Assembly: GCA_003565155.1 (NCBI GenBank)
Contig: PXDB01000027.1
Location: 1 to 64,000, forward strand
Direction: 5' to 3'
DNA: 64,000 bases
Source: Nitriliruptoraceae bacterium
GTDB lineage: Bacteria; Actinomycetota; Nitriliruptoria; Nitriliruptorales; Nitriliruptoraceae
The position numbers and the translations under genes were made by a program. Of the stretch, positions 1 to 64,000 are shown piece after piece (position 1 is the first letter of the stretch; each line of letters opens with the position of its first letter). The notes under the pieces were generated by a model. It saw nothing but the letters and a program-made list of their open reading frames with translations, had not been told where the DNA came from and searched no databases.

Positions 1-1454
1 TCGATGTCGTCCTTCGGCAGCGCCGAGCCGCCGGTGATCGTCATCGACTGCTCCTTGTTCGTGCCGAGGTCCTTGGCGGACACGTGCACGATGCCGTTGG
101 CGTCGATGTCGAAGGTCACCTCGATCTGCGGCATGCCGCGGGGCGCCGGCGGGATGTCGGTGAGCATGAACTTGCCCAGCGTCTTGTTGTCGCTGACCAG
201 CTCGCGCTCCCCCTGGAGGACGTGGATCTCCACCGAGGGCTGGTTGTCGTCGGCGGTGGTGAACACCTCGGAGCGCTTGGTGGGGATGGTGGTGTTGCGC
301 TCGATCAGCTTGTGGGTGATGCCGCCCTTGGTCTCGATCCCGAGGCTGAGCGGGGTCACGTCGAGCAGCAGGACGTCCTTGACGTCACCCTTGAGCACGC
401 CGGCCTGCAGGGCGGCGCCGATCGCCACCACCTCGTCGGGGTTGACACCCTTGTGGGGGTCCTTGCCGCCGGTCAGCTCCTTGACCAGTTCCTGCACCGC
501 GGGGATGCGGGTGGAGCCGCCCACCAGGATGACGTGGTCGATGCCGCTGGCGCCGGTGCCGGCGTCCTTCAACGCACGCTGGAAGGGACCCTTGAGCTTG
601 TCCAGCAGGTCGCTGGTCAGCTCGTTGAACCTCGACCGGGTCAGCGTCTGCTCGAAGTGCAACGGCCCGGCGTCGGTGGCGGTGAGGAAGGGCAGGTTGA
701 TCGAGGTCTCGCTCGAGGAGGACAGCTCGATCTTGGCCTTCTCCGCGGCCTCCTTGAGCCGCTGGATCGCCATCTTGTCCTTCGACAGGTCGACGCCCTG
801 CTCGTCCTTGAAGGTCTTGAGCATCCAGTCGATCAACTGCTGGTCCCAGTCGTCACCGCCGAGCCGGGAGTCACCGGCGGTCGACTTGACGTCGAACACC
901 CCCTCGGCGATCTCCAGCACGGAGACGTCGAAGGTGCCGCCGCCGAGGTCGAAGACCAGGACGGTCTGCTCGTCCTCCTTCTCCAGCCCGTAGGCCAGTG
1001 CGGCAGCGGTTGGCTCCGCGACCAGGCGCAGGACCTCGAGACCGGCGATCTCGCCCGCCTCCTTGGTGGCCTGGCGCTGGGAGTCGTCGAAGTACGCCGG
1101 GACGGTGATCACGGCCTGGGTGACCTCGTCGCCGAGGTAGGCCTCCGCGTCCCGCTTGAGCTTCATGAGGATGCGGGCAGAGATCTCCTGGGGCGTGAAG
1201 GACCTGCCTCCGATGTCCTGCTTCCAGTCCGTGCCGATGTGGCGCTTCACCGAGCGAACGGTGCGGTCAGCGTTGGTGACCGCCTGTCGCTTGGCCACCT
1301 CACCGACCAGCACCTCGTCGGACTTGGACCACGCGACGACGGAGGGCGTGGTGCGGGCACCCTCTGCGTTGGCGATGACGGTGGGCTCGCCACCCTCCAT
1401 CACTGACACGACGGAGTTCGTGGTTCCGAGGTCGATGCCGACGGCCTTGGCCAT
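1..1454 (-). CDS. dnaK: Molecular chaperone DnaK (Hsp70), C-terminus outside window
   Basis: ATP-dependent Hsp70 chaperone that binds exposed hydrophobic segments with DnaJ and GrpE. About 484 residues are present, read leftwards from an ATG at 1454 with a strong AAGGAGG site just upstream. The protein opens [14 protein letters not shown] (phosphate-1 motif), then shows [12 protein letters not shown] and [10 protein letters not shown] of the ATPase domain, the VGGSTRIP adenosine motif, and the linker [15 protein letters not shown] leading into the substrate-binding beta-sandwich. The helical lid lies beyond the window edge. The Lys in place of the usual Arg at residue 3 is trivial. It has its own upstream HAIR element and a leader of about 220 nt. 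Identification is certain; only the end is missing. Confidence 0.98.
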
Positions 1455-1677
1455 CTGGGGCCTCCTTGGGTGGGTCTGGCGTGACGACGTCCGGGTGGTC
1501 CCCGCGTAGCGTCATGGTCGGTGGTCGATGTGCGCTCCCCGCGGCGGCACCTACCGAGCGACGTCGGTGCGCTCCGCTCATTGAGTGCCGTGTGCGTGCC
1601 GTGTGCGGGTGTCTGGAGGGAAAGGTACGCCTCCTGCTGCCACACACAAGCGGCCTGCGCCGATGCGCAGCAGGAAA

Positions 1678-1698
1678 CCTGAGTCGGTTCGACTCAAG
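1678..1698 (-). promoter_or_regulatory. HAIR element, HspR operator of dnaK
   Basis: The bases match the actinobacterial HspR-associated inverted repeat CTTGAGT-N7-ACTCAAG with one mismatch; on the minus strand they read CTTGAGT, seven bases, ACTCAGG. The site lies 224 bp upstream of the dnaK start. HspR, with DnaK as co-repressor, is known to bind such sites and shut off dnaK after heat shock. A -35-like TTGAGT falls inside the repeat, so binding would block RNA polymerase. No hspR gene is in the window; it is often downstream of dnaK-grpE-dnaJ. Confidence 0.85.
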
Positions 1699-1846
1699 TT
1701 TTAGAACGCGAGGCGGGGACGCGGTCGTTGCGGCTCGGCTGGGACACGATGCCGGAACCCGGGCAGTCAGCGACCGTGCGCCGGGAGCCAACGAGTGCAT
1801 CGGCCGGTGGGCGCCCGGGCCCGGGAGCCGGCGACCACGCCCGGTG

Positions 1847-1897
1847 GTTGCTCCTCGACGTTGCCCCGTACAGGTCGGGGGAAGGTCGAGGAGCAAC
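1847..1897. repeat. 13-bp perfect inverted repeat (stem-loop)
   Basis: GTTGCTCCTCGAC at 1847-1859 is repeated in inverted orientation at 1885-1897 with a 25-nt loop. There is no T-tract on either side, so it is a poor classical terminator, but it lies downstream of the minus-strand gene ending at 2061 and could stop or process that transcript. Confidence 0.6.
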
Positions 1898-1943
1898 GTC
1901 GCGCCGCACCGACCACCTTCGCCGCACCGGCCCCGTCGTCCCC

Positions 1944-2006
1944 GGGCCCGCCAGCGAAGCGCCTGGGCCCGTCAGCGAAGCGCGCGGGCCCGCCAGCGAA
2001 GCGCGC
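1944..2006. repeat. Three tandem 21-bp repeats
   Basis: Three adjacent copies of a unit beginning GGGCCCGyCAGCGAAGCGC (starts at 1944, 1965 and 1986) differ by one to three bases. The surrounding frames look non-coding. No spacer sequences, so not CRISPR. Confidence 0.75.
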
Positions 2007-2060
2007 GCCCGTCGGCTGCGCGCGCGGGCATCTCGTCGTCGAGGCGGGACGGCCCGGCTG

Positions 2061-2225
2061 TCAGTGGTGGTCGTCGTCCGGTGGCGACGACGCGGGTGGG
2101 GACCACGTGCGTGCCATCGGCTCACCCCGGGCGTTCAGCCGCTCGCGTCCGGGGTGGAAGCCAACGAGCAGCAGCAGCGGGAGCAACACGACCACCGCCA
2201 CCGCGATCCACTGCCAGGTCGCCAC
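2061..2225 (-). CDS. Small single-span membrane protein (54 aa)
   Basis: A short gene 33 nt downstream of the dehydrogenase gene on the same strand. A GTG start at 2225 is preceded by GGGAGGGG; an in-frame ATG at 2240 lies in front of that site and is less likely. The product starts VATWQWIAVAVVVLLPLLLL, one N-terminal membrane segment, then a short basic turn (HPGRERL) and a Pro/Asp/His-rich tail ending DDDHH. No family is recognised. The His/Asp end could bind metal, but that is speculation. The ribosome site and hydrophobic segment support a real gene. Confidence 0.6.
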   Translation of the reverse strand: MATWQWIAVAVVVLLPLLLLVGFHPGRERLNARGEPMARTWSPPASSPPDDDHH

Positions 2226-2258
2226 GCCGACCCCTCCCATCGATGCACCCGTGTCTGC

Positions 2259-3185
2259 TCACTGTAGCGAGGACAGCTCCACGCCCACCGCTCGTTCCAG
2301 CATCCGCACCAGCTCCACGTGATCGGCGTCCTCCAGCTCCACGGCGGCCGCACTGGTCAGCTGCTCGACGAGGTGCAGGACGGGGCCGTCGACACCCCCG
2401 CCGGCCAGCACGCTGCCGGCGAGGCGCACATCCTTGGCCAGCAGGGCCAGGGCGAAGGTGTGCGGGAACGAGCGGTCCAGCACCCGGTCCGGGAACAGGG
2501 TCTCGGTGGCGAAGGACCGGCCCGAGGAGCTGGCGATGACCTCGAGCGCCGACGTGGGTGCGATCCCCTGCGCCGCAAGCGCCGTCAGCCCCTCCGCGGC
2601 CGCCCACAGCGAGGTCGCGAGCAGCGCGTTGTTGACGGCCTTGACCGCCATGCCCGCACCCACGTCGCCGACGTGCACCACGCGAGCCGCGACGGTGTCG
2701 AGCACCGCCCGGACGGTAGCCAGGTCATCAGCGTCGCCGCCCACCATCGTCGTCAGGGCGCCGCTTGCTGCACCGTCGGTCCCACCCGACACGGGAGCGT
2801 CGAGGTAGCCGACGTCGTGGCCGGCCAGCAGTTCGGCGATGTCGCGGGCACCGGCTGGATTTCCCGAGGTGTGATCGACCCACACCGTCCCCGGGGCCAG
2901 GGCGGGTGCAAGCGCACCGGCGACCGCCGCCACCTCGACGTCCGTGGGCAGGCAGGAACACACCACCTGGGCACCCGCCACCTCGGCGAGGTCCGCGACG
3001 GCCGTGCTGCCGTGGGCCGCCGCGTGCGCCTCGGCTACCGAGGTGGTGCGGTTCCAGACCCGCGTCGGGTAGCGGGCAGCGAGGTTGGCGGCCATCGGCC
3101 GGCCCATGGCACCGAGGCCGAGGAAGGCCACCTCGGTGGACGTCGGGGCGTCGTCCACCGCGGGTGTGGCATCGCTTGTCGGCAT
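2259..3185 (-). CDS. NAD(P)-dependent beta-hydroxyacid dehydrogenase, 3-hydroxyisobutyrate dehydrogenase family
   Basis: A 308-residue enzyme that would oxidise a beta-hydroxyacid such as 3-hydroxyisobutyrate or tartronate semialdehyde using NAD(P)+. The Rossmann motif GLGAMGRPMAANL is at residues 23-35, the substrate-loop motif DAPVSGG near 123, and the catalytic-lysine motif GMAVKAVNN near 178. The ATG at 3185 follows an acidic Thr/Pro-rich leader of about 16 residues. Exact substrate cannot be told from sequence; valine degradation (MmsB) and GarR/GlxR roles share these motifs. The neighbouring genes do not point to a pathway. Confidence 0.9.
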   Translation of the reverse strand: MPTSDATPAVDDAPTSTEVAFLGLGAMGRPMAANLAARYPTRVWNRTTSVAEAHAAAHGSTAVADLAEVAGAQVVCSCLPTDVEVAAVAGALAPALAPGTVWVDHTSGNPAGARDIAELLAGHDVGYLDAPVSGGTDGAASGALTTMVGGDADDLATVRAVLDTVAARVVHVGDVGAGMAVKAVNNALLATSLWAAAEGLTALAAQGIAPTSALEVIASSSGRSFATETLFPDRVLDRSFPHTFALALLAKDVRLAGSVLAGGGVDGPVLHLVEQLTSAAAVELEDADHVELVRMLERAVGVELSSLQ

Positions 3186-3259
3186 CTGGTGCTCCGTTGC
3201 TGCGGGGGCGGACGTCGGGGGAGGAGGTCGGACGGCCGGGTCCGTCGGCCCGGCGGCGC

Positions 3260-3829
3260 TCAGCCCGGGGCGACGGGTTCGGTCCAGGTCAGGGTGGCGC
3301 CGGCCGTCACACCCACCTCGTCGAGCCAACCGCCGGGGACCTCCAGGGCCGAGGTGTACGCGCCGTCGGGGACGGTGCTGGGGCAGTCCGCCGGGTCGTC
3401 GCTGTTGCAGGGCGTCATGGTGGCGACGGTGTGGATCGTGCCGTCGGCCGCGGCGAAGGCGATGTCGAGCTCGATCAGGGTGTTCCACATCCAGAACCCG
3501 CCATCGCGCTCGCCGTCGAAGAGGAAGAGCATCCCGACGCCCGCGGGTAGCTCCTCGACCTCCATCAGCCCTCGCTGCCGCTCCGCGGTCGTGGCGGCGA
3601 CCTTCGCGGCGACCTCGACGTCGGCGCCGTCGGTGGTGGTGAGGGTGACCACGGTCTCGTCGAGGTGATCGATGGCCGGGTGCAGCGCCGGCACGCCACC
3701 ACGGACCTCGCCGGCGTCCGCTTCGGCCGTGACCGCGCGCTCGGGGACCGGCGTCCCGCCGCAGCCGAGGAGGAGGGTGAGGGCGGCGAACAGCGCCATC
3801 ACGTGGGGTCGGGGCGGTCGGGTCCTCAT
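3260..3829 (-). CDS. DUF192 lipoprotein
   Basis: A 189-residue exported protein. A basic start and hydrophobic stretch end in LLLGC, a lipobox, so the mature protein is probably lipid-anchored outside the membrane. The DUF192 domain follows: RGLMEVEELPAGVGMLFLFD, then FWMWNT and a strand-rich end with LEVPGG. DUF192 proteins are small beta-barrel proteins of unknown function; this one keeps the usual (M/W)xN core. It lies 74 bp upstream of the dehydrogenase gene on the same strand and may be co-transcribed. Confidence 0.88.
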   Translation of the reverse strand: MRTRPPRPHVMALFAALTLLLGCGGTPVPERAVTAEADAGEVRGGVPALHPAIDHLDETVVTLTTTDGADVEVAAKVAATTAERQRGLMEVEELPAGVGMLFLFDGERDGGFWMWNTLIELDIAFAAADGTIHTVATMTPCNSDDPADCPSTVPDGAYTSALEVPGGWLDEVGVTAGATLTWTEPVAPG

Positions 3830-3912
3830 GCCGGCACGCTACCGGCCGTCCGCCCACCTCACCGGCCCGGACCGGGCGCCTAGGCTCCCCCTGCGCGTAG
3901 AGGAGGTACACG

Positions 3913-4428
3913 GTGCACGAACTCGCCGTCACGGCCATCGGGACCGACCGACCCGGCATCGTCGCCACGGTGACGCGGGTCCTGCACGAGCGTGGCGGCA
4001 ACCTCGAGGACTCCGCCATGACGATCCTCGGGGGACAGTTCGCCATCGTGCTGCTGGTCGCCACCGAGGACGAACCGGACGCGCTGGCCGTGGCGCTCGA
4101 GGCGGCCACCGCCGAACTGGGGCTGACCGTCTCCGTCTGCCGGACGGACGGCACGCAGCAAGGGATCGATCCCACCCACCTGCTCAGCGTCTACGGCGCG
4201 GACCGTCCGGGCATCGTCGCGGGGGTCACCGGTGCACTGGCGGCCGTCGGCGCCAACATCGTCGACCTCGAGACCCAGGTGATCGGTGACGACGACCAGC
4301 CCGTCTACGCCATGCTGATCGAGCTCGCGACACAGGACGAGACGGCCGTCGCAGGCGCCGTCGCCTCGGCGTGCGAGCAGCTTGGCATCGACCACACCCT
4401 GCGCACCATCGACGCGGAGACCTACTAG
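3913..4428 (+). CDS. Tandem ACT-domain protein (GcvR-like)
   Basis: A 171-residue protein made of two ACT domains, residues about 3-75 and 88-165. Each starts with the typical strand and turn (AIGTDRPGIVATVT and VYGADRPGIVAGVTG). ACT domains bind amino acids; the two-domain GcvR family represses glycine-cleavage genes in enterobacteria, but the role in actinobacteria is unknown. The GTG start at 3913 has GAGGAGG 7 nt upstream, and a -10-like TAGGCT lies at 3881-3886. The stop touches the start of the deformylase gene, so the two are translated from one message. Confidence 0.9.
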   Translation: MHELAVTAIGTDRPGIVATVTRVLHERGGNLEDSAMTILGGQFAIVLLVATEDEPDALAVALEAATAELGLTVSVCRTDGTQQGIDPTHLLSVYGADRPGIVAGVTGALAAVGANIVDLETQVIGDDDQPVYAMLIELATQDETAVAGAVASACEQLGIDHTLRTIDAETY

Positions 4429-4953
4429 GTGGCCGTTCGGCGTGTCGTCACCTACCCCGCCCGGGTCCTCAAGGGGCTCGCCGGCCCCGTGGGCGAGATC
4501 GGACCCCGCGAGCGGCAGCTCGCCCAGGACCTCGTGGACACGATGTACGACTCACCCGGGTGCGTCGGCCTGGCGGCCCCCCAACTTGGTGTGGCCTCTC
4601 GGGCCTTCGCGCTGGACGTCTCGGTCATGCGCAAGCCCCCCGAAGGCAACCACGGCCTGCTGGTGCTGTTCGATCCGGAGCTCGTCCTGGCAACGGGTTC
4701 CGAGCTCGCCCGCGAGGGGTGTATGTCCGTCCCCGACTTCACCTGCGACGTGCGTCGCGCCACCGAGGTGGTCGTCCGCGGAACGACCCCCGAAGGCGCG
4801 GTGCGGGTGGTGGAGGCCGGCGGGTTCGAGGCCCGCGCCGTCCAGCACGAGCTCGACCACCTCGACGGCCTCCTGGTGCTGGACCGGGTAGCGGCCCGCG
4901 CGGACGTGTTCCCCCGGAAGCGCCGTGCGAGGAAGGGCGAGCACCTGAAGTGA
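4429..4953 (+). CDS. def: Peptide deformylase
   Basis: Removes the formyl group from the N-terminal methionine of nascent proteins. The three signature motifs are present: GCVGLAAPQLG near residue 44 (GxGLAAPQ), EGCMSVPD near 96 (EGCLS with Met for Leu), and QHELDHLDG near 139, the HExxH metal site. The 174-residue length is normal and the basic tail KRRARK is typical. The GTG start follows the upstream stop codon without a gap, implying coupled translation with the ACT-domain gene. Confidence 0.96.
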   Translation: MAVRRVVTYPARVLKGLAGPVGEIGPRERQLAQDLVDTMYDSPGCVGLAAPQLGVASRAFALDVSVMRKPPEGNHGLLVLFDPELVLATGSELAREGCMSVPDFTCDVRRATEVVVRGTTPEGAVRVVEAGGFEARAVQHELDHLDGLLVLDRVAARADVFPRKRRARKGEHLK

Positions 4954-5010
4954 CGTGCGGGCCGACCGGAGCGGGCGCCTCACGCTACGCGGCGGCCCGC
5001 ACCGGCAGGG

Positions 5011-5466
5011 TCAGCGCGGCAGGGCACGGCAGGCGGTGTTGGCGTCGATGGCGACCTCGTCGGTGGCGCGGTCGAGGGCCACGGTGATACGGATGCCATC
5101 GCGGCGGCCGAACAGCTCGTCGTCGCGGTCGCCGGGAACCAGCTGGTAGTTCGCCTCCGTGAGCACCGCGGCCGCGGCGTTCAGCACATCGATGTCCTCG
5201 GGGATCGGTCCACGCACGGCCAACCGGTTGGACGCGCCGTCGGCAGCGGTCACCAGCTCGCAGGACTCCCGCTGCCCGAGAGGTGTGTCCGCGGTGATCT
5301 CGAGGTCGATGACGTCCACGATCTCGCCGGTCAGTGCCTCGATCTCCTCCTCGGCCTCATCGATGCGGATGGTGGCCTCACCGAACCGTGCGCAGGAGGT
5401 GACGGCCAGGGCGACGAGCGCGACGGCGAACGACGACCGGATCGACGCCCGCCGGGCGGGAGGCAT
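5011..5466 (-). CDS. Putative lipoprotein, function unknown
   Basis: A 151-residue protein with a basic start (MPPARRAS), a hydrophobic stretch and a lipobox-like AVTSC, indicating lipid anchoring. The mature part is acidic, with a Glu-rich segment (DEAEEEIEAL) and a C-terminal half of alternating strands ending near a single Cys. No family recognised. The ATG at 5466 is the first that leaves a sensible signal peptide. Transcribed towards def. Confidence 0.7.
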   Translation of the reverse strand: MPPARRASIRSSFAVALVALAVTSCARFGEATIRIDEAEEEIEALTGEIVDVIDLEITADTPLGQRESCELVTAADGASNRLAVRGPIPEDIDVLNAAAAVLTEANYQLVPGDRDDELFGRRDGIRITVALDRATDEVAIDANTACRALPR

Positions 5467-5742
5467 GGCACCGGACGCGCGCAGCGCGGCCCCCCGGCCA
5501 CCCCTCCGTGCGAACCGTACGACCCTGTGCACCGCTGCCTCCGAGCGAGTGACCGCCGAGCGGCGGACCGGTTGCCCCGCGGACCCAGGGTAGGCCTCCG
5601 CGATGCGCCGCAGGTCGCTGCGTCGTCCACGTCTGACGCCGGCGTCACGTTGGCCGGTGGGGTGGCCGCTCGTACACTGCCCCCGGCGCGTGACGGGGCC
5701 CGGGAGTCGTTCCCCGCCACCGGAGACCAGGGAGCGCAGCCC

Positions 5743-7941
5743 GTGACCGATGAGACGATGCTCACGTTGTTCCGCGTCATCGCCGGCACCGCCACGCTGG
5801 CCTTCTTCGGCGCTTGGGCGGTGCGACGGGGGGCCTTCCTCGTCGGGCTGATCCGGGTCGCCCAGCCGAACCCCGAACGCAACATCATCACCGCCTTCAA
5901 GGGCAACATCCGCCGCGCGCTGGTCAACATCCTCGGCCACAGGAAGCTGCTCAAATGGACCTTGTCGGGGGTGGCGCACTTCTGGGTCATGTACGCCTTC
6001 TTCATCCTCCAGACCACCGTGCTGGAGGCCATCGGTGAGCTCTACGTCGGACCCTCGTTCCAGCTGCCGCTGCTGAACTCCATCGAGCTGTTCGGCATCA
6101 CCGCCTACGACGTGCTCGGTTTCTCGCAGGACATGCTCGGGCTGCTGTCGCTCGTCGGGATCAGCATCTTCCTCGGCATCCGTTTCGCGCAGAACCCCAA
6201 GGGCCACGGCCGCGACTCACGGTTCGCCGGCTCCAACCTGAACCAGGGCTGGTGGGTGCTGAGCGCCGAGATCCTGGTCGTCTGGACCCTGTGGACCGCC
6301 CACGGGGTGCGCTACGCCAAGGGCTTCGCGCCCACCGACGCGGCACTGATCTCCAACAACATCTTCGGCGAGGCGATGCTGGGGATCGCGCCGCTCACCT
6401 TGGAGTGGATCGGGGCGATCAACCTCGTCGCCCACCTCGCCATCGTCATGGGGTTCCTGGTCTTCACCCTGCACTCCAAGCACCTGCACATCGTCACGAT
6501 CCCCTTCCAGGAACTGTCCCGCGACCCCGAGCGCTACAACGCGCTCGGCAAGCTCGAGTCGGAACCGATCGACCTGGAGAACATGACCGAGGAGACCGTG
6601 CTCGGTGTCGGCCAGATCGAGCAGTTCACCTTCGACCGGTTCCTCGACTTCCAGACCTGCACGGAGTGCGGTCGCTGCCAGTCCCAGTGCCCGGCGTGGA
6701 ACACGGGCAAGCCGCTCAGCCCCAAGCTGCTCATCCAGGACCTCCGCGATCACATGTACGCCAAGGGGCCCTTCCTCCTCGGCAAGGTCGACGAGGCGGA
6801 GGCCGGCGACGTCATCAACATCCCGCTGGTGGGTGACGCCCCGGGTGAGGCCAGCGTGATCGACTACGACGTGCTGTGGTCCTGCACCACCTGCGGCGCC
6901 TGCGTGGAGGAGTGCCCCGTCGACATCCAGCACGTCGACACCATCGTGGACATGCGCCGCTACAAGGCGATGATGGAGTCGAGCTTCCCCCAGGAAGCCG
7001 GCGTGATGCTCAAGAACGTGGAGAACTCCGGCGACCCGTGGGGTGTTGGCCAGGCCAAGCGCGAGGACTGGACGGCGAAGCTCGACTTCGACATCCCCGT
7101 GCTCACCCCCGGCGAGGAGGAGGGTGGGCAGTACGAGTACATCTTCTGGACCGGGTGCGCCGGTGCGGTGGACGACCGCTCGGTCAAGATCACCCAGGCC
7201 ACCGCGCAGCTGTTGCACGACGCGGGGGTGTCCTTCGCCATCCTCGGCAAGCACGAGACGTGCACCGGGGACCCCGCGCGGCGCCTGGGCATGGAGTACC
7301 TCTTCCAGATGCTCGCGCAACAGAACGTGGAGCTGCTGCGCAGCGTCGGGGCGGAGAAGACCAAGATCGTGGCGTGGTGCCCCCACTGCTTCAACACCCT
7401 CAAGAACGAGTACCCGGATTTCGACGGCCACTTCGAGGTGCTGCACCACTCCGAGGTGCTGGCGAAGCTCATCGACGAGGGTCGCCTGGTGGCGACGAAC
7501 CAGCTGGACAAGCGGGTCACCTACCACGACCCCTGCTACCTCGGCCGCCACAACGAGGTGTACTCCACCCCACGGCAGGTGGTGAACGCCGTTCCCGGCC
7601 TGGAGCCCACGGAGATGACCCGCTGCCGCTCCAACGGCTTCTGCTGCGGCGCCGGCGGTGCCCGCATGTGGATGGAGGAGAACATCGGCAAACGCGTCAA
7701 CATGGAACGGGTCGACGAGGCGTTGGAGCTCGATCCGGAGCTGATCACCACCGCCTGCCCCTACTGCACGACGATGCTGGAGGACGGGATCGCCCAGAAG
7801 GCGCAGGAGGGTCAGCTCGCCGACGGACAGGTCGAGGTGCTCGACATCGCCGAGGTGCTGCAGCGCGGACGCCTGCTGCCGATGGCCAGCCAGGGCGTGG
7901 TGCCGGCAGCCGCGGGCGAGCCCACCGGGGAGGACGCCTGA
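5743..7941 (+). CDS. Membrane-bound Fe-S oxidoreductase, EtfD/EMO type (NarI-like domain, 4Fe-4S pair, two CCG domains)
   Basis: A 732-residue membrane protein. The N-terminal 270 residues carry about six hydrophobic spans, like the NarI cytochrome b subunit. Two ferredoxin-type clusters follow (CTECGRCQSQCP near 306, CTTCGACVEECP near 381), then two CCG domains (CPHC near 546; CCGAGGARMW near 637; CPYC near 672) like heterodisulfide reductase subunit B. This layout matches mycobacterial EtfD (Rv0338c) and Bacillus FadF, which pass electrons from ETF to menaquinone during fatty-acid oxidation. GTG at 5743 has CAGGGAG upstream; the in-frame extension to 5527 overlaps promoter DNA and is rejected. 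The acyl-CoA dehydrogenase at 51977-53122 could feed it. Confidence 0.88.
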   Translation: MTDETMLTLFRVIAGTATLAFFGAWAVRRGAFLVGLIRVAQPNPERNIITAFKGNIRRALVNILGHRKLLKWTLSGVAHFWVMYAFFILQTTVLEAIGELYVGPSFQLPLLNSIELFGITAYDVLGFSQDMLGLLSLVGISIFLGIRFAQNPKGHGRDSRFAGSNLNQGWWVLSAEILVVWTLWTAHGVRYAKGFAPTDAALISNNIFGEAMLGIAPLTLEWIGAINLVAHLAIVMGFLVFTLHSKHLHIVTIPFQELSRDPERYNALGKLESEPIDLENMTEETVLGVGQIEQFTFDRFLDFQTCTECGRCQSQCPAWNTGKPLSPKLLIQDLRDHMYAKGPFLLGKVDEAEAGDVINIPLVGDAPGEASVIDYDVLWSCTTCGACVEECPVDIQHVDTIVDMRRYKAMMESSFPQEAGVMLKNVENSGDPWGVGQAKREDWTAKLDFDIPVLTPGEEEGGQYEYIFWTGCAGAVDDRSVKITQATAQLLHDAGVSFAILGKHETCTGDPARRLGMEYLFQMLAQQNVELLRSVGAEKTKIVAWCPHCFNTLKNEYPDFDGHFEVLHHSEVLAKLIDEGRLVATNQLDKRVTYHDPCYLGRHNEVYSTPRQVVNAVPGLEPTEMTRCRSNGFCCGAGGARMWMEENIGKRVNMERVDEALELDPELITTACPYCTTMLEDGIAQKAQEGQLADGQVEVLDIAEVLQRGRLLPMASQGVVPAAAGEPTGEDA

Positions 7942-7944
7942 CCG

Positions 7945-9399
7945 TCAGCGCTGCGGCGGCCCGTTGCGATCATCGGGCTCGGTGTCATGCCGCTGCACCG
8001 ACTCGAGGAGGGCTGCCAGCATCTCCGGCTCGTAACGGTGGACCTGGGACTTGCCCGCGTCCTTCGCGGCGTACATCGCGAGGTCAGCCGCCCGGAGCAC
8101 CGCATCCGGGGTGTCGCCGTCCGCGAGCATGGCCACGCCGATGCTGGCGGCCGTGGTCACCTCGTGCGCGTCGGGTCCGAGGTCGTAGGGCTCGGTGAGC
8201 CGGGCACGGACGCGTTCGGCCACCCCGAGCACCTGCTCGTGATCCTGCACCTCATCGATCAGCACCGCGAACTCGTCCCCACCCAGCCGCGCGGCGGTGT
8301 CAGCGGGCCGTAAGCAGGCCTGGATCCGTCGAGCGGCTTCCTGCAGGAGGCGGTCGCCGACGCCGTGACCGAGCCGGTCGTTCACCCGCTTGAAGTCGTC
8401 GAGGTCGAGGAACAGCACCGCGCCGCTGCGCGGCGGGCGACGCCGGAGCCGCTCTGCGATCCGCATCCGGAACAGTCGCAGGTTGGCGAGCTGTGTCAGC
8501 GGATCGTGGAACGCCTGGTGCTCGAGTTCCTCCTCCAGACGCTTCTCGCGGGTGACGTCCACCAGCACGCCCCGTTGGAAGCGGTGGCCGGTGTCGTCGG
8601 TGGTGACCGTGAACTGGTCCCGCAGCCACACCACGCCACCGTCGCGGCGGTGCATCCGGTAGGTGAGGGTCAACGGATCGGGCGAGCCGGACCGCAGGTG
8701 CGCCTCGTAGCGCGCGAGCACCCAATCACGGTCATCCGCGTGCAGCCGCTGCAGCCAGAGGCCTGGGTTGGCGGTCCACTCCTCCGGCCGATATCCCAGC
8801 GTCTCCTCCAGGCGCGGGCTCACGTAGCTGGAGGGCAACCCCGGCTCGGGTTCCCCCGCGTAGACCACCGCGGGCATCTGCTCGACCATGTGACGGTAGC
8901 TGGCTTCCGCAGCCTCCAGCTCCGCCTGGAGGCGCTTCTCCTCGGTGACATCCTGCAGCAGCCCGATGGCCAGGCGACGACCATCCTCGTCGTCCATGCT
9001 GGCAACGAGGAGTCGCCCCCACACGACGTGACCATCCCGGTGGAAGAACCGCTTGTCGAGATCGAAGCGATCGATCAGCCCCGCCATCAGCGCCCTGAAG
9101 AGCTCGTCGTTGCGCTCGATGTCGTCCGGGTGGGTGAACACCTCGAAGGGCAGCTCGGCGAACTCCGACTCGGAGTAGCCCAGCATGTGCCGCAGGACGT
9201 CGTTGGTCAGCACCGTGCGCCGCTGGTCGTCGACGATGCCCACGCCGATCGGCGCGAGGGAGATGATGCGCGCGAGCAGGGCATGCGGCGCATCGGCGAA
9301 GGCCGACGCACGGGCCGCGACGTCACCCAACCGAGCATCTCCGTTCGAGGGAACAGCACCTCTGCGTCCCCGTTCGCACCGTCCGACGAAGGGCCGCAA
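7945..9399 (-). CDS. Diguanylate cyclase with two PAS domains
   Basis: Makes cyclic di-GMP from GTP. Of 484 residues, two PAS sensor domains occupy about 40-160 and 165-290, each closed by a PAC-type segment (DVTEEKRLQ, DVTREKRLEEE). The GGDEF domain (about 300-460) keeps an intact RLGGDEF active site and, five residues before it, RPAD, the RxxD inhibitory site for product feedback. No membrane span, so a soluble sensor. The start is uncertain: TTG at 9399 is the longest; another TTG near 9329 with GGAG upstream would also leave both PAS domains. Tail-to-tail with the oxidoreductase, 3 nt apart. Confidence 0.93.
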   Translation of the reverse strand: MRPFVGRCERGRRGAVPSNGDARLGDVAARASAFADAPHALLARIISLAPIGVGIVDDQRRTVLTNDVLRHMLGYSESEFAELPFEVFTHPDDIERNDELFRALMAGLIDRFDLDKRFFHRDGHVVWGRLLVASMDDEDGRRLAIGLLQDVTEEKRLQAELEAAEASYRHMVEQMPAVVYAGEPEPGLPSSYVSPRLEETLGYRPEEWTANPGLWLQRLHADDRDWVLARYEAHLRSGSPDPLTLTYRMHRRDGGVVWLRDQFTVTTDDTGHRFQRGVLVDVTREKRLEEELEHQAFHDPLTQLANLRLFRMRIAERLRRRPPRSGAVLFLDLDDFKRVNDRLGHGVGDRLLQEAARRIQACLRPADTAARLGGDEFAVLIDEVQDHEQVLGVAERVRARLTEPYDLGPDAHEVTTAASIGVAMLADGDTPDAVLRAADLAMYAAKDAGKSQVHRYEPEMLAALLESVQRHDTEPDDRNGPPQR

Positions 9400-9506
9400 C
9401 CGGCGCGACGTATCAGTCTAGGTGACCACGGGGCCGTGGCGGCTGCCTGTCCCCGATAGCGTGGTGTGCGACAGCGGTCGCCTTCGGCGGAACCGAGGAG
9501 GTCGAG

Positions 9507-10208
9507 GTGGCATCCGAACAGCGCCACGCTGCCTCCGGGCCGGCCAGCGGGGAGGACGCGGGCGCCGAGCAGGTGCCCACTGACCGCGCGGACCGCGTCG
9601 CACAGCGTCTGGCCCTCCCGGTACTGGTCGCTGCCCTGGCCAGCGTGCCGGCGGTCTTCCTGACCCTGTTCGACGAGCCGTACGAGACCATCGGCAACGG
9701 GCTGAACACCCTGTCCGGCGCGGTGCTGATCGCCGAGACGGTGGTGCTGTTCGCCGTCTCCCAGGACCGGCTGAGTTGGGTGAAGCGCAACAAGTGGCTG
9801 GTGCTGCTGGCGGTCGCGATCGTGCCGGCGGTCGTGTTCGCCGTCGGGCCGGTACAGCTCCTGCGCCTGACCCGGGTTGCCCATGCCATCCGCATGATCG
9901 GCGCCGTCCGCATCATCCGGGTGGGTCGCATCATGAAAGCTGGCCGTATCCTCCGCGAACGCGCTGGTCTGGACGCCCGCTGGCAGAAGGTCATCGCCGT
10001 CGTAGCCACCGTGCTGGCGGCCGCCTTCGTGGCCGTGATCCTCGCCGACCCCACCTCCGCATCCGGCGGCGCGCTTCGCAGCGCCGTCGATGTCGTAGGG
10101 ATACCGGGGGTCGTGCTCGCCGGCCTCATCCTCGGCGGAGCGACCTACGTGGTCCGGTCGCAGCTGCAGCAACGGGACGAGGACGACGATGCCTCGGCGT
10201 CCTCGTAG
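9507..10208 (+). CDS. Voltage-sensor-like membrane protein without pore domain
   Basis: A 233-residue integral membrane protein. After a 30-residue acidic tail come three hydrophobic spans (about 35-53, 65-83, 93-112) and then a segment at 119-155 with Arg/Lys every third residue (RLTR, IRMIGAVRIIRVGRIMKAGR), the hallmark of an S4 voltage sensor. Two more spans follow (about 160-180, 192-212), but I see no selectivity-filter motif such as TVGYG. It resembles the S1-S4 part of ion-transport proteins. It may be a proton channel, a sensor, or a degenerate channel. GTG at 9507 has GAGGAG upstream. Confidence 0.75.
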   Translation: MASEQRHAASGPASGEDAGAEQVPTDRADRVAQRLALPVLVAALASVPAVFLTLFDEPYETIGNGLNTLSGAVLIAETVVLFAVSQDRLSWVKRNKWLVLLAVAIVPAVVFAVGPVQLLRLTRVAHAIRMIGAVRIIRVGRIMKAGRILRERAGLDARWQKVIAVVATVLAAAFVAVILADPTSASGGALRSAVDVVGIPGVVLAGLILGGATYVVRSQLQQRDEDDDASASS

Positions 10209-10253
10209 GGCGTGCTGCTGCGCACGTACGGGCGGGCACCTTCTCCTGCAGCA

Positions 10254-10853
10254 TCACCCGTGGAGCAGGTTCCGGTCCGACAACCAGGTAGCGAGGTGTT
10301 CGGGGGCCGTACCGAGCGCGATCGCCACGGTGCGCAGGTCATCTTCCCGCAGGCTCAGGATCCGGCCGTTGTGGTCGCCACGGAGCCACTCCACGTGCTG
10401 GACCAAGCGGAGGAGCGGGAGCACCTCCGGGTCATCCTCGCGCGCTCGTAGCCGATCGACCGCCACAGCGATGGACAGCTCCCCGCGGTGGAACCTCGGC
10501 CCCTCCTCCTCGGGAAGCAGTTCGGTGACCGGTACCTCGTAGAAGGCAGCGAGGGCGGCCAGCCTCTGGGCAGAGACCGCTCGGTCCCCACGCTCGTAGG
10601 AGCCGACCACCACGGCCTTGAACCGTCCGCGGCTCCGTTCCTCGACGTCCTGCAACCGCAGGCCCTGCGACCGCCGCACCGACCGGAGCCGGCTGCCGAG
10701 CCGCTGTTGGTACGCGGAACCGTGTTCAGGGTCCACCGCCGTCCCGGCGGCCGGCCGCGCCTCTTCGGCGACGTGCTCGCTCCCACCGGCGTCGCTGGTG
10801 ACAGCGACCTCCACGCCGTCATCGGTCTCCGAGCCACTGATCGTGGTGGCCAC
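10254..10853 (-). CDS. BldD-like helix-turn-helix regulator
   Basis: A 199-residue DNA-binding protein. After an acidic, disordered start of about 45 residues comes an Xre-type HTH (RLGSRLRSVRRSQGLRLQDVE, then a recognition helix around KAVVVGSYERGDRAVS), followed by LAALAAFYEVPVTELLPEE, the usual end of the BldD HTH. The C-terminal half resembles the BldD dimerisation/c-di-GMP region, but I cannot confirm the RxD-x8-RxxD ligand motif. The GTG at 10853 is preceded by GGGAGGGG; start moderately sure. A diguanylate cyclase is encoded nearby. A long leader with a terminator precedes it. Confidence 0.82.
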   Translation of the reverse strand: MATTISGSETDDGVEVAVTSDAGGSEHVAEEARPAAGTAVDPEHGSAYQQRLGSRLRSVRRSQGLRLQDVEERSRGRFKAVVVGSYERGDRAVSAQRLAALAAFYEVPVTELLPEEEGPRFHRGELSIAVAVDRLRAREDDPEVLPLLRLVQHVEWLRGDHNGRILSLREDDLRTVAIALGTAPEHLATWLSDRNLLHG

Positions 10854-11097
10854 CGCTTGCCCCTCCCCACCGACGCGCGCGTCAACAGGCCGTGGTCGGC
10901 GGTGTACCACCGCGACCGCCCCGTCCGGCACGGCCGAGCGTGGTGGGTCACGCACAGCGGCCTCCGTGCGCGCTGAGCGCTCCTGCGCCGCGGCCGTCCG
11001 GGGTGCCGGTCGTGGCACGGACCCTGTGCCCTCGTGGTGACGCGATCGCCGAGCAGCACAGCAGGGAGGTGGCCAGGGGGATCGGCCGCCACGCGCA

Positions 11098-11263
11098 GAG
11101 AAGCCCCCGGCGCGGGGACGCCGGGGGCGGAAGATCCAGGGCAGGGGTCCGGGTCCGCCGAAGGGGACGGACGGCGGGTCCGGTCGGCGCGAGGCCGAAA
11201 CCTGGATCTCGTCTCGCTGACACGGGGACGGATGCTTCGCGCTTGGCTCACACTGCCCCGACG
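11098..11263 (-). ncRNA. Candidate structured leader or small RNA upstream of the BldD-like gene
   Basis: Between a predicted promoter (11270-11299) and a strong hairpin (11103-11128) the minus strand can fold into a three-way junction: a 9-bp outer stem (11132-11140 with 11201-11209), an inner stem 11155-11160/11172-11177, and a 5-bp hairpin at 11184-11198. No coding frame is convincing here. It could be a roughly 160-nt small RNA, or a leader with an attenuator before the regulator gene at 10853. I could not match it to a known riboswitch. Confidence 0.4.
11103..11128 (-). terminator. GC-rich intrinsic-type terminator hairpin
   Basis: A perfect 10-bp inverted repeat, GCCCCCGGCG with a 6-nt loop. 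On the minus strand it is followed by TTCTCT, a modest U-rich tail usual for high-GC terminators; on the plus strand no T-run follows. It lies 250 nt before the BldD-like start, so it would end a leader transcript prematurely. Confidence 0.65.
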
Positions 11264-11269
11264 CTCGTG

Positions 11270-11299
11270 AAGATACGGGGTGAAAACGACTCCTGTCAC
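11270..11299 (-). promoter_or_regulatory. Predicted promoter for the structured leader
   Basis: Minus strand: GTGACA (11294-11299) and TATCTT (11270-11275) separated by 18 bp, five and four matches to the sigma-70 boxes. Start of transcription would be near 11263. Confidence 0.4.
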
Positions 11300-11567
11300 C
11301 ATCTCGCCAGCGATCGGCCGGAGTTGTGACGCACCGCGGCCAGACTGGCCGACCGGGAACACGCTGCGTGGACGGCATATCGATCCGCGCGCGGAGAGCG
11401 CACCACGTTCGTGGCCAGCCTCGCGCGCGTGGAGGGGCCGGTTGGCACTACCAGTGGTCGAGCGACCCGCCTACGTTGGGGCACAAGGCGGATCGGGGGA
11501 TCGCCTCCGTTCCGACACCGATCGCGACCGCTGCCCAGCAGGTCGCCGGCGAGAGACGAGGCGGAGG
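11300..11567. other. Intergenic region before the LemA gene, no feature recognised
   Basis: Frames cross this stretch but lack a ribosome site or family resemblance. Presumed upstream region of the lemA-DUF2207 pair. Confidence 0.5.
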
Positions 11568-12125
11568 ATGGGCTGGGGCGCTCTCGGGCTGGGGGTGGCG
11601 CTGGTCGCCGGCGTCGTGTTGCTGTTCAACCGGTTGATCCACGCGCAGGTGCGGGTGCGGGCGGCCTGGGGACAGGTCGCCGTCCAGCACCAGCGTCGGC
11701 ACGACCTGCTCCCCGCGATCGTGGCGGCCGTGGGCGCCGCCGCCACCCACGAGTCGGATCTGCTGCGCGCGGTGAGCGACGCGCGCAACCGCGCGCTGAG
11801 GGCGACCGACCCCGCCGCCCGCGGCGACGCCGAGGCGCAGCTGACCGCGCTGATCCCACAGCTGCTCGCGCTGGCGGAGGGGCTACCGCAGCTGCGCGCC
11901 GACAGCAGCTTCGAGCGACTGCAGGCGCAACTGCGTGACACGGAGGAGCGGCTGGCCTTCGCCCGGGACTTCGCGAACGACCGCGTCGCCAGCTACCGGG
12001 CGTTGACCGACAGCTTTCCCGGATCGCTGCTCGCGCGGCCGCTCGGGTTCCCGCGCGAGGAGCTGTTCGCCCTGCAGGACGAACGTGCGGCCCTCGCGCC
12101 GACACCTGACCACCGGGGAGGATGA
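11568..12125 (+). CDS. LemA family membrane protein
   Basis: A 185-residue protein with one N-terminal span (LGVALVAGVVLLF) and a long helical outer domain. The family traits are the segment after the span (RAAWGQVAVQHQRRHDLLPAIV, a variant of the LemA WSQVDVQLQRR-DLIPNLV pattern), LPQLRADSSFERLQAQLRDTEERLAFAR, and the late FPG motif. Function is unknown; LemA genes are usually next to DUF2207 or TPM genes, as here. The ATG at 11568 is directly preceded by GGCGGAGG, so translation may begin a little differently. One base separates its stop from the next gene. Confidence 0.88.
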   Translation: MGWGALGLGVALVAGVVLLFNRLIHAQVRVRAAWGQVAVQHQRRHDLLPAIVAAVGAAATHESDLLRAVSDARNRALRATDPAARGDAEAQLTALIPQLLALAEGLPQLRADSSFERLQAQLRDTEERLAFARDFANDRVASYRALTDSFPGSLLARPLGFPREELFALQDERAALAPTPDHRGG

Positions 12126-12126
12126 C

Positions 12127-14028
12127 ATGCCGGTCTGGTTGCGCGCTGCCTTCTCGAGCGCGGTCGTGGGCGTGGTGCTGACCGCCGGCGGTGTGATGGG
12201 AGCCGTCCTCGACCGAGGCGAGCAGGACGCCGCCTTCGTGATCGACGCCTTCGAGCAGCGCATCACCGTGGACAGGGACGGCACGCCCAGGGTGGCGGAA
12301 CGCATCGACGTCACCTTCACGGAACCTCGACGGGGGATCCTCCGCGACCTCCACGACGACGCCCCCTTCCCATCCCGCGGGACCTACCGCGACGTCGAGG
12401 TGACCGGGGCACCCGGTGGTGGCGAGTGGCACCACGAGGTGGAGCGCATCCCCGGTCAGCTGGGCCGACGCATCCGCATCGGTGAGGCGGCCAGACCCCT
12501 CGACCCGGGCAGCTACCGCTACGACATCGCCTACACGGCACCCACCCTGACGGTCACCCTCGAGGACGATCCGGAACTGGTGGAGCTCCGCGTCGACGCA
12601 CCCGGCTTCGAGTGGGCCACCTCGATCGGGCCGACCACGGTGACGATCGAACTCCCGGCCGAGCCGACCTCGGTGGCGTGCATCGCCGGCCCCCGCGGCG
12701 GCACCCGGCCCTGCCCGCAGACACCGGAGATCGTCGGACGGTCCGTCGTGGCGGAACTGGGGCCCTTCGCGCCGTGGCGCTCCGCCACCCTCTCCGTGCT
12801 GCTGCCAGCGGCGGCCTTCAGCGAAGCGCCACCGCGGTTCGCGCCGGAAGCGCTGGATGCCTCGGAGGGACTCGGCCCCTGGGATCTGAACAACGCCGCG
12901 GCAGGGTTGGTGCTCACCCTGGCGCTCGCCGTGCCGCTGCTGCTCTGGGAGTTGGTCGCCTGGCGGATGCACTACCGCGACCGGGTCACCGACCCCGAGC
13001 TCCACAACCGGGCCACACCGACGGCGCTGCCCGCACCACCGCACGGTCTCCGTCCACCGGAGGTGGCGGGGCTCCTGCGCCGCCGCAACGGCGAGGACCT
13101 CCTGCTCTCGGCGATCGTTGACCTCGAACAGCGCGGACTGCTGGTCTCCACCGCCACCGAGGAACACCGCAGCGGTTGGTCGTCACGCAGCAGCGGGACC
13201 TTCACCCTCGAGCGTCCGCAGTGCGGCGCCTCACCTGGCCCGGATGACGCTGCGCTGCTCGCTGCGCTGATCCCCGAGGACGGTGCCACCGTCTTCGACG
13301 GGACGTACCGCAGCGAGGTGGCGCGACGCACCACGGACGTGCAGAAGCTGCTCACGGATCGGGCCTTCGGTGTGTACCGCGCCCACGGCTTCACGCACGA
13401 GCGCAGTGGCCTGGTCGGCCGCACGGCCTTCCGGGTGGCGGCGCTGCTGGCCTGGGTGGGATGGGCCGCGGCGGCCGTCTGGGCGGTGTGGAGCGCGACA
13501 CCGCTGCCCCTTGGCGTGGCCGTGGCCGTCGCGGTGGTCGTGCTGTTCGGGTGGGCACTGGCGCACGCGCCCTGGTCCCGCCACCGCATGCCGCTGAACT
13601 CGCAGGGACGCCACGCACGGGCGCAGGCGGAGGCCTTCGATCGGTACCTGCGCTCGGTCGAGGGCGAGCAGGTGGAGTGGGCAGCGGGTCAACCCGGTAT
13701 CGACCACCACCACCCGGCGCTCGCCCTGCTGCCGTACGCCATCGCCCTGGGTCATGCCCAGTCGTGGTACCAACGGTTCGGTCCCCTGATGCGGAGCCTG
13801 GTGAGCGTGCCGGCCACCAGCGGGGACGGCTACCACGCAAGCGCTGGTGCCGCGGCCTGGTGGGCGAGCAACACCAGCTTCGCTCAGGTGCGCACCACCC
13901 AGAAAGCGACCTGCACACCGACGTCGAACAACGATGACAGCCTGGGGTACGGCGGCGGCGGCAGCGACGCTGGTGGCGGCGGTGGTGGGGGTAGCGGGGG
14001 CGGTGGCGGTGGCGGTAGCTCGTGGTGA
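12127..14028 (+). CDS. DUF2207 membrane protein with glycine-rich tail
   Basis: A 633-residue envelope protein. A signal-anchor lies at residues 12-32, the DUF2207 extracytoplasmic domain at about 38-230 (DAFEQRITVDRDG, EPRRGILRDL), a span at 256-280 (LVLTLALAVPLLLW), a cytoplasmic domain with a winged-helix feel (LRRRNGEDLLLSAIVDLEQRG), and two close spans at about 436-478. The end is almost pure Gly with Ser and a final SSW, as is usual in this family. GGGGAGG precedes the ATG and it is coupled to lemA. Role unknown; the pair is thought to form a membrane complex. Confidence 0.9.
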   Translation: MPVWLRAAFSSAVVGVVLTAGGVMGAVLDRGEQDAAFVIDAFEQRITVDRDGTPRVAERIDVTFTEPRRGILRDLHDDAPFPSRGTYRDVEVTGAPGGGEWHHEVERIPGQLGRRIRIGEAARPLDPGSYRYDIAYTAPTLTVTLEDDPELVELRVDAPGFEWATSIGPTTVTIELPAEPTSVACIAGPRGGTRPCPQTPEIVGRSVVAELGPFAPWRSATLSVLLPAAAFSEAPPRFAPEALDASEGLGPWDLNNAAAGLVLTLALAVPLLLWELVAWRMHYRDRVTDPELHNRATPTALPAPPHGLRPPEVAGLLRRRNGEDLLLSAIVDLEQRGLLVSTATEEHRSGWSSRSSGTFTLERPQCGASPGPDDAALLAALIPEDGATVFDGTYRSEVARRTTDVQKLLTDRAFGVYRAHGFTHERSGLVGRTAFRVAALLAWVGWAAAAVWAVWSATPLPLGVAVAVAVVVLFGWALAHAPWSRHRMPLNSQGRHARAQAEAFDRYLRSVEGEQVEWAAGQPGIDHHHPALALLPYAIALGHAQSWYQRFGPLMRSLVSVPATSGDGYHASAGAAAWWASNTSFAQVRTTQKATCTPTSNNDDSLGYGGGGSDAGGGGGGGSGGGGGGGSSW

Positions 14029-14117
14029 GCTGGGGGCACGGAGCGGTGCGCCGCGCAGGTGCGGTCACGGTCACGGCCGGCGTGTGGCACCTGCAGGACG
14101 CACCGACGCGGTTACGC

Positions 14118-14714
14118 CTACTCCGCCTCGGGGTCGGCATCGTGCGCCGCTGAGGGCACGAGGTTGAGGTGGTAGCGCGAGGCGGTTGGGCCGGCCTGGC
14201 CCTGGTACTTCGACCCGCTGGCACCGCTGCCGTAGGGATGCTCCGCCGGCTTGTCGAGGGCGAAGAAAGCGAACTGCGCCACCTTCATCCCTGGGTAGAG
14301 CAGGATGGGCAGGGTGGCCACGTTCGACAGCTCCAGGGTGACGTCACCGTCGAAACCGGCATCGATGAACCCGGCGGTCGAGTGGATCACGAGCCCGAGC
14401 CGGGCCAGGGAGCTCTTGCCCTCCAGCCTGGCGACGATGTCCGAGGGCAGGGTGATGCGTTCCAGCGTGGAGCCCAGCACGAACTCGCCAGGATGGAGGA
14501 CGAAGGGTTCGTCACCGGCCTCGACCAGCTCGGTGAGCTCCGGCTGCTCCTGGCGCACGTCGATGTAGGGGTAGCGGTGGTTGGCGAACACCCGGAACCG
14601 CGAAGCGAGGCGCACGTCCACGCTGGAGGGCTGGATGGCGTCCTCGAGCAGGGGGTCGACGCCGATGCGCCCGGCGGCGATCGCTTCTCGTATCGTGCCG
14701 TCGGACAGGATCAT
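14118..14714 (-). CDS. dcd: dCTP deaminase (probably DCD-DUT type)
   Basis: Converts dCTP to dUTP, and in actinobacteria and archaea often on to dUMP, feeding dTMP synthesis. A 198-residue protein with the family core [18 protein letters not shown], then [16 protein letters not shown], which carries the active-site Ser-x-x-x-Arg and the catalytic Glu. [15 protein letters not shown] near the start is also conserved. The ATG at 14714 begins [12 protein letters not shown], the standard N-terminus. Divergent from tRNA-Gly, 83 bp away. Confidence 0.95.
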
Positions 14715-14797
14715 GCGCGCCTCCGGCGTCTCACGAGTTCGACGGATCGCCCCGCGTTGCGGCCCGCGCCGGCCAGCGAGTACGTTTCCCACCCTCC

Positions 14798-14868
14798 GCG
14801 GGTGTAGTTCAATGGTAGAACACGAGCTTCCCAAGCTCGGAACGGGGGTTCGATTCCCCTCACCCGCT
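14798..14868 (+). tRNA. tRNA-Gly (anticodon CCC)
   Basis: A 71-nt cloverleaf: acceptor GCGGGTG/CACCCGC, D-arm GTTC-AATGGTA-GAAC, anticodon stem CGAGC/GCTCG with loop TTCCCAA (anticodon CCC), four-base variable loop, T-stem GGGGG/CCCCT with loop TTCGATT. Discriminator is T; the CCA end is not encoded. Reads GGG codons. Confidence 0.97.
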
Positions 14869-15169
14869 CCGCGGGGTCGTGGCGAGATCATCGGGACCCA
14901 GGTCGCGGAGACTGATCGTGGGGTCAGCCGGGGGGGCTTCCTTGCTGACCCGGGCTGCGGCTGTGCCGGGGATCTCTCGGAGTGCGATGCAGCGCTTGGG
15001 TCGCCAGCGCTGCTGCCGATCGACCCTGCGATACGCCGCAACCGCTCGTCAGCCAGACCCGCGATCGAGGATCCATCGCTCTCGCACGAACGGTCGCCTG
15101 ACGTCGCTTTCGCCGTCCACGCCGGCGGCCTACGCGCGGGGTTGCGACCTCTGGCCCCGCCATAGGTGG
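14869..15169. other. Gene-free stretch after tRNA-Gly
   Basis: No convincing gene. I looked for a copy of the tRNA 3' end that would mark an integrated element and saw none. Base composition is slightly less GC-biased at third positions in all frames than in flanking genes. Confidence 0.4.
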
Positions 15170-15502
15170 TCATCGACCAAGCGACCGCACTCGCCTGTAG
15201 GCGCTACGCAGCCACGAGATGCTCGCCGCTCGCCGACGGAGCTCCGTGCGCAGGCGGGCGATCCGCCGCCGCACACGAGCCACGCTGCCGAGATCGACGG
15301 ATGAACCGAGTCGTTCGGTGAAGCCCGTGTTGCGATGAACCGTGCGGTCAGTAGCCATGGGGACGCGGTAGTTGTTGGCCATGAGGTAGCCGCCCAACAC
15401 TCGCGCAGCCACCACGTCCGAGGTCACCTGCTGGGCCACATCAGGTGGTAGGCCGACCTGCCGCGCAAGATCGGGCAACACCTGCTGGTAGAGCGGCTTC
15501 AC
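15170..15502 (-). CDS. Hypothetical protein, possibly a 5'-truncated gene
   Basis: The frame gives 110 residues from a GTG at 15502: a helical start ([20 protein letters not shown]), a middle with [18 protein letters not shown], and a very Arg-rich helical end. The frame stays open further upstream through a Cys-rich stretch (CPPC...CGWCTRC), but no start with a ribosome site is seen and it would run into the gene starting at 15654. Codon use is coding-like though less GC3-rich than the neighbours. It may be a remnant. No family recognised. Confidence 0.4.
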
Positions 15503-15653
15503 CGGCGGTGCGCAGCGTGTGCACCACCCGCATGTCACCGCAGGCTCGCGGCAGGGGGGACACGAACCGCGAGGCGCTGGCCCAGGGTCCCGCTCCCGTC
15601 GGGCACGGACCGCCGTGGCGGTAGCCTCGGGTCCCGAGCCTTGAGGACCAACG

Positions 15654-16157
15654 ATGCAGCGCCGAAGAGCTCTCGTCGGTGTGCTCATCGCTGCCATCGC
15701 CGCGCTGGCGGCAGCCGTGCTGGTGCCCGGCGGCAGCGAGGACCCGGACTTCGCTGCGCTGGAGCAACTCGACATCTCCGACCTGGAGTTGGAGCGCGCG
15801 GATCGCATCTACCGTTCGATGAGCGCCGACCTCAGCGGCGGCCTGCCATCGACATCGTCCCGGGCAACGATCGTGCACCAGTACCGGCCGCACCACGGCA
15901 CAACCCTCACTTCCCTCCTCGCGGACATCGAGAAGGAACTTCAGGTGCGCGGCTGGCAGGTCGAGCGCACACCGGCGGGTCTCCAGGCAAGCCGCCGTGA
16001 CATCGACGGGCGCACCACGGCGCGCGTCACCGCAAGCGAGCACTCGCTCCGCGACAACATCGTCGTGCTCAGCATCCGAGCAACCTCCGCCGAGCCCGGG
16101 ACCACACCCCAGGTCTGGGGCCTTTCCCGAACCGTGCTGCCAGGGCCGGCCGGCTAG
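15654..16157 (+). CDS. Secreted or membrane-anchored hypothetical protein
   Basis: A 167-residue protein with an N-terminal signal-anchor (VGVLIAAIAALAAAVLV) and a soluble domain of about 140 residues that looks alpha/beta (RATIVHQYRP, LLADIEKELQVRGWQVERT, DNIVVLSIRA). No family recognised. TTGAGGA lies just before the ATG, and a -10-like TAGCCT at 15622-15627. It lies in the gene-poor region behind tRNA-Gly. Confidence 0.6.
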   Translation: MQRRRALVGVLIAAIAALAAAVLVPGGSEDPDFAALEQLDISDLELERADRIYRSMSADLSGGLPSTSSRATIVHQYRPHHGTTLTSLLADIEKELQVRGWQVERTPAGLQASRRDIDGRTTARVTASEHSLRDNIVVLSIRATSAEPGTTPQVWGLSRTVLPGPAG

Positions 16158-16431
16158 CACCCGCCCGGTTCCCGCCACCCACTGAGCGGCGCTCCACGGC
16201 AGAGGACGCTATACGTGGAACGATGGCGACCTCGTGGGGCGCCGATCGAAGCCGGTGAGGGTGGGTGGCCGGCGCTCCGACCTCTTGACACCGCAAGCTC
16301 ACACCCGCACGGTCGGAGCACAGCCGGGCGGCGGGAGCGCTCGGATCTGGACGTTCGGTGGAGCAGGAACACCCTTCCAGCAGGTCCGACAGTGGCGTGG
16401 TCGCGGCATGGCCGATCGAGAGGAGCCAGAC

Positions 16432-16728
16432 ATGTCGTTCACACAGGTGATGACCGTCACGACCTCGAAGCCAGATCAACTGCGGGACCTCATGGCCAGC
16501 TGGCACAGCGACCAACACGGCGTGGCGCCCGGCTACCGGGGTGCCCGGATACTTCAGGACCGACACCAGGCCGGTCGGTTTCAAGTGGAGGTCGACTTCT
16601 CCTCAGCCGAGGAAGCAGCGCGCAACAACGACCGACCCGCAACCCAGAGTTGGGCAGCGCAGCTGCGAGCACTCAGCGATGGTGAACCGCACTACGGCGA
16701 CTTCAACCTGATCTTGCGCACCGACTGA
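16432..16728 (+). CDS. Small alpha/beta-barrel protein (antibiotic-biosynthesis-monooxygenase-like)
   Basis: A 98-residue protein beginning MSFTQVMTVTTSKPDQL, then MASWHSDQHGVAPGYRGARILQD, a strand RFQVEVDFSSAEEAARNNDRP and a C-terminal strand. The strand-helix-strand spacing and the F..VDFSSAEEA.. segment resemble the dimeric ferredoxin-like ABM/EthD fold. Enzymatic function is not evident. GAGAGGAG is 8 nt before ATG 16432; an ATG at 16408 is in frame but lacks a site. Confidence 0.6.
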   Translation: MSFTQVMTVTTSKPDQLRDLMASWHSDQHGVAPGYRGARILQDRHQAGRFQVEVDFSSAEEAARNNDRPATQSWAAQLRALSDGEPHYGDFNLILRTD

Positions 16729-16756
16729 GCGACGACACAGGTCGCGCTCGCCGTCG

Positions 16757-16966
16757 TGCGTGGGCGCCGGGGTGATGCCGCAGCCTCTGCCGCTGACGCT
16801 GCTGCTGGTGCTGCCGCCGTCGTCGTCGCCACGGAAGCGGGCATCCGGACGGGCAGCCGCAGCGGTGTCGAGTTCCCGGGCGACGCGGAGGACCCGTGTC
16901 ACAAGGCGGGCATCCACGACCGGTTCGACTCCTCGCTGCCCGCGCTGATCCGAGATTCCATCTCAG
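16757..16966 (+). pseudogene. Remnant of a paralogue of the lipoprotein at 18334-18912
   Basis: The frame reads an Ala-rich part, then SGVEFPGDAEDPCHKAGIHD and RFDSSLPALI. This aligns with SGVEFYGEAEGPRDNARIHG and RFDSSLPELI of the intact lipoprotein, and the DNA is visibly similar from about 16867 to 16955. Signal peptide, lipobox and the C-terminal third are missing, and similarity ends where the stop of the opposite-strand gene lies (16963). A decayed duplicate. Confidence 0.7.
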
Positions 16967-17190
16967 GACCCGCCGACGCCATCGCTGGAGGTCGAGTCCC
17001 GATCCCGACCCTTGAAGCGGCGCTCCAGGGGCCCCAGCAGCGACGCCACGACGACGCCGATGATGACGCCGGCAACAAGTGAGGAGTTGATCGATGCGCC
17101 CTCGAAGAGGAGGTTCTCCACGACTGCGACAACCGAACCGATGATCGCACCGAGGACGATCAGGACCCCCAGGGCCTTCGCGTAGGCCAT
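16963..17190 (-). CDS. Small two-span membrane protein
   Basis: A 75-residue hydrophobic protein, MAYAKALGVLIVLGAIIGSV forming the first span and SSLVAGVIIGVVVASLLGPL the second, followed by a basic stop (ERRFKGRDRD) and a Ser/Gly tail. GGAGG lies before the ATG at 17190. It resembles GlsB/YeaQ/YmgE-type small glycine-rich membrane proteins, a tentative match. Its 3' end overlaps the remnant of the duplicated lipoprotein gene. Confidence 0.65.
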   Translation of the reverse strand: MAYAKALGVLIVLGAIIGSVVAVVENLLFEGASINSSLVAGVIIGVVVASLLGPLERRFKGRDRDSTSSDGVGGS

Positions 17191-17563
17191 CTGTGCCTCC
17201 GAAACGCCGACATCCGCGCCACACGACCGTAACGGCGGCCCTCGATGCCCGCAAAGGCCGTCGGAGCGGATGGGATGAAGGTGGAGACCGTGAGCAGGTT
17301 CGCGCCGAACTCGCGGCCCAGCGACTCCGGAGCAGCGTCGAACCTCTCCGCGAGGCAGAGCACGGCGTCGTCGATGCGGTCATCGGCCCGCTGAATCGAG
17401 AGCGGGGAAGGGGACGGACCGGTCGCCGCCCACGTCCCACCGACCACCTCACGCCCCTACGGTTGCACGACGTCATCCAGCGACCGGGCCAGGTTCGAGG
17501 GCACACCGCACCGATACGGTGCGAGCGAGGCGACCTCCCGTGATCGACCGGGGGAGCCCACGT
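17191..17563. other. Gene-free stretch, nothing recognised
   Basis: Open frames on both strands lack start sites and family resemblance. It lies in the decayed region between tRNA-Gly and the lipoprotein gene. Confidence 0.4.
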
Positions 17564-18188
17564 ATGGGACTGCTCGTGCTGCTCGTCAGCGTCGCGCTCG
17601 CTGGTTTCGCGCAACCGACCACGGGGCATCTCTCGGTCGCGGTCTCCGCGGACCTGGCCGTCTCGGAGGACGACCGGATCAGTGGCACGTTCCAGACGCT
17701 GGTCCGACTGGACGAGGCCGCCTGGGACCCGGATCAGGATGGTCCACCGGAGGAGGCCGCCCCCGCCTTCGAGTTCGGCGAGGACGATCGCGGCTTCCTC
17801 GAGGAGGAGGTCGTCGCCGACCGAGGGCGGAGGCCAGCAGCACGTCCTCGACGGCTCCATCGAGACACCGACCTACGCAACGCCACCGCACATCGACCTC
17901 ACGGTGGATGTCACCGTCACCTTCGCCGGGCAGGTCCTGCGCACCAACGGCAGCCACTCCGGCGAGGAGGAACGGAAGGTCACCTGGACCGACACGGGGC
18001 AGGTCCAGGCGGTCGCCGCAGCGCAGCCCTACGGCCGACCCTGGGTGCTGTGGGCGCTCCTGGGGACCGTGCTCGTGCTCCTCGCCCTCCGGCTCGCGCA
18101 GCAGGGCAACCGCCGGGTGCGGGAGCGACAGGGCGAGATCCCGCCGCCGAGGTCGGAGGTGGAGGGCTACGTCCCGGTGCACCGGTGA
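17564..18188 (+). pseudogene. LppM-like envelope protein gene with a frameshift
   Basis: The first half, from ATG 17564 (GGGGAG upstream), encodes a signal peptide MGLLVLLVSVALAGF and SVAVSADLAVSEDDRISGTF. The second half, in the +1 frame, encodes VLDGSIETPTYATPPHIDL and FAGQVLRTNGSHSGEEERKV, then a C-terminal span PWVLWALLGTVLVLLALRL and a basic tail. Signal, strand-rich outer domain and C-terminal anchor match the LppM/DUF3153 layout. The frames change near 17815-17835, in a GC-rich run. Either a real mutation or a base-calling error. Confidence 0.65.
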
Positions 18189-18229
18189 CGACCTGGTTGC
18201 GTCCGTAGGCCGGGCAGACGCCGGCGGCG

Positions 18230-18272
18230 GATAGGTGGTGACCCAGAGACCTGGACGACCGACCCACCTATC
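18230..18272. repeat. 9-bp inverted repeat between two genes
   Basis: GATAGGTGG at 18230-18238 and its complement at 18264-18272, 25 nt apart, between the frameshifted gene and the lipoprotein gene. Weak terminator or operator; no T-run. Confidence 0.35.
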
Positions 18273-18333
18273 GTGCGCTGTCAAGGGAGTCGCGCGCCGA
18301 GGTGGCCGCCCCGGTTCCAGGACAGGACACGTC

Positions 18334-18912
18334 ATGGTTCTCGCTTCGAGGGAGTGGCGCATCGGGGTCGTCGCCGCGTTGGCGGTGCTGCTCGCGGCCT
18401 GCGGCGAGGACGCGACCGAGCCGGAGGCCGCTGCTGCGAACGAGGAGACGGTCGCGGACGCTGGGGCCGACGACGAGGACATGGCGGCCGACGACGACAC
18501 CGCCGCGGGCTCCGGGGAGGGATCCGGAGCGGCGGCGGCCGGAGCGGGCGGCGGCCTGGTCGTCATCGGCGACGAGCGGTTCGAGACCGACGAGATCACC
18601 TGCCCGGACAGCATGAGCGGCGTCGAGTTCTACGGCGAGGCGGAGGGCCCTCGGGACAACGCCCGGATCCACGGCCGGTTCGACTCCTCGCTCCCGGAGC
18701 TGATCGGGGTCTCCTTCGCCCGTGGCGACGAGGGGGAGTGGGCGGCGATCGCGGAGAACGAGATGCTCGACCGCGGGGTGCTCGAGGACTACACCTTCGA
18801 CGTCGAGGCGCGCACCTTCTCTGGCAACGCGACCTTCATCTGGGTGCAGGAGGACGGGTTGATGGATCCCGACAGCCTCACCGACGGCACCTTCGAGATC
18901 AGCTGCAGCTGA
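18334..18912 (+). CDS. Acidic lipoprotein, function unknown
   Basis: A 192-residue protein with a signal peptide ending in LLAAC (lipobox), an acidic low-complexity linker (residues 22-65, Ala/Asp/Glu) and a folded domain of about 120 residues with two Cys, near DEITCPDSMSG and at the very end ISCS, that could form a disulfide. Motif RFDSSLPELIGVSFARG is shared with a decayed copy at 16757-16966. No family recognised. The ATG at 18334 gives a normal signal length; the ribosome site is weak (CAGGACA). Confidence 0.75.
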   Translation: MVLASREWRIGVVAALAVLLAACGEDATEPEAAAANEETVADAGADDEDMAADDDTAAGSGEGSGAAAAGAGGGLVVIGDERFETDEITCPDSMSGVEFYGEAEGPRDNARIHGRFDSSLPELIGVSFARGDEGEWAAIAENEMLDRGVLEDYTFDVEARTFSGNATFIWVQEDGLMDPDSLTDGTFEISCS

Positions 18913-18946
18913 GTGCCGCGCGAAGATCGACCGAACAGCGGCCGGC

Positions 18947-19543
18947 TCAGCCCGGACCGACCACCACCGCCCTGTCCAGTTGCGAGAGCTCCTCGACGGT
19001 GGTCTCCCCGCGGGCGAGATCGACCAGCGCGCCGGTGAGCCGGTCCAGCTGCGCTGCGAGGGCAGGATCCGTGAGGTCGCCCTCCGGCGTGAAGGCGTCC
19101 GGCGCGTTGGCCACGGCAAGCTCCAGTGGCACCACCCGTGCGCCGATGCGGTCGGCGATGCGTCGTGTCTCCGCCTGAGCCCACGCGGCGCCGAAGCGGC
19201 TGGGGCTGGCACCGATGACCGCCAGCGGTGCGCCCTGCAGCACGGCGTCGCCCGCGGGTCGCGAGGCCCAGTCCAGCGCGTTCTTCAGCGGTCCGGTGAG
19301 GGAGCCGTTGTACTCCGGGCTGGCCACCAGTACGGCGTCGGCCGCGCGGATCGCTGCGTAGAAACGGGCCACGGCCGCGTGCAGCGGCTCCACCTCGAGG
19401 TCCTCATCGAACAGCGGCAGGGCCGAGACGTGGTCGGACACCGCAAGGGTGACGTCATCCGGCAGTGACCGCGCCGCGGCTGCCAGCAGACGGCGGTTGA
19501 GGGAGTCGCGGCGCAGGCTGCCACAGAGACCGAGGATGTGCAT
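18947..19543 (-). CDS. NADPH-dependent FMN reductase
   Basis: A 198-residue flavodoxin-like enzyme that reduces FMN or quinone-type acceptors with NAD(P)H. GLCGSLRRDSLNRRLL at residues 5-20 is the phosphate loop and PEYNGSLTGPLKNALDWASR near 82-101 the family signature; IGASPSRFGAAWAQ follows. Length and start (MHILGLCGS) are typical. Single gene, divergent from the AMIN-like lipoprotein. Confidence 0.92.
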   Translation of the reverse strand: MHILGLCGSLRRDSLNRRLLAAAARSLPDDVTLAVSDHVSALPLFDEDLEVEPLHAAVARFYAAIRAADAVLVASPEYNGSLTGPLKNALDWASRPAGDAVLQGAPLAVIGASPSRFGAAWAQAETRRIADRIGARVVPLELAVANAPDAFTPEGDLTDPALAAQLDRLTGALVDLARGETTVEELSQLDRAVVVGPG

Positions 19544-19859
19544 GAGGTTCCCGAGGTGAGAGACGACCGCGTGGTTCGGAAGAAGGGCCGAGACCGGACG
19601 GCACGACAGCGCACACCTCCGGGCGCGGGGTGCCGATCCGGCCTGGCACCGGGAGCGCCGGGCTCCTCCAGCCCATCCACCCGGCCGACACCGATCCTGG
19701 CAGCGGCGTGGCAGTGCGATCGGCCGACCGCCCTTCCGGGTCAGCACCCCCGACACCGTAACCCAGGCGCCGCCCCCGTCGCCCGGACGCGGTCCGAACG
19801 TCGCGGATCCCGATCCGGCGTCCGGTGCGCTCACGGCCGCGATCCCGCACCCTTGCCCG
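19544..19859. other. Divergent intergenic region, nothing definite
   Basis: Holds the promoters of the FMN reductase (leftward) and the AMIN-like lipoprotein (rightward), but I cannot point to convincing boxes or operators. Confidence 0.4.
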
Positions 19860-20669
19860 TTGCACGTACGGCCGCAACGAGAAGCCGCGACCCTCGGAGT
19901 CATCATCTCCACGACCCACGCACCCCGCGACCGCAGGGCGACGATCAGGACCACGGCCATCGCCGGTGCCGCGGCCCTGGCGCTGGCCGCCTGCGGCCCC
20001 GCCGACGAGGAGCCGGAGACCGACCCGGAGCCCATCGAGGAACCCGACGACGGGACGGAGGAGTTCGACGACGAGGCCGGGCTCGACGAGGGCCTCGACG
20101 ACGACACCGTCGAGGACGAGGAGCCCTCCGAGGACACCACCGAGGAGGACGCGACCGAGGAGGACGCGACCGACAACGGCGACGACGAGCAGGCCGCCGG
20201 TGCTGCGCCGCTGAATACGGAGGAGACCACCGACATCTCGGAGCGCGAGAGCGTCGACGGCCGCTTCATCGTCACCGACGTCCGTGTCGGTACCCACGAT
20301 GGCTTCGACCGCCTCACCGTCGAACTGGACGGCGAGGGCGAGGCCGGCTGGTTCACGGAGCTGACCGACGAGCCCACCTCGCAGGGTTCCGGGGAACCGA
20401 TCGAGTTCGAGGGCGACATCGCCCTGTGGCTGGCCGCCAGCACCGTGACCCTGCCGGGCGATGCGCCCGAGGGCGTCGACGGAGACGCACGCGTCGACGT
20501 GGACCTCACCGTCGCCGGCCCCGAGGGTGGCGTCATCACCGAGGTGGTCGGTGACACCCTGTTCGAGGGCATCCAGACCTTCGCCATCGGCCTGGACCAG
20601 GAGCGCCCCTACCGCATCGACCGGCTCGAGGACCCCGAGCGGATCGTCATCGACGTCCTCCACGGCTGA
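19860..20669 (+). CDS. AMIN-like domain lipoprotein
   Basis: An exported protein of up to 269 residues. A basic segment (RDRRATIRT) and hydrophobic core end in ALAAC, a lipobox; about 75 very acidic residues follow, then an AMIN-like beta domain (RFIVTDVRVGTHDGFDRLTVEL to ERPYRIDRLEDPERIVIDVLHG). AMIN-type domains bind cell-wall or envelope partners; a general surface role is likely. The start is a problem: the only usable codon before the signal peptide is TTG at 19860, with no good site. GGAG at about 19895 precedes an ATC. Confidence 0.78.
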   Translation: MHVRPQREAATLGVIISTTHAPRDRRATIRTTAIAGAAALALAACGPADEEPETDPEPIEEPDDGTEEFDDEAGLDEGLDDDTVEDEEPSEDTTEEDATEEDATDNGDDEQAAGAAPLNTEETTDISERESVDGRFIVTDVRVGTHDGFDRLTVELDGEGEAGWFTELTDEPTSQGSGEPIEFEGDIALWLAASTVTLPGDAPEGVDGDARVDVDLTVAGPEGGVITEVVGDTLFEGIQTFAIGLDQERPYRIDRLEDPERIVIDVLHG

Positions 20670-20818
20670 TCCCGTACCACCGACCCGGGCCGCCCGCGAC
20701 CGCCACAGGGCGGGACGATGGTCGTGCGCCCCGGATGCAGCGGTCAGCGGCCATCGCGTACTGACGCGACCAGTACCGTCGCGCCCGACGCGGGCCCGTG
20801 GGCAGGAGGATGTACCCC

Positions 20819-22165
20819 GTGGAGGAGCGCGCTCCGCAGTCCTCGGGGGCCCCCGAGGCACCCGGCACAGAGACCGCCAAGGACCGCGGCCAGTGGTCCT
20901 CGGAGCCGGCCTTCGTGTTCTCCATGGCGGCTGCCGCCGTGGGGCTCGGCAACATCTGGCGCTTCCCCTACCTCGCCGGGGAGTACGGGGGCGGCGGGTT
21001 CATCCTCGCCTACCTCGTGGCGATGGTGGTGGTATGCCTGCCGCTGATGTACCTAGAGGTGGCCGCCGGCCGGCTCGCCCAGGGCAACACCGTCCACACC
21101 TTCCGGCAGGTCCACCGCTCCGGGCAGTGGTACGGCTGGTTCGTGGTCGGCCTGACCACCGCCATCACCAGCTACTACCTGGTGATCACCGGCTGGACCC
21201 TCGGCTACGCCGTGGACGCCGTGCGCGACGAGGTGCGGCTGTTCGACGAGTTCTCCACCGGGTACGCCTCGCTCGGGTGGACGGTCGTGGTGGTGGTGCT
21301 GGCCACCGCACTGCTGATCCGTGGCATCTCCGCCATCGAGCGGTTCTCCAAGGTGCTCATGCCGCTGCTGGCGCTGCTGATCGTCGGCCTGGTCATCACC
21401 GCCAGCCGTACGCCCGGGTGGGACGAGGCCCGCGACTTCCTCCTCGCCGCGGACCTGGGTGCGCTCACGGAGCCGAGCCTGTGGGTCATCGCCTTCGGCC
21501 AGGGCTTCTACTCGCTCGCGATCGGGCAGGGCTACCTCGTCACCTACGGCAGCTACATCCCCAAGCGCGCCCACGTTCCCCGCGCCAGCCTGGTCATCGC
21601 CGTCACCGAGACCTGCATCGCGCTGCTCGCCGGCTGGATGATCTTCCCCTTCGTGTTCACCCACGACCTCGACCCCGGCGAGGGCAGCCAGCTGGCCTTC
21701 AACACCCTGCCGCGGGCCTTCGAGGACATGGCCTTCGGGTTCCCCGTCGCCATCGCCTTCTTCGTGCTGTTCTTCGTCGCCGCCTTCAGCTCGAGCCTCG
21801 CAGGCCTGAAGGTGATCCTCAGTGCGGTCGCCGAGGAGTTCCGGCTGCGCCACACCCGGGCCGTGCTGCTGGTGACCGGTGCGATGCTGCTGCTCGCGCT
21901 GCCTTCCGCGCTCAGCTTCACCCCCGTGGACCTGCGTATCGGTGACGAGCGGGTACTCGACTTCATCGATCAGAACGTCGGGGGCCAGCTGATCCTGTTC
22001 TCCGGCATCGTCGGCGCCGGGCTCTTCTCCTGGCTGCTGCCCGCCGACCGGCTCCAGAAGGCGCTGGGGTCGACGTCGAGGTGGTGGCTGCGGCGCGTCG
22101 AGATCGTCGGCCGGTGGCTGCCGGTGGCCGTGCTGGTGTGGCTCGCGATCACCCTCGCGATGTGA
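20819..22165 (+). CDS. Na+-dependent neurotransmitter/amino-acid symporter (NSS/SNF family)
   Basis: A 448-residue transporter of the LeuT fold that imports an amino acid or amine with Na+. The signature GLGNIWRFPYL sits in the first span, near residue 40, with the unwound Na+/substrate site; EYGGGGF follows. About eleven spans can be counted, the usual bacterial number, including ITSYYLVITGW and the Na+-site region FFVLFFVAAFSSSLAGL. GTG 20819 has AGGAGG 9 nt upstream; the ATG at 20810 abuts that site and is unlikely. Its stop overlaps the rhomboid gene by 17 bp, tail to tail. Confidence 0.94.
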   Translation: MEERAPQSSGAPEAPGTETAKDRGQWSSEPAFVFSMAAAAVGLGNIWRFPYLAGEYGGGGFILAYLVAMVVVCLPLMYLEVAAGRLAQGNTVHTFRQVHRSGQWYGWFVVGLTTAITSYYLVITGWTLGYAVDAVRDEVRLFDEFSTGYASLGWTVVVVVLATALLIRGISAIERFSKVLMPLLALLIVGLVITASRTPGWDEARDFLLAADLGALTEPSLWVIAFGQGFYSLAIGQGYLVTYGSYIPKRAHVPRASLVIAVTETCIALLAGWMIFPFVFTHDLDPGEGSQLAFNTLPRAFEDMAFGFPVAIAFFVLFFVAAFSSSLAGLKVILSAVAEEFRLRHTRAVLLVTGAMLLLALPSALSFTPVDLRIGDERVLDFIDQNVGGQLILFSGIVGAGLFSWLLPADRLQKALGSTSRWWLRRVEIVGRWLPVAVLVWLAITLAM

Positions 22166-22805
22166 CCCCTTGCGCGGCGCGGCGGCCAGCCGGCCGGATG
22201 GCGTCACGCCACCCTCCGTGCACCAGGCCAGCAGCCACCATCCCCGCACCGAGGGCACCGAGGTGGGCGGCAGCACCGCTTGAGGTACCGGTCAGGGCGG
22301 CGGCCACCGACCGCACCGACTCGCCCGCCGCGAGCAGGGCGAGCAGCGCACCCGGTCGCAGCAACCGGGACGAGCGGATGCTGGTGTCCGAGGCGGCGCT
22401 CCCGAGCCGCCAACTCACCGCCGCGGTGTAGCCGATCACCGCGAAGGCCGCGCCGGAGGCGCCGTAGATCGCGGTCGTCGGCCCGTGGGTCAGCACGTGG
22501 GTTCCCAGGGCACCGAGGTGGCCGAGGAGCAAGGCGACGAGCAGACCGCCGGATCCCCGGTAGCGCTCCACCGCGGGTGCGAGCAGGCAGAGCACCACGA
22601 GGTTGCCCGCCAGGTGCAGCAGGTCCGCGTGCGCGAGCATCCAGCCCGCCGAACGCCAGGACCACCCGTCGGCCGCGGCGTAGGCCAGCGACTCCGGGCG
22701 CCACATCGGCGGGTCGCTCAGCGTCAGCGCGCCGACCAGCAGGACCGCCAGGACCAGGCACGCCGACACGGACGCGTGACGTTGCCGTTGCCCTCCACTG
22801 CCCAC
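22149..22805 (-). CDS. Rhomboid family intramembrane serine protease
   Basis: A 218-residue membrane protein with six hydrophobic spans. HADLLHLAGNLVVL (the H-x-x-x-N motif), YGASGAAFAVIGY with the nucleophile Ser in GASG, and AHLGALGAGMVAAG with the catalytic His in the last span form the rhomboid Ser-His dyad. It would cut transmembrane substrates; targets unknown. GTG start at 22805. It follows the CPBP gene on the same strand by 15 bp, so two membrane proteases are likely co-expressed. Confidence 0.92.
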   Translation of the reverse strand: MGSGGQRQRHASVSACLVLAVLLVGALTLSDPPMWRPESLAYAAADGWSWRSAGWMLAHADLLHLAGNLVVLCLLAPAVERYRGSGGLLVALLLGHLGALGTHVLTHGPTTAIYGASGAAFAVIGYTAAVSWRLGSAASDTSIRSSRLLRPGALLALLAAGESVRSVAAALTGTSSGAAAHLGALGAGMVAAGLVHGGWRDAIRPAGRRAAQGVTSRG

Positions 22806-22820
22806 GAGCGGTGCCGTCCC

Positions 22821-23723
22821 CTACAGGTCGTCGGTGGTGACGGCATCGACGCGTCCCCTCGAGCCCTTGAGCGCCGGAGCGGCGGTGGTGGCGCCGCTGC
22901 CGCTGCGCGCGACGACGTGGGCGGCAACGGACAGCCTGCCGCGCGTGCCGGTGATCACGGCGACGGTCACGAGAGCGACCACGACGAAGGCGACGAGATC
23001 GCCGAGGTCGCTGCGCGGTACCAGCTCGCCGGTCACGTTGAACCCGGCATGGACGAGGATGGCGAGGAGGATGCTCCCGCCGGAGCCGTTGGCCAACCAC
23101 AGGTAGAGCACGCCGAGCAGGACCAGCACCAGGTTGGTCGACCAGAACCGCAGTGACCCCAGCCCCAGGCCATGCTGGTAGGACCCCTCGACGAGGTAGA
23201 GGGGCAGGTGCCACACCGCCCACAGCAACCCGATGCCAAGGCCCACCACCAGCGGGTGCGCCCGGGCCTGCCAGGCGTCCGAGGCCGCACCGCGCCACCC
23301 TGGCTCCTCGACAACCCCCGCGGCGAGCGCGAACGCGACCACGCCAGCGACCGTCGGCAGGCCCCGGTCGGGAACGCTGGCTGCAACTCCCGAGAGGTCG
23401 GCGACGACGGCACCGAGGAGCGCGGGCCCGGACGCCAGCGCGACCATCGCCAGCCACCACACCGGCCGGACGCCGCGAGGGTCCCAGATGCGACGCAGGA
23501 AGCGACCTCGGTAGACGGCGTCGCCACGACGCACCAGCAACAGCGCACCGACCAGGGGGCCGAGCCCCCCGGTCATGAACAGCAGGACCGGTACCGGGCC
23601 CGGCAGGCCCGGTACCAGGGCGGCTGTCCACCACATCGCCCAGGTCCAGGAGAAGGCGAGCGCGGCGTAGCGGACGACCCCTCGTGCGCCCGGAACTGGC
23701 GGAGCGCCAACACCGCTTGCCAT
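22821..23723 (-). CDS. CPBP (CAAX/Abi) family intramembrane metalloprotease
   Basis: A 300-residue protein with about eight spans. Motif 1 AAGVVEEPGWRG holds the EExxWR pair, motif 2 LLWAVWHLPLYL supplies a His and motif 3 ILVHAGFN another, the usual metal ligands of type-II CAAX proteases. In bacteria such enzymes process small proteins or confer bacteriocin immunity; the target is unknown. The C-terminal 40 residues are Ala/Thr/Ser-rich and cytoplasmic. ATG at 23723, 15 bp upstream of the rhomboid gene. Confidence 0.93.
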   Translation of the reverse strand: MASGVGAPPVPGARGVVRYAALAFSWTWAMWWTAALVPGLPGPVPVLLFMTGGLGPLVGALLLVRRGDAVYRGRFLRRIWDPRGVRPVWWLAMVALASGPALLGAVVADLSGVAASVPDRGLPTVAGVVAFALAAGVVEEPGWRGAASDAWQARAHPLVVGLGIGLLWAVWHLPLYLVEGSYQHGLGLGSLRFWSTNLVLVLLGVLYLWLANGSGGSILLAILVHAGFNVTGELVPRSDLGDLVAFVVVALVTVAVITGTRGRLSVAAHVVARSGSGATTAAPALKGSRGRVDAVTTDDL

Positions 23724-23963
23724 CGATCACCTCGTTCGGCGCATCCTCGACGCTGACCTGCTGACCATGCTCGATCCTGGACGATGACGGCTCCGGGCGG
23801 CAGGGTCGATGGACGCAGAACGCCCGGCTCTCGGCCGAAACCCGCCGCAGTCGTCGCGGTCATGGCTAGGCTCGAGGACCGTTCCGCCGCAGCACAGCCC
23901 CTCTCTCGGATCGCCGCCCGAGCGATGTCGCAGCCGACCTTGGGGTGCATGGGAGGACGTCCG

Positions 23964-24998
23964 ATGGCCAAGTTGACCCTCGAGCGTGTCGCTGCGCTCG
24001 CAGGCGTGTCGCGTTCAACGGCCTCCCGCGTCGTCAACGGCCAGGACGGGGTGCGCCCAGAGGTCCGGAGACGCGTGCTCGACGTCGTCGAGGTGACGGG
24101 CTTCGTACCGCACGCAGCCGCACGACGGCTCGCCGGGCAGCGTGCCGACATCCTCGGGCTGGCGATCCGACAGTCGACCGAGCAGGTGTTCAGCGACCCG
24201 TACTTCGCCGCGCTCGTGCAGGGGGTCTCCGGCGCCTGCACGCAGCACGACCAGACGTTGTCGCTGTTCCTGTTCCGGTCCGGCACGGAGCATGAGGACC
24301 TCACTGCGCGGGTGCTGCGCACGAAGCTGATCGACGGGTTGATCATCACCGCCACCTTCATCGACGATCCGCTCCTGTGGCAGCTGACGGAGTCCGCGAT
24401 CCCCTTCGTCGTCGTCGGTGAGATCGGCAACAGCGACATCCCTTCCGTCGATGCCGACAACCACGGAGGAGCCGAACTCGCTGCCGATCATCTGCTGTCG
24501 CTGGGCCGGGAGCGCATCGCCGTCGTCACCGCGCCCATGCGGATCGGCTCCGCGGTAACCCGGCGCCTGGCCGTCGAGCGTCGTGTCGCGTCGGCCGGCA
24601 GGCCGCTCGACCCGGACCTCGTGGTGGAGTGCGACTCCACCGAGGAAGCGGCGTACGAGGCCACGCGCACCCTCCTCTCGGCCGATCCCGACGCCTTCTT
24701 CGTGTTCTCCGACCGGATGGCCGTCGGTGTGCTGCGTGCGGTGCGTGAAGCCGGGCGCCGGGTCCCGGAGGACGTCGCGATCGTCGGCTTCGATGACCTC
24801 CCCTCGTCCCGACAGACGACGCCACCGCTGACCACCGTCCGCCAGGATGTGAACCGGTCAGGCGAGGTGGCCGTCGACCTGCTGCTGGAGCGGATCCTTC
24901 GGCCGGATGCACCGGCCCGTCGCGTCGAGTTGCCCACCGAACTGATCGTCCGGGGCTCCACCGTCGTCGGCCGAGGCGCAGAGCTGTCACCCCGCTGA
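23964..24998 (+). CDS. LacI family transcriptional regulator
   Basis: A 344-residue regulator. The N-terminal HTH (LERVAALAGVSRSTASRVVN) with its hinge helix at about 50-58 (HAAARRLAG) binds DNA; residues 62-335 form a periplasmic-binding-protein-like sensor (LGLAIRQSTEQVFSDPYFAA, FVVVGEIGNSDIPSVDADN, AIVGFDDLPSSRQTTPPLTT). ATG 23964 has GGAGG 7 nt upstream; TAGGCT at 23867-23872 is a plausible -10. No sugar transporter or glycosidase is adjacent, so the regulon is elsewhere, and the effector is unknown. Confidence 0.95.
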   Translation: MAKLTLERVAALAGVSRSTASRVVNGQDGVRPEVRRRVLDVVEVTGFVPHAAARRLAGQRADILGLAIRQSTEQVFSDPYFAALVQGVSGACTQHDQTLSLFLFRSGTEHEDLTARVLRTKLIDGLIITATFIDDPLLWQLTESAIPFVVVGEIGNSDIPSVDADNHGGAELAADHLLSLGRERIAVVTAPMRIGSAVTRRLAVERRVASAGRPLDPDLVVECDSTEEAAYEATRTLLSADPDAFFVFSDRMAVGVLRAVREAGRRVPEDVAIVGFDDLPSSRQTTPPLTTVRQDVNRSGEVAVDLLLERILRPDAPARRVELPTELIVRGSTVVGRGAELSPR

Positions 24999-25014
24999 AC
25001 GCGGCGGCGGTCGA

Positions 25015-27150
25015 TCAGACGAGGTCGCGGGGGATCTCGAAGCGCCACTGCCGGGCGGCAACGCGCACGTCCCCCTCGTAGGCATCCAGGGCGTTGGTGA
25101 CGTGGAAGGTGGTGGCGTCCCCGGTCATCGTCGAGGTGGCGACCACCCGTACCCGCCAGTCGCCGCGGGAGACCTCCGAGGTCCGCTCCGCCACCACCTC
25201 GGCGGACAGCGGTGCACCTGACACGATGGAGAAGGCGCGTTCCCAGTGCTCGGTGAGCTGGAGCCCGTCGGGCAGGCGGACCTGCTGCTCGTCGAACCAG
25301 GCCCGCAGGGTGGAGCGGCCCGACACCCAGTCGTGCACGACCTGCCGCTCGCCGCCGCGGGTCGGCTCGTCCGGCCCGTAGCCGTTGCTCAGCACGAAGC
25401 GCGGCAGCTCCTCCTCGCCGGGCTGCAACGTGCGCAGGGGCAGCGCCAGGGTGCAGCCCTCGTCGGGGTACAGGCTGAGCGTCACCGGCTCCGGGGAGGG
25501 CCACGCCCACGGCCAGTAGGTGGGCGAGACCGCCACCCGCAGGCGGCTCCCCTCGCTGAAGGTGTGACCGGCCGCGCTGAGCTGGACCGTCACCTCGGTC
25601 AGCTCGCCGGGCACCATCGGCTGTGGGTGCTCGTGGCTGTCGCGGTGGGCGAGGTTGCGCAGGCCCCTGGCCACCAGCCGGGAGACGCCGGCGGGGGTGA
25701 TCTCCGTGAGCCGGACGGCCGCCAACGCCAGCGGGCGGTCCACCGACAACGTCAGGCGCAGCTCCGGCTGGCCGAGGATGGTGAGCGGCGCGTCCAGCGG
25801 TGCGGAGTCGTAGGTCAGCGCCAGGCCGTCCTCGCGCCGCTGGTCACCGGGCAGATCCTCCACGATGCCGGCACCCATGTAGGCCCCCGCCTCGATCCCG
25901 GCGGTCTGGCTGCCGACCAGGGTGTGGGAGTCGTCGGGTGAACGGTCGGGGGAGGTGTGCCCGTCATCCAGCCACAGCCGGTGGTCGCTGCCGAGCAGCC
26001 AGCGCTGCTCGGTGACCGAGGGGCTCGGCCAGCACGGCTCGGTCGCCCACACCCCGACGCGTTCGGCCCGGTGCGGGTCGTCGTCCACCGTCTCGCGCAG
26101 GAACACCCGCAGCATCGGCTCGTCCATGATCCCGGTGTCGATGCCCTTGAGCCAGTGGTCCCAGAACCGGATCATCTCCCCGATGAAGTCGATCGGGGCA
26201 CCGGGCGCCCCGTAGTCGGGGTAGACGTGGCCCCAGGGGCCGATCATGCCCTTACGCGGACCGGAGTAGCCCTCCATGACCCGGAGCACGGCGTCGCGGT
26301 AGGCGTCGTCCCACCCGCCGACCATGTAGACGGCGGCCTGCATGGCGTCGAGGTCCTCCGACACCGAACCGTGCTTCCAGTACTCGTCACGGCGCTGGTG
26401 GGACAGCCAGGTCTCGACGAAGGGCGTGACATCGAGGCGGTCGAGCCACATCCGGCGCCAGTCGTCGCCGAGCACGGCCGGGTCGGGTGGCCGGGCACCG
26501 GCGGAGAGCATCCGGGTCGACCACGGCAACATCTCCGAGGCGATGACGCACCCACCGTGGTAGTGCACGTCGTCGGCGTAGCGGTCGTCGGTGGAGCACA
26601 CGCTGACGACCGCCTTCAGCGCCGGGGGGCGCAGCGCCGCGATCTGCAGGGCGTTGAAGCCGCCCCAGGAGATCCCCTTCATCCCGACGTTGCCGTTGCA
26701 CCAGGACTGGGCGGCGAGCCAGGCGATCCCCTCGCAGCCGTCATCCAGCTCCTGTTGGGCGTACTCGTCGAACATCAGCCCTTCGGAGTCTCCGGAGCCG
26801 CGCAGATCGACCCGCACCATCGCGTAGCCGTAGGAGGCCATCTCCGTGCCGCGTTCGCGATCACGGACCGCGGTGGCGTCGTTCTTTCGGTACGGGAGGT
26901 ACTCCAGCAGGGCAGGGACCGGGTGCTCCTCGGCGTCCACGGGCAGCCAGATGCGCGCGGCGAGCCGCACGCGATCGGACACCTCGATCCAGAGGTGGGT
27001 GAGCTCGCGGACCTCTCTGGTGGGGCGGGACGGCGCATCGACGCCGGGGATAGGGCGTGGCGATCCGTCCGCCTCCTCTGGGCGCGGTGCGGTCGATGTC
27101 TGCGTGCGCGCGCCGGCTGCGGCGTCCCGCGGGGTCGAACCTGCGGTCAC
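25015..27150 (-). CDS. CocE/NonD family hydrolase (X-Pro dipeptidyl-peptidase-like)
   Basis: A 711-residue serine hydrolase of the cocaine-esterase/X-Pro peptidase group. The nucleophile elbow is GISWGGF near residue 163; VYMVGGWDDAYRDA contains the acid and GPWGHVYPD the His. The C-terminal jelly-roll (about 420-600: LTILGQPELRLTLSVDRPLA, SEGSRLRVAVSP) is the family's second domain. Substrate cannot be told. The GTG start overlaps the ddl stop (GTGA), so the two are translationally coupled, which hints at a peptide or cell-wall role. The last 100 residues extend beyond many relatives. Confidence 0.88.
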   Translation of the reverse strand: MTAGSTPRDAAAGARTQTSTAPRPEEADGSPRPIPGVDAPSRPTREVRELTHLWIEVSDRVRLAARIWLPVDAEEHPVPALLEYLPYRKNDATAVRDRERGTEMASYGYAMVRVDLRGSGDSEGLMFDEYAQQELDDGCEGIAWLAAQSWCNGNVGMKGISWGGFNALQIAALRPPALKAVVSVCSTDDRYADDVHYHGGCVIASEMLPWSTRMLSAGARPPDPAVLGDDWRRMWLDRLDVTPFVETWLSHQRRDEYWKHGSVSEDLDAMQAAVYMVGGWDDAYRDAVLRVMEGYSGPRKGMIGPWGHVYPDYGAPGAPIDFIGEMIRFWDHWLKGIDTGIMDEPMLRVFLRETVDDDPHRAERVGVWATEPCWPSPSVTEQRWLLGSDHRLWLDDGHTSPDRSPDDSHTLVGSQTAGIEAGAYMGAGIVEDLPGDQRREDGLALTYDSAPLDAPLTILGQPELRLTLSVDRPLALAAVRLTEITPAGVSRLVARGLRNLAHRDSHEHPQPMVPGELTEVTVQLSAAGHTFSEGSRLRVAVSPTYWPWAWPSPEPVTLSLYPDEGCTLALPLRTLQPGEEELPRFVLSNGYGPDEPTRGGERQVVHDWVSGRSTLRAWFDEQQVRLPDGLQLTEHWERAFSIVSGAPLSAEVVAERTSEVSRGDWRVRVVATSTMTGDATTFHVTNALDAYEGDVRVAARQWRFEIPRDLV

Positions 27151-28340
27151 GCGCGCGGCTCCATGACGCTGCGGCCGGCCCGGCGCAGCGCCCGCACGAC
27201 GATGTCCTCACACAGCTCCGGGAAGGTCACACCCTCGGCGGCGGCCGACAGCGGGAAACTGGAACGCGGCGTCATGCCGGGCAGCGGGTTGGTCTCGAGG
27301 AACAGGAACCGGCCGTCGGGGGTGAGGCGGAAGTCCGCGCGGGAGGTGGCGTCGCCGATCCCCAGCGCATGGTGGGTCAGACCGGTGAGTCTGCGGACCT
27401 CCGCGGTCTGCTCCGGGGTGAGCTCGGCCGGGCACTCCTTGCGTCCCTCGCCGGGGGTGTACTTCGCCTCGTAGGAGAAGATGTCGCCCTTGCTGATCGG
27501 CTCGACGACGGCGAACACCCGGTCACCGAGCGCGGCGATCGTCAGGTCGCGACCGGGCACGAACTCCTCGATGATGGCGTCCTGGCCCTCGGCGACCGCC
27601 AACCGGCAGGCCTCGGGGAGGCCCGCGTGGTCGGTGACCTTGGACAGGCCGATGGTGGAGCCGCCGCCGCAGGGCTTGACGATCCACGGTGCCGGCATGT
27701 CGAGGCCGGCGAGGTCCTCCTCGATGTGGTCGCGCCGGACAACGTGCCAGGCCGGGGTGTCGATGCCGTGGGCGGCGATGACCTCCTTGCTGCGGGCCTT
27801 GTTGAAGGTCAGCTCGCACACCTCGGCGGTGGGACCGGTGTAGACGATGCCGTGCGTGTCGAGGTAGCGCTGGGTGTTGCCCATCTCGCCTTCGTCACCG
27901 AAGGTGGTGACGAACACCACGTCGGCGGCCTCGAGCACGGGCAGCAGGCCGTGGGCCAGCACGCCACCGTCCTGCTGGGCGCGAACCTTGGCCAGCATGT
28001 CGAGATCCGGCGGCGCGCCCACCGTCGGCGAGACCGGCGACTCGGGCACGTCCTCCTCCTCCACCTCGGCGGTGGTGAAGGCGTGGGCGGCGTCGCGGTC
28101 GGTGATCAGCGGCGCCTGCGCGGAGTCGACGGCGGCGACGGCGTGGCCGACCCACCTCAGCGCTCTGGCGATGGCGGTCCCGGTGGACAGCGACCCGAAG
28201 CGCTCCGTGTTGCCGCCGCCCATCAGCACCGCGATACGCAGCGGTGCGGCCAGGGTCGAGGCGGGGTGGGGGCGCGGGATGGCCTCGTCTACAGCCAGCT
28301 GCTCCTCGTCGAGTTCGCGGCTCGCGGTGGCGTCGACCAT
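27147..28340 (-). CDS. ddl: D-alanine--D-alanine ligase family protein
   Basis: ATP-grasp ligase making D-Ala-D-Ala for peptidoglycan. Of 397 residues the first 40 are an extra acidic leader; then LRIAVLMGGGNTER starts the N-terminal domain, PWIVKPCGGGSTIGLSKV carries the ATP-binding loop, EEFVPGRDLTI follows, and FLFLETNPLPGMTPRSSFPL is the Mg2+-binding signature (ETNPxPGMT). The early GGG.TER.GS.STG differs slightly from the usual GG.S.EREVSL.SG, so a related D-amino-acid ligase is possible. Coupled to the CocE gene. Confidence 0.87.
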   Translation of the reverse strand: MVDATASRELDEEQLAVDEAIPRPHPASTLAAPLRIAVLMGGGNTERFGSLSTGTAIARALRWVGHAVAAVDSAQAPLITDRDAAHAFTTAEVEEEDVPESPVSPTVGAPPDLDMLAKVRAQQDGGVLAHGLLPVLEAADVVFVTTFGDEGEMGNTQRYLDTHGIVYTGPTAEVCELTFNKARSKEVIAAHGIDTPAWHVVRRDHIEEDLAGLDMPAPWIVKPCGGGSTIGLSKVTDHAGLPEACRLAVAEGQDAIIEEFVPGRDLTIAALGDRVFAVVEPISKGDIFSYEAKYTPGEGRKECPAELTPEQTAEVRRLTGLTHHALGIGDATSRADFRLTPDGRFLFLETNPLPGMTPRSSFPLSAAAEGVTFPELCEDIVVRALRRAGRSVMEPRA

Positions 28341-28441
28341 CTCGGCTCTCCTGTCCAGCGGGGCGCTCCCGAGCGCGGGTCGTCGGGACGCTGGTGCTCG
28401 ACGGCGAACGTACCCGTACCCGCGGCGCCGGGGCCCGTCGG

Positions 28442-28447
28442 TAGCCT
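28442..28447 (+). promoter_or_regulatory. -10 element TAGCCT of a predicted leaderless transcript
   Basis: TAGCCT ends 7 bases before the ATG at 28454, so transcription would start at or next to the start codon. No ribosome site exists upstream of that ATG. Compare TAGGCT before 32796. Confidence 0.45.
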
Positions 28448-28453
28448 GCCCCC

Positions 28454-28846
28454 ATGGACGAACGCAACGTGCTCGACGGGCCCCTCGAGGGGTGCAGCAC
28501 CGACCCGTTGACGGGGTGGTTCCGTGACGGGTCCTGCCGGACGGGCCCGGACGATCTCGGCAGCCACACGATCTGCGCCGTGGTCACCGAGGCCTTCCTG
28601 GACCACCAGCGCAGTATCGGCAACGACCTGCGCACACCACGGCCCCAGTACCGTTTCCCGGGGCTGAAGCCGGGAGACCGGTGGTGCGTGACCGCACCGA
28701 ACTGGCTGCGTGCCCACCAGGACGACGCGGCCGCGCCCGTGGTGCTCAGCGCCACCAACCGGCGGGTGCTGGAGCTGGTCCCGCTGGAGGTGCTGCAGCG
28801 CTACGCCGTGGACGTGCCGGACGATCCCCGGCACCTCGAGGGGTGA
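28454..28846 (+). CDS. DUF2237 family protein
   Basis: A 130-residue soluble protein starting MDERNVLDGPLEGCSTDPLTGWFRDGSC, the DUF2237 opening with conserved Gly-Cys and TG(F/W)xRDG, then HTICAVVTEAFLDHQRSIGNDL and PGLKPGDRWCVTAPNW with further conserved Cys and Trp. Function of the family is unknown; three Cys at fixed positions suggest metal or redox use. Apparently leaderless. Divergent from ddl. Confidence 0.9.
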   Translation: MDERNVLDGPLEGCSTDPLTGWFRDGSCRTGPDDLGSHTICAVVTEAFLDHQRSIGNDLRTPRPQYRFPGLKPGDRWCVTAPNWLRAHQDDAAAPVVLSATNRRVLELVPLEVLQRYAVDVPDDPRHLEG

Positions 28847-28860
28847 GCCGGCGTCCTCGC

Positions 28861-28910
28861 GCGGTGGGCCGCCGCCGCGGGGTGGGCCGCCGCCGCGGGG
28901 TGGAGCGCCA
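28861..28910. repeat. 18-bp tandem repeat, about 2.5 copies
   Basis: GCGGGGTGGGCCGCCGCC at 28877 is preceded and followed by partial copies. Behind the DUF2237 gene; no coding role seen. The rest of 28847-29183 holds no recognised gene. Confidence 0.55.
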
Positions 28911-29183
28911 GCGCACGGTGACCGGCCGACCTGGGTCGCATCCGGGGACATCGCTGTCCCGGATGCTCGCCCAACCCCGCAACGAAGCCGACTCGGGCGA
29001 CGCAACGGGACACCCCTGGCCGCATGACGAACCCAACCCGTCCCCGGGCCCCGCCGGCCAGCGCCCGCACGCTGCGCCTCCGCCGGGGCCGGTGGGCAGG
29101 CGGCGCGCTGCGGCGACACAGCGGAGCGGGCCGACGCACGGAACCGGGCCGGCGCACCTGCGGTACGTGGCGGGAGCCCGGCC

Positions 29184-29642
29184 GTGACGGTGCCGCCCGA
29201 GGGCCGCCTGCTCGTCGACGCCGCCAACGTCATCGGCAGCCGACCGGACGGCTGGTGGCGGGACCGAACGGGCGCCGTGCAGCGGCTGCTCGCGGCGCTG
29301 CAGCCCCTGGCCGCGCACCGGCGCGGACCCGTGGTGGTCGTGGTGGAGGGACGGGTCACCGAGGCGGTGTCCGCGGGTCGCCACAGCGACGTCGAGGTGG
29401 TGCACGCCACACGCCGTGGACGGGACGCGGCCGACGACCGGATCGTTGCGCTCGTGGGTGACCCGGCCGCGCCGGCCCGGCGCGGTGATGGCGAAGGGGA
29501 CGACCTGTGGCCCGCCCAGCGCGGCGGCGCCCCGGACATCGTCGTGACCGCCGACCGCGAGCTGATCGATCGGGTGACCGAGCTCGGGGCGATGGTGCTG
29601 GGTCCGCGCACCCTGCTCCGGACGCTGGATGGCGACACCTGA
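29184..29642 (+). CDS. NYN/PIN-like RNase domain protein
   Basis: A 152-residue protein: GRLLVDAANVIGSRPDGWWR (first conserved Asp and the DxxN pattern), then VVVVVEGRVTEAV, ARRGRDAADDRIVAL (central Asp pair) and PDIVVTADRELIDRVTELGA (last Asp). This order of acidic residues is that of NYN domains, which are Mg2+-dependent RNases related to PIN and YacP. Substrate unknown. GTG 29184 has GCGGGAG upstream. No antitoxin gene is adjacent. Confidence 0.8.
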   Translation: MTVPPEGRLLVDAANVIGSRPDGWWRDRTGAVQRLLAALQPLAAHRRGPVVVVVEGRVTEAVSAGRHSDVEVVHATRRGRDAADDRIVALVGDPAAPARRGDGEGDDLWPAQRGGAPDIVVTADRELIDRVTELGAMVLGPRTLLRTLDGDT

Positions 29643-29654
29643 GCCGGGACGCGG

Positions 29655-29812
29655 TCCGCTGGTCCTCGGTTGCGGCGAGCCGGGACGCCCGCTGTGCCCG
29701 CTCGATGGCGACCCTGCTGCCCTCCGGATCGTGCTCGTCGTCGCGTGCCGCGTCGTTGGACCGCTCGATCACCTCCGAGGCGCTCGCGCGCGGGCGACCG
29801 GCGTAGGGGATG
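29655..29812 (-). pseudogene. Remnant of a TraR/DksA zinc-finger protein gene
   Basis: On the minus strand one frame reads EVIERSNDAARDDEHDPEGS and then RVAIERAQRASRLAATEDQR. The DDEHDPEGS..A.ERAQ stretch is characteristic of the middle of actinobacterial TraR/DksA-like proteins, but no start codon with a site precedes it and the C4 zinc finger that should follow is absent; the frame runs into the NYN gene's complement. I read it as a broken gene. Confidence 0.45.
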
Positions 29813-29828
29813 CCTCCACCAGCGCGCC

Positions 29829-30695
29829 TCAGGCTTCGTCGGCGCCGGGGTGGCGATCCCCTTCGGCGACCGGGATCTGGTGACACACGGAGCCCAGGAA
29901 GCCGATGATCACCTCGTTCGTCGACTCCGGGCTCTCCTGGTTCACGAGGTGGCCTCCGGGCAGGATCACGTGCCGCGCGGCGGGGTCGGCCGCCGCCCAG
30001 CGGGCCATGGCCCGGGCGACCGGACGCTCCTCCCGGTCACCCTGGACCAGTAACACGGGTCGTCGATGCGTCGGTGCCGCCTCCGCCCGCAGGTGGCCGT
30101 CCATGGCCGCGGCGGACACCGCCAGGAACGCCGCCCGCGAGACCTGGGCGGTCGCGGCGGCCACGTAGGCGCGGACCTCCGGGTCACGGGTGACCATCGC
30201 GGCGAAGACGCGCCGGAGGAGGGCATCGGGCCAGAACCGGATCATGCCGATCCGTAGCCGCTGCAGGGCACGCATCACGGCGTTCGGGCGGTCGCCGAGG
30301 GCGGGGGAACCGATCACCGCCAGACCGGCGACCCGGTCCGGGTGACGCGTGGCGCACTCCTGCACGATCATGCCGCCGAAGGACTGGCCGACCAGCACCG
30401 CCCGCTCGGCGCCGACCGCATCGAGCAGTGCGAGCAGGTCCCGCGCTGCCCCCTCGACGCTGATCCCGTCGCCGATCGGCTGGCTCCGGCCGTGCCCGCG
30501 CAGGTCCCAGGTCAGGACCCGGTAGCCGGCGGCGACCAGCGCCGGCACCTGTGCGTCGTAGGCGTGCTGGTCGAGGGAGAGTCCGTGGGTGAGCACCACC
30601 ACGGGCCCGTCGGCCGGCCCGGCGAGCCGGTAGTGCACGGGGCTGCCGTCGAGGTGGAGGACGCGGATGTCGGTGGTCGGCTCGGACAGGTTCAC
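29829..30695 (-). CDS. Alpha/beta hydrolase
   Basis: A 288-residue esterase/lipase-like enzyme. HGLSLDQHAYDAQVPAL forms the oxyanion region (HG motif), WDLRGHGRS follows, VGQSFGGMIVQE at about 99-110 holds the nucleophile Ser, VLLVQGDRE the acid region, and ILPGGHLVNQESP the His. No signal peptide. Related to 3-oxoadipate enol-lactonase and haloalkane-type hydrolases; substrate open. GTG start at 30695. Confidence 0.9.
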   Translation of the reverse strand: MNLSEPTTDIRVLHLDGSPVHYRLAGPADGPVVVLTHGLSLDQHAYDAQVPALVAAGYRVLTWDLRGHGRSQPIGDGISVEGAARDLLALLDAVGAERAVLVGQSFGGMIVQECATRHPDRVAGLAVIGSPALGDRPNAVMRALQRLRIGMIRFWPDALLRRVFAAMVTRDPEVRAYVAAATAQVSRAAFLAVSAAAMDGHLRAEAAPTHRRPVLLVQGDREERPVARAMARWAAADPAARHVILPGGHLVNQESPESTNEVIIGFLGSVCHQIPVAEGDRHPGADEA

Positions 30696-30864
30696 GGCAG
30701 CACCTCCCGCGGCTGATAGGGGAAGCGGCGGATGAGGACAGGCTGCCGGGCACGGCTTTCGTTCCGCTTTCGTCGCAGTCAGCCTGGTGCCGTCCGCGGT
30801 AGCCGGAGCCGGAACGCGGCAGGCCGACGTGGGCGCAGCGCGGCAGCGGGCGGGCGCCGCGGGC

Positions 30865-31809
30865 TCAGCTGGCGACCTCCGAGGCGACCCGCGCGGCCAC
30901 CCAGTCCGTCACGGTGTGCACCACCCGCGGGTCGAGGGGCTGCTGCGCCCTGAGCTGTCGGCGGTACTCCGAGGGCGCGCCCACGCCCTCGGTCCGGCGC
31001 AGGAGGTGGTTGACCTGAGGGACCCTGCGGGTCTCCACCGGCGCCCGGGTCACCAGTCCCGCGACGCGGTCCACGCACGCCGGGTCGACCTGCAGATCCT
31101 GCTCGCCGGTCAGCGCGAGGACGGGGACCGCCACCGCCGCCAGCTCCACGGCCGGATCGTGGTCGAGGAACCCGCGCATCCACCCCGCGTTGATCCGACG
31201 ACCCTGGACACGCAGGACGGCAGCGTCGCTGGCGCGGATCCTGGCGAACAGCTTCTCCTGGGCCCTGTCCGGGGTCTGGCGCAACAGCCGAAGGAGCAGG
31301 CGGACCGGTGCCGGCAGCGTCGGCACGATCCGCTGGGCCTGCCACTGCAGGGTCTCCTCACCGGTGGTCGTGATGCCCGCCAACAGGCCCACACCGGCGA
31401 GCCTCGGGTCCGCTGCCGCCAGCGACACGGCGTGGACCGCACCCTCGCTGTGGCCCAGCACCAGCACCCGGTCGGGATCGATGCGCGTGTCCCCGCGCAG
31501 CGCACCCAGCGCCGCGGCGGCGTCGGCACGGGTGGCCGCGAGATCCGCTGCCAGGTACGCGCCGCCGCTGTCGCCCACGCCACGCTTGTCGTAGCGCAGC
31601 GAGGCCACCCCGACGCCGGCGAGCGCGTCCGCGAGCTGGCGCGTCACCTCGGTCCGCATCTTCGGGTGGTTGCTGTCCCGGTCGATCTCACCCGAGCCCA
31701 CGAGCAGCAGCGCCGCCGGGTGCGGTCCCGCACCGGGCGGTAGGCGCAGGGAGCCGACCAAACCACTGCCGTCGGCCGCCGGGAAGCGGACCTCCTCGTC
31801 GCCAGCCAT
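30865..31809 (-). CDS. Alpha/beta hydrolase, acylpeptidase/dienelactone-hydrolase-like
   Basis: A 314-residue enzyme. PAALLLVGSGEIDRDSN and LRYDKRGVGDSGG mark the oxyanion side, LVLGHSEGAVHAVSLA the nucleophile elbow (GHSEG), VPVLALTGEQDLQVDP the acid and VPQVNHLLRRTEG the His. The ATG at 31809 has GGAGAGG upstream; GTG 31818 is possible. It reads away from the HTH gene at 32006 and starts 126 bp from a strong palindrome, so it is the likely regulatory target of that HTH protein. Confidence 0.88.
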   Translation of the reverse strand: MAGDEEVRFPAADGSGLVGSLRLPPGAGPHPAALLLVGSGEIDRDSNHPKMRTEVTRQLADALAGVGVASLRYDKRGVGDSGGAYLAADLAATRADAAAALGALRGDTRIDPDRVLVLGHSEGAVHAVSLAAADPRLAGVGLLAGITTTGEETLQWQAQRIVPTLPAPVRLLLRLLRQTPDRAQEKLFARIRASDAAVLRVQGRRINAGWMRGFLDHDPAVELAAVAVPVLALTGEQDLQVDPACVDRVAGLVTRAPVETRRVPQVNHLLRRTEGVGAPSEYRRQLRAQQPLDPRVVHTVTDWVAARVASEVAS

Positions 31810-31837
31810 GGCCGTCACCTCTCCGGATCGTGCGCGG

Positions 31838-31880
31838 TCGTGGGTGGTCGTGGGTGGTCATTGGTGGTCGTGGGTGGTCT
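31838..31880. repeat. Short GTGGGTGGTC tandem repeats
   Basis: Imperfect 10-12-bp units (TCGTGGGTGGTC and ATTGGTGGTC) repeated about four times just upstream of the hydrolase start. Low complexity; could affect its promoter. Confidence 0.5.
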
Positions 31881-31934
31881 GGGCCGCCGGCGGACGAGCC
31901 GCGCGGGAAGAGGCCCGCGTGGGCGCGATCCGCA

Positions 31935-31964
31935 CTTATCGTTCTCATATCTGAGAACGATAAG
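31935..31964. promoter_or_regulatory. 30-bp perfect palindrome, predicted operator
   Basis: Arms CTTATCGTTCTCA and its exact complement flank TATC. It is strikingly AT-richer than its surroundings. Immediately right of it, TAGCCT at 31966-31971 is a likely -10 for the HTH gene, so a bound dimer would block that promoter and perhaps the divergent hydrolase. Confidence 0.75.
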
Positions 31965-32005
31965 GTAGCCTCTGGAGAGCACCCCCGGAAGAGGAGCCTC
32001 GGTCG

Positions 32006-32785
32006 ATGAGCGATACGCGCACGTCACTGCTCCTGCACCCCGTGCGCCTGCGGGTCGTACAGGCGGCACTCGGCAGGGAGGTCACCACCTCCCAGCTCGC
32101 CTCCTGGCTGCCGGACGTGGCCACGGCGACCCTGTACCGCCACGTCGCCGCCCTCGTCGACGGCGGGGTGCTCGAGGTCGTCGGTGAGCAGCCCGTCCGC
32201 GGCGCGACCGAGCGCACCCTGCGGGTGGCGCTGCCCGCAGCCTGGCTGGGTCCCGACGACATCACCGCCCTGTCCACCCGTGACCCCCTCGATGGGGTCA
32301 CGGCCTTCCTGGCCGGCGTGCTCCAGTCCGCGAGCGACTACCTGACCGCACCCGGCGCGACGCCGGCACGGGACGGCTTCGGCTACCGCCAGATCGCCGT
32401 GTGGGCCGATGACCAGGAGCTGGTGACGCTGACCACCGCGCTCCGGGAGGTGCTGTTCGCGGCACAGGAGCGCGGACCCGGCCCGGGCCGACGACGTCGG
32501 GTGCTGACCACCATCCTGGTGCCGGACCCCCTGCCCCCCGGACCGCACTCCCCGGTGGGCGACGATGACGCGGACGCCGTGGGGAGCCCCCCCCGGCTGA
32601 CCGGTGCCGGTCGCTCCCCACGTCGCCCGCAGGCTGCGGCGTGCACGCCGTCCGTGCCGGCAGCGCGTCGCACTTCACGCAACGTAACGGCTCCGGCATC
32701 CCGCGAAGCCGGTTCCGGCCAACCTCGCACAACCTCGCACACCTGCAGGACCCCGACCCTCGCGGTCGTGCGACCACCGTCGTAG
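32006..32785 (+). CDS. Winged-helix (ArsR/PadR-like) regulator, C-terminal end doubtful
   Basis: The first 80 residues form a winged HTH (LLHPVRLRVVQAALGREVTTSQ, ATLYRHVAALVDGGVLEVV, RTLRVAL); residues 90-180 are a helical effector domain (LDGVTAFLAGVLQSASDYL, DDQELVTLTTALREVLFAA). After residue 192 the reading enters a run of eight C's (32587-32594) and becomes low-complexity (SPRRPQAAACTPSVP) to the stop. With seven C's the frame would end a few codons later at about 197 residues, the usual size. ATG 32006 has GGAAGAGG upstream. Probably binds the palindrome at 31935-31964. Confidence 0.82.
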   Translation: MSDTRTSLLLHPVRLRVVQAALGREVTTSQLASWLPDVATATLYRHVAALVDGGVLEVVGEQPVRGATERTLRVALPAAWLGPDDITALSTRDPLDGVTAFLAGVLQSASDYLTAPGATPARDGFGYRQIAVWADDQELVTLTTALREVLFAAQERGPGPGRRRRVLTTILVPDPLPPGPHSPVGDDDADAVGSPPRLTGAGRSPRRPQAAACTPSVPAARRTSRNVTAPASREAGSGQPRTTSHTCRTPTLAVVRPPS

Positions 32786-32788
32786 GCT
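32783..32788 (+). promoter_or_regulatory. -10 element TAGGCT of a predicted leaderless transcript
   Basis: TAGGCT ends 7 bases before the ATG at 32796 and no ribosome site lies between, so the nSTAND message probably starts at its own start codon. Confidence 0.45.
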
Positions 32789-32795
32789 CCGGCAC

Positions 32796-35700
32796 ATGGG
32801 GACACGAACGAACCGGGAGACGGGGAGCGAGGGCCGGCACCGCTCGGCCCTCGAAGGTGTGACCAGCCGTGCGCGTTTCGGCGCGCTGCTCACCGATCTG
32901 CGGCAACGGTCCGGGCGCAGCCTGCGGGATCTGGCCGCGGCGGTCGGCTCGAGCCCCTCGACCCTGAGCGGGTGGTGTCGCGCCGACAGCCTGCCCTTCC
33001 CGGCCCAGTTCGACACCTTCCGGGCGATGCTGCGTGAGCTGGGCGTCGAGGATCCGGAGCCCTGGATCGCCACCCTGGTCGAGCTGCGGAGCGGACGGGC
33101 TGGGCGCACGTCCACCCCCGATGGCGTGCACGAGGTGCCCTACCCCGGGCTCGCCGCCTTCGGTCGTGACGACGCCGACCGCTTCTTCGGTCGCGAGGCG
33201 CTGGTCGCGCGGGCGATGGACCGGTGGACCACCGCCCTGGCCAGGCCGGACCGTCCGCGGCTGTTGCTGCTGGTCGGTGCCTCCGGCTCGGGGAAGTCCT
33301 CCCTGCTGCACGCGGGACTACGCCCGGCGTTGGAGCAGGCGGGCCACACCACCACCTCGATGACCCCGGGCAGCGATGCCGTGGCACGACTGCAGCAGCA
33401 CCTGGCGGCCACCGCGACCGACCGGGCCAACGCCCCGCCACCGGTCCTGCTCGTGGATCAGCTCGAGGAGCTGTTCACCTCCAGCGAGGACCCGGCGACC
33501 CCCGCAGCCTTCCTGCGCCGCCTCGAGGAGCTGGCGGACCCGAACCACCCGCACGGGATCGCCGTGCTCGCCGCCGTCCGCATCGACTTCTACGAGGAGC
33601 TGGTCGCGTCGGCAGGGCGCACCGACACCCTGGAGGACGCCCAGCTGCTGGTCGACCCCCTCGCCCCGGACGAGCTGCGTCGGGCGATCGTCGAGCCGGC
33701 CCGGCAGGTCGGCATCGAGGTGGACGACGAGCTCGTCGAGACGTTGCTCCGCGACTTCGTGCCGTCGAGCTCGGTCACGGGAGTGCACGACGCCGGGTCC
33801 CTGCCCCTGCTCTCCCACGCCCTGCAGGAGACCGCGCGACGGGCACGCGGTGGACCGCTCTCCGTCGCGGCCTACCACGCCGCCGGTGGCCTGCACGGGG
33901 CGGTGGAGCGCTCCGCCGAGGAGGTGTTCACCCGCCTCGCGTCGCGCGAGCAGGAGCAGCTACGACAGGTGCTGCTGCGGCTTGTCCACGTGGAGAACGG
34001 CATGCTGGCCACCCGCCGGGTGGCTGCCCAGAGCGAGCTGGGCGGGCTCCTCGAACCCGGGGAGGGCGACGGACTACACGCGCTGCTGGAGCCCATGGTC
34101 CAGGCGCGGCTCCTCACGCTGCACGCCGACACCGTGGAGATCTCCCACGAAGCTCTGCTGGCGGCCTGGCCGCGCCTCCAGGAGTGGATCGAGCAGGACC
34201 GTGACGCCATCCGCCTCCACCGGCGGATCGCGGAGGCCACGCACCTGTGGCTGGGCAGCGACAGGGACGACTCCGCCCTGGCCCGCGGGGTCCTGCTGGA
34301 GGCGATGCGCGAGGCGACCGAGCCCGGCAGCGGTGCCCTGCAGCTCACCTCCACCGAGGCGGCCTACCTCGACGCCAGCGTCGAGCGGGCCCAGGCGGAG
34401 GAGCGCGCGACCCGCCGCCGCAACCGTCGGCTGGTGCTGCTCGCGACGGTGACCTCGGCGCTCGCCGTCCTCGCGGCGGCACTAACGGTGGTGGCGACCA
34501 CCGCCCGCAGCGATGCCCTCCTCGCCCGGGACGAGGCCCTGTCACGCCAGCTCGCCCTGGTCGCCGAACGCCTCGCGGAGACCGACCCCTCACTCGGCGC
34601 CGAGCTCGCCGTCGCCGGCTACCGGATCTCCGACACCACCGAGGCCCGCTCCGCCCTCCTCGACGCCGCCGCGGCGCCCCGCGCCACCCGGGTGCTGGGC
34701 GGTCCCGGCACCACCGTGGTCACCACCAGCCCGGACGGCACCCTCATCGCGGCCGGCGATTCCGCGGCCGCCGAGGTGCAGCTGCTGGTCGCCGGCGATG
34801 CGGACGCGACGCCGGAGCTGGCCGGCACGATCGCCCTGGACGACCCGACACTGGAGATCTACGCCCTCGCCCTGGACCCGGCGGCGCAGCTGCTGGCCGT
34901 CGGCGACACCGCCGCCCGTGTCGCGCTGTGGGACGTGCGCGACCCGGCCGCGCCGACGCCGGTGACCGGGGAGCTCCGCGGGCCCGAGGGCCCCATCCAG
35001 CACCTCGCCTTCTCGACCGACGGCACCGAGGTGGTCGCGGTGGGCCTCGGCGACGGCGCCTTCCGGTGGGACGTGCGCGACCCGGCCGCGCCGACACCCC
35101 TGGACCTCCTCCCGGTGGACGACATCACCTGGTCCGCCGCCTACCACCCCGACGGCGACCTCCTGGCGGTGGGCGACGACGGGGGTCGGATCACGCTGTG
35201 GGATCTGACAGCCGGTGACACCCCGGAGACCGTGGCCACCCTCACGCCCACGGACCGCGCCATCCTGAGCCTGGACCTCTCTCCGGATGGGGAGCTTCTG
35301 GTGGCCGGCTCGCGGGCGGGTGGGGTGTACGCCTGGGAGCTCGCGACCACCATCGACCCGCAGCCGGCCACCATCCCCGAGGCAGACTTCGACAGCTGGA
35401 TCAACACCCTGGCCTTCACCGGTGACGGCACCTACCTCGCCGTGGGCAGCTCCGACGGGCAGCTGCGGCTGTGGGAACGCGAGGGATGGCGCCTGCTCGG
35501 TGCCCTGCGGCACCCCGCGGCCCTGACCGGCCTCGCCTTCACCGCCGACCCGCCGCGCCTGGTCACCGGTGCGGCCGACGGCACCACCCGGCGCTGGTCC
35601 CTGTCCCAGATCCTGCCGACCAGCCTGGAGGGTCGCGTCTGGGGGGTGGGCTTCACCGCGGACGGGGCGCGGCTCGCGGCCTTCTCCGGGCAGGAGACCC

Positions 35701-36653
35701 GGCTGTTCGACACACGCGACCCGGGAGCTGCACCCCGGCTCGCCGCACCCCTGCCGGAGCCCGCCGACGGGCCGGCCTTCAGCGGCGCGGGGGCACTCTC
35801 ACCCGACGGTGACCTGCTCGCCCACGGCACCCTGACCGGGGAGGTGCTGCTGTACGAGGTCACCGATCCTTCCGCGCCGCGCCCGGTCGGGGAACCCCTC
35901 ACCGGGTCGGAGCAGCTGGTGGAGACCGTGGCCTTCAGCCCCGACGGCCGGGTGCTGGCCGCCGGTGGTGTGGACACCGACGTGCGGCTGTGGTCCCTGG
36001 ACGACCCCACGGCGCCGCAGCCCCTGGCGGTCCTCGACGCGCCCGGCGAGATCGTCCTCAACCTCGCCTTCGACCCCACGGGCCGCCTCCTGGCCGCACC
36101 GAGCGCCGACAACCACGTGTACGTCTTCGACCTCGCCGACCCTGCGCAGCCCGTCGCGCTACCCCGGCTGGACGGCTCCGACAGCGAGGCCTACGCGGCC
36201 GCCTTCTCCCCTGATGGACGGGTGCTCGCGACCGCCGGCTCCGACGCCGAGGTGGTGCTGTGGGACCTCGACGACCCCGCCGCCCCGGAGCGGCTCGGCG
36301 AGCCGGTCGCCGGCCCGACGGGCCGGGTGTACGACCTGGCCTTCGACGCCGACGGGGGCCGGCTCGCCGGGGCCGTGGTCGACGGCCGGACCTGGGTGTG
36401 GGACGTCGCCGACCCCACCGAGGTGACCCGTGTCGCCGTGCTCGGCACCGGCACCAGCCCGATGTACACCGTCGCCTTCCACCCCGAGCGGGACCTGTTG
36501 GTGGCCAGCGGCGCGGACGGTCTGGTGCGACGTTGGGAGCTCGACACCGCGCAGGCCGCGGAGGCGATCTGCGCCCGGGTCGGGGAGGTGATCACCGAGG
36601 AGGAGTGGTCCCTGCACCTGCCCGAGCGGCCGTACGACCCACCCTGCCGCTGA
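32796..36653 (+). CDS. HTH-nSTAND-WD40 repeat protein
   Basis: A 1285-residue signalling ATPase. Residues about 25-85 are an Xre-type HTH (LRDLAAAVGSSPSTLSGWCR). The nSTAND ATPase starts at 110 (PYPGLAAFGRDDADRFFGRE), with Walker A GASGSGKSS at 161-169 and Walker B VLLVDQLEEL near 217; the helical winged part ends near 490 (ISHEALLAAWPRLQEW). A span lies at 545-568, so the propeller and the ATPase would be on opposite sides unless the segment is buried. Residues 625-1270 are about twelve to thirteen WD40-type repeats ending WDVRDPA..PTP-like. STAND proteins oligomerise on ligand binding in signalling or defence; the trigger is unknown. Confidence 0.92.
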   Translation: MGTRTNRETGSEGRHRSALEGVTSRARFGALLTDLRQRSGRSLRDLAAAVGSSPSTLSGWCRADSLPFPAQFDTFRAMLRELGVEDPEPWIATLVELRSGRAGRTSTPDGVHEVPYPGLAAFGRDDADRFFGREALVARAMDRWTTALARPDRPRLLLLVGASGSGKSSLLHAGLRPALEQAGHTTTSMTPGSDAVARLQQHLAATATDRANAPPPVLLVDQLEELFTSSEDPATPAAFLRRLEELADPNHPHGIAVLAAVRIDFYEELVASAGRTDTLEDAQLLVDPLAPDELRRAIVEPARQVGIEVDDELVETLLRDFVPSSSVTGVHDAGSLPLLSHALQETARRARGGPLSVAAYHAAGGLHGAVERSAEEVFTRLASREQEQLRQVLLRLVHVENGMLATRRVAAQSELGGLLEPGEGDGLHALLEPMVQARLLTLHADTVEISHEALLAAWPRLQEWIEQDRDAIRLHRRIAEATHLWLGSDRDDSALARGVLLEAMREATEPGSGALQLTSTEAAYLDASVERAQAEERATRRRNRRLVLLATVTSALAVLAAALTVVATTARSDALLARDEALSRQLALVAERLAETDPSLGAELAVAGYRISDTTEARSALLDAAAAPRATRVLGGPGTTVVTTSPDGTLIAAGDSAAAEVQLLVAGDADATPELAGTIALDDPTLEIYALALDPAAQLLAVGDTAARVALWDVRDPAAPTPVTGELRGPEGPIQHLAFSTDGTEVVAVGLGDGAFRWDVRDPAAPTPLDLLPVDDITWSAAYHPDGDLLAVGDDGGRITLWDLTAGDTPETVATLTPTDRAILSLDLSPDGELLVAGSRAGGVYAWELATTIDPQPATIPEADFDSWINTLAFTGDGTYLAVGSSDGQLRLWEREGWRLLGALRHPAALTGLAFTADPPRLVTGAADGTTRRWSLSQILPTSLEGRVWGVGFTADGARLAAFSGQETRLFDTRDPGAAPRLAAPLPEPADGPAFSGAGALSPDGDLLAHGTLTGEVLLYEVTDPSAPRPVGEPLTGSEQLVETVAFSPDGRVLAAGGVDTDVRLWSLDDPTAPQPLAVLDAPGEIVLNLAFDPTGRLLAAPSADNHVYVFDLADPAQPVALPRLDGSDSEAYAAAFSPDGRVLATAGSDAEVVLWDLDDPAAPERLGEPVAGPTGRVYDLAFDADGGRLAGAVVDGRTWVWDVADPTEVTRVAVLGTGTSPMYTVAFHPERDLLVASGADGLVRRWELDTAQAAEAICARVGEVITEEEWSLHLPERPYDPPCR

Positions 36654-36766
36654 CGCCTACCGTGGGGTGTCGACGCGGTGCAGGGCAGCACCCCCTGGAC
36701 CGCGGGGGATGCCCCACAGGCACGCCGCGCACCGCGATGAGGCGGAACGGGAAGGAAGGGACGCAC

Positions 36767-37756
36767 ATGCGGACACGACCGATGCCACGGGTGGGACACG
36801 AGGTGTCCGAGATCGGCCTCGGATGCTGGCAGATCGGCGGTGGCTGGGGCACGGTCACCGACGACCAGGCACGGCAACTACTGCACGTCGCCCTCGACGC
36901 CGGCGTCACCTTCCTCGACACCGCGGACGTGTACGGCGACGGCCGGTCGGAGCGGCTGGTGGGTTCGGTGGTCGCCGAGCGTGGGGACCACGACCGCGTG
37001 CTGGTCGCGACCAAGGCCGGTCGCCGCGCAGACCCCCACGTGCCGGAGGCCTACCACGCCGAGTCGCTCAGGGGCTGGGTGACGCGCAGCCTCGACAACC
37101 TCGGGGTGGAGCGGATCGATCTCCTGCAACTGCACTGCCCACCAACCCCGGTGTACGACGACGACACCGTGTACGACGCTCTCGACGCCCTGGTCGGCGA
37201 GGGGCTGCTCGCCGCGTACGGCGTGAGCGTGGAGACCTGTGACGAAGCCCTGACCGCGATCGCGCGTCCGCACGTCGCCAGCGTCCAGATCATCGTCAAC
37301 GCCTTCCGCCAGAAGCCCCTGGAGCAGGTGCTCCCGGCGGCGGCCGCAGCCGGTGTCGCCGTCATCGCCCGCGTGCCGCTGGCCAGCGGCCTGCTGTCGG
37401 GACGCTACGACCTCGACACCACCTTCGCGGCGGACGACCACCGCACCTTCAACCGCCACGGGGACGCCTTCGACGTCGGTGAGACCTTCGCCGGGGTGCC
37501 CTTCGAGGTGGGTGTGCAGGCCGCCGGCGAGGTCGCGCAGCTCGCGGGTGACGACCTGCCGCCGGCCCGCCTGGCTCTGCGGTGGCTCCTCGACCAGCCG
37601 GAGGTGACCACGGTGATCCCCGGCGCACGGTCGAAGGACCAGGTCGCCGGCAACGTGGCGGCCAGTGCGACGCCGCCGCTGGGCGCGGACACCCACCGGC
37701 GGCTGCAGGCGATCTACGACACCCACGTCCGCGGGCACGTGCACCACCGCTGGTGA
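36767..37756 (+). CDS. Aldo/keto reductase
   Basis: A 329-residue NADPH-dependent oxidoreductase with a TIM barrel. LDTADVYGDGRSERLVG near residue 46 holds the catalytic Asp and Tyr, VLVATKAGRR the Lys, and LLQLHCPP the His; IPGARSKDQVAGN near 285 is the NADPH-binding end motif. Substrate unknown. ATG 36767 with AAGGAAGG upstream. Stands alone after the nSTAND gene. Confidence 0.94.
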   Translation: MRTRPMPRVGHEVSEIGLGCWQIGGGWGTVTDDQARQLLHVALDAGVTFLDTADVYGDGRSERLVGSVVAERGDHDRVLVATKAGRRADPHVPEAYHAESLRGWVTRSLDNLGVERIDLLQLHCPPTPVYDDDTVYDALDALVGEGLLAAYGVSVETCDEALTAIARPHVASVQIIVNAFRQKPLEQVLPAAAAAGVAVIARVPLASGLLSGRYDLDTTFAADDHRTFNRHGDAFDVGETFAGVPFEVGVQAAGEVAQLAGDDLPPARLALRWLLDQPEVTTVIPGARSKDQVAGNVAASATPPLGADTHRRLQAIYDTHVRGHVHHRW

Positions 37757-37885
37757 CCCGACCGCACCCGGGCGCGACGGCGAGGCAGCCGCCCGCAGCG
37801 CCCCTTCCCACCGCCCCGGTTCCTCCATAAGGTGGTTCGAGCCGGGCCGCACCTCCGCATCGCCGTGGTCCGGGGGAGCTGGGTC

Positions 37886-39001
37886 ATGGGAGAGATCCGG
37901 GTGCTGGTCGGGACCAGCAAGGGCGCCTTCGTCCTCACCGCCGACGAGGGCCGAGCCGAGTGGCGGGTGGACGGTCCGCTGTTCGGCGGCTGGGAGGTGT
38001 ATCACCTGGTGGGCTCCCCAGCCGACCCGGACCGTCTCTACGCCTCACTCTCGAAAGGCTGGTTCGGCCAGGTCGTCCAGCGATCCGACGACGGCGGCCG
38101 ATCCTGGCAGTCAGCCGGCAACGACCTGCGCTACGAGGGCGAGCCCGGTACGCACCAGCACTTCGACGGATCGGCGCAGCCCTGGCGGTTCACCCGCATC
38201 TGGCAGCTCGTGCCGGACCACGCCGACCCGGACAGCGTCCTCGCCGGGGTGGAGGACGCGGCGCTGTTCAGGACCACCGACGGCGCCATGACCTGGCGGG
38301 AGCTCCCGGCACTACGGTCCCATCCCACGGCGGCCGGCTGGGCTCCAGGAGCAGGTGGGCTGTGCCTGCACACGATCCTGGCGGATAGCGGTGACAACCA
38401 GCGGTTGCTGGTCGCCATCTCCTCGGCGGGGGTCCTGGCCTCGGAGGACGGCGGCACCTCGTGGGAGTTGGCCACGACCGGTCTCCGCTCCGACTTCCTC
38501 CCCGACCCTGAGGCCGAGGTCGGTCACTGCGTCCACAAGCTGGCCCGGCATCCGGGGCGTCCCGACCGGGTGTACATGCAGAAGCACTGGGACGTCCTGC
38601 GCAGCGATGACCACGGCTACAGCTGGCACGAGATCAGCGGTGACCTGCCCACCGACTTCGGGTTCGCTATCGCTGTCCACGCCCACGACCCGGACACCGT
38701 GTACGTGGTACCGATCACCAGCGATGAGCTCCACTTCCCGCCCGACGGACGTCTACGGGTCTACCGCAGCCGCACGGCGGGTGGCCGCTGGGAACCGCTG
38801 ACCGCCGGACTCCCGCAGCGGGACTGCTACGTCAACGTCCTGCGGGACGGGCTTGCGGTCGACACCCTCGATCCGTGCGGTGTCTACCTGGGGACCACGG
38901 GTGGTCAGGTCTACGTGTCCGCGGACGAGGGCGAGCAGTGGCACACGATCGTGCGCGACCTGCCGCGAGTGCTGTCGGTGGAGGTGCAGACGCTGCCATG
39001 A
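37886..39001 (+). CDS. BNR/YCF48-like beta-propeller protein
   Basis: A 371-residue protein with no signal peptide. Sialidase-type Asp-boxes recur: SDDGGRSW (near 72), TTDGAMTW (near 132), SEDGGTSW (near 188), SDDHGYSW (near 247) and SADEGEQW near the end, giving a six-bladed propeller. It is annotated as exo-sialidase or glycosyl hydrolase in relatives, but no catalytic set of sialidases is evident. ATG 37886 has GGGGAG 8 nt upstream. Its stop overlaps the MoaD gene (ATGA), a coupling that suggests a shared function. Confidence 0.88.
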
Positions 39002-39336
39002 CCGAGGGCGGGACCCCGGACCAGCGCGCCGTCACGACGGTGCGCGTGGCGTTGCCCCATCAACTCCGCGTCCTGGCAGGTATCCACGGTCCAGCCGAGG
39101 TCCAGGTCGCGGGCAACGTCACCCTCGGCGCGACCCTGGACGCCTTGGAGGCGGCCTACCCGCCCCTGGCCGGAACCATCCGAGACCGGGAGACTCGACG
39201 GCGGCGCGCCATGATCCGCCTGTTCGCTGACGGCGCCGACCTGTCGGACGCGGACGCATCCACCCCCCTGCCGGGGGTCGTGACCTCCGGCCAGCAACCC
39301 TTGCGGCTGGTGGGTGCGATCGCCGGAGGGGCGTGA
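38998..39336 (+). CDS. MoaD/ThiS family ubiquitin-like protein
   Basis: A 112-residue small sulfur-carrier-type protein: [17 protein letters not shown], a central [20 protein letters not shown] (the helix of the beta-grasp), [13 protein letters not shown] and a C-terminal [12 protein letters not shown]. The usual di-glycine end is present but is followed by one extra Ala, so it would need trimming, or would not be activated, before use as a carrier. Translationally coupled to the upstream propeller gene. No molybdopterin or thiamine genes are nearby. Confidence 0.88.
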
Positions 39337-39358
39337 GCTCTCCGGCGCAGCACCCGGC

Positions 39359-41317
39359 TCAGTTGAACAGGTTGCGGAACCACTCCACGACGCGCTCGAA
39401 GAAGCCCTCGAGGTCCTCGGTGTCGAACTCCGGCACCTCCGGGAGCTCCGGGAGGCCGGGCCCCTCGCCGTTCTCGGGGTCGGGCTCCGGCTCCGGATCC
39501 GGGTCCGGGTCGGGCTCCGGCTCCGGGTCGGGCTCGGGGTCCGGTTCGGGCTCCGGCTCCGGGTCCGGTTCCGGGGCCTCCGGGCCCTCGCTGATCTCGA
39601 TGCTCACCGTCGCGCCGGGTGCCACCTCGGTGCGGGCGCCGGGATCCTGATCGACCACGATGCCGGCGGACTCGTCCGCGGGGACCCGGGAGATCAGCAC
39701 CTCGAAACCGCCGGCGTCGAGCAGCCGCAACGCATCCGACTCCTGCCTGCCGACGACCTGCGGCACCTCCACCGCCGCGTCCTCGTCCTCCTCCACGGCG
39801 AGCACGAGGTCGATCTCGTCGCCGGGGGCGACCACCACACCGGTGACCGGGTCGGAGGAGAGGACACGTCCCGCCGGGGTCTCGGCCGACGGCGAGAAAC
39901 GCACGATGCCGAGCTCGAGGCCGGCGTCCTCCAGCGCCCGTTCCGCGGGTCCGCGCCGCAGACCCACGACGTTGGGCACGACCACCTCGCCGGGTGGCGC
40001 CGCCGCGGTGAGGTCGACCTCGGTGCCGGTGCTGACCTCGCTGTCCGGCTCCTCGCTCTGCGCGAGCACCGTGCCGGGCTCGGCGTCCGACTCCTCGGTG
40101 TCCACCGCGCCGAGCTCGAGCTCCGCGGCCTCGAGCTGCTCGGTGGCGTCCTCCACGCTCGCACCGACCAGGTCGGGGACGGTGGTGGTCGGTCCACCGA
40201 ACCACCACAGCAGTACGGCCAGCAACGCCAGCACCGCCGCACCGACCCCCACCCACACCCAGGGGGACCGCTTCGTTGGCGCGAGGACGATGACGTGATC
40301 CTCCGGCACCTCGTCGGTCAGGGTCAGCTCCACCTCGGCCGCCTCGAACCCGTCGGCGGCGACCGCCAGACGGTGGGTCGCCGGCGCCTCGGCGCCGTGC
40401 TGCCGCCCGTGCCCGGGCTCCGCGGCGCGCGCAGCGGTGCTGTCCTGGCCGTGCTGGGCGATGGGCCCCACGGCGGTGGCCGCGGGCGCCGGCAACTGCG
40501 CCAGGGGGATCAGGAAACGGCCACCGGGGTCGGTGGCCGCCTGGCCGACCAGGTTCCCGTCGAGGTCGCGGAGCCGGACCTGCGCATCCAGCACCGGTTC
40601 CTCACCCTCCTCGGCGATCACCTGGCCCTGGAGCTCGGCGGGGTGGAGGTCCACCGTCAGCGGCGTGGCGAGCTCCTCCGCGCCGAGGGTGCGCCGGGCG
40701 GTGAAGTAGCCCGCGGCGGTGACCTCCAGACGGTGTGGCCCATGGCCGGCAACCTCGAGGGCGAAACGGCCGGTGCTGTCGGTCATCGTCCGGACGAGCT
40801 CGCGGCCCTCGGCGTCGAACAGCGTGACCGTGGCGTGGACCTCGTCGCCGGGTGCGGCGTCCACCGGCCGCACCGACCCGGTGCAGCGTGCGACATGCAG
40901 GTGGATCTGGACCCGGCCGCCGGGGTGGGTGTGCTCGTGCCGTTCCGTGAGCCGGCCCGTGGCGTTGACCACGATCTGGTAGGACCCGGGTTCGACCCCG
41001 GCCACGGTGAAGCGACCATCCGCCACGGTGCTCGCACGGCCCACCAGCTGGCCGTCCCGGGCGACCACCTCCACCTGGGCGGCGTCGATGGGCGCGCCGC
41101 TGTCGGCGTCGTTCACCGTGCCACGCAGCGGGGAGGGGCCCGTCGGCGCACCCGTGTCCATCGGCACCGTGGCGTCGTCAGCACCGGCCGCCCCGCCCGC
41201 GGCGCCGGCAGCCTCGGTGGGTTCGAGCCGGCGGGTCGGGTCGTCACCGCCCGGTGACGGCGGCGGCGGTGGCTGGCGGTCGCCATCCTGGGGTGGTGGC
41301 GATCCCGAGCTGCTCAT
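39359..41317 (-). CDS. Membrane protein with carboxypeptidase-regulatory-like and PASTA domains
   Basis: A 652-residue single-span protein. The N-terminal 50 residues are Pro/Gly-rich. Three Ig-like CarboxypepD_reg domains follow (about 60-140, 145-215, 220-340; e.g. LRGTVNDADSGAPIDAAQVE). A span is at about 350-372 (VWVGVGAAVLALLAVLLWWF), then three PASTA repeats (VPDLVGASVEDATEQLEAA, VPNVVGLRRGPAERALEDA, VPQVVGRQESDALRLLDAG), an Asp-Pro-Glu-Pro linker and an amphipathic end FFERVVEWFRNLFN. PASTA domains bind peptidoglycan; no kinase domain is present. GGAGG precedes ATG 41317. Confidence 0.88.
   Translation of the reverse strand: MSSSGSPPPQDGDRQPPPPPSPGGDDPTRRLEPTEAAGAAGGAAGADDATVPMDTGAPTGPSPLRGTVNDADSGAPIDAAQVEVVARDGQLVGRASTVADGRFTVAGVEPGSYQIVVNATGRLTERHEHTHPGGRVQIHLHVARCTGSVRPVDAAPGDEVHATVTLFDAEGRELVRTMTDSTGRFALEVAGHGPHRLEVTAAGYFTARRTLGAEELATPLTVDLHPAELQGQVIAEEGEEPVLDAQVRLRDLDGNLVGQAATDPGGRFLIPLAQLPAPAATAVGPIAQHGQDSTAARAAEPGHGRQHGAEAPATHRLAVAADGFEAAEVELTLTDEVPEDHVIVLAPTKRSPWVWVGVGAAVLALLAVLLWWFGGPTTTVPDLVGASVEDATEQLEAAELELGAVDTEESDAEPGTVLAQSEEPDSEVSTGTEVDLTAAAPPGEVVVPNVVGLRRGPAERALEDAGLELGIVRFSPSAETPAGRVLSSDPVTGVVVAPGDEIDLVLAVEEDEDAAVEVPQVVGRQESDALRLLDAGGFEVLISRVPADESAGIVVDQDPGARTEVAPGATVSIEISEGPEAPEPDPEPEPEPDPEPDPEPEPDPDPDPEPEPDPENGEGPGLPELPEVPEFDTEDLEGFFERVVEWFRNLFN
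39470..39580. repeat. Hexamer-rich repeat coding a Glu-Pro-Asp-Pro linker
   Basis: CTCCGG/GTCCGG units repeat within the PASTA-protein gene and encode alternating Pro with Asp or Glu, a stiff spacer. Such repeats expand and shrink easily. Confidence 0.8.
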
Positions 41318-41414
41318 CCTGGCGTCCTCCACCTCGGCCGGCGCGGGCGAAGGGCCCGGCACGCGCACCGGCAGCTTACGGCCACAGCGCTGACCGGGCC
41401 CGACCCCGGTGCGC

Positions 41415-42614
41415 TCAGCCCGGGGGCCGGTGGCCGTCCCCCACCCGCTCGAGGATGCCGCGCAGCACCTCTGCCGGGAGGGGGACGGGGTTGCCTGCGG
41501 TGGAGCTCGCCTGCTGGACGGCCGTCACCACCTCGTCGAGGAGCAGGCCGTCGAGGTCGAGGGGTGGCAGCTCGGCAGCGGCGACCAGGCGGTCGAACCA
41601 GGCGGGCAGCGCATCCGGTCCGTGCTCGCCGGTGGCGCGGAAGGCGAGCTCGGTGTAGCGGGCCAGCGCCGTGGTCTCGGCGGGGACCGGATCACCCTTC
41701 TGCCACACCGTGGAGGGCTCCGCGCGCAGGGCGTCGATGGTGGCGGAGAGCACCGGCCCCGCGAACCAGCCGCACAACGCGCCGTGGGCGAGGTCGCGCT
41801 GCCCACCGAGCACACCGGCGAAGCCGTGCACGGTGCCGAGCTTGGCGTTGGCAAGGGCGATCCCGCTCATGAGCGCCCCGTAGGCCAGGGCGTCGCGATC
41901 GGCGTCCCCGGCGTTGCCGTGCACCAGGCGGTCCAGAGCCGGCAGCGCCACCTGCGCACCCTCCATCGCCGCCGCCCGGGTCGGTGCCGTGGACAGCGGG
42001 GTGACGGCGGCCTCGACGAGTTGCACGACGGCGTCCATGCCGGCGGCCACCGCCACCGCGTGGGGGAGGTCCCGCCCGAGCTCAGGGTCGACCAGGGCGA
42101 GGTGCGGGGTCAGCCGTCGGTCGCGCAAGCTCACCTTCCGGCCTGCGTCGGGGACGCCGAGCACGGCGTTGTGTGTTGCCTCCGCCCCCGTACCGCTGGT
42201 CGTGGGGCACGCGAACACCGGCAACGGATCGATCACCAGGGGACGACCAGCACCGACCACCTCGAGATGGTCGCGGGGCGCGTGGTCACGGTTGGGCAGG
42301 AACGCGGCCAGCGCCTTGCCCGTGTCGATGACGCTGCCGCCGCCGACGGCGAGCACGAGCTCCGGTGCCGCCGGTCGGACCCGCTCCACCTCGGCGCTGA
42401 CCGCGTCGAGCACCGGCTCGCCGGTCACCAGCACCCGTGCCACCTCAGCGTCACGGTCGGGCAGGAGCCGGTCTACCACCGCCGAGGTGGAGCGGGAGGC
42501 GACCACCAGCAGACGGCGGCCCGCCGGCAGCAGGTCACCGAGCCCGTGGCTGGATCCGCGCCCGAAGCGCACCTCCCGAGGCAGGCTGAGGTGGAAGGCA
42601 TCGAGGCTGGACAT
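41415..42614 (-). CDS. Iron-type alcohol dehydrogenase family protein with altered metal site
   Basis: A 399-residue group-III dehydrogenase. LAVGGGSVIDTGKALAAF is the NAD(P) motif; CPTTSGTGAEAT and LVDPELGRDLPHAVAVAAGM follow. Metal ligands are usually Asp-x3-His and two His 14 apart. Here the first pair reads D-AVV-Q near 194-198, with Gln replacing His, while the His in TVHGFAG and AHGALCG (near 262 and 276) are kept 14 apart; the usual fourth His between them is Gly. It may use another metal, as do maleylacetate reductases and other relatives. ATG at 42614. Confidence 0.87.
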   Translation of the reverse strand: MSSLDAFHLSLPREVRFGRGSSHGLGDLLPAGRRLLVVASRSTSAVVDRLLPDRDAEVARVLVTGEPVLDAVSAEVERVRPAAPELVLAVGGGSVIDTGKALAAFLPNRDHAPRDHLEVVGAGRPLVIDPLPVFACPTTSGTGAEATHNAVLGVPDAGRKVSLRDRRLTPHLALVDPELGRDLPHAVAVAAGMDAVVQLVEAAVTPLSTAPTRAAAMEGAQVALPALDRLVHGNAGDADRDALAYGALMSGIALANAKLGTVHGFAGVLGGQRDLAHGALCGWFAGPVLSATIDALRAEPSTVWQKGDPVPAETTALARYTELAFRATGEHGPDALPAWFDRLVAAAELPPLDLDGLLLDEVVTAVQQASSTAGNPVPLPAEVLRGILERVGDGHRPPG

Positions 42615-42662
42615 GACGTACCCCCGGGGGTCGGGTGCGTCGCCGCTGGCCCGGTCGGTCGC

Positions 42663-43121
42663 TCAGCCGGCCTTTCGGTCCTTGAGGAAGGCCAGGGCGT
42701 CGTCGGCGTGGACGTCCATGTTGGTCTCGCTGGAGATGCGGTGCAGGACGTGCAGGTCACCGTCGACCACGATCGTCTGCCGCTTACTCGGGATCGGCCC
42801 GGGGCGCTTGGCGCCGAAGGCGCGGGCCACCGTGCCGTCGGGGTCGGCGATCAGCGGGAAGTCGAAGCGGTGCTCGGCGGAGAACCGGGCCTGGGTGTCC
42901 CGGTCATCGCGGCTGACCCCGACCCGCCGCGCGGCGACCTCGGCGAACTCCGCACCGAGGTCGCGGAAGTGGCAGGCCTGGGCGGTGCACCCGCCCGTGA
43001 AGGCCTTGGGGTAGAAGAAGACCACGAGGTGCTCGCCACCGGCCAGGTCCGAGAGCGTGGTGGTACGGCCGTCGTCGAGCTCGACGGTCAGGTCGGGTAT
43101 CCGGTCGGTGGTGGTGGCCAC
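42663..43121 (-). CDS. bcp: Peroxiredoxin, Bcp/PrxQ type
   Basis: A 152-residue thiol peroxidase reducing H2O2 and organic peroxides. FYPKAFTGGCTAQACHF gives the peroxidatic Cys45 and the resolving Cys50 five residues on, the PrxQ arrangement. GVSRDD and FDFPLIADPDGTVARAFG are further family motifs. The GTG at 43121 has AGGAG upstream. The thioredoxin at 50510-50884 could reduce it. Confidence 0.93.
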   Translation of the reverse strand: MATTTDRIPDLTVELDDGRTTTLSDLAGGEHLVVFFYPKAFTGGCTAQACHFRDLGAEFAEVAARRVGVSRDDRDTQARFSAEHRFDFPLIADPDGTVARAFGAKRPGPIPSKRQTIVVDGDLHVLHRISSETNMDVHADDALAFLKDRKAG

Positions 43122-43160
43122 GGGAGGGTCTCCTGGGTTGCGGGCTGCAGCTGCGGGCTG

Positions 43161-43200
43161 GGGTCAGGTTGGGGTCAAGTCGGGTCAAGTCGGGTCACGC
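43161..43200. repeat. Four 10-bp GGGTCAAGTC-type tandem repeats
   Basis: GGGTCAGGTT, GGGTCAAGTC (twice) and GGGTCACGCC in a row between the peroxiredoxin start and the YccF gene. Might be a small binding array; no factor known. Confidence 0.5.
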
Positions 43201-43308
43201 CGGGGTCGCTGCTGCCGTTGCAGCGTGCAACGACAGGGGTTCGGCGCCGGTGCGGCGACGGGTGTGCCGCGCAGTACGGTAGGGGTGCCCAGGCCGTGGG
43301 GGATCCCC

Positions 43309-43740
43309 GTGCGCACCATCGGCAACCTGCTGTGGCTGCTGCTCAGCGGCATCGAGATGGCGATCGCCTACGTGTTCGCGGCACTGGTCGCGGTCGTGCT
43401 GGTGATCACGATCCCCCTGGCGGTGCCCGCGGTACGGCTCGCCGGCTTCACGCTGTGGCCCTTCGGTCGGGTGGTGGTGCGCCGGGCCTCGGCAGGCGCG
43501 GGCTCGGTCGTCGCCAACGTCGTGTGGTTCGTCGTGGCCGGGTGGTGGCTGGCCCTGCTGCACGTCCTCTTCGGCCTGCTCCTCGCGCTGACCATCATCG
43601 GGATCCCCTTCACCGTGGCGCACCTGAAGCTGGCTGGCCTCGCCCTGAGCCCCTACGGCAAGGACGTGGTGGAGGCACGGTTCGCCCACCAGCACGAGGT
43701 GGTGGTCAGCGCACCGGCGCGGCCCGGGTCGCCCGGCTGA
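43309..43740 (+). CDS. YccF domain membrane protein
   Basis: A 143-residue integral membrane protein: RTIGNLLWLLLSGIEMAIAY, ITIPLAVPAVRLAGFTLWPFG, then a second YccF unit VVANVVWFVVAGWWLALLHVL and IIGIPFTVAHLKLAGLALSPYG. The doubled N.(L/V)W...GWWLAL..., (I/T)IPF...A..L and PFG/PYG pattern is that of the YccF family, function unknown. GTG 43309. TACGGT at 43274-43279 is a possible -10. Confidence 0.9.
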   Translation: MRTIGNLLWLLLSGIEMAIAYVFAALVAVVLVITIPLAVPAVRLAGFTLWPFGRVVVRRASAGAGSVVANVVWFVVAGWWLALLHVLFGLLLALTIIGIPFTVAHLKLAGLALSPYGKDVVEARFAHQHEVVVSAPARPGSPG

Positions 43741-43783
43741 ACCGGCCGCCTTGCGGCCCACCTGGCGCGACCACGCACCGACG

Positions 43784-44557
43784 TCACTCGCTCGGGGCGA
43801 GGTGCGCGCACACCCGTTGCTGGAGTCCCGCGAGGGCGGTGAGCCCGGCCTCATGGCGCTCCGCGTCAGGATCCTCGATCGCGTCCAGGGCGGCGACGAC
43901 CGGCCCGGCCCGTGGCCGCCGTGGCCGCAGCGATGCCGGCACCCCCGCAGGCACCACCCGCAGGACGCCGGCCGCCTCCGTGGGGTGCGCTGCCGCTGGC
44001 CACACGGCCGGGTCACCACCGCGGGCAGCGGCGCCACCGACACCGTCGGTCACCTCCAGCCCGTAGCGCTGCTGCACCGCGGGCAGATCACCGGCCGTGA
44101 CGTAGGCGTCGACGGTGGCGGTGAGCCGGTCACCGGACGGCACCACCAGTGCATCGTCGAGGAGGCGGCGCCACCGCCCGCTGGTCACGCCCACCGGGGC
44201 ACGCCAGGCACGTACCTGGAGGCGGGCAGCGAGTTCGCCGACCGTGCGCTCGCACACCTGCCGGCGTCGGGCGGGCGGTACCGCAGGAGTGGGCGTGTTC
44301 CGCCCGGCGGCCTGGAGCAGGGTGATGAGCTCCCAGGCCACAGCCGGTGTCCAGGGCCGCCCTACCGGTCGGGGCAGCCGTTGGAGGCGCTCCACCTCGG
44401 TGCGGGTCACGACGAAGGCGCGGCCGATGCGCTGCGCGGGCAGGGTGCCGGCGGCGATGAGGTCGCGCACCGCCTGGGGCGTGCGGCCGAGGATGGCCGC
44501 CACCTCGGCGACGGTCAGCAGGGGTTCGGGTCCGGAGACGGGGCGCATGGGCAGCAT
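43784..44557 (-). CDS. Excisionase/MerR-type helix-turn-helix protein, putative regulator of the fused carboxylase
   Basis: A 257-residue protein. Residues about 12-60 form a small winged HTH (LLTVAEVAAILGRTPQAVRD, RIGRAFVVTRTEVERL), the SinR/excisionase type that reads palindromes. The rest is an unrecognised, Arg/Ala-rich domain (RRRQVCERTVGELAARLQVR, GDLPAVQQRYGLEVTDGVGG). ATG at 44557 or 44548, neither with a good ribosome site. It is divergent from the giant carboxylase gene, and the 20-bp palindrome between them lies 40 bp from its start. Regulation of fatty-acid precursor supply is an inference from position. Confidence 0.75.
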   Translation of the reverse strand: MLPMRPVSGPEPLLTVAEVAAILGRTPQAVRDLIAAGTLPAQRIGRAFVVTRTEVERLQRLPRPVGRPWTPAVAWELITLLQAAGRNTPTPAVPPARRRQVCERTVGELAARLQVRAWRAPVGVTSGRWRRLLDDALVVPSGDRLTATVDAYVTAGDLPAVQQRYGLEVTDGVGGAAARGGDPAVWPAAAHPTEAAGVLRVVPAGVPASLRPRRPRAGPVVAALDAIEDPDAERHEAGLTALAGLQQRVCAHLAPSE

Positions 44558-44597
44558 GTTCGCACAGCTGGAGGCGGCACCGACCGACGGTCACTGA

Positions 44598-44624
44598 ACC
44601 TGACGTCGACGTCAGGTCTAGGAT
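44598..44624 (+). promoter_or_regulatory. 20-bp palindrome abutting the carboxylase -10 box
   Basis: ACCTGACGTCGACGTCAGGT at 44598-44617 is a perfect palindrome containing two TGACGTC half-elements. One base later TAGGAT (44619-44624) resembles a -10 box for the rightward carboxylase gene, which starts 114 nt on. A protein bound there would sit on the spacer and block the promoter. The divergent HTH gene is the natural candidate. Confidence 0.65.
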
Positions 44625-44737
44625 GCCGGTGGGCCGCACCCCCGCGCCCCGGCGCCGCACCGCCGGGGCCTGCCGCATGCGGGGACGCTGCCGACGCCTG
44701 GCCCGGGACCTGCCCGTGTCACGACGAGGAGCCGGAC

Positions 44738-47700
44738 GTGTTCGAGCGCATCGCGATCGTGAACCGTGGCGAGCCGGCGATGCGCCTGATCCACACCGTC
44801 CGTGCCCTGCGGGCACCCGACGGGACCGGCCCACGGACGGTGGCCCTGCACACCGAGGCCGAGCGCACGGCGATGTTCGTGCGGGAGGCCGACCACGCGG
44901 TGCGGATCGGACCGGAACCCGGCGAGCCAGCATGGGCCCGCGCCCCCTACCTCGACCATGACGAGCTCGCCCGTGCCCTGCGTGCGGCACAGGCCGACGC
45001 CGCCTGGGTCGGGTGGGGCTTCGTGGCCGAGCACGCCGCCTTCGCCGACCGGTGCGCCGCGCTCGGGGTGACCTTCGTCGGCCCCAGCGGCGACACGATG
45101 CGCCGGCTCGGTGACAAGATCGGCGCGAAGCACCTCGCCGAGCAGGCCGGCGTCCCCGTGGCCCCGTGGAGCGGTGGCCCGGTCCACGACCTCGACACGG
45201 CCCGCTCGCACGCCGAACGCATCGGTACGCCGCTGGTGGTGAAGGCAACGGCGGGCGGTGGCGGCCGCGGCATCCGCGTCTGCCGTGACCTCGACGACCT
45301 CGACGCCGCGTTCGAGCGGGCCCGGGCAGAGGCTGGCGCCGCCTTCGGTGACGACACGGTGTTCCTCGAACTTATGCTCACCGACGCCCACCATGTCGAG
45401 GTGCAGGTACTGGCCGACGGCCGGGGCGGGGTGTGGGCGGTCGGCACACGGGACTGCTCCCTGCAGCGGCGCAACCAGAAGGTCCTGGAGGAGTCCGCCT
45501 CCACCGCACTGACCCCCGAGCAGGACGCGGAGCTGCGGACCGCCGCCGCGCAGCTGGCGCGCCTGGCCGACTACCGCGGAGCCGGGACGGTGGAGTTCCT
45601 GCACCAGCCCGGCACCGGGCTGACCACCTTCCTGGAGGTGAACACCCGTCTGCAGGTCGAGCACCCGGTCACCGAGCAGACCACGGGCCTGGACCTCGTG
45701 GAGTGGCAGTTGCGCATCGCCGCGGGTGAGCGCCTGCCCGACCAGCCACCGCCCTCCACCGGCCACGCCGTCGAGGTCCGCCTCAACGCGGAGGACGTCG
45801 AGCGCGGTTTCGCGCCGGCAGCGGGCCGGATCGAACTGCTCGACCTCCCCACGGGACCGGGGGTACGGGTCGACACCGGTGTCGCGGAGGGCGACACGAT
45901 CCCGCCGGAGTACGACTCGATGATCGCCAAGGTCATCGCCCACGGCGCCGACCGCGGCACGGCGCTCAGCCGTCTGCGGCGGGCACTGGCGCAGACCACG
46001 GTGCTGGTGGAGGGCGGCACCACCAACCGCGCCTTCCTCCTCGATCTCCTGACCGACGACGACGTGCTGGCCGGCCGGATCGACACCGGCTGGCTCGACC
46101 GACGCACCGCCGACGGGGGCTACCGATTCGCAGCCCGCACCGACGTCGCGTTGATCGCCGCCGCCATCGACGCGTACGACGACGCCTCCACCCTCGACCG
46201 GGACAGGTTCCTGCTGTCCGCTGCCCGGGGCCGGCCGCAGGTCGAACCGGAGCTTCCCCGCACCATCGACCTGCGCACGCAGGGGGTCGCGTACCGCCTC
46301 GAGGTGGCCTGCACCGGCCCGGGGCGCTACCTGGTCACCACCGACGGCGTGCGGGTCCTCGCCGAGGTGGAACAGCTCCGCCGCTTCGAGCGCCGGCTCA
46401 CGGTGGAGGGCACACGGTTCCGCGTGATCGCGATCCGGCAGGGGGCCGAGCAGCTCGTCGAGGTGGACGGTGTCCCCAGCCGGATCAGCCAGGACGACGC
46501 CGGGATGATCCGCAGCCAGAGCCCTTCCGTGGTGGTGTCGGTCAACGTCTCGGCCGGCGACGAGGTGGCCGCGGGCGCGAGCCTCGCGGTCCTCGAGAGC
46601 ATGAAGATGGAGACCGCGCTGACCGCACCCTTCGCCGGTCGGGTCGCAGAGGTCCTGACCGCCAGCAACGTCCAGCTCGACGCCGGCCAGCCGGTCCTGC
46701 GGCTCGAGCCGCTGGAGGAGGCGCAGGCCGCACCGACGGCCGCACCGGTGCGCTTCGCCGACCTCGCCCGGCACACGCCCACCGATGCTGCCGACACCGG
46801 GACGGTGCTGGACGCCCTGCGCCGCAGCATCCTCGGCTACGACCTCCACGAGGACAGCGTCGAGGAGCTGCTGACGCGTCTGCGCCCCCGGCGCGGCGAC
46901 GCGCACAGCGGCGCCGACCACGACCACGGACTGGGGAGAGGCTCGGACACCGAGGTGGCGGGTGAGGACACCACGACGCAGCGTCAGCTGGTCCGCGCCG
47001 AACTCGACGTGCTCCGCGCCCACGCCGACATCTCCGCCCTGTCCCGCAACCGCCGCCTCGGCGACGAGGAGGACCGGCGGGAGGAGCGCAGCGCCCGCGA
47101 GTACCTCCACGCCTACCTGCGAACCTTCGACGCCGACGCGCTACCAACGAGCTTCATCGACAAGCTCTCACGCGCCGTGGCGCACTACCAGGTGACGGAG
47201 CTCGACCGCAGCCCTGCGCTGGAGGACGCCCTGTTCCGGGTGCACCTGGCCCAACGCCGGGCCAACGCGCACGTGCCGGTGATCCTCACGCTGCTCGAGC
47301 GCCGGCTCCACGCCGGTCCGCCCCTGGACCCGGCGCTCGCCGAGGAGCTGCGGCACACCCTGGACCGCCTGATCACCGCGACCCAGGCCCGTCAGCCGGT
47401 GATCGGCGATCTGGCGCGGCGGGTGCGCTACCGCTGCTTCGAACGCCCACGGCTGGCGGCCGATCGCACACGGGCCTACGCCCGCGCCCGTGACCACCTG
47501 CGGGCCCTCGCGGCCCACCCGACGCGCGCTGACCGTGACGAGCGGCTCAGGGACCTGATCGACGCCCCGGAGCCACTGCTCGGCCTGCTGGAGGATCCGG
47601 CGGTCACCGGGGAGATGCTCACGCCCCTGCTGGAGGTCCTCACCCGACGCTACTACCGCACCCGAGAGGTCGAACAGGTCAGCACCGTCGACCTCGGCAG

Positions 47701-50365
47701 CTCGACAGCCGTGGTCGCTGATTTCGTCGACCCCCGGGGGCGGGGTCGGGTGATCGCCCTCGCTGCCACCGCCGACGATCTCTCGGAGTCGCTGCAGGCC
47801 ACCGCGCGGCTGGCCGGCGATCTCGACGTGGACGAGGTCGGTGCCGGGGTGGTCGCGGACGTGTACGTGACCTGGCGGGACGCGCCGACCGAGCTGGACC
47901 TGTTGGCCGCCGGCCTGGAGGCCGACCTCGACGATGCCGTGCTCCCAGCAGCGCTGCGGCGGGTGACGCTGTCGCTGACCGTCGCGCCGGGTGGTGATCC
48001 GGGTGCCCCGGAGCGCCCGTCCGTGGAGCACCTGACCTTCCGCCGCACCGCGCAGGGGTTCCGGGAACGCCGCCACCTGAGGGGCATCCACCCTCTGGTG
48101 GCCGGCCGGCTCGACCTGTGGCGCTTCGAGCGGTTCGCCCTGACCCGCCTGCCCTCCTCGGAACACGTCTACCTGTTCCACGCGCGCGCCCATGACAACC
48201 CCGAGGACGAGCGGCTGTTCGCCCTCGCCGAGGTCCGCGACCTCACCCCCGTCCGGGACGAGGCCGACCGCGTCGTGGGGCTGCCCGAACTCGAGCAGGT
48301 CCTTGCCACCGCCCTCGACGACCTGCGGCGCGCCCGGGCGATGGCCCCAGGCGGCAACGCGCCGGACTGGAACCGGGTCGTGCTGCACGTCTGGCCGACG
48401 GTCCGGGTGCCCGTGGAGGAGCTCGAGCCGGTGGTGCGCGCCGTCGCACCCACCACCGAGGGGCTCGGGCTCGAGCAGGTGGCGGTGCGGGCACGCTTCG
48501 AGCTCCCCGGGAGCGAGCCGCGCGAGGCGATGGTGCGGATGTCCCGCCCGCCGGGCCAGGGGTTCACCCTCCGGGTGACCGAGCCCCCACGCACGCCGCT
48601 GGTCAGCTTCGACGAGGTCAGCCGCCAGATCATCAAGGCCCGTCGGCGCGGCAGCGTCTACCCCTACGAGCTGGTGCCCCTGCTGACCCAGGACCGGTCC
48701 GCGCCGGGGACACCGGACGCGCCGGCGGGCACGGCACGCGGCTTCGTGGAGTACGACCTCGACGAGGACGGCCGGCTGGTCGTCGTGGACCGTCCACCGG
48801 GTCGCAACCGCGCCGGGATCGTGGTCGGCACCGTCACCACCCGAACCTCCCGCTATCCCGAGGGCATGACGCGGGTGGCGCTGTTCGGTGATCCGACCAA
48901 AGGGCTCGGCTCGATCGCCACCCGGGAGTGCGCGCTCATCAGCCAGGCCATCGACCTGGCAGAGCAGCTCCAGGCGCCCATCGAGTGGTTCGCGGTGTCC
49001 TCCGGTGCCCGCATCGCCATGGACTCCGGGACGGAGAACATGGACGGCGTGGCCCGCGTGCTGCGGCGCATCATCGAGTTCACCCAAGCCGGGGGCCAGA
49101 TCAACGTCATCGTGGCGGGGATCAACGTCGGCGCCCAGCCCTACTGGAACGCCGAGGCCACGATGCTCATGCACACCAAGGGCATCCTGGTCATGACCCC
49201 CGACTCCGCCATGGTGCTCACCGGCAAGCAGGCCCTCGACTACTCCGGTGGGGTGTCGGCGGAGGACAACTTCGGGATCGGCGGCTACGACCGTGTGATG
49301 GGCCCCAACGGCCAGGCGCAGCACTGGGCCCCGGACCTCGCCGGCGCGATCGAGGTGCTGTTCACCCACTACGAGCACAGCTACGTCGCGCCGGGCGAAC
49401 GTTTCCCCCGGCCGGCACCCACCACCGACGACCGCCACCGCGACGTCCGTGGCTACCCCCACCAGGTGGAGGGGCTCGACTTCACCACCGTCGGCGAGGT
49501 GTTCGACGAGCGCACCAACCCGGGCCGCAAGAAGCCCTTCGACATCCGCACGGTGCTGCGCGCGGTGGCGGACCTCGACCACGAGCCGCTGGAGCGCTGG
49601 CGCGACATGGCCGACGCCGAGGTGGCGGTGGTCACCGACGCCCACCTCGGCGGCTACCCCGTGACCCTGCTCGGTATCGAGTCGCGGCCACTGCCGCGCC
49701 GGGGCCCGGTCCCGGCGGACGGCCCGACGGGGTGGACCGCCGGCACGCTCTTCCCTCGGGCGTCCAAGAAGGTGGCTCGGGCGATCAACGCCGCCAGCGG
49801 CATCCGCCCGGTGGTCGTACTCGCCAACCTGTCCGGGTTCGACGGTTCGCCGGAGTCACTGCGGGAGTGGCAGCTGGAGCTCGGGGCGGAGATCGGACGG
49901 GCCATCGTCAACTTCGACGGGCCCGTGGTGTTCACCGTGATCTCGCGCTACCACGGTGGTGCCTTCGTGGTGTTCTCCACCGCGCTCAACGACCACCTCG
50001 AGGTCGCCGCACTGGAGGGTTCGCACGCGTCGGTCATCGGCGGCGCGCCAGCCGCCGCGGTGGTCTTCACCGGAGAGGTGAACCGGCGCACCGACCGAGA
50101 CGAGCGCGTCGTCGCGCTGCGCCGACGGCTCGAGCAGGCGAACGGCGCCGCGCAGGGGCAGCTGCGCGCGGAGCTGGAGCGGGTGCAGGCCGAGGTGCGC
50201 TCACGCAAGCTCGGCGAGGTGGCGGCGGAGTTCGACCGGGTCCACTCGATCGAGCGAGCGAGGGACGTCGGGTCCGTCGACCACATCGTGGCGCCCGGAC
50301 GGTTGCGCCCGTACCTGATCGACGCGGTGGAGCGGGGCATGGCAGCCGTCACCGAGCGCCCGTGA
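44738..50365 (+). CDS. Single-chain multidomain acyl-CoA carboxylase (eukaryotic-type ACC layout)
   Basis: A 1875-residue biotin enzyme adding CO2 to acetyl-CoA or another acyl-CoA. Residues 1-450 are biotin carboxylase (FERIAIVNRGEPAMRLIHTV; VVKATAGGGGRGIRVC near 167; EVNTRLQVEHPVTEQTTG near 302). The biotin carrier at 585-655 has Lys623 in ESMKMETAL. Residues about 680-1300 are a central region as in eukaryotic ACC, ending IIKARRRGSVYPYEL. The carboxyltransferase follows at 1300-1860 (SSGARIAMDSGTENMDG; LDYSGGVSAEDNFGIGGYDR; SRYHGGAFVVFSTALND). Most bacteria split these domains among subunits. GTG 44738 has GAGGAG upstream; an open-frame extension to 43751 is rejected. Substrate not settled. 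Confidence 0.92.
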   Translation: MFERIAIVNRGEPAMRLIHTVRALRAPDGTGPRTVALHTEAERTAMFVREADHAVRIGPEPGEPAWARAPYLDHDELARALRAAQADAAWVGWGFVAEHAAFADRCAALGVTFVGPSGDTMRRLGDKIGAKHLAEQAGVPVAPWSGGPVHDLDTARSHAERIGTPLVVKATAGGGGRGIRVCRDLDDLDAAFERARAEAGAAFGDDTVFLELMLTDAHHVEVQVLADGRGGVWAVGTRDCSLQRRNQKVLEESASTALTPEQDAELRTAAAQLARLADYRGAGTVEFLHQPGTGLTTFLEVNTRLQVEHPVTEQTTGLDLVEWQLRIAAGERLPDQPPPSTGHAVEVRLNAEDVERGFAPAAGRIELLDLPTGPGVRVDTGVAEGDTIPPEYDSMIAKVIAHGADRGTALSRLRRALAQTTVLVEGGTTNRAFLLDLLTDDDVLAGRIDTGWLDRRTADGGYRFAARTDVALIAAAIDAYDDASTLDRDRFLLSAARGRPQVEPELPRTIDLRTQGVAYRLEVACTGPGRYLVTTDGVRVLAEVEQLRRFERRLTVEGTRFRVIAIRQGAEQLVEVDGVPSRISQDDAGMIRSQSPSVVVSVNVSAGDEVAAGASLAVLESMKMETALTAPFAGRVAEVLTASNVQLDAGQPVLRLEPLEEAQAAPTAAPVRFADLARHTPTDAADTGTVLDALRRSILGYDLHEDSVEELLTRLRPRRGDAHSGADHDHGLGRGSDTEVAGEDTTTQRQLVRAELDVLRAHADISALSRNRRLGDEEDRREERSAREYLHAYLRTFDADALPTSFIDKLSRAVAHYQVTELDRSPALEDALFRVHLAQRRANAHVPVILTLLERRLHAGPPLDPALAEELRHTLDRLITATQARQPVIGDLARRVRYRCFERPRLAADRTRAYARARDHLRALAAHPTRADRDERLRDLIDAPEPLLGLLEDPAVTGEMLTPLLEVLTRRYYRTREVEQVSTVDLGSSTAVVADFVDPRGRGRVIALAATADDLSESLQATARLAGDLDVDEVGAGVVADVYVTWRDAPTELDLLAAGLEADLDDAVLPAALRRVTLSLTVAPGGDPGAPERPSVEHLTFRRTAQGFRERRHLRGIHPLVAGRLDLWRFERFALTRLPSSEHVYLFHARAHDNPEDERLFALAEVRDLTPVRDEADRVVGLPELEQVLATALDDLRRARAMAPGGNAPDWNRVVLHVWPTVRVPVEELEPVVRAVAPTTEGLGLEQVAVRARFELPGSEPREAMVRMSRPPGQGFTLRVTEPPRTPLVSFDEVSRQIIKARRRGSVYPYELVPLLTQDRSAPGTPDAPAGTARGFVEYDLDEDGRLVVVDRPPGRNRAGIVVGTVTTRTSRYPEGMTRVALFGDPTKGLGSIATRECALISQAIDLAEQLQAPIEWFAVSSGARIAMDSGTENMDGVARVLRRIIEFTQAGGQINVIVAGINVGAQPYWNAEATMLMHTKGILVMTPDSAMVLTGKQALDYSGGVSAEDNFGIGGYDRVMGPNGQAQHWAPDLAGAIEVLFTHYEHSYVAPGERFPRPAPTTDDRHRDVRGYPHQVEGLDFTTVGEVFDERTNPGRKKPFDIRTVLRAVADLDHEPLERWRDMADAEVAVVTDAHLGGYPVTLLGIESRPLPRRGPVPADGPTGWTAGTLFPRASKKVARAINAASGIRPVVVLANLSGFDGSPESLREWQLELGAEIGRAIVNFDGPVVFTVISRYHGGAFVVFSTALNDHLEVAALEGSHASVIGGAPAAAVVFTGEVNRRTDRDERVVALRRRLEQANGAAQGQLRAELERVQAEVRSRKLGEVAAEFDRVHSIERARDVGSVDHIVAPGRLRPYLIDAVERGMAAVTERP

Positions 50366-50509
50366 CGCCACCTGCCCCCGCTCGCGTGCACGCGCGGCCG
50401 TCGACCGCCCGCCCGGGGGGCGACCTGACCTCCCGACGGCGTCGTCAGCCCGCGTCGCCTTCGGGGCGCGCCTGGCCGCCGCCGCGCAGCGCCACCGGGA
50501 AGCGCGGCG

Positions 50510-50884
50510 TCAGTTCGCGCTGCTCTGCTGCTCCGCGACCTGGCGGTGCACGTCCTCCATGTCGAGCGCCTTGATCTGGTCGATCAGGTCGAGCAGGGAC
50601 TCCTTGGGCAGCGCCCCGGCCTGGTTGAACACCAGCACGTTGTCGCGGAAGGCCATCAGGGTCGGGATGGAACGGATCTGGAAGGCTGCGGCGAGCTCCT
50701 GCTGCTGCTCGGTGTCGACCTTGCCGAACACGACGTCCTCGTGCTCGCCGGCGGCCTCCTCGTAGATCGGGGCGAACATCTTGCAGGGACCGCACCAGTC
50801 CGCCCAGAAATCGACGAGGACGATCTCGTTCTCATCGATGGTCTCGCGGAAGTCATCAGCGGTCAGATCCTTCGTGGTACTCAC
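50510..50884 (-). CDS. trxA: Thioredoxin
   Basis: A 124-residue disulfide reductase. VDFWADWCGPCKM places the redox pair at Cys31 and Cys34; SIPTLMAFRDNVLV supplies the cis-Pro after Ile. The C-terminal 15 residues (KALDMEDVHRQVAEQQ) extend the fold by a helix. GTG 50884 has AAGGAG 6 nt upstream. Single gene; can serve the PrxQ peroxiredoxin. Confidence 0.94.
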   Translation of the reverse strand: MSTTKDLTADDFRETIDENEIVLVDFWADWCGPCKMFAPIYEEAAGEHEDVVFGKVDTEQQQELAAAFQIRSIPTLMAFRDNVLVFNQAGALPKESLLDLIDQIKALDMEDVHRQVAEQQSSAN

Positions 50885-51266
50885 GGGAGCTCCTTCGGCG
50901 GAGGGGGGACGTGGTCGGGTCGTCACATCAGGACCCGTTCAACGGAGGAGAACGCTACACACACCCACGACATTCCCGGATGCGCGCCTGCGTGCGGCAG
51001 TGGTCCACATCGGTGCCCAACACCCCGGCGTGGCCGTCAGCCCGAACGGCCGCGGGCCCAACGACCAGGGTGCGGCGCCGAGGTGACGGTGCCGTCTGGT
51101 CCCCTCCACGGCACCGCGGTCGGCACCTCCTGCGAACAGCGCACCGGCGTACGACCGGACGGGCCCCGGAGGAGCCGAACGCTCACAGTAGTGTTCACTT
51201 ACGGAACGTCAGCCTACGGACTGTGGCGTATCGACCGCCGCACAGGGCAGGCCAGCGGAGGACCCG
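50885..51266. other. Divergent intergenic region with a possible operator
   Basis: No gene seen. GTTC-N7-GAAC at 51193-51207, followed by TACGGA-type boxes about 30 nt further, may be the TetR operator and promoter; weak. The left part would hold the thioredoxin promoter. Confidence 0.35.
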
Positions 51267-51953
51267 ATGACCACCGACACCGCCCGCACCGCGGCAGCCG
51301 ACACCCCCCCGGACGGCAGCACCGACCGTCGCAGCGTCGAAGAACGACGCCAGCAACTGGTCGAGGCCGCCCGCAAGGTGATGTCGGAACAGGGGCTCGA
51401 CAAGGCGACGACCCGTGCCATCACCGACGAGGCCGGGCTCGCGCTCGGCGCCTTCCACTACGCCTTCATCTCCAAGGATGAGCTCCTCGAGGCGGTGATC
51501 GAGCGCATCGCCGGCGAGGTGGACGCCGTGCTGGTCCGCACCCTCGAGGCCGCGGAGACGCGGTCAGCCGAGCCGGACGGCCACGCGCTGGTGGTCGAGG
51601 TGCTGCGCCGCTTCCTCACCGACCTGTGGGAGTACTGCACATCCACCCCCGAACTCCATCTCGCGCAGTACGAGCTGACCCTGCATGCGCTCCGGGACCC
51701 GTCGCTGCGCCACCTCGCGCAGCGGCAGTACGACCTCTACAGCGCGACCGTTGCCCGGGCCCTCGGAGGTCTGAGCGATGAGCTCGACGCCGGAACCGCG
51801 GACGCCCTCGCGCGCTACGTCGTCGCGACACTCGACGGGCTGCTCCTCCAGTGGCTGGTCGAGGGCGACGACGCAGCTGCCGGCCTTCGGCTCGCCCGCC
51901 ATCTGCGCACCCTGCCGGCGATCGTCACCGTGCACGGCGAGCCGCTCGAGTGA
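51267..51953 (+). CDS. TetR family transcriptional regulator
   Basis: A 228-residue repressor. The HTH is at about 28-75 (RRQQLVEAARKVMSEQGLDK, TRAITDEAGLALGAFHYAF); the rest is the helical ligand domain. In the ligand domain LARYVVATLDGLLLQWLVEGD is typical. It lies tail-to-tail with an acyl-CoA dehydrogenase gene 23 bp away; regulators of fatty-acid degradation often have this context, so an acyl-CoA ligand is plausible but unproven. Confidence 0.93.
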   Translation: MTTDTARTAAADTPPDGSTDRRSVEERRQQLVEAARKVMSEQGLDKATTRAITDEAGLALGAFHYAFISKDELLEAVIERIAGEVDAVLVRTLEAAETRSAEPDGHALVVEVLRRFLTDLWEYCTSTPELHLAQYELTLHALRDPSLRHLAQRQYDLYSATVARALGGLSDELDAGTADALARYVVATLDGLLLQWLVEGDDAAAGLRLARHLRTLPAIVTVHGEPLE

Positions 51954-51976
51954 CCGTGGCAGCGCGGTGTTTAGGG

Positions 51977-53122
51977 TCACACCCCGAGGGTGCGGCCGAT
52001 GATCTCCTTCATGATCTCGTTCGTCCCGCCGTAGATGCGCTGCACCCGGGCGTCGACGTAGGCTCGGGCGATGGGGTACTCGCGCATGTAGCCGTAGCCG
52101 CCGTGCAACTGGACGCAGGTGTCCACCACCTCGCCGAGGAGGTCGGTCAGCCACCACTTGGCCATGGCGGCGTCCTCGACGCTCAACTGACCGTCGTTGT
52201 GCAGCATCGTGCACCGGTCGGCGAACTGCTGGCCGATGGTGATCTTGGTGTGCATCTCGGCGAGCTGGAAGCGCGAGTTCTGGAAGGCGCCGATGGGTCG
52301 TCCGAAGGCCGTGCGCTCCTTGCAGTAGGTCAGGGTGGCGTCGAACGCGGCCTGTGCACCGGCGATCGCGGCGATCCCGATGCCGAGGCGTTCCTGTGGG
52401 AGGGCCTCCATCAGGTAGACGAACCCCTTGCCCTCCTCCCCGAGCAGGTTCTCCTCGGGCACGCGGACATCGGTGAAGAACAGTTCGGCGGTGTCCTGGG
52501 CGTGCATGCCGATCTTGTCGAGCTTGCGGCCGCGTTCGAAGCCCTCCATGCCCCGCTCGACGACCAGCAGGCTGATCCCACCGTGGGCGGAGGACGGGTC
52601 CGTCTTGGCGCAGACGATCACCAGGTCGGCCTGGATGCCGTTGGTGATGAAGGTCTTCGCGCCGTTCAGCAGGTAGCTGCCGTCGTCCTGCGGGATCGCG
52701 GTGGTGGACATCGACGCGAGATCGGAGCCGGTGCCCGGTTCGGTCATGGCGATGGCGGTGATGATCTCGCCGGAGGCCATGGGCGGGAACCAGCGTCGCC
52801 GTTGCTCCTCGCTCGCATACGCCAGGAAGTAGGGCACGATGACGTCGTTATGGAGCGGGAACCCGACCCCGGAGGCGCCGACCTTGGCGAGCTCCTCGGT
52901 GACGATCACGTTGTAGCGGAAGTCCGGCACCCCACCGCCGCCGTACTCGGTGGGAACGTCGGTACACAGCAGGCCGAGGGCTCCCGCCTTCTTCCACAGC
53001 TCCCGCGGGACCAGGCCCTCGCGTTCCCACTCGTCGTGGAACGGCACCACCTCGTCCGCCACGAAGCGGGCGACCAGGTCCCGGAATCCGTCGTGTTCCT
53101 CGGTGAAGATGTCGCGCTGCAC
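51977..53122 (-). CDS. Acyl-CoA dehydrogenase, long-chain (LCAD-like) type
   Basis: A 381-residue FAD enzyme catalysing the first step of beta-oxidation, passing electrons to ETF. AMTEPGTGSDLASMSTTA and FITNG are the FAD/substrate motifs; QERLGIGIAAIAGAQAAFD and KERTAFGRPIGAFQ the helical part; the end VQRIYGGTNEIMKEIIGR has Gly where medium-chain enzymes keep the catalytic Glu (YEGT), as in long-chain enzymes that use a Glu in helix G. I see FDATLTY there rather than a clear Glu, so the base is uncertain. GTG 53122 has GGGAGG upstream. The reading frame upstream crosses repeats and is not coding. Confidence 0.93.
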   Translation of the reverse strand: MQRDIFTEEHDGFRDLVARFVADEVVPFHDEWEREGLVPRELWKKAGALGLLCTDVPTEYGGGGVPDFRYNVIVTEELAKVGASGVGFPLHNDVIVPYFLAYASEEQRRRWFPPMASGEIITAIAMTEPGTGSDLASMSTTAIPQDDGSYLLNGAKTFITNGIQADLVIVCAKTDPSSAHGGISLLVVERGMEGFERGRKLDKIGMHAQDTAELFFTDVRVPEENLLGEEGKGFVYLMEALPQERLGIGIAAIAGAQAAFDATLTYCKERTAFGRPIGAFQNSRFQLAEMHTKITIGQQFADRCTMLHNDGQLSVEDAAMAKWWLTDLLGEVVDTCVQLHGGYGYMREYPIARAYVDARVQRIYGGTNEIMKEIIGRTLGV

Positions 53123-53262
53123 CCTGCGCCCTCCCGACTCGTGCCGCTGCCGTAGCGGAACGGAAGCCGCAGAACCGTTCCGCTCGCCGAACGGTACCGA
53201 ACCCGGCGCGAACCGCCTGCGTCGCCGACGTAGCCCGGTGACGCAGGCCGGGCGAGGCTCGC

Positions 53263-53488
53263 CGGGCGACGCAGGCGGCCGCCCGCGGCCCGCTCCGCCG
53301 CCCAACCGCACCACGAGGCCGCCTCGGGCGACGCAGCCGGCCGCCCGTGGCCCGTTCCGCCGCCCGACCGCACCACGAGGCGGCCTCGGGCGACGCAGCC
53401 GGGCGACGCAGCCGGGCGCGGCTGGCCGGGCGACGCAGCCGGCCGCCCGTGGCCCGTTCCGCTGCCCAACCGCACCACGAGGCCGCCT
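53263..53488. repeat. Three 62-bp tandem repeats
   Basis: Copies at 53263-53324, 53325-53386 and 53427-53488 start CGGGCGACGCAG and end CCACGAGGsCGCCT, with about 90 percent agreement by eye; 40 bp of shorter CGGGCGACGCAGC units separate the second and third, and a partial copy follows. 62 is not a multiple of three, so no protein repeat. It lies upstream of the acyl-CoA dehydrogenase. The remaining bases to 53617 hold no gene. Confidence 0.85.
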
Positions 53489-53617
53489 CGGGCGACGAGA
53501 CGGGACATCCGTGACCCGCCCAGCACCCCGATCCGGTGGCCGACGCCGCACCCGACGGGCTGCGACGGATCCGCCAGACGACGACCTGCGCGCTGGCCCG
53601 CACCGGCGCCGGCAACG

Positions 53618-54895
53618 CTAGGTCGGCAGGTGGCAGCCGAAGCCCGTCGCAGCAGCGCTGGTCGTGCCCCGCCACGGCCCCGCCGCAGCCACCATCCGTT
53701 CATCACCCGTGGTGCGACGCACACCGACACCGTGGATGTCGTTCAGCACCGCGCCGTCCTCATCGGCGACCTCGGGGGGCGAGAGCACCTCGAGGTGCTC
53801 CCCGGTCTCCACATCGATGACCAGCACGCCCGGCGCCTGTCCCACGGCGACATGGGGGTCTCCCGACAGTGGGTTCGGGCCCCGCTGGGTCACGTACGCC
53901 ACGCTGCCGTCCGGCGCGAAGTCGAGGATGTCCGGGGTGTCGCCCGCGTCGAGGCGGCCGACCACCTCGAAGGTGTCGGCGTCGATGACCTGCCCGTCAT
54001 CCGAGCCGCGGTTGACCTGCCAGAAGGCGGAACCGTCCGGGGTGAGCCGCACCCCGTGGGCATCGACGCCGTCAGAGGACGCGGTCCGGACCACGGAGAG
54101 GTCGTCGGTGTCGAACACGTACCACTCGCCCTCGCCGTCTTCTCGGTCCTCACCGAACAGCCCCGACCAGTTGGCGACGGCGCGGGAGCCATCCTTCGTG
54201 AAGCCGATGCCACAGTTGGCACGGATCTCCTCCGGGTCGTAGGCATGGACCACCTCGGCGCTGGAGGTGTCGAACACGAACAACCCGCCCTGCTCCATCC
54301 CCGGGCCGAGGGTGATCCAGGCGCGGCCGTCCTCGTCGTAGTCGTGGCACACCGGGGAGAAGGAGGGCCAGTCGTAGCCGGTGGAGGCCAGCAACGGCTC
54401 GATGTCGACGGTGCGGGCGATCTCGAAGCGTGGCGCGTCCGCATCGAGGTCGAGGGGGATCTCGACCAGCTGCTCCGCGCCGATCGCCGCAACCCACACC
54501 GCGCTGTCGTCGGGGGTGACCGCGGCCATGTGGGTGCCGGCACCGGTGGGCAGCACCGCCGCGACGCTGCGCTGCAGCGCGTCCAGCACGATGGTCACCC
54601 CACCGGCGGTCGCGGCGACGAAGGCGTAGCGGTCGCCCGAGTCGAAGTCGACCATGTGCGGCACCGTGCGTCCCGCCTCCGGGTCGAAGGATGGATCGAC
54701 CTCGCGGAGCGCCTCCGGCGCCACATCGATCACCGCCACCTGCTCGTGGTCCTCGTCGTAGACGTGGATCCGGTCGGTGCCCTGGTCCAGGGACCAGACC
54801 TCGTGGGCACGCTCCTGCGCTGCGCCGGAGCACGCGACGAGGACCCCCACAGCAGCAGCGAGCAACAGACGGGTAGGGGTGGTGGTGGATGACAC
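53618..54895 (-). CDS. Secreted YVTN-type beta-propeller lipoprotein
   Basis: A 425-residue exported protein. The signal peptide ends LVAC, a lipobox. The rest folds as repeated blades: IHVYDEDHEQVAVIDV, MAAVTPDDSAVWVAAI, LFVFDTSSAEVVHAYD, VRLTPDGSAFWQVN and ILDFAPDGSVAYVTQRG, like YncE/YVTN proteins. The first blade region keeps HEVWSLDQGTDRIHVYD. Four conserved Cys are not obvious. Ligand or enzymatic role unknown. GTG start at 54895. Confidence 0.88.
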   Translation of the reverse strand: MSSTTTPTRLLLAAAVGVLVACSGAAQERAHEVWSLDQGTDRIHVYDEDHEQVAVIDVAPEALREVDPSFDPEAGRTVPHMVDFDSGDRYAFVAATAGGVTIVLDALQRSVAAVLPTGAGTHMAAVTPDDSAVWVAAIGAEQLVEIPLDLDADAPRFEIARTVDIEPLLASTGYDWPSFSPVCHDYDEDGRAWITLGPGMEQGGLFVFDTSSAEVVHAYDPEEIRANCGIGFTKDGSRAVANWSGLFGEDREDGEGEWYVFDTDDLSVVRTASSDGVDAHGVRLTPDGSAFWQVNRGSDDGQVIDADTFEVVGRLDAGDTPDILDFAPDGSVAYVTQRGPNPLSGDPHVAVGQAPGVLVIDVETGEHLEVLSPPEVADEDGAVLNDIHGVGVRRTTGDERMVAAAGPWRGTTSAAATGFGCHLPT

Positions 54896-55042
54896 GGTGG
54901 CAGCCTCACGGGCGGATCGTCGGCGACTCGGACCGCCTCGGCCCGAGCGGCCGCGGACGCTACGCAGCCGACCCGGCAGCCTCCCGCGGGGCCAGGGAAA
55001 CCGTGCGAACCGCTCCGAGGGTGCAGGGCAGCCGCGCCCGGG

Positions 55043-55282
55043 TCACCAGATGCCGGCCCGGTCGATCGCCACGATGCCGGCCGCGGCCAGCACCACCCCG
55101 AGGGCGACCCGCACCCACAGCGCGGTGATCTTGGAGGGTGGCACCGTGCTGCCCTCCTCAGCGCCGGGGAAGACCCCTGTGCGGTGGTAGCGCCACAGCG
55201 CCGCAAGGGTGCCCAGGGCCATCGCCGCGCCGACCGCCGCGAAGCTCCCCACCAGCAGGAACGCCCAGGATGTCTCGCCCAC
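55043..55282 (-). CDS. Small two-span membrane protein
   Basis: A 79-residue protein: SWAFLLVGSFAAVGAAMALG (span 1), ALWRYHRTGVFPGAEEGST (loop), then WVRVALGVVLAAAGIVAIDR (span 2). GTG at 55282 has GAGGTGAGG in front. Starts upstream are in frame but lack sites. No family recognised. Confidence 0.6.
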   Translation of the reverse strand: MGETSWAFLLVGSFAAVGAAMALGTLAALWRYHRTGVFPGAEEGSTVPPSKITALWVRVALGVVLAAAGIVAIDRAGIW

Positions 55283-55366
55283 CCTCACCTCATCGTCGTG
55301 ACCGTGGCCGAGTGTACGGAGCCCACCACGTCCACCCCGCCCGTCGTGCCGAAGTAGCTGCAGAGC

Positions 55367-55394
55367 GCAGACACCCCCGCGCAGACACCCCCGC
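55367..55394. repeat. 14-bp direct repeat
   Basis: GCAGACACCCCCGC occurs twice in tandem, followed by a partial third copy, 40 nt before the SRPBCC gene. Confidence 0.6.
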
Positions 55395-55433
55395 GCACAC
55401 CCCGACCAACCCGCACGCCCCCAGGAGCAGGAC

Positions 55434-55877
55434 ATGGCACGCATCAGCGAACCGCTCAACGTCCCGACATCGATCGAGGCGGCCTTCGATCACGTGGCCG
55501 ACTTCACCACCAGCGCAGCGTGGGACCCCGGCATCACCGAGGCACGGCGCCTCGACGACGGGCCCATCGGGATGGGGTCACGATTCGAGGTCCAACTCAA
55601 GCTCGGGCCCACCACGGTGCCCCTCGTGTACGAGATCACCGCCTACGAGCGGCCCAACCGGGTGGTACTGACCACCAAGGGGTTGGTGCACCGCGGCGAG
55701 GATGACGTGCGCTTCCAGCCGACCGATGACGGCACCGAGGTCACCTGGAACGCGCTCTTCGCGCTGCGGGGGCCGGGGCTGCTGCTCGACCCGGCGCTCG
55801 GCGTCGGGTTCCGCAAGACCGCCGCGAAGGCGGTGCAGGGCCTCGAGCGTTCCCTGCGGGCGCTGGCGACCAACTGA
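55434..55877 (+). CDS. SRPBCC family protein (polyketide cyclase/START-like)
   Basis: A 147-residue ligand-binding fold protein. RISEPLNVPTSIEAAFDHVADF is the typical opening, then WDPGITEARRLDDGPIGMGS, YEITAYERPNRVVLTTKG, and FQPTDDGTEVTWNALFALRG, followed by the long C-terminal helix. Members bind lipids or aromatic compounds; function open. GGAGCAGG upstream of ATG 55434. Confidence 0.9.
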   Translation: MARISEPLNVPTSIEAAFDHVADFTTSAAWDPGITEARRLDDGPIGMGSRFEVQLKLGPTTVPLVYEITAYERPNRVVLTTKGLVHRGEDDVRFQPTDDGTEVTWNALFALRGPGLLLDPALGVGFRKTAAKAVQGLERSLRALATN

Positions 55878-56026
55878 CCGCCAGACCACCACTGTCGCGC
55901 GACGGCCCAACGGCCGTCCGCGCGCACGCGACCGGGCGCAACCCGATGGTCCTCCCCCACGTCCTACGGTGAACGCAACGTCACCGCGGCGGCAGCGGGA
56001 ACAGCGACGCCACGAGGAGGACCGGG

Positions 56027-56590
56027 ATGCGCTTCGGCGGTGGCCACCGGTGGGACGGCAGAGCGGTCCGACGTCACTGCGTGACAGCTCGGGCCATCGC
56101 AGCGGGCCGGTGGCGCGCCGGCGCACGTCGGGCTCTCGGCATCCTGCTCGCGGTGAGCGCCCTCGCCGCCTGCGGTCCGGACGGTGATGGGCAGCGCCCC
56201 GCGACGGACGAGGGCGACACCACGGCGAACTCCGAGGTGTCCGGGCAGATGCCAGACGACGGTGCGCCCACGGGGGAGGACACCGACGAGCGTGCTGCCA
56301 CCGACGGCACCGGCGAGGACCACCCGGCGGTGATCGAGGCCATCGTCGACGCGGCGGAGCGCACCGGGCAGGACGCCGACGACATCGAGGTGGTGGTCTT
56401 CGAACAGGTCACCTGGCCCGACGGTGCCGTTGGCTGCCCGGAACCGGACGGCGTCTACACGCAGGCGCTGGTCGAGGGTTACCGGGTGGTGCTCGACGTC
56501 GGTGACCAGCAGCTGACCTACCACGGCGCCGACGGGGATGCCCCGGTGCTGTGCGAGGACCCGCAGCCGCCCATCGACACCCGGAGCTGA
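56027..56590 (+). CDS. Acidic lipoprotein with a TQALVEG-type domain
   Basis: A 187-residue protein. A long basic start and hydrophobic core end in ALAAC, a lipobox; about 60 acidic residues follow, then a domain with FEQVTWPDGAVGCPEPD, VYTQALVEGYRVVLDVGDQQ and LCEDP, where two Cys could pair. This small domain recurs in bacterial lipoproteins of unknown function. GAGGAGG precedes ATG 56027; TACGGT at 55965-55970 may be the -10. Convergent with the YqgE gene, 15 bp apart. Confidence 0.78.
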   Translation: MRFGGGHRWDGRAVRRHCVTARAIAAGRWRAGARRALGILLAVSALAACGPDGDGQRPATDEGDTTANSEVSGQMPDDGAPTGEDTDERAATDGTGEDHPAVIEAIVDAAERTGQDADDIEVVVFEQVTWPDGAVGCPEPDGVYTQALVEGYRVVLDVGDQQLTYHGADGDAPVLCEDPQPPIDTRS

Positions 56591-56605
56591 CGAGGGGATC
56601 GGCCT

Positions 56606-57160
56606 TCAGTTCTGCGTCGGGTCCTGCGGGAACGTCGCCAGCAGCTTGAGCCCGTCCGGCTGACGACGCAGGACGGCGTGCCACAAGCCCGCCGGGTCCT
56701 CACAGAAGACGTCGTCGGGAACCGCATCGAGCGGGAACCACGCACCCTGCGCGATCTCCTCCTCGAGCTGTTCAGGGCCCCAACCGGCGTATCCCGCGAA
56801 GATCCGCACGCGCTCGACCTCGGCAGCGGTCAGCACCGGGTCCTGATCGAGATCGATCAACTGGATGCGGTCGAGGAGTGCGGGGCCGGGATCGGGGGTG
56901 ACCACCGAGGTGGCCGCGCCGAGGGCCAGCACCGCCGTCGGCTCTACGGGACCGCCCCCGAAGACCACGGCAGGCCGGGCAGCCAGCTCCGCCCAGTCAC
57001 CGAGGGTGTCCTCGACGGTCACCGAGGAAGCGCGGTTCAGGACGACGCCCAACGCGCCGTCCTCGTCATGGTCGAGGATGAGGACGACCGCGCGCTCGAA
57101 GTTCGGATCGTCGAGGGCCGGCGTGGCGACCACGAGCCGGCCGGTGTGCCAGGTGACCAT
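56606..57160 (-). CDS. YqgE/AlgH family protein (UPF0301)
   Basis: A 184-residue soluble protein. HTGRLVVATPALDDPNFERA and VVLILDHDEDGALGVVLNR are the family opening; FGGGPVEPTAVLAL and RIFAGYAGWGPEQLEEEIAQ, then AWFPLDA, follow. Biochemical role is unclear. The TTG/ATG-type start gives MVTWHTGR. Between the lipoprotein and dnaB. Confidence 0.94.
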   Translation of the reverse strand: MVTWHTGRLVVATPALDDPNFERAVVLILDHDEDGALGVVLNRASSVTVEDTLGDWAELAARPAVVFGGGPVEPTAVLALGAATSVVTPDPGPALLDRIQLIDLDQDPVLTAAEVERVRIFAGYAGWGPEQLEEEIAQGAWFPLDAVPDDVFCEDPAGLWHAVLRRQPDGLKLLATFPQDPTQN

Positions 57161-57303
57161 CGCGTCCTCCTCGGCCCCGAAGCTACACCGTGTGCGCGGC
57201 TCGGACAGGCCGGTGGGAACGCGCCCGTACCGCGGACCGGCGGCGGCGCATCGCCAGGGATCGCCGCGGTGGACATCCGCTGGCCCCGGGAGCTCCGCGC
57301 GGC

Positions 57304-58758
57304 TCAGACCGGGGTGGCAGGGCTGGCGGCACCGCCGCCGCCCGTCCCGCCGCTGGGGCCGCGGGCGAGGTTCGCGAACTTGGTGAGGTGGTTGAGGAAG
57401 GCGAGCTTGACCACCCCCGTGGCACCGTTGCGGTGCTTGGCGATGATGAGCTCCGCGATGCCCTTGTCGGGGCTGTCCTCGTTGTACACCTCGTCGCGGT
57501 AGATGAAGCCGACGAGGTCGGCGTCCTGCTCGATCGAGCCGGACTCGCGCAGGTCCGCGAGCTGCGGACGCTTGTCGGTCCGCGACTCCGGCTGGCGGGA
57601 GAGCTGCGACAGCGCGATCACCGGCACGTCGAGCTCCTTGGCCAGCATCTTCAGGCCGCGGGAGAACTCCGCGACCTCCTGCTGGCGGGAGTCGACCCGT
57701 CGGTGGGACTGCATCAGCTGCAGGTAGTCCACCACCACCAGCGACAACCCGTGCTTCTGCTTCAGCCGACGGGCCTTCGCGCGGATCTCCAGCAGCGAGA
57801 TCGACGGGGTGTCATCGATGAACAAGGGCGCCTCCGCCAGGGTGCCCAACGCGTCCCCGAGCTTGCGCCAGTCGGTGTCCTCGAGCCGCCCGGTCCGCAG
57901 CCGGGAGGAGTCGATCCGTGCCTCAGAGGACAGGAGCCGGTTGACGATCTCCAGCTTCGACATCTCCAGGCTGAACAGCAGCGCCGGCTCATGGAGCCTG
58001 GCGGTGGCGAAGTGGCACACGGCCAGGGCGAGACTGGACTTGCCCATCGCGGGTCGCGCGGCCAGGACCAGCAGGTTCTGCGGTTGCAGGCCCGCCGTGA
58101 GCCGGTCGAGGTCGTCGAAACCGGTCGCCAGGCCCGTGACCTCGGAGCTGCGCTCCGCCAACGCTTCGATCTGCTCGAAGGACTGGTTCAGCAGGTCGCC
58201 GAGCCGCTCGTACTCGGAGGTGGTCGTGGTCTGGGCGACCTCGTAGACCAGCGACTCCGCCTGATCGACGATCGTGCGGGCGTCGTCGGTGCCCTCGTAC
58301 CCCAGCCGTGTGACCGCCGTGCCGGCGTCGATGAGCCGACGCAGCAGCGCCTTCTCCCGCACGATGCGGGCGTAGTAGGCCGCGTTCGCCGCGGTCGGCA
58401 CCGCCACGGTCAGATCGTGCAGCGCCGCGGGGCCGCCGACCTCGTCGAGGCGGTCCCGACGCGCCAGCCAGTCGGTCACCGTGACGGTGTCGACGGGTTC
58501 CCCCTGGCCGTTCAGCTCGCGCACGGCTTCGAAGACGACCCGGTGGGCGTTGCGGTAGAAGTCCTCCGGCGTGAGCGACTCGACCGCGTCGGTCGCCGCG
58601 CCGCGCGACAGCAGGGCGGAGCCCAGCACCGACACCTCCGCGTCCAGGGAGTGGGGCGGGACGCGGTCGTAGCTGCGTCCCGCGCCACCACCCGTGGGTG
58701 GCGGGGCGGTGTCGGGTGCTGGCGGCTCGCCGGGAGGCGGGGGGAAGGCGCCGCTCAC
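57304..58758 (-). CDS. dnaB: Replicative DNA helicase DnaB
   Basis: Hexameric 5'-3' helicase of the replication fork. After a Pro-rich start comes RVPPHSLDAEVSVLGSALLS (DnaB N-domain), then the RecA-like part: LATGFDDLDRLTAGLQPQNL, Walker A ARPAMGKSSLA, LVVVDYLQLM (Walker B) and LSQLSRQPESRTDKRPQLAD. 484 residues, no intein; the Gly-rich end is usual in actinobacteria. GTG 58758 lacks its own ribosome site but overlaps the stop of an 11-codon leader that has one. Last gene of the rpsF operon. Confidence 0.96.
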   Translation of the reverse strand: MSGAFPPPPGEPPAPDTAPPPTGGGAGRSYDRVPPHSLDAEVSVLGSALLSRGAATDAVESLTPEDFYRNAHRVVFEAVRELNGQGEPVDTVTVTDWLARRDRLDEVGGPAALHDLTVAVPTAANAAYYARIVREKALLRRLIDAGTAVTRLGYEGTDDARTIVDQAESLVYEVAQTTTTSEYERLGDLLNQSFEQIEALAERSSEVTGLATGFDDLDRLTAGLQPQNLLVLAARPAMGKSSLALAVCHFATARLHEPALLFSLEMSKLEIVNRLLSSEARIDSSRLRTGRLEDTDWRKLGDALGTLAEAPLFIDDTPSISLLEIRAKARRLKQKHGLSLVVVDYLQLMQSHRRVDSRQQEVAEFSRGLKMLAKELDVPVIALSQLSRQPESRTDKRPQLADLRESGSIEQDADLVGFIYRDEVYNEDSPDKGIAELIIAKHRNGATGVVKLAFLNHLTKFANLARGPSGGTGGGGAASPATPV

Positions 58759-58790
58759 GGGACGTCGGTCACCGGTGTGGCGACGGCCAC
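58755..58790 (-). CDS. Possible 11-aa leader peptide coupled to dnaB
   Basis: GTG 58790 has GAGGGAGG 8 nt upstream and encodes VAVATPVTDVP; its TGA overlaps the dnaB GTG (GTGA). This would bring ribosomes to dnaB, which has no site of its own. Alternative: a frameshift in the dnaB start. Confidence 0.4.
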   Translation of the reverse strand: MAVATPVTDVP

Positions 58791-58804
58791 GGTCTACGCC
58801 TCCC

Positions 58805-59479
58805 TCAGCCCGCCGTGGGCTCCTCGTCGACGGTGCCCTCGACCTCCGCGGCGACGACCTCCTCCGCAGCTGCCTCGGCCTCGGCCTGCGCACGCTCGTA
58901 GGTCTCCGCGGCCTCCAGCGCCTGCTGCGCGAGGACCTCCTCGTCGGTGTCGGTGCCGGCCGCCGCCTGCTCGGCCGCAGCGGCGACCGCCTCGGCATCG
59001 ACCAGGCCGCCACCGGCATCCCGGCTGAGACGACCCTCCTGGTCGACCACGTCGACCACGACCGTCGCCGCCACCTGCGGGTGGACGTGGACCGGGACCT
59101 CGTAGGTCCCGATCTCCTTGATCGTGCCCTTGAGCTCGATGCGCTTGCGCGGGATGTCGTGGCCGCGCTCCTTGAGGACGCGCTGCACGTCCTGCGCGCT
59201 CACCGAGCCGTACAGGCCCCCGCGCTCGTCGACCCGCGCCGCGATCTTCAGGGTGCGCGCCTCCAGGGTGTCCTTGGCGGCGTAGGCGCTGTCCAGGGTC
59301 TTGGCCTCACGGGCCTTGCGGGCCCGGGTCAGCGCCTCCGCCTGCTGCATCGCACCGGCCGTGGCGAGCATCGCCAGGCCCCGCGGAAGCAGGTAGTTGC
59401 GGCCGTAGCCATCGGCGACATCCACGATGTCGCCCGGCAGCCCGAGGTTGTCGACCTCACTGGTGAGGATCACCTTCAT
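58805..59479 (-). CDS. rplI: Ribosomal protein L9 with acidic C-terminal extension
   Basis: Large-subunit protein binding 23S rRNA. MKVILTSEVDNLGLPGDIVDVADGYGRNYLLPRGLA is the invariant N-domain in two parts, split here by residue 20; the linker helix and C-domain (YGSVSAQDVQRVLKERGHDI) follow. At 224 residues it is about 70 longer than normal: from about 160 the chain is Ala/Glu-rich (AEAEAAAEEVVAAEVEG) and probably a long helix or tail. Between rpsR and dnaB. Confidence 0.96.
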   Translation of the reverse strand: MKVILTSEVDNLGLPGDIVDVADGYGRNYLLPRGLAMLATAGAMQQAEALTRARKAREAKTLDSAYAAKDTLEARTLKIAARVDERGGLYGSVSAQDVQRVLKERGHDIPRKRIELKGTIKEIGTYEVPVHVHPQVAATVVVDVVDQEGRLSRDAGGGLVDAEAVAAAAEQAAAGTDTDEEVLAQQALEAAETYERAQAEAEAAAEEVVAAEVEGTVDEEPTAG

Positions 59480-59491
59480 CGTGGGACCTCC

Positions 59492-59740
59492 TCAGCGGGT
59501 GGTGTAGGGGATCAGCGCCATCTCGCGGGCGTTCTTGACCGCCGCGGCGAGCTGCTTCTGGCACGACGCGCAGGCACCCGTGGTCCGACGCGCCTTGATC
59601 TTCGCCCGCTCGTTCAGGAAGGGCTTGAGGGTCGAGAGGTCCTTGTAGTCGATGTACTCGATGCCCTGGGTGTGGAACGGGCAGGGCTTGGGTTTGCGTG
59701 GCTTGTTGCGGTCCTTGGGCTTCGCGTTGCGGGGCGGCAT
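59492..59740 (-). CDS. rpsR: Ribosomal protein S18, zinc-binding type
   Basis: Small-subunit protein. PRNAKPKDRNKPRKPKPCPF, then YIDYKDLSTLKPFLNERAKI and RTTGACASCQKQLAAAVKNA. The Cys pair CASC with the earlier CPFH suggests the zinc-binding version, which has a zinc-free counterpart in many actinobacteria. 82 residues, AAGGAG upstream of ATG 59740. Twelve bases before rplI. Confidence 0.96.
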   Translation of the reverse strand: MPPRNAKPKDRNKPRKPKPCPFHTQGIEYIDYKDLSTLKPFLNERAKIKARRTTGACASCQKQLAAAVKNAREMALIPYTTR

Positions 59741-59868
59741 GGACGAGCTCCTTGTGCAAGGGCGCGGCCGGTGGGATGCACCGGCGCCGGGCGGGGATGG
59801 TCGAAGGGTGGCGATGACACTCGCGCGGCCCGGGACCGGTGTGTCGGTCCCGAGGCCAGCGGGGTGGG

Positions 59869-60303
59869 TCAGAAGGGGACGTCGTCGTCGGAGGGGGGCG
59901 GTGGGGTGCCGGCAGCGGCGCTCTGGCCACCGCCGGATCCGCCGGAGGTTCGGGAGGGCTTGGCCTGGGCCCACCGCAGGCTCGGGGCGATCTCGTCCGC
60001 CTCGATCTCCGTGGTCCACACGGTCTGCCCCTCGCGGTTCTCGTAGCTGCGGACACGGACGCGGCCGATGACCACGACACGGTCGCCCTTGTTCAGCGAC
60101 TCCGCCGCGTTCTCCGCGAGGTCACGCCAGCAGTTGACGTTGAGGAAGGTCGTCTCCTCCTGCTGGTTGCCGGCGCGGTCGGTGAACCGGCGGTTGGAGG
60201 CGACCCGGAACGAGGCGACGGGTGCACCGCCCTGCGTGAAGCGCAGGTCGGGGTCGTCGGTCAGGTTGCCGATGAAGGTGATGATGTTGGACTCGAACGC
60301 CAC
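59869..60303 (-). CDS. ssb: Single-stranded DNA-binding protein
   Basis: Binds ssDNA at the fork. NIITFIGNLTDDPDLRFTQG opens the OB-fold; FLNVNCWRDLAENAAESLNK and VVVIGRVRVRSYENREG follow. A short Gly/Ser linker leads to the acidic tail DDDVPF that recruits partner proteins. 144 residues, GTG start at 60303. Lies between rpsF and rpsR. Confidence 0.96.
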   Translation of the reverse strand: MAFESNIITFIGNLTDDPDLRFTQGGAPVASFRVASNRRFTDRAGNQQEETTFLNVNCWRDLAENAAESLNKGDRVVVIGRVRVRSYENREGQTVWTTEIEADEIAPSLRWAQAKPSRTSGGSGGGQSAAAGTPPPPSDDDVPF

Positions 60304-60388
60304 GGTGCAGGCCTTCCTGATCGTCGGGGGTGGTGCGAACGGGCCGTCGTGGGAGGACGGGGCCGCGGCACGCTGCCCGCAGGCCGTC

Positions 60389-60691
60389 TCAGGCCGTCCG
60401 GACGCGGATCTCGGGACGCACCGTCTTGTACCGGGTGACGTCGTCGGAGATCTTCAGCTGTCGCTCGAGCTCGGTGACGGCCTCCGTGGTCGCCTCGAAG
60501 TCGAGGACGCCGTAGAAGCCGTGATCGCGCTTGTCGATCTCGTAGGCGAGCTTGCGCTTGCCCCACCAGGCCTCGTCGAGCAGGTTCCCGCCCTGGTCGG
60601 CGAGGATCGTCTTCGCCTTCTCGAAGGCGGCGAGGGCGGCCTCCTCATCGAGGCGGTCGGTCATCAGGACCATCAACTCGTAGCGGCGCAT
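60389..60691 (-). CDS. rpsF: Ribosomal protein S6
   Basis: Small-subunit protein that pairs with S18. MRRYELMVLMTDRLDEEA, then GGNLLDEAWWGKRKLAYEID, and HGFYGVLDFEATTEAVTELE, the standard ferredoxin-like fold; 100 residues. GAGGAGG precedes ATG 60691. First gene of the rpsF-ssb-rpsR-rplI-dnaB operon. Confidence 0.97.
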   Translation of the reverse strand: MRRYELMVLMTDRLDEEAALAAFEKAKTILADQGGNLLDEAWWGKRKLAYEIDKRDHGFYGVLDFEATTEAVTELERQLKISDDVTRYKTVRPEIRVRTA

Positions 60692-61043
60692 GTGCACCTC
60701 CTCTGGTCGCGCCGCCCCGCGCGGCTGCGCGGTGCGGGCCGGCCTGGTCACCCGGGTGGCGACGCGGCCGGCTCGGTGGCCCCCGCAGGCACGGCCGGCG
60801 CGAGTGCTCGCGTGCCGCCGCCAGGGGCAGGGGTGCGTCCGGCGAACCGCGCGTCCGTACGGGTACGTACAGCGTGCGCGATCCGTCGGTGACGAAGGGC
60901 GCGCGGCGCCGTGAGGCCCCGCGCGGACCGTCGAACCGTACAGCAGGCCCCTTCCTCCCACAACACGACCGACCCTACGTGCTCCCTGTGACGACCCGGA
61001 GACGGATCGACGCGGACCTGTGGATGACCCGGCAGCGGGGCAC
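60692..61043. other. Intergenic region with the rpsF operon promoter
   Basis: No gene recognised. It separates the operon from the large membrane protein gene, both on the minus strand, and holds the promoter listed at 60935-60963. Confidence 0.5.
60935..60963 (-). promoter_or_regulatory. Predicted promoter of the rpsF-dnaB operon
   Basis: Minus strand TTGTGG (60958-60963), 17 bp, TACGGT (60935-60940), good matches to actinobacterial sigma-70 boxes, giving a leader of about 240 nt before rpsF. S6:S18 commonly binds such leaders; I could not identify the bulge motif by eye. Confidence 0.45.
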
Positions 61044-63875
61044 TCACCACTCCCGGTCCTGCAGGCCCGCCACGACCCGGCGGGCCGCCTCCCCCGGGGT
61101 GGAGGCGACGCGTTCGATCAGCGCGGCGGCGCCGAGCAGGGCCACACCACCGACCGTCAGCCACGCCCAGGTGGGCACGCCGACCACCACGGTGAGGGTC
61201 TCGATCACCACGACCGCCACGACCAACGACGCCCCGACCACCACCGGGCCGCGCAGACCCCGCACGCCGCCGAGGGTCACCGCCGCGACCCCGACGGCAC
61301 CGGCGAGCAGGCCGTGCCAGCCGGGCCCGCCCCACACGCGCTCCATGACGGCCGGCACACCGACCAACGCCACGGCGGGGGCGTAGGCGATCCATGAGGA
61401 GGTGTCCCCGGCGCGACGCGCCGACGCGCCGGCGAGCGCCAGCTGCACGGCGACCGGCAACAGGAACAGGTCCAGCGCCGTGCCGGCGAGCTGCACCAGC
61501 AGCGACCACGTCCCGAGCGTCGCGATAGCCGCCCCGGTGTGGGCGAGCGCCCATCGCTGGAGGGCGAGACCGACGGCCAGGCTGCCGACACCCGCGAGCA
61601 GCAGCGCCGTGGCGCGCAGCACGCCCGCGTCCCCCAGCAGCACCCACCCGATCGGTGCGACGAGCAGCGCGACCACCGAGGTGGCGACCAGCACCATCCG
61701 GGGCAGCGAACGCGCGCCGACGCCGGCGGTGATGGCCGCAGCGGACCCGATCGCGAGCAGACCCGCACCCACCACCTCGACGTCCGCACCGCCGGCAAGC
61801 GCACCCGCGCTCGCGACCCGCAGCAGCACCAGGGCAGCACCCGTGGCGGCGACGGGGCCCCGGTCCCGCACGGCGTCCACGGCCAGGAGCAGCCCCATCA
61901 CCAGGCTCGGGAGGAGCGCGCCGGAGGACAGGCCAGCAAGATCGCGGGCGAGGCTCGGAACGGCCGCGTCGACGACCTCGAAGGGCAGCAGTGCCCCCGC
62001 GGGCAGCGTGACGAACAGTCCGACCAGCACCGCCAGCACCCGCGCCGAGGTGGCCAGGGGGCGCGACCCCGCGCTGCTCCACGCGATCGCCACGGCCGTC
62101 ACACCGACGAGGATGCCGACCGCACCGCCCGGCAGCCCCACGGCACGCATCCCCGTGTCACCCAGGCTGCCCACGAGGCCGACCAGCAGCAGTGCGACGG
62201 GCACGGTGAGCAGGCCCGTCGCAGCCAGCCCCCGGGCCGTCAGCGGTGCGAGCAGCGGCAGGACCAGCACCGGCGCGAGGACGGCCACCAGCAGCGCCTG
62301 CGCACTGCCGGCCGTCAGGCCCTCGGTGCTGCCCAGCAGGAACACCACGGCGACCAGGGCGACCCCCGGGTTGGCCGGGCCCGGCTCGGTCCTCCACGAC
62401 GCGGCACGCTGTGCGAGGGGCAGGGCGGCGATGACCAGGATGCCGCCGAGCAGGAGGCGGTGATCCACGCCGGCCAGCAGGCCGGCGGCGACCAGGTGCC
62501 ACACCACGAGCACCACCACCAACGGGACCGCCGGGCGACCCGGGACGCCGGGGCCGAACAGCAGGTCACCGTGCCGCTCGAGCCGCCACGCGACCGCGGC
62601 CCACGCAGCACCGGCGATCGCCACCGCGCCGGCCACCACCGCGTCACCGCCCAGGGCGAGGGACGGGTCGAAGACCACCGCGGTCGCCGCCAGCGCCACC
62701 GGAACGGCGAGCACCTCGGCGGCGAGGATCGCCGCGCAGAGACCGCGACGTCCCGAGGGGGTGCCAGCCGGGCGTGACCGGTCACGGGCCAGCACCAGCC
62801 AGGCGAGCTCGAGGGACAGCCACAGCACGGCCGGGGTCCACAGCTGCACGGCGCGCGGCGTCGCGGGCGCCAGCACGAGGTGCAGGATGGCGAGTGCGCC
62901 GGTGACCAGCGTCACCGCGAGCAGACGGGGGTCGCCGCCATGGGCACGGGCACCCAGCGCAACGATCACGGTCACGGCCGTCGCCGCGCGCACCTGCCAG
63001 CCGGCGAGCCATCCCGCCGCGGCGGCGGTGGCGGTCACCCCCTCGGCGCCAAGGAAGACCACGAGCTCCAGACCGACCCCACCGACCACCGCAAGCACCG
63101 GCAGCAGCACCGACCCGAGGCGGACCGCGGGGCGGAGGTCAGCAGGCCCGTCCCAGGCGGCGAGGGGTGCGAGGGCGAGGCCGACGGTGGCGACCAGCAG
63201 GGCCGGCGGGACGCCGGACAGCATGGCGAGGCCCGTGGCGCCGACGGGGACACCGAGCAGCCCGATGACCGCGAGCAGCGGTGCGCGACCGAACACCGCG
63301 AGCAGCGGCAGCGCCACCACGCCGGTGGCGCCGACGGCGAACCAACGGACCCAGCCGGGTGCCCCGAACTGCAGCGTCAGCCCGAGGGCGTCGATCGGCA
63401 CCAACAGCGCACCGAGGTGGAACAGGACACCGCCGACCGCGGGCAGGGTGCGCCGCAGACGGTCACCACCGATCACCGCCGCGACGGTGACCCCGCCGAC
63501 GATGGCGATACGGGCCGTGGGCCCGAGGGCGTCCCACCGCACCGCCAGGAAGGTGGCGGCGGCCGCGAGCAGGAGCAGCGCGCCGAGACCGGCGACCCAG
63601 GTGGCCATCGGCACGCGTGCGACACCGCCGCCCCGGCGATCGGGCCTGTCGTCACCGGAGCCCGGTGGGTGGGCCGCGCCCGCACCCACGTCGACCGGCA
63701 GCGCACCTGCGGTGGGCGGAGCTGGCGGCCGCGGTCGTGGCGGCGGCGGGGGCGTGGGTGCGACCCGCTGCCCGTCGGCGGCACCGGTGTCGGCGGTCGC
63801 GGCAGCCGCGGAGGTGGACGCCGGCTGCTCGGGCCCGGTCGTGGTCGCGGGTTGGGGGGTGTCGGTGGGCAGCAT
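61044..63875 (-). CDS. Large multispanning membrane protein (DUF2157-like N-terminus)
   Basis: A 943-residue protein with about 100 Pro/Ala/Thr-rich cytoplasmic residues, then close to 30 hydrophobic spans without large loops. The start of the membrane part (MATWVAGLGALLLLAAAATF, LGPTARIAIVGGV, LPAVGGVLFHLGALLVPID) resembles DUF2157 and the SCO7613-type actinobacterial proteins. No transport or catalytic motif seen. ATG 63875 follows GAGGAG with 6 nt spacing; an upstream GTG at 63983 lacks a site. It may read in from beyond the window. Confidence 0.82.
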   Translation of the reverse strand: MLPTDTPQPATTTGPEQPASTSAAAATADTGAADGQRVAPTPPPPPRPRPPAPPTAGALPVDVGAGAAHPPGSGDDRPDRRGGGVARVPMATWVAGLGALLLLAAAATFLAVRWDALGPTARIAIVGGVTVAAVIGGDRLRRTLPAVGGVLFHLGALLVPIDALGLTLQFGAPGWVRWFAVGATGVVALPLLAVFGRAPLLAVIGLLGVPVGATGLAMLSGVPPALLVATVGLALAPLAAWDGPADLRPAVRLGSVLLPVLAVVGGVGLELVVFLGAEGVTATAAAAGWLAGWQVRAATAVTVIVALGARAHGGDPRLLAVTLVTGALAILHLVLAPATPRAVQLWTPAVLWLSLELAWLVLARDRSRPAGTPSGRRGLCAAILAAEVLAVPVALAATAVVFDPSLALGGDAVVAGAVAIAGAAWAAVAWRLERHGDLLFGPGVPGRPAVPLVVVLVVWHLVAAGLLAGVDHRLLLGGILVIAALPLAQRAASWRTEPGPANPGVALVAVVFLLGSTEGLTAGSAQALLVAVLAPVLVLPLLAPLTARGLAATGLLTVPVALLLVGLVGSLGDTGMRAVGLPGGAVGILVGVTAVAIAWSSAGSRPLATSARVLAVLVGLFVTLPAGALLPFEVVDAAVPSLARDLAGLSSGALLPSLVMGLLLAVDAVRDRGPVAATGAALVLLRVASAGALAGGADVEVVGAGLLAIGSAAAITAGVGARSLPRMVLVATSVVALLVAPIGWVLLGDAGVLRATALLLAGVGSLAVGLALQRWALAHTGAAIATLGTWSLLVQLAGTALDLFLLPVAVQLALAGASARRAGDTSSWIAYAPAVALVGVPAVMERVWGGPGWHGLLAGAVGVAAVTLGGVRGLRGPVVVGASLVVAVVVIETLTVVVGVPTWAWLTVGGVALLGAAALIERVASTPGEAARRVVAGLQDREW

Positions 63876-64000
63876 CGCCGGCTCCTCGGTGTGTGCCTGC
63901 ACAGCGGTCGACTCCCACCATCGCCCGACGGCAACAGCCACGACATCCGGGCCGGCCCCCACCCGCACCTGGGGGTCCCCCACGGGCTCCGCGCGATGCC
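63876..64000. other. Window edge upstream of the membrane protein gene
   Basis: Frame is open but without a ribosome site; probably the leader of the membrane protein gene. Nothing else seen. Confidence 0.4.

What the first reader, a model, noticed from the sequence alone, without database searches (positions are those of the whole stretch)
44738..50365. Bacterial single-chain carboxylase with a eukaryotic-type acetyl-CoA carboxylase layout
Sequence shows BC, biotin carrier (Lys623 in ESMKMETAL) and CT fused in one 1875-residue chain with a roughly 600-residue central region. That region ends in ARRRGSVYPYEL, like the (A)RxxGTTYxYD segment before CT in eukaryotic ACC. Known bacterial ACC/PCC enzymes are mostly split, and the single-chain LCC is about 1100 residues without this central part. 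It may be a prokaryotic relative of the eukaryotic enzyme or a convergent fusion.
Basis: partly seen in the sequence, partly recalled or inferred. Interest (0 to 1): 0.75.

Follow-up and report, generated by a model that had tools for sequence, protein, structure and literature searches.

The report
Bacterial fused acetyl-CoA carboxylase, eukaryote-type
The gene encodes a complete one-piece acetyl-CoA carboxylase built like the enzyme of animals and fungi, but this bacterial type was described in 2019 in another actinobacterium; the less expected thing is that sister copies have several times lost their ATP-using half while keeping the rest.

Summary
Window 44738-50365 (+) encodes an 1875-residue chain, BC - biotin carrier (Lys623) - ACC central region - CT, from a Nitriliruptoraceae (Actinomycetota) genome. 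The central region scores 51.8 bits against Pfam ACC_central (cut-off 23.2); its AlphaFold2 model (pLDDT 90) finds only eukaryotic ACCs as its 31 best PDB matches. BC and CT fall outside the ordinary carboxylase subunits of the same genome, and the BC catalytic residues checked are present. It is a true relative of eukaryotic ACC, not a convergent fusion.

It is not new. Livieri et al. 2019 (PMC6491548) characterised SACE_4237 of Saccharopolyspora erythraea: same architecture, active homodimer, carboxylates acetyl- and propionyl-CoA, essential for fatty-acid synthesis. The window protein is a new member, in a class that paper did not list.

What I could not find described lies outside the given coordinates. 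A 51%-identical paralogue (contig C106) has a dead BC (ATP-grasp lid deleted, catalytic residues lost) but intact biotin lysine and CT. It is conserved in nine genomes of four genera, beside a PfaA-like synthase. The same lid loss arose separately in two other actinobacterial lineages. Its function is unknown; BC-independent transcarboxylase or trans-fed carboxyltransferase are leads.

The parts
44726..44731 (+). Ribosome-binding-site-like GAGGAG, 6 nt before the GTG start
   Evidence: Sequence read directly
44738..50365 (+). Whole coding sequence of the fused acetyl-CoA/acyl-CoA carboxylase, 1875 aa plus stop
   Evidence: start agrees with homologues
44738..46108 (+). Biotin carboxylase (BC) domain, aa 1-457, active-site residues K127, K169, H219, K248, E286, E300, N302, R304, Q306, E308, R348 all present
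   Evidence: Pfam; residue check against relatives (E. coli equivalences from memory)
46109..46507 (+). BT-like linker region, aa 458-590 (assignment by position only)
   Evidence: Inference from domain order; ACCA_BT scored only weakly in the paralogue
46508..46717 (+). Biotin carrier (BCCP) domain, aa 591-660, biotin acceptor Lys623 at 46604-46606 in ESMKMET
   Evidence: Pfam Biotin_lipoyl 596-656; Met-Lys of the motif kept in all 92 aligned sequences
46838..48697 (+). ACC central region, aa 701-1320, containing ARRRGSVYPYEL near its end
   Evidence: PF08326; A2 profile vs PDB; AlphaFold2 pLDDT 90 and Foldseek to yeast/human/Chaetomium ACC
48725..50362 (+). Carboxyltransferase (CT) domain, aa 1330-1875
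   Evidence: PF01039; CT profile A3 best hits all eukaryotic ACC CT

Best explanation
It is the actinobacterial multidomain acetyl-CoA/acyl-CoA carboxylase (SACE_4237 type). The BC domain uses ATP and bicarbonate to carboxylate the biotin on Lys623, the carrier domain swings to the CT domain, and CT passes the carboxyl group to acetyl-CoA (probably also propionyl-CoA), giving malonyl-CoA (methylmalonyl-CoA). The central region is the scaffold homologous to that of eukaryotic ACC, holding BC and CT in a homodimer. Shown here: architecture, homology, fold of the central region, BC residues, clade. Inferred from the characterised relative: dimer, substrates, role in fatty-acid synthesis.
For: Domain order and significant Pfam scores including ACC_central. 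Central profile hits eukaryotic ACC in the PDB (E 1.8e-18) and nothing else significant; fold match TM 0.65 to yeast AC3-AC5, and the top 31 hits are all ACC. CT profile scores 111 bits to yeast CT against at most 38 bits to ordinary bacterial CT chains. Trees separate BC and CT of all fused enzymes from ordinary subunits (99/97 and 100/97 for BC; 100/100 for CT). All BC residues checked are conserved. Saccharopolyspora relatives are 63-65% identical in BC and 69-70% in CT, and the S. erythraea enzyme SACE_4237 is biochemically proven. No separate AccA-type subunit was found in the genome; the only PF03255 hits fall on the three CT subunits.
Against: I did not compare with the SACE_4237 sequence itself, only with congeners. 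The arginine of yeast LANWRGF is serine here (LANLSGF), though in every actinobacterial relative too. The genome has three ordinary BC+CT pairs, one with a PCC/ACC-like CT, so this need not be the main malonyl-CoA source. No activity data for this protein.
Confidence: 0.93

Rival explanations
1. Convergent fusion: ordinary actinobacterial alpha (BC-BCCP) and beta (CT) subunits fused around an unrelated linker.
For: BC alone is more similar in raw score to bacterial BC chains than to eukaryotic BC, partly because eukaryotic BC is a long branch.
Against: Central region matches ACC_central and folds like it; BC and CT of the window do not group with the ordinary subunits of its own genome; W-x-GWG in BC is shared with yeast and Chaetomium ACC, where ordinary bacterial BC has GYG, and GWG is kept in the fused relatives.
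Confidence: 0.03
2. Recent transfer of an ACC gene from a eukaryote to this bacterium.
For: Shared architecture.
Against: Very low identity to eukaryotic ACC (15-21% in structure alignments), a bacterial-only clade over many actinobacterial families and at least four classes, high-GC actinobacterial codon use.
Confidence: 0.01
3. Long-chain or another specialised acyl-CoA carboxylase rather than an acetyl/propionyl enzyme.
For: LCC is also single-chain; the genome has other carboxylases that could make malonyl-CoA; flanking genes include an acyl-CoA dehydrogenase and a TetR regulator, which are not decisive.
Against: Central region and domain order differ from LCC as described in PMC6491548; SACE_4237 had no palmitoyl-CoA activity.
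Confidence: 0.05

Closest known systems
SACE_4237, multidomain acyl-CoA carboxylase of Saccharopolyspora erythraea (Livieri et al. 2019, PMC6491548)
   Same: BC-BCCP-central-CT in one chain of about 200 kDa; CT of the group clusters with eukaryotic ACC; orthologues in many actinobacteria
   Different: Window protein is from class Nitriliruptoria, about 53-55% identical overall to Saccharopolyspora relatives; activity untested; its genome also has a dead-BC paralogue
Eukaryotic cytosolic ACC (yeast ACC1, Chaetomium, human ACC1; PDB 5csk, 5i6i, 8xkz)
   Same: Domain order, central-region fold, CT and BC homology
   Different: About 350 residues shorter than the yeast chain; identity in the central region 15-21%; LANLSGF instead of LANWRGF in CT
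[quoted passage not shown]
   Same: One-chain biotin carboxylase found in actinobacteria
   Different: LCC has CT at the amino end and BC-BCCP at the carboxy end, no ACC central region, and is a hexamer (PMC6491548)
Actinobacterial two-subunit ACC/PCC (alpha/beta type)
   Same: Related BC, BCCP and CT domains; three such pairs in this genome
   Different: Separate alpha and beta chains, no ACC central region; BC and CT branch apart

Membership tests
Actinobacterial homodimeric multidomain ACC (SACE_4237 type) | BC-BCCP-central-CT order in one chain of about 200 kDa | tested here: met
Actinobacterial homodimeric multidomain ACC (SACE_4237 type) | Central region homologous to eukaryotic ACC | tested here: met
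Actinobacterial homodimeric multidomain ACC (SACE_4237 type) | BC and CT in the clade of other fused actinobacterial enzymes | tested here: met
   congeners of S. erythraea used, not SACE_4237 itself
Actinobacterial homodimeric multidomain ACC (SACE_4237 type) | Intact BC active site and biotin lysine | tested here: met
Actinobacterial homodimeric multidomain ACC (SACE_4237 type) | Active homodimer carboxylating acetyl- and propionyl-CoA, not palmitoyl-CoA | not testable with these tools
   Known for SACE_4237 only
Eukaryotic ACC (as one family in the wide sense) | Pfam ACC_central above its gathering score | tested here: met
   51.8 bits, cut-off 23.2
Eukaryotic ACC (as one family in the wide sense) | Sister grouping of BC and CT with eukaryotic sequences | tested here: inconclusive
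   Fused and eukaryotic rows lie on one side of a 100/97 (BC) and 100/100 (CT) branch from ordinary subunits, but the trees are unrooted with two fungal rows on long branches
Single-chain LCC | CT N-terminal, BC-BCCP C-terminal, no ACC central region | tested here: not met
   description in PMC6491548
Two-subunit actinobacterial acyl-CoA carboxylase | BC-BCCP and CT on separate chains | tested here: not met

The most novel reading that the evidence does not exclude
Within this enzyme family, BC-dead fused ACCs have arisen at least three times in Actinomycetota by loss of the same ATP-grasp lid, and they work as BC-independent carboxyltransferases: either moving a carboxyl group from malonyl-CoA to another acyl-CoA (a single-chain transcarboxylase that makes special extender units for the PfaA-like synthase next to it), or taking carboxybiotin made by another BC in trans. 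This concerns the paralogue on G000:C106 and its relatives, not the window gene, whose BC is intact.
Probability: 0.45. Interest if true: 0.68.

Novelty: new member of a known kind. Interest (0 to 1): 0.42.

Why it matters
Bacterial fused ACCs bear on where the eukaryotic enzyme came from: Lombard and Moreira 2011 could not place eukaryotic ACC with confidence, and Livieri et al. 2019 proposed an actinobacterial origin. The window enzyme and its relatives in Nitriliruptoria, Thermoleophilia and Acidimicrobiia extend the family to classes not among the families that paper lists, which is useful sampling for that question. The dead-BC paralogues, if functional, would be a natural case of a carboxylase stripped of its ATP-dependent half while keeping the rest of a full-length chain, three times over.

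Tried and rejected
A third fused copy in the same genome (contig C81, 65%) was considered a true paralogue and then set aside: it is 94% identical over 873 aa to a gene of another genus (L017, G012) and no third copy shows in the four other genomes of the genus, so binning contamination or transfer is likelier. A first CT tree used wrong reading frames for the three CT subunits and was replaced. Whole-protein searches for the dead-BC paralogue failed four times for technical reasons; a DNA pattern for HDGTLQRRTEK was used instead. No promoter or terminator consensus was found around the gene. Literature searches for a BC-dead fused ACC gave nothing. Operon context for the window gene: none; the neighbours are unrelated.

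Full report
Observation. Window 44738-50365 (+) is one open reading frame of 1875 codons. Pfam finds, in order, the three parts of biotin carboxylase (2-454), a biotin carrier (596-656), ACC_central (1066-1236; 51.8 bits against a cut-off of 23.2) and the carboxyltransferase (1376-1863). The GTG start has GAGGAG six bases upstream, and homologues begin at the same place.

Where it is. The window lies in contig C51 of a draft genome of 3.5 Mb, 83% complete, 4.9% contamination. The nearest named relatives are Nitriliruptoraceae metagenome bins, the closest with 77% identity over central plus CT. Neighbouring genes are a redoxin, an iron-type alcohol dehydrogenase, a thioredoxin, a TetR regulator and an acyl-CoA dehydrogenase; nothing suggests an operon.

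The central region. A profile of 62 sequences restricted to this region finds 11 eukaryotic ACC chains in the PDB (best E 1.8e-18); the only other hit has E 0.67. An AlphaFold2 model of the window's own central region has mean pLDDT 90 and pTM 0.87. Foldseek against the PDB gives 31 matches at E <= 0.001 and all 31 are yeast, Chaetomium or human ACC; the AC3-AC5 part of yeast ACC superposes with target TM-score 0.62-0.66. Over the whole region TM is about 0.5 with high rmsd, as expected if subdomains are hinged differently; I did not test the hinge.

BC and CT. The CT profile scores eukaryotic ACC CT at 87-111 bits and the best ordinary bacterial CT chain at 38 bits. In a BC tree of 32 rows, 24 fused actinobacterial BCs form one side of a branch (99/97) and six ordinary BCs, four of them from this genome, another (100/97). 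In a CT tree of 35 rows the three CT subunits of this genome are split from all fused and eukaryotic rows (100/100). Eukaryotic rows were limited to two fungi, read piecewise from PDB alignments, sit on long branches and differ in composition; the trees are unrooted. They therefore reject membership of the window's BC and CT among the ordinary subunits, but do not by themselves root the actinobacterial-eukaryotic split. Motif evidence points the same way: BC has W-x-GWG as in yeast and Chaetomium ACC, where ordinary BC has GYG.

Is it active? All BC positions checked (K127, K169, H219, K248, E286, E300, N302, R304, Q306, E308, R348) and Lys623 are kept (equivalence to E. coli AccC residues is from memory). 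In CT, LANWRGF of yeast, whose arginine I take from memory to be Arg1954, reads LANLSGF here and (L/V)ANLSGF in all 92 aligned sequences.

What is known. Livieri et al. 2019 (PMC6491548) described SACE_4237 of Saccharopolyspora erythraea as the first bacterial multidomain ACC: about 200 kDa, central region homologous to that of eukaryotes, CT grouping with eukaryotic ACC with 100% bootstrap, active as a dimer on acetyl- and propionyl-CoA but not palmitoyl-CoA, essential and rescued by oleic acid. Full-text searches found no second paper devoted to the type. Two congeners of S. erythraea are 63-65% (BC), about 40% (central) and 69-70% (CT) identical to the window protein. The family is patchy: ACC_central passes its cut-off in 23 of 297 sampled Actinomycetota genomes and 0 of 14 control genomes (the sample includes the window's own relatives, and the profile misses divergent members, so this is a rough figure). 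Loci include Thermoleophilaceae, Solirubrobacteraceae and Acidimicrobiia, groups outside the families listed in that paper.

A related finding outside the coordinates. The same genome carries a second full-length fused protein on contig C106 (51% identity). Its BC is degenerate: the ATP-grasp profile matches only positions 95-209 (E 5e-6, against 2.2e-63 over 1-209 in the window protein), because the lid with the glycine-rich loop is absent. DKIGAK reads DPEALA, RDCSLQRRNQK reads HDGTLQRRTEK and EVNTRLQVEHPVTE reads RISVGVPLGHGITE, while ESMKME and the CT motifs are intact. An exact DNA pattern for HDGTLQRRTEK occurs in 8 of 66 genomes of the class, in four genera, and a ninth genome (G002) has other parts of the gene. 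Pairwise dN/dS of the degenerate BC is 0.15-0.38 (dS is compressed by high GC), similar to or lower than that of the central region. Its model (pLDDT only 65, 8 sequences) still matches BC structures best. It therefore looks maintained, not decaying.

This paralogue lies directly downstream of a 2,927-residue KS-AT-ACP-KR-DH synthase, overlapping it by ATGA in the window's genus, and close behind it in G010 and G016. The synthase scores 930 bits to the PfaA model TIGR02813, just under its cut-off of 1010. Two further fused proteins, in a Solirubrobacteraceae bin (L043, next to divergent FabH- and FabF-like genes judged by sequence only) and an Actinomycetales bin (L082), have lost the same lid. 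On a CT tree the dead state needs three changes; a single origin is rejected (AU p 3e-54; without L082 p 8e-6). Dead-BC proteins occur with an intact fused ACC (G000, G327, G329) and apparently without one (G010, G016, G328), the latter in drafts that may be incomplete. This argues against the sole role being a dimer partner of the intact enzyme. Mechanism is inference: CT plus biotin can in principle move a carboxyl group between acyl-CoAs without ATP, as in biotin transcarboxylases (general knowledge), or be fed by a separate BC.

Verdict. The given finding is a correct reading of a real gene and an already characterised kind of enzyme in a new host lineage. Its interest comes mainly from the question of the origin of eukaryotic ACC and from the dead-BC sisters that came up in checking it.

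Noticed in passing
G000:C106:24463-29871 (L137:13464-18872), not in the window: Paralogue of the window enzyme with a degenerate BC (ATP-grasp lid deleted, catalytic residues changed) but intact biotin motif and CT; found in nine genomes of four genera and under purifying selection.
   Followed up: partly
G000:C106:15683-24466 (L137:4684-13467): PfaA-like KS-AT-ACPs-KR-DH synthase immediately upstream of the dead-BC paralogue, with ATGA overlap in the window's genus; synteny kept in G001, G003, G004, G010 and G016.
   Followed up: partly
L043:3213-8525 and L082:2922-8447: Two other actinobacterial fused ACCs that lost the same BC lid independently; AU test rejects a single origin with the Nitriliruptoraceae clade.
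   Followed up: partly
G000:C81:1-5616 (L122): Partial third fused ACC copy with intact BC, 94% identical over 873 aa to a gene of another genus (L017); probably bin contamination or recent transfer.
   Followed up: yes
G000 contigs C102, C116, C125: Three ordinary BC and CT subunit pairs in the same genome, one with a strong PCC/ACC-type CT, so malonyl-CoA supply may be redundant.
   Followed up: no
window 39359-41368 (-): 669-aa protein with PASTA and carboxypeptidase-regulatory-like repeat domains beside an iron-containing alcohol dehydrogenase.
   Followed up: no
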